Source: a virus
Strand: one strand, 5' to 3'
IMG/VR virus record: IMGVR_UViG_3300010149_000165
Coordinates: 1-24,912 of that record
DNA length: 24,912 bases
The translations under genes and the position numbers were made by a program. Below are positions 1 through 24,912 of the stretch, piece by piece. Within the stretch, counting starts at the first letter, position 1, and each line of letters opens with the position of its first letter. The notes under the pieces are model-generated. The model saw nothing but the letters and a program-made list of their open reading frames with translations. It did no database searches and was not told where the DNA came from.

Positions 1-675
1 CACCTGAAAAGATTTTTTTCTAGTGAGGTTTTTCTTAAAAATGCTCTTAGTGAGTGCGAAAGCCTAGCAAAAAAAATTCCTTTTGCTAGAACAAACAAAT
101 TGCACCACATTAACACAATAAAACGCCTATATAATAGCGTTGTCGAGTTTGACGCATTTTGTAAAGAAAATAAAATCAATTTTCTAAGGTGGTCAAATTA
201 TGAGAAAATAAACACCAAATTAGACAAACGCTCAAAAGATTTTAAAAGGCTTCAATATTTATATAATAGCCTAGCAAATATAGAAACCTTAGAAAGCGAA
301 ATAAAAGCCCAAAAGATAAGAGAGAAAGCAAAGCGAGAGAGAGAGCAAAAGCAATTAGTAAAAAAGTATAGATTAGGCAAAAGCGACTTTTTACGCTTAG
401 ATTTTGACCTTTTGCAATTACGCTACAATGACAAAGGGTATCACGTCCACACCTCTCAAAACGTGCGTATTGATATACAAGAGGCAAAAAAGCTATTAAG
501 AGCCTTAGAGAGCCTAAAATATAATCAAGAGGCAATTAATAACACCTTAAAAGGCTACAAGATAAGCCACTACACCATCAAAGGGTCAAAACATAACGCT
601 CTTGTGGTGGGGTGTCATCGTATTAAATTCGATGAAATCAAAACCATAGCAAAGCAAATCAAATCAATTAATTAA
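1..675 (+). CDS. Phage/plasmid-type hypothetical protein, 5' end outside the window
   Basis: The reading frame is open from base 1, so the true start lies left of the window. A TTG at 100 is in frame but there is no reason to prefer it. The visible 224 residues are basic and mostly helical. A charged, probably coiled-coil stretch (E/K/R-rich) lies near the middle. The C-terminal part has the pattern 'v.TSqnVrI...eAkkLl...YtIkG...v.vGCHrI.fdEi', which I associate with uncharacterised proteins of Bacteroidota phages and plasmids. No catalytic motif is seen. Arginine is often CGN (about seven of twelve codons checked), whereas the phage core to the right uses almost only AGA/AGG, which suggests a different history. 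A second small gene follows after 26 bases. Function unknown; that it is a real protein is quite sure. Confidence 0.75.
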   Translation, partial: HLKRFFSSEVFLKNALSECESLAKKIPFARTNKLHHINTIKRLYNSVVEFDAFCKENKINFLRWSNYEKINTKLDKRSKDFKRLQYLYNSLANIETLESEIKAQKIREKAKREREQKQLVKKYRLGKSDFLRLDFDLLQLRYNDKGYHVHTSQNVRIDIQEAKKLLRALESLKYNQEAINNTLKGYKISHYTIKGSKHNALVVGCHRIKFDEIKTIAKQIKSIN

Positions 676-701
676 TAAATACTAACTTAATAACTAATAA
701 A

Positions 702-1007
702 ATGAAAGTAAATTATAAAATCTTGTTTAATAGAGATAACCACACAAACAAAGTTCAAACACAAATAGCAAAAGCAAAAGACTATTTGAATAGTACCTTA
801 AGATTTACCAAAGTTCCTTATTTTTGTAGCGTTGGCTTTTGTGGTGGTGGTGATGTAGAAAGCAATACAACCACGTTTGAGATTACTATGTTTATTGATG
901 ATAATGTAAAATTAAGATATGATTTGAATAACTACATGCTAGAAACCTTTAAAGGGTGCGACATATGGTTATTTGAAAATAACTTGATACCTCACAAAAT
1001 TAGCTAA
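702..1007 (+). CDS. Hypothetical protein, 101 aa
   Basis: An ATG follows an A-rich stretch (aataaaATG), the usual Bacteroidota style of start without a Shine-Dalgarno site. The product is a small soluble protein with alternating hydrophobic segments, and a Cys/Gly-rich turn (CSVGFCGGGD) near residues 43-52. No signal peptide or membrane segment is evident. I do not recognise the family. It lies 26 bases behind the preceding gene and ahead of a strong terminator, so the two are probably the end of one transcript. Confidence 0.6.
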   Translation: MKVNYKILFNRDNHTNKVQTQIAKAKDYLNSTLRFTKVPYFCSVGFCGGGDVESNTTTFEITMFIDDNVKLRYDLNNYMLETFKGCDIWLFENNLIPHKIS

Positions 1008-1009
1008 CT

Positions 1010-1090
1010 ATGACAAAGGAAAGTATATATAATAGCCTTTACATACTAGGCACATTATCAACTATTTTGTGTTGTATTGTGTTTAGCTAA
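1010..1090 (+). CDS. Putative 26-residue membrane peptide
   Basis: This micro-ORF starts with an ATG two bases after the previous stop codon. It encodes a peptide with a short polar head (MTKESIYNSLY) and a hydrophobic tail (ILGTLSTILCCIVFS), enough for one short membrane span. It fills the space up to the terminator at 1114. The tight spacing and amphiphilic composition argue for a real gene, but it is too short for statistical support. Function unknown. Confidence 0.35.
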   Translation: MTKESIYNSLYILGTLSTILCCIVFS

Positions 1091-1113
1091 TAAACAAATC
1101 AAACTAATTAAAG

Positions 1114-1138
1114 CCCCTATTTTTAGGGGTTTTTTTTT
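1114..1138 (+). terminator. Rho-independent terminator
   Basis: A six-base stem CCCCTA/TAGGGG with a TTTT loop is followed at once by nine T residues. This is a textbook intrinsic terminator for the + strand. It closes the transcript of the genes at 1-1090 and separates them from the repeat block and the terminase genes. Confidence 0.9.
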
Positions 1139-1146
1139 GGCTCTAT

Positions 1147-1303
1147 GGCTTACGCTCTAGGGCTTTTTTTGTGGCTTATATTGTGGGCTTATTGGCTTAT
1201 ATTATACGCTTATATTGGTGGCACTTTGTCGGCTTATTGGCTTATATGAGGGGCTTATATCATTGGCTTATATTGTCGGCTTTTGGTGTGGTGTGTGGCT
1301 TAT
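1147..1303 (+). repeat. GGCTTAT heptamer repeat cluster upstream of the small terminase gene
   Basis: Eight exact GGCTTAT copies start at 1173, 1186, 1194, 1231, 1239, 1252, 1265 and 1297. Variants lie at 1147 (GGCTTAC), 1161 and 1278 (GGCTTTT) and 1207 (CGCTTAT). Start-to-start distances are mostly 13 or 8 bases. All copies point the same way. The block lies between a terminator and the small terminase gene, where lambda cosB and SPP1 pac sequences sit in other phages. Terminase binding is therefore a reasonable inference; an iteron origin is the alternative. A hydrophobic GTG-start ORF (1171-1458) through the block is judged a by-product. Confidence 0.8.
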
Positions 1304-1445
1304 TGGTTTGGGGGTGTGGGGTTATGTTTCAAAGGTTTTGTTTTACACTTGCTCGGGGTTTCTTTTGGTTTCTTTTGGGCTTTGTTTTATGCTGTTTTGG
1401 TGGGGTTTGGGGGGTTTGTTTTGGTGTGGGTTTGTTAAGGTTTGC
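1304..1445 (+). other. Strand-asymmetric G/T-rich non-coding tract with G runs
   Basis: Within 1351-1440, 81 of 90 bases are G or T, with only three A and six C. Runs of three to six G occur at 1310, 1318, 1355, 1377, 1402, 1409 and 1428, so short G-quadruplexes on the + strand are possible. The two frames open through it would give a Trp/Phe/Gly/Cys-rich hydrophobic product with no recognisable pattern, so I treat it as non-coding. It directly continues the GGCTTAT cluster and may be part of the same cis-acting site. Confidence 0.6.
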
Positions 1446-1676
1446 CAATAAAATATGACGCTTTAAGGCGTTGATTTCTGTTAATTGTGGCACATTGTAA
1501 CCTCTTGAGGGTGTTATATTTACGTAATTGAAAAAATTTTTTAGGGTAGTCCAATATTCACACTAGATTTTCCAATTTTCAAGTTTATTACACTAGGTGC
1601 ACAATATGTATTTTAGTTCCATATTTTATAATTTTTTTTCGTTTATATTTGTTACAGTAAAAATGTAATTTGAGAT
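1446..1676 (+). other. Intergenic leader upstream of the small terminase gene
   Basis: No gene is seen in this stretch. It holds a weak hairpin (ACGC/GCGT at 1458-1471), the pair CCTC/GAGG around 1501-1510, and two ACACTAG copies at 1560 and 1590, 30 bases (about three helical turns) apart. The promoter described separately lies at 1616-1651. The repeated ACACTAG could be a protein-binding pair; nothing in the sequence says for which protein. Confidence 0.4.
1616..1651 (+). promoter_or_regulatory. Putative late promoter for the packaging/tail module
   Basis: GTTCCATA (1616-1623) is followed by exactly 20 bases and then TATATTTG (1644-1651), a perfect match to the Bacteroidota -7 consensus TAnnTTTG. 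The same upstream octamer at the same spacing recurs before 4504 and 24640. The predicted transcript starts near 1657 and leaves a leader of about 20 bases before the ATG at 1677. Confidence 0.7.
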
Positions 1677-2186
1677 ATGAACAAAAGAGACAAGGAACGA
1701 GCTGATAAGAAGGCTGCCAAGGAGCTGCAAAAGAAGGAGAATGTTGAAATTATAGAAAGCACTGTAGCGAAGTATGATATTAACGATTTGAACCTTAATA
1801 AAAGTTCTGGTAAAGCAACTAGTCTTGTTAGTTACAAAAGAACAACGGAGGTTGTAAAATTAATTTTGAGAGGAGTGAGATATACAGACATAATGGAGTA
1901 TTGTGAAGCTCATTGGGGAATCAAAAGAAGGATGGCAAGTATTTATTACAAGAAGGCTTTAGAGAGTTTTGCCGAGCAGTTCTCGGAAGAACGAGAATAT
2001 GAAATTGATAAGCATCAGATTATGTTACAAGATTTATATCGTAAGTCTTATCAAGCTGGTGATTTGAATTTGTGCAGATTGTTATTGCAAGATGTTGCAA
2101 AGATGAAAGGCATTGTAGTGGATAGAGTGGATGTTACTAGTGGTGGTGAAGGGTTTGTGTTTAATTATCAGAAGCCATCCGAGTAG
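1677..2186 (+). CDS. terS: Terminase small subunit
   Basis: The small terminase binds the packaging site on concatemeric DNA and hands it to the large subunit. The 169-residue product has a Lys/Glu-rich N-terminus (1-45) and a helix-turn-helix-like region around residues 55-92 (TTEVVKLILRGVRYTDIMEY, then IKRRMASIYYKKA). A helical oligomerisation-type segment (95-145) follows, then the closing motif DRVDVTSGGE (149-158), common at the C-end of small terminases. It is the first gene after the repeat block and lies about 0.9 kb upstream of the large terminase. The ATG follows an A/T-rich leader without a Shine-Dalgarno site. The assignment rests on position and motif pattern. Confidence 0.8.
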   Translation: MNKRDKERADKKAAKELQKKENVEIIESTVAKYDINDLNLNKSSGKATSLVSYKRTTEVVKLILRGVRYTDIMEYCEAHWGIKRRMASIYYKKALESFAEQFSEEREYEIDKHQIMLQDLYRKSYQAGDLNLCRLLLQDVAKMKGIVVDRVDVTSGGEGFVFNYQKPSE

Positions 2187-2212
2187 ATATAGTATTCCCT
2201 GATAATCACTTA

Positions 2213-2235
2213 AACAAAAGAAAAACACTTTTGTT
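2213..2235 (+). other. Hairpin between terS and the next gene
   Basis: AACAAAAG and CTTTTGTT form a perfect 8-bp stem with a seven-base loop 26 bases after the terS stop. No T run follows, so it is a poor terminator. It may be an mRNA-stabilising or processing structure. Just downstream, AATATTAAT occurs twice (2245 and 2266), 21 bases apart. Confidence 0.4.
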
Positions 2236-2342
2236 AAAGAATATAATATTAATTATTATAACTTTAATATTAATAAGTACGAATGTAATAAAAATAAATG
2301 ACAAATTATGGAAACTTTAGCAACAATTAAAATAGAAAACAA

Positions 2343-2966
2343 ATGGATTTAACAATCGCAACACCAATCAGTTTTGGTATTTCAAAGTCTATACAGGAGA
2401 AGAAATACGTCAAGTCTGTTGCCCCTAGAACCAGGAGAGCAAAAAACACAGTTAGCAATATTGACAGGAAAGAAAGAGATTCTAAAAGAAGTTTTTTCCA
2501 ACCATCAGATAAAACAACTAATAAAATAAACGATACAGAATTTGTGTCTGGAACTACTTGGCATTTGTCTTTCAAGATAGGTGTTGATGAGCAACAGCTT
2601 AAAGCAAATATAACAACGAAAGAATTAAAGGCATTTCTTTTGTCTGATGGAACAACTGCAAGAGCAACTACTGCTATTGCCTGGATTGATTCTACTTTGG
2701 CTTTGGATGATGCCCATGCAGATAAGTATGCTTTGTATACTGCTGTTGATTATAATATTGTTGAATTTATGACAAGAGTAAAGAAAAGTGCTATATTTGA
2801 AGGAACGGAGATAGGAAATGTCGCAAAACACTATATTGATGTTTTGTATGCCGACCAAATAGCAAATAACGCAGACCATCAAGCTCGTGTAGCTTTAGTA
2901 GAGAACTTTGACCTATCAGAAGATTCTTTAGCGTGGTTAGAAAACGAAGGTATAAAAATAAAATAA
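2343..2966 (+). CDS. Hypothetical protein between the terminase subunits, 207 aa
   Basis: The product begins with about 50 residues rich in Lys, Arg, Ser and Thr that look disordered. It continues as a regular alpha/beta-like region with acidic ends (WIDSTLALDDAHADKYALYT, then LSEDSLAWLENEGIKIK). There is no membrane segment and no catalytic motif. The position between small and large terminase suggests a structural or packaging accessory role, but I do not recognise the family. A 14-codon ORF (2308-2352) overlaps the start in another frame. The stop overlaps the next start as TAATG, a coupling seen repeatedly in this genome. Confidence 0.6.
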   Translation: MDLTIATPISFGISKSIQEKKYVKSVAPRTRRAKNTVSNIDRKERDSKRSFFQPSDKTTNKINDTEFVSGTTWHLSFKIGVDEQQLKANITTKELKAFLLSDGTTARATTAIAWIDSTLALDDAHADKYALYTAVDYNIVEFMTRVKKSAIFEGTEIGNVAKHYIDVLYADQIANNADHQARVALVENFDLSEDSLAWLENEGIKIK

Positions 2967-3139
2967 TGACAAAATTTGAAAAAGCAATAGAGAATTTAAA
3001 ATCAGACAAGCCTGGTTTACTAGAACAGGTTTTTGGTTTTATAGGGGTAATTTCAGCATTGCCATCTGTTATAGTTTACTATATTCTGGTTTTAATTAGA
3101 AATCAAGTACAAGCTCTAATTAAAAAGGTTTGGAAATAG
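2966..3139 (+). CDS. Small single-span membrane protein, 57 aa
   Basis: ATG 2966 is chosen because it overlaps the previous stop as TAATG; a TTG at 2933 would extend the product by 11 residues. The protein has a charged N-terminus (about 20 residues), one hydrophobic span (roughly residues 22-44, FGFIGVISALPSVIVYYILV) and a basic tail (ALIKKVWK). The basic end should stay in the cytoplasm. Its last codons overlap the start of the large terminase gene. A holin-like or membrane-anchoring role is possible, but one span at this position is not diagnostic. Confidence 0.6.
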   Translation: MTKFEKAIENLKSDKPGLLEQVFGFIGVISALPSVIVYYILVLIRNQVQALIKKVWK

Positions 3140-4449
3140 ATTTTAAGCCAACTCCTAAACAGCACATAGCTTGGGAGTATCTGCACGATGAATCTACTTC
3201 TGAAATTTTATTTGGGGGTAGTGCTGGTGGTGGTAAGAGTTACTTTGGGGCAGCTTGGCTATTGTATTCTTGCCTTCGTTATCCTGGTACTCGTTGGTTA
3301 ATGGGTAGAGCTGTACTAAAGACTTTAAAGGAAACGACACTTAACTCATTTTTTACTGTATGTGGTGATTGGGGTGTAAAAAAGGGTGAGATTTATAAAT
3401 TTAACGCACAATCTAACATTATAGAGTTTACAAATGGCAGCTCCATAATTTTAAAGGATTTATATCAGTACCCTGCCGACCCAAATTTTGATTCACTTGG
3501 TTCATTGGAGATTTCTGGTGCTTTTATAGATGAGGTGAACCAATGTACAGAAAAAGCAAAGAATGTTGTTGCCTCAAGGATTAGATACAAGCTATCAGAG
3601 TATAAGTTACGACCAAAAGTGCTTATGTCGTGCAACCCTGCTAAAAACTGGGTTTATGACTTTTATAAACAAGACAGAGATGACACTTTAGCCGACCACA
3701 AGAAGTTTGTACAGGCTAAACTAGTAGATAACCCTCATATTTCTGAATTTTACGAAGAACAGCTTAGAAGATTAGACCCTGTTTCGAGAGAAAGGCTTTT
3801 ACATGGTAACTGGGAGTATGATTCTGGTGAAGATAGGCTTTTTGACTACGAGGCACTGTTAAATATGTTTACTAACTCATCTGTTTCGTCAGAAGGTGCA
3901 GAAAAGTACCTTTCTTGCGATGTTGCCTTACTTGGTAGCGATAAATTAGTTATTTGCGTATGGAATGGCATGGTTGTGGAAGAAATAATCACAAAAGACA
4001 AGACATCTGCCGATAATGTGGAGAAAATCATAAGAAATCTAGCAGAAAAGCATCAAATAAGCAAAAAAAACATCATAATTGATAGTGATGGAGTAGGTCA
4101 ATACCTTTCTCACTACATGAAAGGTGTTGTTCCTTTTGTAAATAATGCGAAGCCAATGAACAAAGAAAACTTTGTAAATTTAAAGACACAGTGCTATTAT
4201 AAACTTGCAGAACAGATAAATGTGGGTAATATCTGGATAAAATGCAATGATACAGAGCTTAGAAACAAAATTATAGAAGAATTTGAGGTTATTCGCAGAA
4301 AAAACATGGATAACGACAATAAATTAGCTATTTTATCTAAAAAAGAGATGAAAGCTGTTTTAGGACACTCACCTGACTTTGCAGATGCCTTAATGATGCG
4401 TATGAAGTACCTTTTTGGTAATGATAAAAGGATTTTAGCGTGGCGATAA
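3130..4449 (+). CDS. terL: Terminase large subunit (packaging ATPase and nuclease)
   Basis: This is the motor that pumps DNA into the prohead and cuts the concatemer. The ATPase domain shows Walker A GGSAGGGKS (residues 29-37, Lys36), Walker B AFIDE (131-135, Asp134/Glu135) and the coupling motif SCNP (167-170). The RNase H-like nuclease shows candidate metal ligands Asp264 (SCDVALLGSD), Asp318/Asp320 (IIIDSDGVG) and Asp416/Asp419 (SPDFADAL). The length of 439 aa fits the family. The start must be the TTG at 3130: an in-frame stop lies at 3121-3123 and no ATG occurs before the Walker A motif. The start overlaps the preceding gene by ten bases, so translational coupling is likely. Confidence 0.95.
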   Translation: MEIDFKPTPKQHIAWEYLHDESTSEILFGGSAGGGKSYFGAAWLLYSCLRYPGTRWLMGRAVLKTLKETTLNSFFTVCGDWGVKKGEIYKFNAQSNIIEFTNGSSIILKDLYQYPADPNFDSLGSLEISGAFIDEVNQCTEKAKNVVASRIRYKLSEYKLRPKVLMSCNPAKNWVYDFYKQDRDDTLADHKKFVQAKLVDNPHISEFYEEQLRRLDPVSRERLLHGNWEYDSGEDRLFDYEALLNMFTNSSVSSEGAEKYLSCDVALLGSDKLVICVWNGMVVEEIITKDKTSADNVEKIIRNLAEKHQISKKNIIIDSDGVGQYLSHYMKGVVPFVNNAKPMNKENFVNLKTQCYYKLAEQINVGNIWIKCNDTELRNKIIEEFEVIRRKNMDNDNKLAILSKKEMKAVLGHSPDFADALMMRMKYLFGNDKRILAWR

Positions 4450-4464
4450 AAAAACTTGCTTTTT

Positions 4465-4499
4465 GTTCCATAAAGTTCCAAACTATATTCGTTATATTG
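4465..4499 (+). promoter_or_regulatory. Putative late promoter upstream of 4504
   Basis: GTTCCATA (4465-4472), 20 bases, then TATATTG (4493-4499) repeats the arrangement before terS and before 24640. Only four bases separate the -7 element from the ATG at 4504, so the transcript should begin at or next to the start codon (leaderless). Confidence 0.65.
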
Positions 4500-4503
4500 T
4501 AAG

Positions 4504-4908
4504 ATGGCTTTTGAACTTGAAATATATTATCTAAACAATGAACATTCAAGTATTGTGAATGACTATATAGATGATGTTTATCAATTAGTTCATGAAGCTA
4601 CATTTTTTACAGAGGATTACAAAAATTTTGAGGACTTAATACAGAATGTCGTGTCTTACCATAATGGTTTAGGTGAGTATGTGGCAGATGGTAGTGTTGA
4701 TAGAAGAGAATGGTATACATCTTTACCTAATAATTTATATTGGGTTAGTAAAGGGTTTTTTTCAAACTTGCCACAGTATCAAGATAAAGATATTGTTGAG
4801 CATGAGCAAAAATTGTTATATTTGACAATAGATGTTTTAGACAGACTAAACGAATGTATGGAAAAACTGCCTTTAACGCAAGGAGAGATGAATATAAATC
4901 TAAATTAA
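4504..4908 (+). CDS. Hypothetical protein, 134 aa
   Basis: This acidic, soluble protein is rich in Tyr, Asp and Asn and mostly helical. It shows no membrane segment and no motif I recognise. It is the first gene behind a predicted late promoter and directly precedes the tail assembly chaperone gene, with a TAATG stop/start overlap. A tail or head-tail accessory role is a guess from context only. The ATG follows the -7 element by four bases, implying a leaderless start. Confidence 0.6.
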   Translation: MAFELEIYYLNNEHSSIVNDYIDDVYQLVHEATFFTEDYKNFEDLIQNVVSYHNGLGEYVADGSVDRREWYTSLPNNLYWVSKGFFSNLPQYQDKDIVEHEQKLLYLTIDVLDRLNECMEKLPLTQGEMNINLN

Positions 4909-5579
4909 TGAAAGAGTTTGAAATTAGTGGTAAGAAGGTGAATATACCTGAAACCTGGTTAGATATAAATTGGTCTACGTTTTTAAAGTTTACAAAAATT
5001 ATAAAATCGTATGATGAAGAGTTAAAAAAACAAGAAGAATCTGATTCTGACAAAGAATATGCAGAGGTTCTCTTAAATTTAGATTTTAACACTAAAATTT
5101 TATCATTTTGGACTGGATGCACGATAGAAGAGGTTTCTCATTGGGATATGCAAGAGGCAAACGAAATAATGAAACAAATATCGTTTGTAAATCAAGAGTA
5201 TGTGCCAATAGACATAAAGTCTTTTACGATAGGAGAAGAAAAGTTCTTTTTACCAAAAGATTTAATGAGAAAATCATCCTTTGGTAGATATATTGAGGCT
5301 GAACAATTAGAAATACAGTCTAGTATGATAGACCAAGGCAAAATTGAGTATATGCCTAGACAGATTGCAATTCTTTGTAAAAAAGAAGGTGAAGAAGAGA
5401 AATTAGATGATGATGTCATCGACAAACGAGCTAAAATGTTCGAACAATTAGATATGGCAACGATTTGGGATGTCGCTTTTTTTTTGAACAAGTTAGAACA
5501 AGGATTGCTGACGAGTTTCCTAACCTATCAGGTGGTGGAGGAAGTAATGCAGCAAAAAGAGCAGCAAAAAGCACAATAG
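4908..5579 (+). CDS. Tail assembly chaperone, short (unshifted) product
   Basis: The short chaperone of the lambda gpG type coats the tape measure and recruits tail tube protein. The start at ATG 4908 (223 aa) overlaps the preceding stop as TAATG; an upstream ATG at 4854 is less likely. The N-terminus (MKEFEISGKKVNIPETWLDI) resembles the opening of many phage tail chaperones, where a short beta-hairpin is followed by 'P..W.di'. The rest is acidic and helical. A T9 run at 5477-5485 lies 31 codons before the stop and allows a -1 shift into the frame of the next ORF. The family call rests on the shared architecture and N-terminal pattern. Confidence 0.7.
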   Translation: MKEFEISGKKVNIPETWLDINWSTFLKFTKIIKSYDEELKKQEESDSDKEYAEVLLNLDFNTKILSFWTGCTIEEVSHWDMQEANEIMKQISFVNQEYVPIDIKSFTIGEEKFFLPKDLMRKSSFGRYIEAEQLEIQSSMIDQGKIEYMPRQIAILCKKEGEEEKLDDDVIDKRAKMFEQLDMATIWDVAFFLNKLEQGLLTSFLTYQVVEEVMQQKEQQKAQ

Positions 5580-5770
5580 ATGGTTATGGCTGGTTAAATT
5601 CTGTTTATCGAATAGCACAAGACGGAATTTTTACAAAAGGCAACGAATCTGCTGTTCAATCTGTTCTTGACGCTAAATTAGATGAGATTTTAACGTATCT
5701 CTCTTGGCAAAACGCAGTTAGTAAGTTTGATGAGATAATGTCAGAGATACATAAAAAACAACAGAAATAA
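4908..5770 (+). CDS. Tail assembly chaperone, predicted -1 frameshift fusion (G-GT-like)
   Basis: Reading begins at 4908 and is predicted to slip back one base near 5484-5486, continuing to the stop at 5768-5770 for about 287 residues. The shifted part (EQVRTRIADEFPNL, then GGGGSNAAKRAAKS, then a helical domain with GYGWLNSVYRIAQDG and LDEILTYLSWQNA) resembles the T domain of tail assembly chaperones from Bacteroidota phages, where 'GW...iYsLA' and 'v..yL.w' recur. The downstream frame has no good start of its own (a TTG at 5465, upstream of the T run). In lambda this extended product binds the tape measure. The slip site is seen; its use is inferred. Confidence 0.75.
5477..5486 (+). other. 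Predicted programmed -1 ribosomal frameshift site
   Basis: Nine T residues are followed by G. In the upstream frame the codons are GCT TTT TTT TTG AAC, so T_TTT_TTT and T_TTT_TTG are both -1 slippery heptamers of the X_XXY_YYZ type. Slipping joins the chaperone ORF to the overlapping -1 frame, which stays open for 94 codons. No strong downstream hairpin was identified by eye. Confidence 0.75.
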
Positions 5771-6354
5771 TGTCTACAACTTTAACACAATTAGTAAATA
5801 ACATGAACACCTGTGCAACTAGTGCAGGTTTTAATTCATTTAAGTTTGGTAATACATCACACATAAACTTTGACCATAACATACCATACGACTTACTTAA
5901 CTTTCAATACCCAACATCAAGTATTATAGATATAAATAATGGTTTACAAGTATTTGATTGCGTCATTACAGCTTACAGACCAATATCTAAAGCAAACACT
6001 ACAGGAGTAGAGATAACTGATAATGTTCATGTTATTATGACTGCCCTAGAAAAAAGAATATTAAAGGTTTTAGGGTGTTTAGGTTCTGCAAGTAATTGTC
6101 AAGATGTTATACCTAGAGAATCAATACAGTTTATAAGACAAAAAAATACACACAATGATAGACTCGTTAGTGTTAGCTGCAACTTTAGTATAGAACTTTT
6201 TTACGATTGTGTAGATTTTGATTGCTCAAACTTTCCTCCAGCAGCTACACTAGATAGTTATGATTGTATTAATAATGAGTGCGTAGACCCTGGTGATGGT
6301 TCTGGTACTTACGCTACTTTAGCAGAGTGCGAAGCAGCAGGATGTGAAAGCTAA
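5770..6354 (+). CDS. Putative tail completion/terminator-like protein with C-terminal Cys motif
   Basis: This 194-residue protein sits between the chaperone and a gp10-like protein. Residues 1-150 are a mixed alpha/beta domain (YPTSSIIDINNG, then FDCVITAYRP, then ITDNVHVIMTALEKRIL) whose size and neighbours suit a tail terminator or completion protein. This is inference. Residues 164-192 hold a four-cysteine motif (YDC...C, then GDGSGTYATLAEC...C; Cys166, 171, 187, 192). I associate this motif with extracellular proteins of marine Bacteroidota, so it may be a small disulfide-bonded decoration domain. Both ends are coupled to the neighbours through TAATG overlaps. Confidence 0.55.
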   Translation: MSTTLTQLVNNMNTCATSAGFNSFKFGNTSHINFDHNIPYDLLNFQYPTSSIIDINNGLQVFDCVITAYRPISKANTTGVEITDNVHVIMTALEKRILKVLGCLGSASNCQDVIPRESIQFIRQKNTHNDRLVSVSCNFSIELFYDCVDFDCSNFPPAATLDSYDCINNECVDPGDGSGTYATLAECEAAGCES

Positions 6355-6860
6355 TGAAGAGTATATACGAAAAAGTAGGGAACAAGATACAGCGTGAGCT
6401 TAAAAGAGAATTAGCTAGACAGCGTTCTTTTGGTGAATTTGGTAAGTCTCCGATTAATAATACAGGTGCTTTAAGCAACAGTATGATTAACGAAATATCA
6501 TTTGGTGATGTAGACACAATAAGAGTAAAAGGCTTACAATATGGTAGTTGGTTGAACGATGGTTACAAGCCAAAATTTAATTCTAAAAGTGGTTTAGGAG
6601 GAGACCCAGGAAGTCCATACATAAATGGATTAGTAAGATGGTTAGGAAGTAAAAAAGGTCTTTATGGCAGAGAAGCATTAAAAGCTGCTTTTGCTATTGC
6701 TAAAAGTAAAGAAAATAAATTATCACCACACCCAAACGTAAAAGGTTGGATTGATAAAGCAAGTAAAAAAATAGATGAAAGTTTATCATCTTTTGTACAA
6801 AACGAAATAGACCTAACTATTCAACAAAGAGTAGATAGGGTTTTAAATATAACAATATAA
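6354..6860 (+). CDS. HK97 gp10-like head-tail connection/tail completion protein
   Basis: The 168-residue basic product begins with an amphipathic helix (SIYEKVGNKIQRELKRELAR). The pattern NNTGALSNSM followed by a short beta region and 'G..YGSWLNDGYKP' is typical of the HK97 gp10 family, whose members carry 'TGaLrrSi' and a Tyr/Gly motif and act at the head-tail joint or tail completion. The C-terminal half is helical and ends in a hydrophobic strand (VDRVLNITI). The TAATG overlap with the preceding gene supports joint translation. The family call rests on motif resemblance, not alignment. Confidence 0.6.
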   Translation: MKSIYEKVGNKIQRELKRELARQRSFGEFGKSPINNTGALSNSMINEISFGDVDTIRVKGLQYGSWLNDGYKPKFNSKSGLGGDPGSPYINGLVRWLGSKKGLYGREALKAAFAIAKSKENKLSPHPNVKGWIDKASKKIDESLSSFVQNEIDLTIQQRVDRVLNITI

Positions 6861-6861
6861 T

Positions 6862-8346
6862 ATGGCAAGTCCTACAATATCTATAACACAAAACCTAGAC
6901 AGACAGTTTTATGCTGCCTACAGACCTATTTTATGTCAAGTAGAAGATTTAGATGGTAATGCTGCGTATATGACAGCAACTATAGAAAGACAAGCAGGTT
7001 TTAACAGTAATGTTTATCAAAGCACAGGAATCACACTTAATGCTTACGAAGATAACGACCAACCTTTTCACTACACATTTAACCTTATGGGTTATGTTAG
7101 AGAACTTTTAAATTCTGGTGGATGGTCTAGGTTTACACAAATAGTAAGACCAGGTGTAGATGAAACAGGATATAGGTTTAGAATTAGGATACACGCAAAT
7201 AGATATAGCGATACTGCCGATGCACCTTTAGTAGTAGATTATGACGATGTAGAATATAGTTTTAGCTTTTTCGCATTAAACACTACAACAAACATACAGC
7301 AAAGACTAGGAAACACCCCAGCAGTTGGTAACCTACCTTTTGATTTTCCAAGCATTGATAGACTAATATTAGGTAGCAATAGAGAAGCAAACTATCAAGA
7401 CATGAGCATAAAGCTAAGTCAAAACTCACCACAATACATAGAAACAGGTACCTTCTACAATACATCTCTCTCATCATTAATAGCATCAAAGACATATACC
7501 ATAAATATGTCAGACTCTCGCAATGATGCCATTTATCAGCCTGTTGGTCTAAGCAAAGGTTATTGGAATGAGTTTTGGCTTTCTTTTTACATAATGGACT
7601 CTAATGGTAATCTAAATGGAATTGCAACTACTTTTGTTACTAGTATTTCACAATTATATAAGATAGCAGCACATCCTGTTAGACTAAACTCACAAATTAT
7701 ATCATTAGGTGGTAATCCAGGTAATAGTATTATTGATGCAAGTGGTAATTTAGTAGCTGCTGGTGCTATAATAGTTCCCTTTGTAAGGAACAGTTTTTTA
7801 GGTACACAAAAATATTTAGCTCTACCAGGAAGTTACTATGGTGCTAATAACTATACTGTTGATGCACACCTTTTAGACTGGAGTGATGTGCCTGATAATG
7901 GTAAGTGTAATAGAAATAAGTTTGTATTTAGAACCTCATCTGGTTCTTTTGATTGGATAAATTTATATGGTACAGAAAGCAAAGAAACTACTTTTAGCTC
8001 TGTAGTTTACGATAGATTTGCAGACATTGGATTTGGAATACAAGGCAACTCTTTACACACTAGGTCTGTTTTACACAATGACAGAGAAGATGTATTTACA
8101 ATCACATCTCAACCAATAAGCAAAGAGATTGGATTGCACGTTGAAGAGCTTATAACAAGCACTATGGTTTGGATAGAAAAAGAACACTATATAAATCATG
8201 GCTCGAATACTACAATGAATAATGGAAACTTAGTTCCTATATTGATAAATCCAGGTAGCTTTGAAATTTATAGTACAGAAAACAATATGTACTTTGTAGA
8301 GTTTAGCTACACTTATTCTGAAAAAATAACAATGCAAAAAGCATAA
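6862..8346 (+). CDS. Tail-associated virion structural protein, 494 aa
   Basis: A beta-rich protein, heavy in Asn, Ser, Thr and aromatic residues, with no signal peptide or membrane segment. The N-terminal part opens with MASPTISITQNLDRQFYAAY. The C-terminal third (FVFRTSSGSFDWINLYGTES, then HNDREDVFTITSQPISKEIG, then VEELITSTMVWIE) follows a pattern I associate with structural proteins of Bacteroidota phages that sit beside the tape measure. Start and stop lie one base from each neighbour. A major tail tube identity is possible, but the length and the following 1331-residue partner favour a distal tail or baseplate part. Confidence 0.6.
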   Translation: MASPTISITQNLDRQFYAAYRPILCQVEDLDGNAAYMTATIERQAGFNSNVYQSTGITLNAYEDNDQPFHYTFNLMGYVRELLNSGGWSRFTQIVRPGVDETGYRFRIRIHANRYSDTADAPLVVDYDDVEYSFSFFALNTTTNIQQRLGNTPAVGNLPFDFPSIDRLILGSNREANYQDMSIKLSQNSPQYIETGTFYNTSLSSLIASKTYTINMSDSRNDAIYQPVGLSKGYWNEFWLSFYIMDSNGNLNGIATTFVTSISQLYKIAAHPVRLNSQIISLGGNPGNSIIDASGNLVAAGAIIVPFVRNSFLGTQKYLALPGSYYGANNYTVDAHLLDWSDVPDNGKCNRNKFVFRTSSGSFDWINLYGTESKETTFSSVVYDRFADIGFGIQGNSLHTRSVLHNDREDVFTITSQPISKEIGLHVEELITSTMVWIEKEHYINHGSNTTMNNGNLVPILINPGSFEIYSTENNMYFVEFSYTYSEKITMQKA

Positions 8347-8347
8347 C

Positions 8348-11300
8348 ATGGCAAATATTAGTTACGAAGCAAATAACTGTGTTTTAGAAATAGGTACAAC
8401 TATAGGTTCAAGAGAAATATCTTCTCAAGAACAGGTTGGTACTGAAACAATAACTAAATATGAAGGCTGTGTAGATATAAATGACAGTAAAGATGAAGGA
8501 TTTAATGATGGACAAGGCAATACTGGGCAAAGAGTTGTTTATACTGGTAGCGTACCAACTGTTGCTGATAATTTAGGAGGAACACTGCAAGAGTGTTATG
8601 GTGTAGGTAACATACAAACACAGGGATGTGCCTTAACATATTTAAACACTTTTGGTAATAACTCTTTTCAGCCAGGTAGCAATCAAGATGATGATAAGCT
8701 AATTGTTTTTAGTTTATATGATAACAGTTTAGTTCCAATTAATATGCCTAGTATAAACCCAGTATTAACAGCAGGGGGTGCTAGGTATGAACCACAAAAC
8801 GCTATAAACAATTCACATAATCCACAAGGTAGAGCAATATACTTTGTAAACAATGACCAAACTAGTGGTACAGGTGCTAATGTAACAGACAGAGAAGTTT
8901 CTTGTTTTGACGTAGTACACGACTTTGCAAACAACAACATAGTTTTAAGAGGTAATGGTTCGGATAGAATTGCAGACTACACAGCACAATGTAACCAGTT
9001 ATGGTTGAATCCAGAAAGACATTCTTATTATATATCTGCTTATAAACATTCAGGTGCTTGGGATAGTTCAGGAGGCTCTAACAACCCTTTTTATTGGGTT
9101 GGTGGTAGTATTAAGGCAAAAACACACATAGGCTCTTACGAAGGCTCTATTTACAGAAACCCAGCTTTAGGTACTAAGATAAACGACTGTTTTAATAGTG
9201 ATGGTTTGTTAGGAATAACAAGTCAGGCTTTTGGTATGGGTGCTGGACTTGAAAGTGCAGACCAGTATGAGGTTAAAATATCTGTATCTTCTATAATAAA
9301 CGCTAACATAAATGTTTTTGAAGGCTCACCTTACAACAGTCAAATAGAAACAGGACAGGCTGGTAACTTGACAATAACATCTCCAGGTGTATATTCGTTT
9401 TGTTTAGGTGCATTGAAGAGAACACATACTTTTGGTCATACTGCAACTTATGGTGGTGTTATAATGATGGATAATGGCAAACACTTTCATCCAGCTAATG
9501 GTTCAATAAATATTTTAGAGGCTTTTGCTATAGATGAAGATTTACCTGCAAGATGCACTATAGATTTTATAGAGATAACAAAAAAAGACACAAAGATAAC
9601 TAGTGAAGAAGTGCCTGTTTATGTAGACAACTCTTACACTATAGATGATATACAATGGGAATACTTAGATATTTTTAAAAGCAATGAGCTGCCTTTAGCT
9701 TTAACATATACTATAGGAAACTTAAAGGATTTAACTAAGTCCAATACAGGTTATAGTAAAACATTTGAAATACCCTCAAACAATCGCAACAATCAAATAC
9801 TAGACCCAATGTTAGCTGTTGGTGCTGTAAGGGAAAATATAGATTGGAAGCCTTGTAGAATATCTGTAGATGGTGTTGTAGTCTTTAAGGGTTTAATGAG
9901 AGTAGAGAAAGGTATTACAGGTGAAGGTGGAGCTTACTCTTGTCATATTTTAGAAGACTCAATAGATTGGGCATCATTAATTGATGATAGAAAAATATGT
10001 GATATTGCTTTTGGTGATGAAGTGCCTAAAAAGAAAGGTTGGCAATCTATACTAACCTCTTGGTTTCACACTCCTCATAAATCAATAGGTGAAGAAAGTT
10101 TTGTAGATTTTAAAAACGACCCTACAAGAAACTTATTTGGTGGTCAGTATAGCCTTCCAGGATATTTTGGAGAGACAGAAGCCTTAATAGAAAAAGACTA
10201 TATATATGGATTAGTAAACTATGGAGAATGGGATGCACAATCTTTAAATTCACAGGAAGAAGATTATGATGGAGTAATAAATTACGACCATAATTCTAAT
10301 GACTTTCATCCTTCTATTTTTGCATATAGAATTGTAAATAAAATTTTTGAAAACATTGGTTATACTTTACAAAGTAATTTCTTTGAGTCTGACACATTTA
10401 AAAGATTAGTTCATCCTTATACTTCAGGTGATGATTATAGAGATGACAATCTTTATGGAGAAAATGGTAGTCATGCTACTCATGTTGGCTTTGCTCCTAA
10501 AATACCTTGTGGTGGTAATTTTGAAACTGGTGGTAAAGTAAAATCTCCAAACATTCATGTTTTTTATCCTCCTATAGTACCTGGTTCTGACGAAGGTAAT
10601 AATTGGGGTGGCAACTCAAGTCAAACAGGATATACAGCACCTTTTGCTGGTAACTTTTATGTAGGATGGGGTTTGTATATGTATATAAGTGCTGGAAATT
10701 CTGTTGGAAATTTATATGCTGAAATAATGATTAATGGTTCTGTTGCAGACCCCACCTATAACTATAACAATGGTCTTGTTTCAGTGTTAAACTCTGGTGG
10801 GGATGCTCATTTAGGAGAACAATTTAGCAATACTGGTACTGTATATATGAATCAAGGTGATGTTCTTTCTCTAAGGATTAGAGGTCATCAACAAACTGGT
10901 GCATTTGGACTGCCAAAAAAAATGTGGTGTGATGTTTCTGATATTTTATTAGACATTTATCCATTGCCTTCAGCTAATGTTCCTGAATTTAATGTTAATT
11001 TTAATAAGATATTACCTTGTACTAAACAAAAAGATTATTTAAAAGGTCTTACAGAATTGTTTAATTTGCAATGGTTAGCAGATAGAGAATCCAGAACAGT
11101 AACTGTTGAGACTTATGATGATTTTTTTGGCAGTGGTAAAGTTTTAGATTGGACTGATAAGTTAGACCATACGTCTTGGACTGATAAATTTATTGCTGAA
11201 GAATTAGCGAGAAATGTACTATTTAAGTATAAAAAAGATACTGGCGATAAGGGTATCGAATCTTTATATAATTGGAGAGAAGAAAATGGATATAACATTT

Positions 11301-12343
11301 ACAAATCTTATGAGTTGCAAAACGAACAAAGATTTAGAAAAGATAGACTTAACTTAGGAACAACAATATTTCATTCAACATATAGATTTAATAATTATGG
11401 CAATCAGCCAAATCCAAGTCAATATCCAGCAGGTCATCCTACTTTAGCTAATGCTTATCAGTGGGGTGATTTAACTTGGACAGACCCCTTCATAAATAAA
11501 GATAATCCTTTGATGCCAGTTATTTGGACTAATGAAGGAGGTCATATAAATCAACAGCTAAGACCTGCATATACACCAGCTCCAAAGGCAAGTATAAGAA
11601 TATTAAACTACTACGGAATAACAAAATGTTCTAAATGGAAGTTTGCAAAGTCAGATGGTAATTCACAAAGCATGGGGGTTTATCCTCATTTAGGTTGGAT
11701 TAATGGCTGGTCAAAAGGGGTTGCTATAGACCCTTACAACTTGTCTTGGGATGATTATGATGATGGAAGTGGTTTTGTTAGTCCTGGCTTGTTCTCTAAG
11801 TATTGGAGAAACGCTTTTAACAAGATGTCTGGTGGTGCTGCTGTAAGAACCTGTAAGATGGCTTTATCTGCTGTAGATATAAATCTTTTTGATTACAGAG
11901 ACATAATACACCTAAAGATAGATGGTGTTTCTACTTACTGGACAGTACAGGCAATTAAAGACTACAAGCCTAACCAAAGAGTTTTAACTACTGTAGAGCT
12001 TATAGAATGGAAACAAGACAACAACTACGTTGGAAGTAGCACTAAAAAAACTTCTAATAAGATTGATATACAGGAAGAAGAAGATACTAGCAAAGAGTAC
12101 ACAGCTTCTGTAAATCCTGTTGCTTATGCACCAAAAAGTAATTTAGAACGTATAGAAGATGCTATTACAGTTACAGATGTTGGTGATGTTAAGTTGTATG
12201 GTGGTGAAATTATAGTAGAAGAAGAAAATGGTATGATATGTACTTTGGTTTACACTGATGGGGATTGCGTAGAAAAATTATATCTGCCCAAAGAAGCAGA
12301 TGATGAAGACAGAAATAACAACAGAATAAACTACAACAAGTAG
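8348..12343 (+). CDS. Large tail tip/hub-like protein with probable C1q/TNF-like insert, 1331 aa
   Basis: The N-terminal third (to about residue 420) is rich in Gly, Asn, Ser and Tyr and looks like a receptor-contacting or carbohydrate-binding region. From about 440 comes a segment (LPLALTYTIGNLKDLTKSNT, then GYSKTFEIPSNNRNNQIL, then CRISVDGVVVFKG) shared by tail proteins of Bacteroidota phages and reminiscent of a baseplate hub. Around 755-870 the pattern YTAPFAGNFYVGW...INGS...VYMNQGDVLSLRIRG suggests a jelly-roll of the C1q/TNF type. Hub-like sequence then resumes (LPCTKQKDYLKGLTELFNLQ, then SRTVTVETYDDFF). It likely forms the tail tip, and parts may bind the host surface. Domain calls are by eye. 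Confidence 0.65.
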   Translation: MANISYEANNCVLEIGTTIGSREISSQEQVGTETITKYEGCVDINDSKDEGFNDGQGNTGQRVVYTGSVPTVADNLGGTLQECYGVGNIQTQGCALTYLNTFGNNSFQPGSNQDDDKLIVFSLYDNSLVPINMPSINPVLTAGGARYEPQNAINNSHNPQGRAIYFVNNDQTSGTGANVTDREVSCFDVVHDFANNNIVLRGNGSDRIADYTAQCNQLWLNPERHSYYISAYKHSGAWDSSGGSNNPFYWVGGSIKAKTHIGSYEGSIYRNPALGTKINDCFNSDGLLGITSQAFGMGAGLESADQYEVKISVSSIINANINVFEGSPYNSQIETGQAGNLTITSPGVYSFCLGALKRTHTFGHTATYGGVIMMDNGKHFHPANGSINILEAFAIDEDLPARCTIDFIEITKKDTKITSEEVPVYVDNSYTIDDIQWEYLDIFKSNELPLALTYTIGNLKDLTKSNTGYSKTFEIPSNNRNNQILDPMLAVGAVRENIDWKPCRISVDGVVVFKGLMRVEKGITGEGGAYSCHILEDSIDWASLIDDRKICDIAFGDEVPKKKGWQSILTSWFHTPHKSIGEESFVDFKNDPTRNLFGGQYSLPGYFGETEALIEKDYIYGLVNYGEWDAQSLNSQEEDYDGVINYDHNSNDFHPSIFAYRIVNKIFENIGYTLQSNFFESDTFKRLVHPYTSGDDYRDDNLYGENGSHATHVGFAPKIPCGGNFETGGKVKSPNIHVFYPPIVPGSDEGNNWGGNSSQTGYTAPFAGNFYVGWGLYMYISAGNSVGNLYAEIMINGSVADPTYNYNNGLVSVLNSGGDAHLGEQFSNTGTVYMNQGDVLSLRIRGHQQTGAFGLPKKMWCDVSDILLDIYPLPSANVPEFNVNFNKILPCTKQKDYLKGLTELFNLQWLADRESRTVTVETYDDFFGSGKVLDWTDKLDHTSWTDKFIAEELARNVLFKYKKDTGDKGIESLYNWREENGYNIYKSYELQNEQRFRKDRLNLGTTIFHSTYRFNNYGNQPNPSQYPAGHPTLANAYQWGDLTWTDPFINKDNPLMPVIWTNEGGHINQQLRPAYTPAPKASIRILNYYGITKCSKWKFAKSDGNSQSMGVYPHLGWINGWSKGVAIDPYNLSWDDYDDGSGFVSPGLFSKYWRNAFNKMSGGAAVRTCKMALSAVDINLFDYRDIIHLKIDGVSTYWTVQAIKDYKPNQRVLTTVELIEWKQDNNYVGSSTKKTSNKIDIQEEEDTSKEYTASVNPVAYAPKSNLERIEDAITVTDVGDVKLYGGEIIVEEENGMICTLVYTDGDCVEKLYLPKEADDEDRNNNRINYNK

Positions 12344-12344
12344 C

Positions 12345-12389
12345 ATGGCTAAGAAAAGAAAAAAGAAAAAAACAACTTATAATAAATAG
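12345..12389 (+). CDS. Putative 14-residue lysine-rich peptide
   Basis: An ATG one base after the preceding stop opens a frame encoding MAKKRKKKKTTYNK, and the tape measure gene follows three bases after its stop. Nine of 14 residues are Lys or Arg. It may be a genuine peptide, a remnant, or simply an A-rich translation enhancer for the tape measure gene. Too short to decide from the sequence. Confidence 0.3.
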   Translation: MAKKRKKKKTTYNK

Positions 12390-12392
12390 ATA

Positions 12393-15300
12393 ATGGCAAA
12401 GACTACAACTTTTTATGAGTTTAAGGCAAAACTTACCGACCTTGACCTTTTAAATGCAAAGCTAAAAGAAGCACAAGTAAATCTAAAAGGTTTAAAAACT
12501 AATACTGAAAAGTATGCTGAACTAAGTGCAAAAATAGGAGGCATCACTAAAAAAATAGACGAGAATAAAAACGCTATTAATAATTTAAGAGAAGGTGGTG
12601 AAAGGTTAAACAAGACAGGGAATAGAATGGTAGGCATATTTAAGTCTGCGAGTATAGCTATTGTTTCTGCTTTTGCGTTTAGAGCTATAATAGGTGGTTT
12701 TAGAGGTGTTATAAAAACATTTTCTGATTTTGAATCACAAATGGCTGCTGTACAAGCAATCTCTGGTGCAACTCAAGAAGAGTTTAAAAAGCTAAAAGAA
12801 TCAGCAGAACGATTAGGTGCTAGTACAGTTTTTACAGCTAGTCAAGTTGCTGAATTACAAGAGGCTTATGCAAGACTAGGTTTTACTGCTGAAGAAATAA
12901 TATCAGCACAAAGTGGTACTATAGATTTAGCTGCTGCAACAGGCGAGTCATTAGGTAGCTCTGCTGAAACTGCTGGTTCTGTTTTAAGAGCATTTGGTTT
13001 AGATGCCGAACAAACAGGTAATGTTGTTGATGTCATGGGTGCTTCTTTTACTAGCTCTGCACTTAACCTAGAAAGATTTACACAATCAATGAAGTTTGTT
13101 GCTCCTATTGCAAGAGCAGCAGGTTTTACATTTGAAGAGACATCTGCACAACTTGCTATCTTAGCTAACAATGGTTTGTCAGGTTCTTTGGCAGGTAACG
13201 CACTAAAAAACATATTTTTAAGACTAGGAGATTCTAACTCTAAGCTAAACAAATCTTTAGGTAGAACTGTACAAGGTTTACCTGATATGATAAACGCTTT
13301 AAGAGAAATGAAAGACGAGTCTTTTGGTTTAACAGAAGCAACAGAATTACTAGACAAAAGGTCTGCTCCAGCTTTCCTAACATTAATTAATAATATTGAC
13401 GGACTAGAAGAGCAATTAGATATTTTAAATAATGCAGAGGGTGCTGTTTCAAGAATGGCAGCGATTAGACTTGACACTTTAGAAGGAGACTTTACATTAT
13501 TAAAATCAGCTAGTGAAGGATTAGGTGTGGCTATAGGAGAGGTCTTTAGTGGTAGTTTAAGAAACGCAGTAGATTCTTTGACACAGTTTTTACAAAACTT
13601 ATCAAAAAACGATGCTGCTTTAAAAACAATAAGGTTTGTTGTAGATACGCTAGTAAACTCTATAGCACTATATTCAGCAGGTCTTTTAATTGCTAAAGCT
13701 AGAACGCTTGTAATGGCAAAGTCAAGTGGTAAGTGGAGTCAGGCTTTAATATCACTTAGAGGTAGTTTAGCTGCTGCAAGAAATGGCACACTAACTCTTT
13801 CTATGTCTATGCACACTCTAAAAGCTGCTATAGCTTCTACAGGTATAGGTGCTTTAGTTATTGCTGCTGGTGCTTTGTACACCATGTTTACACAAGTTAG
13901 TGAAGCTACACAAGAAGTTGTTAGAAACCAAGAAAGACTAAACAGGTCTTTTGGTGAGGACATAGAAAAAGCACAGTTACTTAACGAGAATAGTCAAGAA
14001 AGGCTAGACTTGTTAAGAAAAATGAAGCAAGAATATCCAGACCTTATTGGTGATATAGACTTAGAAGTTGCAAGTAACGAGCAGCTTTTTAAAATCATGA
14101 CCTTAGTTAATGGCACTAGAGCTGAAAGACTAGCTATAGCTGCTGCACAAAAGGAAATAGATGAATTATCTGAAGAAACTGCTGAAAAAGATTTAGACCT
14201 TAGAAAAGAAAAGTTAGAGCTATTAAAGAAGATAGATGAAAAAGAGCTGAAGTCTACAGATACTTTATTCAAAAGGTACAATTTACAAATAGAAAGAATT
14301 GATAGAGCAATACAAAAAAATAAAGAGTTATTTGAACAACAAGAAAAACTACTTAATGATTCTGTAAAGTTTGAGAAAAATCTTTTAAAAGAGAAACAGG
14401 AAGAAAGTGAAGTCTTTAACGCATTAGCATTAAGAGATGAAAAATCTTATAGGTTTAGTTTAAGAGAAGGCTATTTAGAGGATTTAGAAGAATTTAGAAA
14501 ACAAAAGAGGGGTAAACAGCTAGAACTTATAGAAGAACAAAAAGCAGAAATATTAGCTGTAGACCGAATAGTTGATTACAGAAGATTGTTATCTATTTCT
14601 GATAAAGGAACTGTAGAGCAAAAAGCAAAAGTAAAAGAAGAAATAACTGAATTAGAGGGGAAAATGGGTGATGCTTTAATAGCAAGAGCAGAAGACTCTT
14701 CTGTTTCAACTGCAAAGCTGGGTATAAATTTACAAGAGCTTAAAAAGTATGTAACACAACTTAACGCTGCATTAAAAGGTGAGGTTAGCGACCCTAAAGG
14801 AACAATATTTGATGCTGGTAATTTAAGAAAAACTAAAGACAGGTTTAAAGACCTAATAAAGTTAAGAGCTGAAAATGTAGTTAGTCTTGATGAAAATGAA
14901 ATAGCAAAAGTAAAGGCAGCAGAGGAGTTGCAACTTAAAAAACTTAAAACAGAAAAAGATGGTATACTTGCAAACTTAAAAGATGTAACTGATGCACAAA
15001 AGATTTTAGCTACAGGAGATGAAAAATCTATTGCAGAATTTATCAAGAAAAACAGAAACAAGTTTGATTCTCTAAAGAATTTAAGTAATGAAGAGTATCA
15101 AAAATTAATTGATATTGATAAAAGCTATTATGACGAAAGGGGTGATGCCTTACAATCAATGTTAGATGAAGAAGGAGAAAAGTTTGCAAACAATACTTCT
15201 TTATCAGAAGAGGTAAAAAAAGAGACAACCAAAAAAATACGACAACTTGATGTTGAAGATAAGATAGCACTAGCAGAAAATGAAAGAGAAAAAAGTGCTA

Positions 15301-16346
15301 TTGTATTTGAAGAACAAGAAAAAACTCTTCATGGGTTCTTTAAAAATTCAGCAAACAGAATTGCAGCAATAGATGATGAATTAGCTAAAGAAATAAAGTT
15401 AAATGAAGAAGCATTTAAAGCTGGTTCAATAAACAAAGCACAGCAAGAAAAAGCTGATATGGATGCAACTAAAGAAGCAGAAGCAGAACAGGAAAGAATT
15501 AGAGATGAAAGAGTAGCTAAAGTAGCAGAGATGTATGGTAAGCTATCTTCACTTGCTTTAGACTTTTTTAACAACAGAGCAGAACTACAAAAACAAAAGT
15601 TACAAGAAGAGTTTGACAGGGAATCTGCACAAAGAGCTTTAGAGTTTGAAAGAGATGTAGAGTTAGCTGAAGCTAGAGGTCAAGACACAGAGGCTATGAA
15701 AAGAGCTTTTGACAATAGAGAGATTGAGCTAGAAAATCAGAAAGAGGATAAGCTAATGGCTATAAAAAGAAAGCAGTTTCAAGCTGATAAAATAAACAGT
15801 ATTATTCAGGCAACACTGGATGGCTATGCTGCTGTTGTTGCTGTTGCTAGTGAAACTGGTTTAGCTGCTATTGGTGCTGCTCCTATTATGTCTGCTTTTG
15901 TTGCTGCACAAATTGCTGGTATAGCTTCACAAAAGTTCGTTGGAGAACAAGGCGGTATAGTTCCTAGTGGTATAGAGAAGTTTGGTACAGGTGGCATGGT
16001 TCATGGTGCTAGACACGCACAAGGTGGTGTTAAGTTTGCTGTAGGAGGTACTGTTGCAGAGCTAGAAGGTGGAGAGGCTGTAATTAATAGAAGGTCTACA
16101 GCTATGTTTAAACCTGTTTTAAGTGCAATGAATGTTGCTGGTGGTGGTAAAAAGTTTGAGCAAGGTGGTTTGACAGCATCTACAATAGCTGCCACAAGAG
16201 ATATTCAGGGTATGATAACTCAAAGGGAAATGACACAAGCTCTAGCTAATGCTATCAACACACAAAAAGTAATTGTAAGTGAAGCAGAAATAACTAATTC
16301 ACAATTTAATGTTGAAGTACAAGAAAGTTTAAGTACAATTTTTTAA
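12393..16346 (+). CDS. Tape measure protein
   Basis: It sets tail length and is threaded through the tail tube, with a role in DNA entry. The 1317-residue product starts with coiled coil (about 1-75) and a hydrophobic segment (about 80-110). A TP901-like core follows (SDFESQMAAVQAISGATQEE, then LGASTVFTASQVAELQEAYA, then SLAGNALKNIFLRLGD). Hydrophobic stretches lie near 415-435 and 470-495, then long coiled coils (about 500-1090). The Gly-rich end has repeated 'GG..v' motifs (GTGGMVHGARHAQGGV, AELEGGEAVI) typical of tape measure C-termini. At about 0.15 nm per residue the tail would be near 200 nm, an inference from known phages. Confidence 0.92.
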   Translation: MAKTTTFYEFKAKLTDLDLLNAKLKEAQVNLKGLKTNTEKYAELSAKIGGITKKIDENKNAINNLREGGERLNKTGNRMVGIFKSASIAIVSAFAFRAIIGGFRGVIKTFSDFESQMAAVQAISGATQEEFKKLKESAERLGASTVFTASQVAELQEAYARLGFTAEEIISAQSGTIDLAAATGESLGSSAETAGSVLRAFGLDAEQTGNVVDVMGASFTSSALNLERFTQSMKFVAPIARAAGFTFEETSAQLAILANNGLSGSLAGNALKNIFLRLGDSNSKLNKSLGRTVQGLPDMINALREMKDESFGLTEATELLDKRSAPAFLTLINNIDGLEEQLDILNNAEGAVSRMAAIRLDTLEGDFTLLKSASEGLGVAIGEVFSGSLRNAVDSLTQFLQNLSKNDAALKTIRFVVDTLVNSIALYSAGLLIAKARTLVMAKSSGKWSQALISLRGSLAAARNGTLTLSMSMHTLKAAIASTGIGALVIAAGALYTMFTQVSEATQEVVRNQERLNRSFGEDIEKAQLLNENSQERLDLLRKMKQEYPDLIGDIDLEVASNEQLFKIMTLVNGTRAERLAIAAAQKEIDELSEETAEKDLDLRKEKLELLKKIDEKELKSTDTLFKRYNLQIERIDRAIQKNKELFEQQEKLLNDSVKFEKNLLKEKQEESEVFNALALRDEKSYRFSLREGYLEDLEEFRKQKRGKQLELIEEQKAEILAVDRIVDYRRLLSISDKGTVEQKAKVKEEITELEGKMGDALIARAEDSSVSTAKLGINLQELKKYVTQLNAALKGEVSDPKGTIFDAGNLRKTKDRFKDLIKLRAENVVSLDENEIAKVKAAEELQLKKLKTEKDGILANLKDVTDAQKILATGDEKSIAEFIKKNRNKFDSLKNLSNEEYQKLIDIDKSYYDERGDALQSMLDEEGEKFANNTSLSEEVKKETTKKIRQLDVEDKIALAENEREKSAIVFEEQEKTLHGFFKNSANRIAAIDDELAKEIKLNEEAFKAGSINKAQQEKADMDATKEAEAEQERIRDERVAKVAEMYGKLSSLALDFFNNRAELQKQKLQEEFDRESAQRALEFERDVELAEARGQDTEAMKRAFDNREIELENQKEDKLMAIKRKQFQADKINSIIQATLDGYAAVVAVASETGLAAIGAAPIMSAFVAAQIAGIASQKFVGEQGGIVPSGIEKFGTGGMVHGARHAQGGVKFAVGGTVAELEGGEAVINRRSTAMFKPVLSAMNVAGGGKKFEQGGLTASTIAATRDIQGMITQREMTQALANAINTQKVIVSEAEITNSQFNVEVQESLSTIF

Positions 16347-16357
16347 TAATAATATTT

Positions 16358-16365
16358 TATATTTG
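16358..16365 (+). promoter_or_regulatory. Putative -7 element for the two genes after the tape measure
   Basis: TATATTTG matches the Bacteroidota -7 consensus TAnnTTTG exactly and ends four bases before the ATG at 16370. No clear -33 element, neither TTCCATA nor TTTG, is seen at the right distance. Promoter function is therefore less sure than at the other sites; if used, the mRNA would be leaderless. Confidence 0.45.
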
Positions 16366-16369
16366 TTTT

Positions 16370-16609
16370 ATGTTTAAAGATTTAAGAAAATTATTTTGGC
16401 AGCTTATCATTGGTAAAGGTGTTAAGTTTGCAACACAAAAAAAGTTTGAAAAAAGATTATCTATTTGCAGAAGCAACAAGTGTGGTGTATATCAAAAACC
16501 ACTTGGAATAGAGTCTTTAGAAAGATGTGGCGATTGTGGATGTTTGCTACAGACTAAAAATAGAATTGACGAAGATTTTATTAAATGTCCACAAAACTAT
16601 TGGAAATAA
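16370..16609 (+). CDS. Small zinc-ribbon-like protein, 79 aa
   Basis: The basic N-terminal half (about residues 1-32) is amphipathic. Six cysteines follow: Cys33 and Cys38 (CRSNKC), Cys53, Cys56 and Cys58 (CGDCGC) and Cys73 (KCPQNYW). The order C-x4-C ... C-x2-C-x-C ... CP..YW is that of a small treble-clef or zinc-ribbon type domain found in short phage proteins. It could bind nucleic acid or protein; no partner is evident. The ATG comes right after a -7-like element, and the next gene begins immediately after the stop. Confidence 0.6.
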   Translation: MFKDLRKLFWQLIIGKGVKFATQKKFEKRLSICRSNKCGVYQKPLGIESLERCGDCGCLLQTKNRIDEDFIKCPQNYWK

Positions 16610-16933
16610 ATGCCAAACCGAAAAGAGATTGTAGAGGAGTTTCTCGACATTGTTAGACAAGAGTCTATATTAAGGTGGGGAGAAGATTTTACAGTTAAAG
16701 ATTTAGTATATCATTTAATAGAAAATGGTATAATTGCTCCTAAGTCTTTACGAAACTATATGATGTTTAGAGATTATGATAAATTTATCGTAGAAAATGA
16801 AGGTCATGTAGGTCATACTTTTATTGATATATCAGTAAGGCACGACTTAACTGAAAAGCAATGTCGAAACATTATCTACAAGCAAAGATATAAAACCGAA
16901 AAGGATTATAATATTAAGAAAGAAGAAGGTTAG
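16610..16933 (+). CDS. Hypothetical protein with a possible helix-turn-helix, 107 aa
   Basis: The mostly helical, charged product ends in a pattern (FIDISVRHDLTEKQCRNIIY, about residues 71-90) that could be a helix-turn-helix ('i..ryglt...vr.iiyk'). Its ATG directly follows the preceding stop. The last 20 bases overlap the end of the convergent resolvase gene, so late and early transcripts run into each other here. Function unknown; a late regulator is one possibility, not more than a guess. Confidence 0.55.
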   Translation: MPNRKEIVEEFLDIVRQESILRWGEDFTVKDLVYHLIENGIIAPKSLRNYMMFRDYDKFIVENEGHVGHTFIDISVRHDLTEKQCRNIIYKQRYKTEKDYNIKKEEG

Positions 16934-17294
16934 TTAGCTTATAAAACTCTATACAACCTTCATTACTCCAAATTTTTCTAGCGTATACTGTGTGTATATG
17001 TGAATCCTCCTCTAATAAGGCATCCATAAGACCTTTTAAGAGATTATCTATGTCTGGTCGCTGTTGGTGGTCAGAAAAAACCATTTGTGCTTTCTTAGCG
17101 TTGCTCCAAGACTTAGGCATTGGGATGTGAAACACGCAATATATTTCGTTACCTAACTTAAAGTTATTATCCCAAGCCCAATCTTTTATATGGTCTTTAT
17201 ATTCCCAATACTTTAATACTATTGGTCTTTTCTTCCAAGAATCAGCTCTAGTCATTCTAGGCTTTGCCATTCCTGGATAAGGGTACTTAATCAT
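16914..17294 (-). CDS. rusA: RusA-like Holliday junction resolvase
   Basis: RusA-type enzymes cut four-way junctions and resolve branched replication intermediates before packaging. The 126-residue length fits (E. coli RusA has 120). The family signature RPDIDNLLKGLMDALLEEDS gives Asp81, Asp83 and Lys87, with Asp97 the likely third acidic ligand; a short N-terminal strand (IKYPYPGMAKPRMTR) and the final strand around KIW also fit. It is the last gene of the - strand operon. Its start overlaps the preceding stop by eight bases, and its 3' end overlaps the convergent late gene by 20 bases. Confidence 0.85.
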   Translation of the reverse strand: MIKYPYPGMAKPRMTRADSWKKRPIVLKYWEYKDHIKDWAWDNNFKLGNEIYCVFHIPMPKSWSNAKKAQMVFSDHQQRPDIDNLLKGLMDALLEEDSHIHTVYARKIWSNEGCIEFYKLTNLLLS

Positions 17295-17529
17295 TTTTAG
17301 TAACCTCTTCTACTATTTTATCTAAGTCTTGTATAGGTTGCGTTAATATTTCAAGATTGTATGTGCCATCATAAACGATTCCAACTACTCTTACGTTGCT
17401 TTCTGATTCTATTTCATCTATAGTATCTTTTAAATCATTTCTTACATATAGCTGACCATTAGCGTTACCAACAACATTTAAGTCTACCATAACCCTATAC
17501 TTGCCATCATTTATAATTTCATTTGCCAT
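17287..17529 (-). CDS. Hypothetical protein, 80 aa
   Basis: A small acidic protein with alternating strand-like segments (YRVMVDLNVVG, GQLYVRND, VRVVGIVYDGTYNLEILTQP) and an acidic C-terminal helix. No family is recognised. It overlaps the gene before it by 11 bases and the resolvase start by eight, so it is translated within a compact operon. Confidence 0.55.
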   Translation of the reverse strand: MANEIINDGKYRVMVDLNVVGNANGQLYVRNDLKDTIDEIESESNVRVVGIVYDGTYNLEILTQPIQDLDKIVEEVTKND

Positions 17530-17686
17530 TTTCTAAATCTTTATTAATTTTTAAAATATAATTATACTTCTGTAAACACTTTTCATGCACTAGCTTACCA
17601 TCACTAGCTTTTCTATGACTACAGGCACAACCCTTTAAAGGCTTTTCACATTGTGGACATTCCTTTATGTTACTCTCCTTTTTCAT
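17519..17686 (-). CDS. Small Cys-rich, probably zinc-binding protein, 55 aa
   Basis: ATG 17686 to TGA 17519 encodes a product with CPQC (residues 10-13), Cys20 and Cys22 (GCACSH), His24, and the pattern 'dGklvHekCLqKY' with His35 and Cys37. The order looks like a small zinc knuckle or treble-clef domain of the kind with 'vH..C'. The start overlaps the preceding gene by 17 bases and the end overlaps the following gene by 11, matching the operon style and leaving no gap. The length and cysteine spacing make a chance ORF unlikely. Function unknown. Confidence 0.65.
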   Translation of the reverse strand: MKKESNIKECPQCEKPLKGCACSHRKASDGKLVHEKCLQKYNYILKINKDLENGK

Positions 17687-17879
17687 TTTTGTACTTATCT
17701 TTTATTTTATCTAGTATATGTTTCATCCTAGATTCTACCTCGCCATCTATATCTTTACGATAAGTCCCCCAATCACCAGGAAAAACATTTAAGCCTTTAC
17801 GTTTTTGTTTCAATTCTTTATTAGCCTGTCTTCTTCTTTCCTTGTAATCTTCAAAAGATTCATTTTTGTTTCTTTTCAT
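17670..17879 (-). CDS. Small basic hypothetical protein, 69 aa
   Basis: The product is strongly charged, with a basic N-terminal helix (ESFEDYKERRRQANKELKQK), a Gly/Trp/Tyr turn (FPGDWGTYRKD) and a Lys-rich end. 'YkeRRkqaN..Lk' followed by 'GTY' occurs in small phage early proteins. A nucleic-acid-binding or host-takeover role is possible but not shown. It overlaps both neighbouring genes. Confidence 0.55.
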   Translation of the reverse strand: MKRNKNESFEDYKERRRQANKELKQKRKGLNVFPGDWGTYRKDIDGEVESRMKHILDKIKDKYKNEKGE

Positions 17880-17946
17880 ATTCTTCTATGTTTTTTTCTA
17901 AATTGTTGAATTTTACACCAAGCAATTTAAGTATAAATCTAATCAT
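17860..17946 (-). CDS. 28-residue hypothetical peptide
   Basis: ATG 17946 shares its A with the preceding TAA stop (TAATG), the same coupling used by several confident gene pairs here. The stop lies 20 bases inside the next gene. The peptide has a hydrophobic N-terminus (MIRFILKLLGVKF) and a charged helical tail (NLEKNIEEYEKKQK), so it may be amphipathic and membrane-associated. Its position in an otherwise gapless operon supports it. Confidence 0.5.
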   Translation of the reverse strand: MIRFILKLLGVKFNNLEKNIEEYEKKQK

Positions 17947-18140
17947 TATCTTGTAGTTTTATGATTATCATCATTATTTAATGTCTCATAAATCTTTGGC
18001 TCTATATCTTTTATTTTGCGATATATAGCTCTGACATCTTTCATTACCTCTTGTCTTTTTGTTTTAGAAATATCTGTTCCTGTTACAGAGACAACCAATG
18101 AGTGTGCCTTTTCTAGTAAATTACTTGTTCTCTTTTTCAT
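17946..18140 (-). CDS. Hypothetical protein, 64 aa
   Basis: A small, basic, helical protein (LLEKAHSLVVSVTGTDISKT, then VMKDVRAIYRKIKDIEPKIY). No family is recognised. Its start lies inside the preceding gene (20-base overlap) and its stop overlaps the 28-residue peptide gene. Probably an early accessory protein. Confidence 0.5.
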   Translation of the reverse strand: MKKRTSNLLEKAHSLVVSVTGTDISKTKRQEVMKDVRAIYRKIKDIEPKIYETLNNDDNHKTTR

Positions 18141-18525
18141 TTTCTATTTCTTTTTGTAAATTAGCTAAAGCTCTCCATGCTACTTTTGCAGAATGTCTTA
18201 CACCATCTGTGTCTATTGTACCTGCATCTAATAAGTGTCTTGACAAGGCATCTAGCTCATCACCACTTTTACTTCTATCCCAGTGCAAAGGTTTATCAGG
18301 ATTGTGTTGTTCTTGACCTACAAAGCTGCATCTAGCAACTTCAAGTATTGCGTCTGGAAAGTATTTGAGTACGCCTGTATATACAGGCTTTTCTTTTCTG
18401 TCTTTGGAAACCAATCCTAGCTCCTCTTTTGACATTTTCATCTTTGGGTTTATCATATCATGTATAATTTTTAGTTTATCGTCTCTATTCCTTGTGTAGT
18501 CGTAGTAGTATTTACTTTTTTTCAT
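18121..18525 (-). CDS. dATP/dGTP diphosphohydrolase-like protein (DUF5664 type)
   Basis: Residues 46-125 follow the pattern of the 'dATP/dGTP diphosphohydrolase, N-terminal' family: 'P.y..vl.yfP.ai.eVAr...vG...hnp..pl.Wdr.ks.de.dAl.RHLl..g..D.dg.rh.A..aWraLa'. Visible marks are Gln71, His74, Trp82, Asp83, Asp89, Asp92, Arg96, His97 and His111. Relatives act on dNTPs, and MazZ of Z-genome phages is a related activity, so a role in shaping the nucleotide pool is plausible. Catalysis is not proven by sequence. The first 45 residues are basic and look flexible. It overlaps the methyltransferase-like gene by ATGA. Confidence 0.65.
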   Translation of the reverse strand: MKKSKYYYDYTRNRDDKLKIIHDMINPKMKMSKEELGLVSKDRKEKPVYTGVLKYFPDAILEVARCSFVGQEQHNPDKPLHWDRSKSGDELDALSRHLLDAGTIDTDGVRHSAKVAWRALANLQKEIENEKENK

Positions 18526-19022
18526 TTGACAAATATTAATTTTTTTGGTAATAAATTATTACAAAACCAAGCCACTCCAAAATGGGGAGAGCCCTTACCA
18601 GTAAAGTCAATTCTTTTGTTTAATACTAATAACTCTATTCCATACATATCAAATAACTCACCCCTCTTTTTCCCTTGTATTGAAGAGACTGGTAATAGTA
18701 ATGCAAAAGGTTTGTTTATGTTATAGCATCTTTGAATAAAGTTATCTTTTTTTGAGTATGGTGGATTAGTTAAAACAACATCAACTTCACTTGGTATATC
18801 ATCTAGTAAAAAATCTTTTCCTTTACTAGCGATACAATAAAATCCATTACTAATTAAAAAATCAACAATATTAGAGCTAATATTACTTGTGCAGTCATAA
18901 TAGGTCAAAGTCTTATCTAAATATGGTAACAAAGGTAAAACAGCCTCAATAGGAGTGTAACATTCATCAGAATGTAAATTGTTTCCAGTTATCTTTAACA
19001 TATTAATATTACTACTTGCCAT
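18522..19022 (-). CDS. NPPY methyltransferase-like protein
   Basis: The 166-residue product resembles a phage family annotated as DNA adenine methyltransferase: CYTP near residue 21, a motif I-like turn at 41-52 (YYDCTSNISSNI), the motif IV NPPY (86-89), and PFALLLP and FGVAWFC further on. NPPY is the catalytic motif of N6-adenine and N4-cytosine methyltransferases. Motif I lacks the usual Gly-rich AdoMet loop (Thr-Ser-Asn-Ile-Ser instead), and no target-recognition domain is present. It could be a minimal or divergent methyltransferase, or a catalytically dead relative. It follows an unknown gene after 17 bases. Confidence 0.65.
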   Translation of the reverse strand: MASSNINMLKITGNNLHSDECYTPIEAVLPLLPYLDKTLTYYDCTSNISSNIVDFLISNGFYCIASKGKDFLLDDIPSEVDVVLTNPPYSKKDNFIQRCYNINKPFALLLPVSSIQGKKRGELFDMYGIELLVLNKRIDFTGKGSPHFGVAWFCNNLLPKKLIFVK

Positions 19023-19039
19023 TATAATGTTTGTTATGT

Positions 19040-19285
19040 TTAGTAGTTTGTAAATCCATATTGACCTTCTATAATGTAATCTTTAATTTTAATATCAACT
19101 TCATTTTCTTTCTTGCCAATTTGCTTTAAAACTTTTTGCTTAATATGTTCAAGTATTTCTTCTTTATTTTCTGACAAAGCAAAGGTATCAATATAACCAG
19201 TTTTTATTTTAGCTTTTATGTAACTGCTAGTTTTCGAGTTTCTATACTCGAACTTTACTAATACTCTGTATATTGGTTTTGGCAT
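19040..19285 (-). CDS. Hypothetical protein, 81 aa
   Basis: A basic protein with strand-like repeats (YRVLVKFEYRNSKTSSYIKA) and an amphipathic helix (NKEEILEHIKQKVLKQIGKK), then two short strands. No family is recognised. It starts three bases after the small membrane protein gene, in the same transcript. Confidence 0.55.
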   Translation of the reverse strand: MPKPIYRVLVKFEYRNSKTSSYIKAKIKTGYIDTFALSENKEEILEHIKQKVLKQIGKKENEVDIKIKDYIIEGQYGFTNY

Positions 19286-19288
19286 AAA

Positions 19289-19471
19289 TTATCTATCTGG
19301 ATATTTATCTTGAAATTGTTTTAAAAAATTAAAATATTCAGTTCTAAAATAATTTAATTCTTTTTCAAGTATTTCAATTTCTTTTCTAGTTCTATATAAA
19401 ACTATTGCAGAACCTATTAATAAACCTGCCAACATTGAGGTAGCTATAGCTATTATTGGAATATAAATCAT
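19289..19471 (-). CDS. Small membrane protein with coiled coil, 60 aa
   Basis: One hydrophobic span at the N-terminus (IPIIAIATSMLAGLLIGSAIV, about residues 4-24) is followed by a basic stop-transfer (RTRKE) and a charged coiled coil ending in DKYPDR. This gives an N-out/C-in single-span topology, like a spanin or small anchor, but it lies in the early operon. ATG 19471 is preferred; a TTG at 19477 lies inside the -7 element. The promoter element ends three bases before the ATG, so the mRNA would be leaderless. Function unknown. Confidence 0.6.
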   Translation of the reverse strand: MIYIPIIAIATSMLAGLLIGSAIVLYRTRKEIEILEKELNYFRTEYFNFLKQFQDKYPDR

Positions 19472-19474
19472 ATA

Positions 19475-19506
19475 CAATGTAACAAAAAGTTTTTCATAAA
19501 AACAAA
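19475..19506 (-). promoter_or_regulatory. Putative internal early promoter
   Basis: On the - strand, TTTG (19506-19503), 21 bases, then TACATTG (19481-19475) lies between the primase-helicase stop and ATG 19471. The element recurs with the same spacing before 24520, and the stretch GTTACATTGTAT is identical at both. It would give the downstream genes a second transcript. Confidence 0.65.
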
Positions 19507-21204
19507 TTATATAAGCGATTGTTGCTCTAATTTTAAATATGAATTATTATTTTCATGTTCACCAATCTCAATGTACCTACCATTCTGTATGTTATATTTA
19601 AACTCTGCTTCTCCTAATTCACCTATGTGTCTAAACTTAACTTTTTGTACAAAAACTTTTGTTGTACTGTTTTCAAAATCTCTATATATTGATAAACCAT
19701 TATCTACTTGATTGTAAAAATTAGCACTACCTGCAATGTCATATAATGTTGGCACTTCATATAGTTTGTTATCTTGTTTAGCCATTTTGCGTGGATGTGC
19801 TACAAGAAATATATGTATGTCATATTTTTGTTTAAATATTGTTAGCTTAGTAAGAAACTTATTAATGAAATTAGTTTCGCTATCAGAACCTAAATTAGCA
19901 TCTATTTTATTATATGGGTCTATAACTAGGGCGTTTATACCATATCGTCTAATTAATCCTTTAGCTGCGTTTAAAATAGCATCTATGGTGTAAACATCGC
20001 TATCTGGTCTTATCCAATAAAAGTGTCTTGATATAAAGTCTTTTGCTGTACCAAGCTCATGTTTACTCATTCTGTTAAATTTAGTTTCTTTGCGAAATGA
20101 CTTACCAATCAGCTTTTCAGCTAAAACAGAAAAGTGCAACTGCATAGGATAATGTTCAGGACTAAACACGCCAAACTTCCAATCATGCTGTGTAGCTAGT
20201 TTCATACACAAGTGTTCTAAAAAATTACTTTTACCATGTGTTGGTATACCTGTAACTACAGTTAATTGTGAAGACGCAAAGCTAAATAATTTATCAAACT
20301 TGCTATGACCAATTAGTTTACCTCTTTGTAATCCTGTTTCGTACAAAGAGTCTATATCTATGTCAAATTCTTTAACACTTAAAACACCTTCTAACGGATA
20401 TGGCTGTGATTTAACTATACATTCTTTTACAACATCAATGTTGTTTTTGACTAAGACATCATTAATGTCTTTACAATCGTTAGGATAGCTTACTCTATAA
20501 CAAATATCTCTGCCTAGTCTTCTTGACAATTCTTCTTGTAGCTTTAAACCTGGCTCATCATTATCAACTGCTATATATATTTTTTCTATATTTTCTGGAA
20601 AATCTTTAAGGTAATCCATTTTTAAATTACTAGCACCATTAGGAACAGATACGCAGTTTTTATAACCTGCTTCGTATAATGCTAATTTATCCATTTCTCC
20701 TTCGACTATTATAGCTTCTTTTTTGCCAATTAAATCATCTAAGCCATACATAATTCTTTCAGCATCTTTTACTAGTTTAAAGTTTTTAGCACCATCTCTG
20801 TATTTAATATTTACTAAAGAACTATCTCTATAGTATTTAAACTGTATAGTTGTAACTTCTTTATTCACCTGTGGCATATATTCTAAACCTTCAGCGACCC
20901 TGTTGCTTATAAGTGTTTGTTTTGTGATACCTCTACTGGCAAACCAATTTAAAAATTTATCTGTATAATTATAAGAATCATTAGTATTGGTTGGAACTTT
21001 ATATACTATTTCTTTCATAAAATTATTATTAATTTTTAAACCACCATGCCATCCACAATTATGACAATTCCATATGCCTTCGTCTATGTTTACGGATAAA
21101 CAGGGGTCTGATTTCTTTTTTCTTTCGTGTGAGCATTTTGGACACTTAGTTTTAACTTGTCCATTTATCTTTTTTACTTCAATGCCATAATCTAAAAAAC
21201 TCAT
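19507..21204 (-). CDS. Primase-helicase (T7 gp4-like)
   Basis: It combines primer synthesis and DNA unwinding at the fork. The zinc finger uses Cys21, Cys24, Cys47 and Cys50. The Toprim fold shows VEGEMD (167-172, Glu168/Glu170) and IAVDND (211-216, Asp214/Asp216). The RecA-like helicase shows Walker A GIPTHGKS (319-326, Lys325), Walker B ALVIDP (Asp429), LVAHPRK (His470) and an NQVDNG segment near 498. At 565 aa it matches T7 gp4 in size and order. It is coupled to the initiator gene through a TAATG overlap. A separate polymerase gene is not visible in the window. Confidence 0.93.
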   Translation of the reverse strand: MSFLDYGIEVKKINGQVKTKCPKCSHERKKKSDPCLSVNIDEGIWNCHNCGWHGGLKINNNFMKEIVYKVPTNTNDSYNYTDKFLNWFASRGITKQTLISNRVAEGLEYMPQVNKEVTTIQFKYYRDSSLVNIKYRDGAKNFKLVKDAERIMYGLDDLIGKKEAIIVEGEMDKLALYEAGYKNCVSVPNGASNLKMDYLKDFPENIEKIYIAVDNDEPGLKLQEELSRRLGRDICYRVSYPNDCKDINDVLVKNNIDVVKECIVKSQPYPLEGVLSVKEFDIDIDSLYETGLQRGKLIGHSKFDKLFSFASSQLTVVTGIPTHGKSNFLEHLCMKLATQHDWKFGVFSPEHYPMQLHFSVLAEKLIGKSFRKETKFNRMSKHELGTAKDFISRHFYWIRPDSDVYTIDAILNAAKGLIRRYGINALVIDPYNKIDANLGSDSETNFINKFLTKLTIFKQKYDIHIFLVAHPRKMAKQDNKLYEVPTLYDIAGSANFYNQVDNGLSIYRDFENSTTKVFVQKVKFRHIGELGEAEFKYNIQNGRYIEIGEHENNNSYLKLEQQSLI

Positions 21205-21842
21205 TAAAATACCATATTTGTAAAGCCATTACCTGTAAAGCCTTGATTACTATTATCAATTATTTCATCATCCCAACAACCTTGATTAAGCCAAGTGCTT
21301 GGGTGTTTTTTGTATTTTATATCTACAATAGAATTAGAATATTCTTTTGCCTTAGTAACACACTTTTTGCAAATTTCAATATCTAACTTAATAAATTTAT
21401 CATAACACAGCTTTCTGCTTTTCTTGTAATTATATGCCTCCCAAAACTTTTCAAACAATTCTTTCTTTTCATTTATATTATTACTATTTATAGTATTATG
21501 CTTAACATTTTTGTTAAGGGGGGTATTAACATTTTTGTTAAGGGGGTCTAAACATTTTTGTGAATCAACTAGAGTAATCTTTCTTTTATCTACGTTCTTT
21601 TTTTCTTTAACTAAATGTATTTTTATAAAACCATTTATAGATAAGTTTTTTATATTTCTACTTATGCTATTAGGATGTTTTTTAAACAGCTTACTAAAGT
21701 AATCATTACTTGCCCAACAGTAACCCTTTTGATTACATAAGGCAGTTATTTCAGCGTATAGTAGTTTTTCTGTAGAATTAACTTTATCGCTATATCTTAT
21801 ATTAGCTGGTATTATTGCGTAATAGTTAGGTTGATTTGTCAT
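21204..21842 (-). CDS. Winged-helix replication initiator-like protein
   Basis: Residues 18-92 have the pattern of the winged-helix domain of phage initiators and replisome organisers: STEKLLYAEITALCNQKGYC, then ASNDYFSKLF, then NSISRNIKNLSINGFIKIHL. A polar linker (96-125) with a repeated LNKNV follows, then a C-terminal domain (FEKFWEAYNYKKSRKLCYDK, HPSTWLNQGCWDDE) seen in initiators and helicase loaders next to DnaB-type helicases. It stands directly before the primase-helicase, as lambda O/P-like genes do. The linker DNA carries tandem palindromes listed separately, so origin binding within its own gene is likely. Initiator identity is inferred from domain order and position. Confidence 0.7.
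   Translation of the reverse strand: MTNQPNYYAIIPANIRYSDKVNSTEKLLYAEITALCNQKGYCWASNDYFSKLFKKHPNSISRNIKNLSINGFIKIHLVKEKKNVDKRKITLVDSQKCLDPLNKNVNTPLNKNVKHNTINSNNINEKKELFEKFWEAYNYKKSRKLCYDKFIKLDIEICKKCVTKAKEYSNSIVDIKYKKHPSTWLNQGCWDDEIIDNSNQGFTGNGFTNMVF
21501..21562 (-). repeat. Tandem palindromes inside the initiator gene (candidate origin iterons)
   Basis: TTAACATTTTTGTTAA occurs at 21502-21517 and again at 21526-21541, each a perfect inverted repeat (TTAACA/TGTTAA, 4-base loop). Each is followed on the + strand by a run of five or six G and a T. A degenerate third copy (TAAACATTTTTGTG) begins at 21549. Spacing is 24 and then 23 bases, and the flanks are A+T-rich. Iterons within the linker region of the initiator gene are the lambda O arrangement. 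Confidence 0.7.
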
Positions 21843-21859
21843 ATTAGTTTTAGATTATA

Positions 21860-21892
21860 AAAGGGAGAGCAAAAAATATTCACCCTCCCTTT
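21860..21892 (-). other. Hairpin between the SSB-like and initiator genes
   Basis: AAAGGGAG and CTCCCTTT form an 8-bp stem around a 17-base loop, just after the SSB-like stop and before the initiator start. On the - strand it is followed by a short T run (TTTTATAATC), so it could be a weak terminator or attenuator. That would let the SSB-like protein be made in excess over the initiator and helicase. Confidence 0.45.
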
Positions 21893-21900
21893 AAGTTAAT

Positions 21901-22167
21901 TTAAAATGGTAAGTCATCTTCTGACCCCACTTCTACAGCTTTTTTCTTAGTAGGCTTCCAAGTGTCTACATAAGAGTAGTGAGTAACACCTGTTTCTGAT
22001 GCCTCTTTTCTTCTAGCAACAATTAAATTAACCCAACCATCAGTGTTTAGAGTTTTTAGTTGTTCAACTAAATCATCTACTTTGATGCTAAGTTTTAATT
22101 GTGTACCACCATTATCAAAAGATTTCTCCTTAATAATCATTCCATTTACATACTGTTTTTCTGACAT
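21901..22167 (-). CDS. SSB-like ssDNA-binding protein, 88 aa
   Basis: The product opens with an OB-like strand pattern (YVNGMIIKEKSFDNGGTQLK, then LSIKVDDLVEQLK, then GWVNLIVARRKE), has a central THYSYVDTWKP, and ends in an acidic tip, SEDDLPF. An acidic tail ending in (D)DLPF is the hallmark of single-stranded DNA-binding proteins that recruit partners through their C-terminus. It is half the length of E. coli SSB, as in some phage relatives. It lies upstream of the initiator and helicase genes with a hairpin after it. A ssDNA-binding role is inferred from tail and context. Confidence 0.65.
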   Translation of the reverse strand: MSEKQYVNGMIIKEKSFDNGGTQLKLSIKVDDLVEQLKTLNTDGWVNLIVARRKEASETGVTHYSYVDTWKPTKKKAVEVGSEDDLPF

Positions 22168-22209
22168 TTTTAAATAATTTTAATTAATAATTAGTTTGCT
22201 TATTTTTAA

Positions 22210-22629
22210 TTACATTTCAACAAAAGTGCTTTTATATTTATCTATTGTGTCTTGCATAATTAATAATTCTTTTTCCATTGCTTTTACTGTTCTTACTCTA
22301 TGTGTAGTATAATGTTCAAGGTTACAATATTCATATAGCTTTTTATAACCTGTTTGATATAATAAATTTTCTGTGTGTTTTCTTTTATAATGTAGTATTG
22401 TTGCGTGGTCTCTATTAATAATTTCACCTGCTCTTGTTAAACTACAACCTATTTCATTTAACATTATGCCTAAAACACTTCTTGCTAAAACATATTCTTG
22501 CACTCTTGTTTTTGACCTAATTGCTTCTAATGTCAAGCCACTGCACATTATCACTGCACCACACACAACCTGTTCTTCTATAGTTAATTTTAAATCTTTA
22601 TATTCAGCTATTTGTAACATATCGTTCAT
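22210..22629 (-). CDS. Stand-alone DnaA domain IV-like DNA-binding protein
   Basis: Residues 35-90 resemble the C-terminal domain of DnaA: 'IRSKtRvqeyVLARsVLgimLNeig.SLtrAGeIInRDHATILHyKRKH'. The signature RDHATILHYKRK (73-84) corresponds to the GGRDHTTVLHA signature that reads DnaA boxes. The AAA+ domain is absent (139 aa in all), so the protein cannot act as a full DnaA. It may bind DnaA boxes of phage or host to steer or block initiation. ATG 22629 overlaps the preceding gene by 26 bases; the ATG at 22620 is an alternative. Confidence 0.75.
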   Translation of the reverse strand: MNDMLQIAEYKDLKLTIEEQVVCGAVIMCSGLTLEAIRSKTRVQEYVLARSVLGIMLNEIGCSLTRAGEIINRDHATILHYKRKHTENLLYQTGYKKLYEYCNLEHYTTHRVRTVKAMEKELLIMQDTIDKYKSTFVEM

Positions 22630-23146
22630 CGCTTAATTTTTTTGCTTTACTTAATAATTGTATTAATTCATTTTTGCTTAAATTATCTTTTAAATATTTT
22701 AGAGCAGCTATAAATCTTGTCTTGTTATTTTTATGCTTTAAAAACATTGGTTCTTCATTGTTTAATGTGTCATTTATATCTAAACCAACTTTATCAAAAC
22801 ACAGTTGTAAATACTTTGTCCTTACGTTTGACCTGTGTATTTTTTCACCTAAAAAACCTAACGCATCCCAACATAACTTATCTATGTTATAATAAAATAC
22901 AGGGTTATCACACCATAATTCTAAAGGTACAGATTTAAAAAAATCAATAAAATAATCTATAGGAATATGATTATTTATACCTATAGGTATTATTGTTGGT
23001 ATACTGTTTTTACTTATTCTAACGACTTCTCTTATTCTCTGCCAGTTATTAAAATATCCCTCTTCTCTGCATCTGCTTAAATTGGTCTCTAGGGTCTTTA
23101 GGGCAATCGTTCTCATAGAGATGTCTAATGATTTCTTCTGCGTCAT
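22604..23146 (-). CDS. Hypothetical protein, 180 aa, long overlap with upstream gene
   Basis: The helical, basic protein has a clear core (LWCDNPVFYYNIDKLCWDAL, then GEKIHRSNVRTKYLQLCFDK) but no motif I recognise. Start choices are ATG 23146 and ATG 23116; either one gives a 98- or 68-base overlap with the preceding gene, since no later ATG exists before residue 130. The context of DnaA-like, annealing and initiator genes suggests a replication accessory role. The overlap could mark a re-initiation site or an internal shift. Confidence 0.5.
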   Translation of the reverse strand: MTQKKSLDISMRTIALKTLETNLSRCREEGYFNNWQRIREVVRISKNSIPTIIPIGINNHIPIDYFIDFFKSVPLELWCDNPVFYYNIDKLCWDALGFLGEKIHRSNVRTKYLQLCFDKVGLDINDTLNNEEPMFLKHKNNKTRFIAALKYLKDNLSKNELIQLLSKAKKLSDERYVTNS

Positions 23147-23288
23147 AATAAGTTAGTTCGTTAAAATTTATATGTTCATAAAATATATTAGCACTAGATG
23201 TAACTAAAAGACTTTCTATCTTACCTATTTGCCATAGGGAACATGGTTCGTCTTCTAGTATATCATCTATCCAATCGTGCTGTGTCAT
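23049..23288 (-). CDS. Hypothetical protein, 79 aa
   Basis: A small acidic product (MTQHDWIDDILEDEPCSLWQ, then YYDAEEIIRHLYENDCPKDP). 'W.IgkIesLl..s' and 'l...eaeeii..L...' resemble short phage replication-region proteins, without a family name. Its ATG shares a base with the preceding stop (TAATG). The 3' end overlaps the next gene. Confidence 0.5.
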   Translation of the reverse strand: MTQHDWIDDILEDEPCSLWQIGKIESLLVTSSANIFYEHINFNELTYYDAEEIIRHLYENDCPKDPRDQFKQMQRRGIF

Positions 23289-23680
23289 TATTTGTCTTCT
23301 TGAGAAAAACTATCAGATTCATCTTGTCCATATATTCCTAGTTCATAAAAACCTGCTAACATAAGTACAATTCTTGACTTTGCTCTTTTCTCTGCCATAG
23401 CTACAGGGTAAGCATTTTTATTGTTCTTTGGTGAACATTCTCCATAAGTTTGTATAATCTTCTCACCTCTTTTACCTAAAGCCTTTACAAGACAATGTGA
23501 ATGGTCATCTGAAAGATTTACAATATCATATTGTATTTCTATATCATTAGCTGCCATAATTTTATCTATACCTGCTCTTGTAATTATAGTATAGTGTGCG
23601 TGTTTAAACACATCTTCTTTTACTAAATTGTTTTCTATAAACAATCTTTTTAAAGTTTCATTCTTAGTTTCTTTTGTCAT
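23288..23680 (-). CDS. Rad52/Sak-like single-strand annealing protein (probable)
   Basis: The 130-residue product has a strand pattern (AHYTIITRAGIDKIMAANDI, then IEIQYDIVNLSDDHSHCLVK) and then 'YGECSPKNNKNAYPVAMAEK', 'RAKSRIVLMLAGFYELGIYG'. Proteins with 'YP..MAEKRAkdR..Lkl.GlyG..y.eeea' belong to a phage group I place near the Rad52/Sak annealing family, though Erf-like or ssDNA-binding identities are possible. Such proteins pair ssDNA during recombination-dependent replication. The acidic end (DESDSFSQEDK) resembles SSB-type tails. It is coupled by TAATG to the next gene and overlaps the small gene before it by 17 bases. Confidence 0.55.
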   Translation of the reverse strand: MTKETKNETLKRLFIENNLVKEDVFKHAHYTIITRAGIDKIMAANDIEIQYDIVNLSDDHSHCLVKALGKRGEKIIQTYGECSPKNNKNAYPVAMAEKRAKSRIVLMLAGFYELGIYGQDESDSFSQEDK

Positions 23681-23837
23681 TTTTCTTAGGATTAAAATTA
23701 GTATTTGTTTTAATTAATGTTAGGCATATTTTCTCTACACCCATATACTCTGCAACCTTATAAAGGTGTGAGTAATACTTAGCAACCTCATCTTCATGTT
23801 GGTGCTGTAAATCTACAATGTTTTTAATTTTTGACAT
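23664..23837 (-). CDS. Hypothetical protein, 57 aa
   Basis: ATG 23837 to TAA 23664 gives a small basic, helical product (MSKIKNIVDLQHQHEDEVAK, then YYSHLYKVAEYMGVEKICLT). It fills the only gap between the Cys-rich protein gene and the annealing protein gene, and its end overlaps the next start by 17 bases. The A-rich leader (ATTAAAAAAAAAATT) before the ATG suits a Bacteroidota start. No family recognised. Confidence 0.6.
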   Translation of the reverse strand: MSKIKNIVDLQHQHEDEVAKYYSHLYKVAEYMGVEKICLTLIKTNTNFNPKKNDKRN

Positions 23838-23854
23838 AATTTTTTTTTTAATAA

Positions 23855-24157
23855 TTAACGTTCATCTCTATCTCCATCAGATTTCATCTCATCATAATGG
23901 TCTTTCATGTTTTGTTCGTATTCGTATTCTTCTATCATAGTGTAACAATCTTCATCATCGCCACATTCTGTACAAATCATATATTCATCTGCGTGTTCTT
24001 TACATTCGCCACAAATATCAGTGTTTGCCCAAAATTTACTATTACAACAATTACTTGCTTCGCTACTCTCTTCTTCAACACCACAACAAGATGTTACTAA
24101 TCCATTGTTATAACCATCATCTATGGGGTTGCTTAACTTATAGTTATCGTAATTCAT
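23855..24157 (-). CDS. Cys-rich acidic protein, probably zinc-binding, 100 aa
   Basis: Ten cysteines: Cys24/25 (CCG), Cys37/38, Cys49 and Cys52 (CGEC, followed by KEHA), Cys62 and Cys65 (CTEC) and Cys71. 'CCG...diC.eCkEHa....C..CGd' is a known pattern of small zinc-ribbon-like proteins in Bacteroidota phages. The last 25 residues are strongly charged and acidic. It begins four bases after the preceding gene in the same operon. Binding of zinc is expected; the partner is unknown. Confidence 0.6.
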   Translation of the reverse strand: MNYDNYKLSNPIDDGYNNGLVTSCCGVEEESSEASNCCNSKFWANTDICGECKEHADEYMICTECGDDEDCYTMIEEYEYEQNMKDHYDEMKSDGDRDER

Positions 24158-24160
24158 ATC

Positions 24161-24520
24161 TTAAAAGTTTACTGTTATAATTTTAGTTTCAAAATCTACC
24201 TCTATATCTTTAGGTTGTACGCAATCTCCAAAGTTTAAATTAGATTTCTCTAACTCTATTGCCCACTTAGAACCATCATGCTCATCCATACTGCTATCTA
24301 TTAATATTGGTATAGGCATTGAATTTTCATCATCCCAGTAATTAACATCTATTTGACCACAAACCTTATTTACATATAAATACATAGATTTTACACCCCA
24401 CTGTCTCATTTCTGTAACGAAAGACCAGTCTACTATAAAGCTAGGCTCTACATCGTGGTTTCTTTTGCTGACGTTATAAACTGTTACGTTGTTTCCTGAT
24501 AGTTTTGTTTCGAAATTCAT
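24161..24520 (-). CDS. Hypothetical protein, first gene of the early operon, 119 aa
   Basis: ATG 24520 is chosen over the more upstream in-frame start because the promoter elements lie between them. The product is soluble and acidic, with strand-like segments (FETKLSGNNVTVYNVSKRN, then FVTEMRQWGVKSMYLYVNKV, then IEVDFETKIITVNF) and no known motif. As the first gene of the operon it should be among the earliest made. Function unknown. Confidence 0.6.
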   Translation of the reverse strand: MNFETKLSGNNVTVYNVSKRNHDVEPSFIVDWSFVTEMRQWGVKSMYLYVNKVCGQIDVNYWDDENSMPIPILIDSSMDEHDGSKWAIELEKSNLNFGDCVQPKDIEVDFETKIITVNF

Positions 24521-24543
24521 AGTTTTTATTGTTGATTGAAATA

Positions 24544-24575
24544 CAATGTAACTAAAGAAAAATGACATAAACAAA
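24544..24575 (-). promoter_or_regulatory. Putative early promoter for the replication operon
   Basis: On the - strand TTTG (24575-24572), 21 bases, then TACATTG (24550-24544) matches the layout at 19475-19506. The 12 bases GTTACATTGTAT are identical at both sites. A leader of roughly 20 bases precedes ATG 24520. Confidence 0.7.
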
Positions 24576-24589
24576 TTTTATTCCACTAA

Positions 24590-24624
24590 TTTCCATACTG
24601 TCTCATATATATTCACTTATATTG
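24590..24624 (+). promoter_or_regulatory. Putative late promoter for the head module
   Basis: TTTCCATA (24590-24597), 20 bases, then TATATTG (24618-24624), the same layout as before 1677 and 4504. TTATATTGTA is identical to the site at 4492. It is back to back with the early promoter, so a 120-bp divergent control region separates early and late transcription. Confidence 0.7.
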
Positions 24625-24639
24625 TATCAAAGTTTAAAA

Positions 24640-24912
24640 ATGGCTAAAACCTATAGTGATTATCCACAGTCTGCAACTAACAATGCTAAAAGAGCATTAA
24701 AATGGGTAGAAGAAAACGGTTGGGGTTCTTGTGGAACTGACGTAGGAAAAAAAAGAGCCTCACAAATCGCAAGTCGTACCCCTTTAAGTAGAGACACAAT
24801 TTCTCGTGTTGCTAGTTTTAAAAGGCATCAACAACACAAAGATGTGCCTTATAGTGAAGGCTGTGGAAAACTAATGTGGGACTGCTGGGGAGGTACTAGT
24901 ATGATAAACTGG
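24640..24912 (+). CDS. Start of a phage head-module protein (3' end outside the window)
   Basis: The 91 visible residues form a recognisable phage domain: YPQSATNNAKRALKWVEENG, then GWGSCGTDVGKKRASQIASR, PLSRDTISRVASFKRHQQHK, and DVPYSEGCGKLMWDCWGGTS. The pattern 'YPe.a..NAkrAL.W...nGWGsCGT.vG..RA.QLa..epis.dTi.RMasF.RH.q.k.vpYs.GCG.LMWD.WGG' is often found at the N-terminus of, or next to, prohead protease or other head proteins. Which of these it is cannot be told from the fragment. The ATG lies about ten bases after the predicted transcript start. Confidence 0.7.
   Translation, partial: MAKTYSDYPQSATNNAKRALKWVEENGWGSCGTDVGKKRASQIASRTPLSRDTISRVASFKRHQQHKDVPYSEGCGKLMWDCWGGTSMINW

Follow-up and report, generated by a model that had tools for sequence, protein, structure and literature searches.

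Organization of the locus and the three virion operons

The window analysed here is a viral DNA record of 24,912 nt (24.9 kb), whose map was completed from a 35-kb relative of the same phage (G011) and from relatives of approximately 40–42 kb. One of the latter, G005, carries 127-bp terminal repeats and is therefore probably complete; the source of the window is an uncultured, probably flavobacterial tailed phage of roughly 41 kb. Three operons are found on the + strand, the first consisting of a gene in the terS position and terL, the second of tail genes with the tape measure, and the third encoding the head protease, portal, fibre and holin. The replication side, on the minus strand, encodes a primase-helicase, a replication initiator, a DnaA-domain-IV protein and RusA. 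The genes that open the three operons, together with terL, are as follows.

1677..2186, + strand: putative small terminase gene in the terS position, opening late operon 1; assigned by position, with only a weak match to phrog_34910
3130-4449, + strand: terL (PHROG, 2e-37)
4504..4908, + strand: first gene of the tail operon, predicted to be leaderless because in relatives its start codon follows TTG by 4-6 nt
24640..24912, + strand: first gene of the head operon, encoding the N-terminus of the head maturation protease and cut by the window end

The full-length G011 counterpart of the 24640..24912 product matches head maturation protease (8e-72). The gene at 24640-24912 also encodes an extra N-terminal domain (phrog_2859-like) that is absent in most clade A relatives, in which this gene begins with MNWY (clades being defined by TerL identity as A, at least 86%, B, 83-84%, and C, 78-80%). 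Elsewhere in the window, the minus-strand gene at 18522-19022 encodes a protein of 166 aa, possibly a truncated or minimal form, whose match is to the C-terminal portion of a family of phage DNA methyltransferases.

A paired motif at the head of each operon

A previous reading of this DNA from its sequence alone had placed the octamer (G/T)TTCCATA at 1616, 4465 and 24590, each time exactly 28 bases before TATATT and ahead of a + strand gene, and had proposed a class of late promoters. These positions and this distance were confirmed by a motif scan, and the downstream genes start at 1677, 4504 and 24640, so that the sites head the operons for the terminase, for the tail, and for the head, fibres and lysis. 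In the same scan, TTCCATA-N20-TATATT was present at 1617-1649, 4466-4498 and 24591-24623, all on the + strand, with no further copy on either strand of the whole window. The chance expectation for this pair was a mean of 0.006 copies and a maximum of 1 in 1000 dinucleotide-preserving shuffles, and a mean of 0.00 in a second set of 100 shuffles. TTCCATA on its own was ordinary (8 observed vs 5 expected in the window), and the signal is the pairing of TTCCATA with TATATT at exactly 20 bp, not the heptamer alone. At two of the window sites a second TTCCA lies 10 bp off, at 4476 and 24581. The elements of the three sites are listed below.

1617..1623, + strand: late −39..−33 element TTCCATA of site 1; upstream of terS, distinct sequences of clade A show TTCCA with equal spacing
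1644..1651, + strand: −7 box TATATTTG (TAnnTTTG) of site 1; predicted start near 1656 with a leader of about 21 nt, the box position following PMC9723704
4466..4472, + strand: late element TTCCATA of site 2, conserved in clade A; clade B has TTCCGAA or TTCCTAA
4476..4482, + strand: second copy, TTCCAAA, in 10-bp phase; 20 of the 22 distinct sequences of clade A have a copy 21 nt before TTG
4493..4500, + strand: −7 box TATATTGT (TAnnTTGY) of site 2; predicted transcription start at the ATG
24581..24587, + strand: upstream, 10-bp-phased copy TTCCACT of site 3; TTTATTCCA is conserved in clade A
24591..24597, + strand: late element TTCCATA of site 3, with the same layout in clade A relatives
24618..24625, + strand: −7 box TATATTGT of site 3; predicted start near 24630 with a leader of about 10 nt

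The surroundings of site 1 show several further features. A palindrome-like conserved block lies upstream of the terS promoter at about 1577-1601, with the form TTATTACAC...TGCACAATAT in clade A and TTATTATGCACATTGTGTAATAT in clade C, the latter including a DnaA-box-like TTATGCACA; this block may be an operator or packaging site. Further upstream, about 1100-1440 is GT-rich with repeated GGCTTAT units and lies 3' of a terminator-like hairpin AAAGCCCCTATTTTTAGGGGTTTTTTTTT. Downstream, on the minus strand between terS and the next gene (2281-2313), TTCCATA/TTCCAAA is paired with a TATATT-like box over 19 bp; this arrangement is conserved in several relatives but has no TTG triad, and its TTCCAAA-N19-TATATTA form, seen there in four relatives, was set aside for that reason.

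Conservation of the motif in related phages

In seven near-complete relatives, TTCCAWA located 33-70 nt before a start codon was followed by TATATT at +27 in 17 of 18 cases, and each clade A genome carried TTCCAWA or a one-base variant 20 bp before TATATT at the equivalent three operon starts. The sequence-only reading had proposed a comparison with coding regions, and TATATT was found at +27 in none of the 165 TTCCAWA copies situated elsewhere, away from gene starts, an outcome that favours the proposed class; since the genomes compared are related, neither these nor the other counts represent independent events, and a p value for the association is no more than indicative. At gap 20, 17 matches of TTCC[AG]NA-N20-TATATTG were counted over 281 kb; apart from this gap, matches occurred only at 10 (seven) and 30 (one), which correspond to 10-bp repeats. 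Composition-permuted heptamers averaged 0.017 matches vs 15 for the real one.

The site that follows terL was conserved in 22 distinct clade A and five distinct clade B sequences, the latter showing TTCCGAA or TTCCTAA at unchanged spacing. In clade C, TTCC was shifted upstream by 10 bp and TAnnnTTG stood as the −7 box, indicating that the promoter class is not fixed. The class was not seen in the stretches compared from the named relatives 11b, phi10:1 and Harreka_1. Altogether, the proposal of a late promoter class is supported by the position of the sites ahead of virion and lysis operons, their conservation in relatives and the absence of the pair elsewhere, and the three sites very probably start the late, virion-building genes.

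A −33 element replaced at the late sites

The polymerase of Bacteroidota uses an unusual primary sigma factor and −33/−7 promoters. The −7 part of the late sites had been likened to the host consensus TAnnTTTG; this likeness held for site 1 (TATATTTG) but not for sites 2 and 3, where TATATTGT corresponds to TAnnTTGY, a box also present in most relatives. TAnnTTGY has been described as the SM5 box of Flavobacterium psychrophilum, located at −12 to −5 and supported by mutagenesis, in PMC9723704. It was also correct that TTCCATA is not the TTTG −33 element: TTTG is missing at all three late sites in the window, with TTCCATA in its place, at the position where opposite-strand promoters of the same genomes carry TTTG. 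These opposite-strand promoters read TTTGG-N20-TAYATTG and have the −7 box and geometry in common with the late class. The only two TTTG-N21-TAYATTG matches in the window are both on the minus strand and both ahead of genes.

24544..24575, minus strand: divergent contrast promoter TTTGT(24575-24571)-N20-TACATTG(24550-24544), on the replication side
19475..19506, minus strand: second TTTG-class contrast promoter, TTTG-N21-TACATTG, upstream of a minus-strand gene

As the −7 box and geometry are shared, the two classes differ in their −33 element, and no other observation argues as strongly for a recognition factor specific to the late sites. At the head operon, the late promoter and one TTTG promoter are arranged back to back and divergently, with the TTCC repeats (24581-24597) 5 bp from the TTTGT element at 24571-24575, a proximity from which one factor could affect both promoters.

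Counted back from the TTG of the −7 box, TTCC copies are found at 21, 31 or 41 nt, and thus in 10-bp phase. At the post-terL site, the TTCC-to-TTG distance was 31 (21 of 22 sequences) and 21 (20 of 22) in clade A, 31 (5 of 5) in clade B and 41 (12 of 15) in clade C. This phasing would be better explained by a DNA-binding protein on one helix face than by a rigid two-box reading by a sigma factor. Recognition of both boxes by a phage sigma factor that has diverged, or by a sigma-4-like protein, is also worth weighing here, as a strict 20-bp spacing and a two-box layout are typical of sigma factors; we consider it highly unlikely, given that the −7 box is common to the TTTG-type promoters, that TTCC shifts by 10-bp steps between and within clades in a way a rigid sigma would not tolerate, and that no match to the Pfam sigma-70 region 2 or region 4_2 was obtained in 12 related records, in a search where the positive controls matched. 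Since these records yielded no sigma-70 gene, a phage sigma is less likely than an activator or appropriator.

Predicted leaderless start of the tail operon

The gap between the TTG of the −7 box and the start codon of the post-terL gene (ATG, or GTG in some clade B sequences) was 4-6 nt in 42 of 42 distinct relatives scored. Combined with the published box position, this gap puts the transcription start at the start codon, and the message of the post-terL gene is thus predicted to be leaderless in all clades. Leaderless mRNAs make up 5.5% in F. psychrophilum, according to PMC9723704.

This geometry also bears on the idea that the motif is a conserved operator, packaging or replication signal, found upstream of three operons by chance. 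The palindrome-like block just upstream of the terS site would suit such a signal, as would the fact that one candidate binder is a DnaA-domain-IV protein, but a −7 box at fixed distance, a 4-6 nt post-terL gap, a bias in strand and TTTG promoters of matching layout are all in keeping with transcription starts, which makes this idea very improbable.

Candidate recognition factors

From the replaced −33 element we reasonably infer that a phage or altered factor is needed at the late sites, as the sequence-only reading had suggested. Two candidate regulators were retained, both present in 10 of the 10 genomes compared.

16610..16933, + strand: candidate regulator of 107 aa with an HTH-like C-terminus, 3' of the tail operon
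22210..22629, minus strand: candidate regulator or replication factor, a stand-alone DnaA domain IV HTH (PF08299, 8.6e-9)

Among homologues of the 16610-16933 protein, 6 of 13 matched the Mor family (PF08765) with a best E value of 0.016, and a clade C homologue matched at 0.007, all below the cut-off. An hhalign comparison of the 107-aa protein with Mu Mor and C was negative, tblastn gave no match in the named-phage collection, and Foldseek returned nothing significant with its AlphaFold2 model, whose pLDDT of 68 is too weak for a firm fold call; the model of the 22607-23146 protein (pLDDT 65) was likewise too weak for this. The location of the 107-aa gene at the end of a late operon points either to late autoactivation or against a role as first trigger. 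The DnaA-domain-IV protein lacks the AAA+ part, and annotated equivalents occur in Cellulophaga phage phi10:1 and Olleya phage Harreka_1. Both the Mor-like HTH protein and the DnaA-domain-IV protein are candidates for the late factor. A search for a single-subunit polymerase with RNA_pol (PF00940) gave no match, the controls being likewise silent.

TTCC might instead be recognised by a protein of the host, either an activator or an alternative sigma factor such as the SM5 reader, with no phage protein involved. In 201 Flavobacteriaceae genomes, the late motif gave 38 matches vs 22 for a reversed control, a small but non-zero excess that does not point to a large host regulon; the density of TTCCAWA-N20-TATATTGY was about 0.06 per Mb in these genomes vs three per 41 kb in the phage. 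A host reader would be in line with this slight excess, with the lack of a certain phage activator and with TAnnTTGY being a host class that has mutagenesis support in F. psychrophilum (PMC9723704). However, the low host density counts against it, as does the pairing of TAnnTTG with TTTG on the phage replication side, by which the box alone is not late-defining, and we regard host recognition of TTCC as unlikely.

The best explanation overall, which we consider probable, is that of late promoters used by the host polymerase with a phage factor replacing the −33 contact. The terminase operon, the tail operon and the operon for head, fibres and lysis would have one such promoter each, at which the primary sigma factor of the host RNA polymerase, or one of the SM5 type, would recognise TAnnTTG(Y) as the −7 box. 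The −33 contact would be replaced by TTCCAWA at about −39..−33, in many cases with a further copy one helical turn to either side: during the replication phase the phage would produce a DNA-binding factor, which would dock the polymerase at TTCC in the style of activation or sigma appropriation, standing where sigma region 4 normally contacts −33. The replication-side promoters, which keep the host TTTG −33 element, would fire with unmodified host polymerase, so that the TTTG and TTCC classes would produce an early-to-late switch, and the tail promoter would give a leaderless mRNA. The motif class with its spacing and conservation, the identity of the operons, the replaced −33 element and the 10-bp phasing can be read from the sequence itself; that the sites act as promoters, that they act late, that a phage factor serves them and that a message is leaderless is inferred.

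Relation to known promoter systems and significance

Compared with the primary-sigma promoters of Bacteroidota (−33 TTTG, −7 TAnnTTTG), whose full layout is matched by the opposite-strand promoters of these phages, the late sites share the −7 position and the core TA...TTG but carry TTCCAWA without TTTG, and their box is mostly one base shorter (TAnnTTG). With the SM5 promoters of F. psychrophilum, late sites 2 and 3 share the TAnnTTGY box at −12..−5, but the genes behind SM5 promoters serve surface and motility functions of the host and no TTCCAWA element is reported in the part of PMC9723704 consulted. The middle promoters of T4 (MotA/AsiA sigma appropriation, PMC2988021) are alike, by sequence position only, in a kept host −10 and a phage box replacing −35; the MotA box is centred at −30, 12 bp from −10, whereas the element here lies at about −36 with 20 bp between it and the −7 box, and, unlike T4 middle promoters, the TTCC sites carry 10-bp repeats and serve late genes. 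Neither MotA nor AsiA was encountered in the protein scans made here. The late promoters of Mu (C protein, PMC4461284) resemble the TTCC sites in serving late operons and in an activator site overlapping or adjoining −35, and differ in that direct TTCC repeats in 10-bp phase occur here; the candidate protein is weakly Mor-family-like, homology to Mor or C not being established. By position, the late promoters may work like T4 middle or Mu late promoters, with membership in neither established.

A literature search found no paper describing such a late promoter class in Bacteroidota phages. What is new here is the −33 replacement relative to the opposite-strand TTTG class, the phasing of TTCC, the TAnnTTGY boxes and the prediction of a leaderless post-terL message. 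More tentatively, and with somewhat less than even confidence, we propose that the TTCC half-sites, phased by 10 bp, are bound by a phage activator that has so far escaped description and has no homology to MotA/AsiA or to late regulators already known. On the RNA polymerase of Bacteroidota, this protein would take over the −33 contact normally made by sigma region 4, and late messages would be leaderless. The promoters could find use as an inducible system for flavobacteria. Late-gene activation in Bacteroidota phages is poorly documented, and the question is made directly testable by a concrete motif, a matched TTTG contrast class, natural variants in three clades and few candidate regulators; if true, the proposed TTCC activator would constitute the first defined late switch in Bacteroidota.
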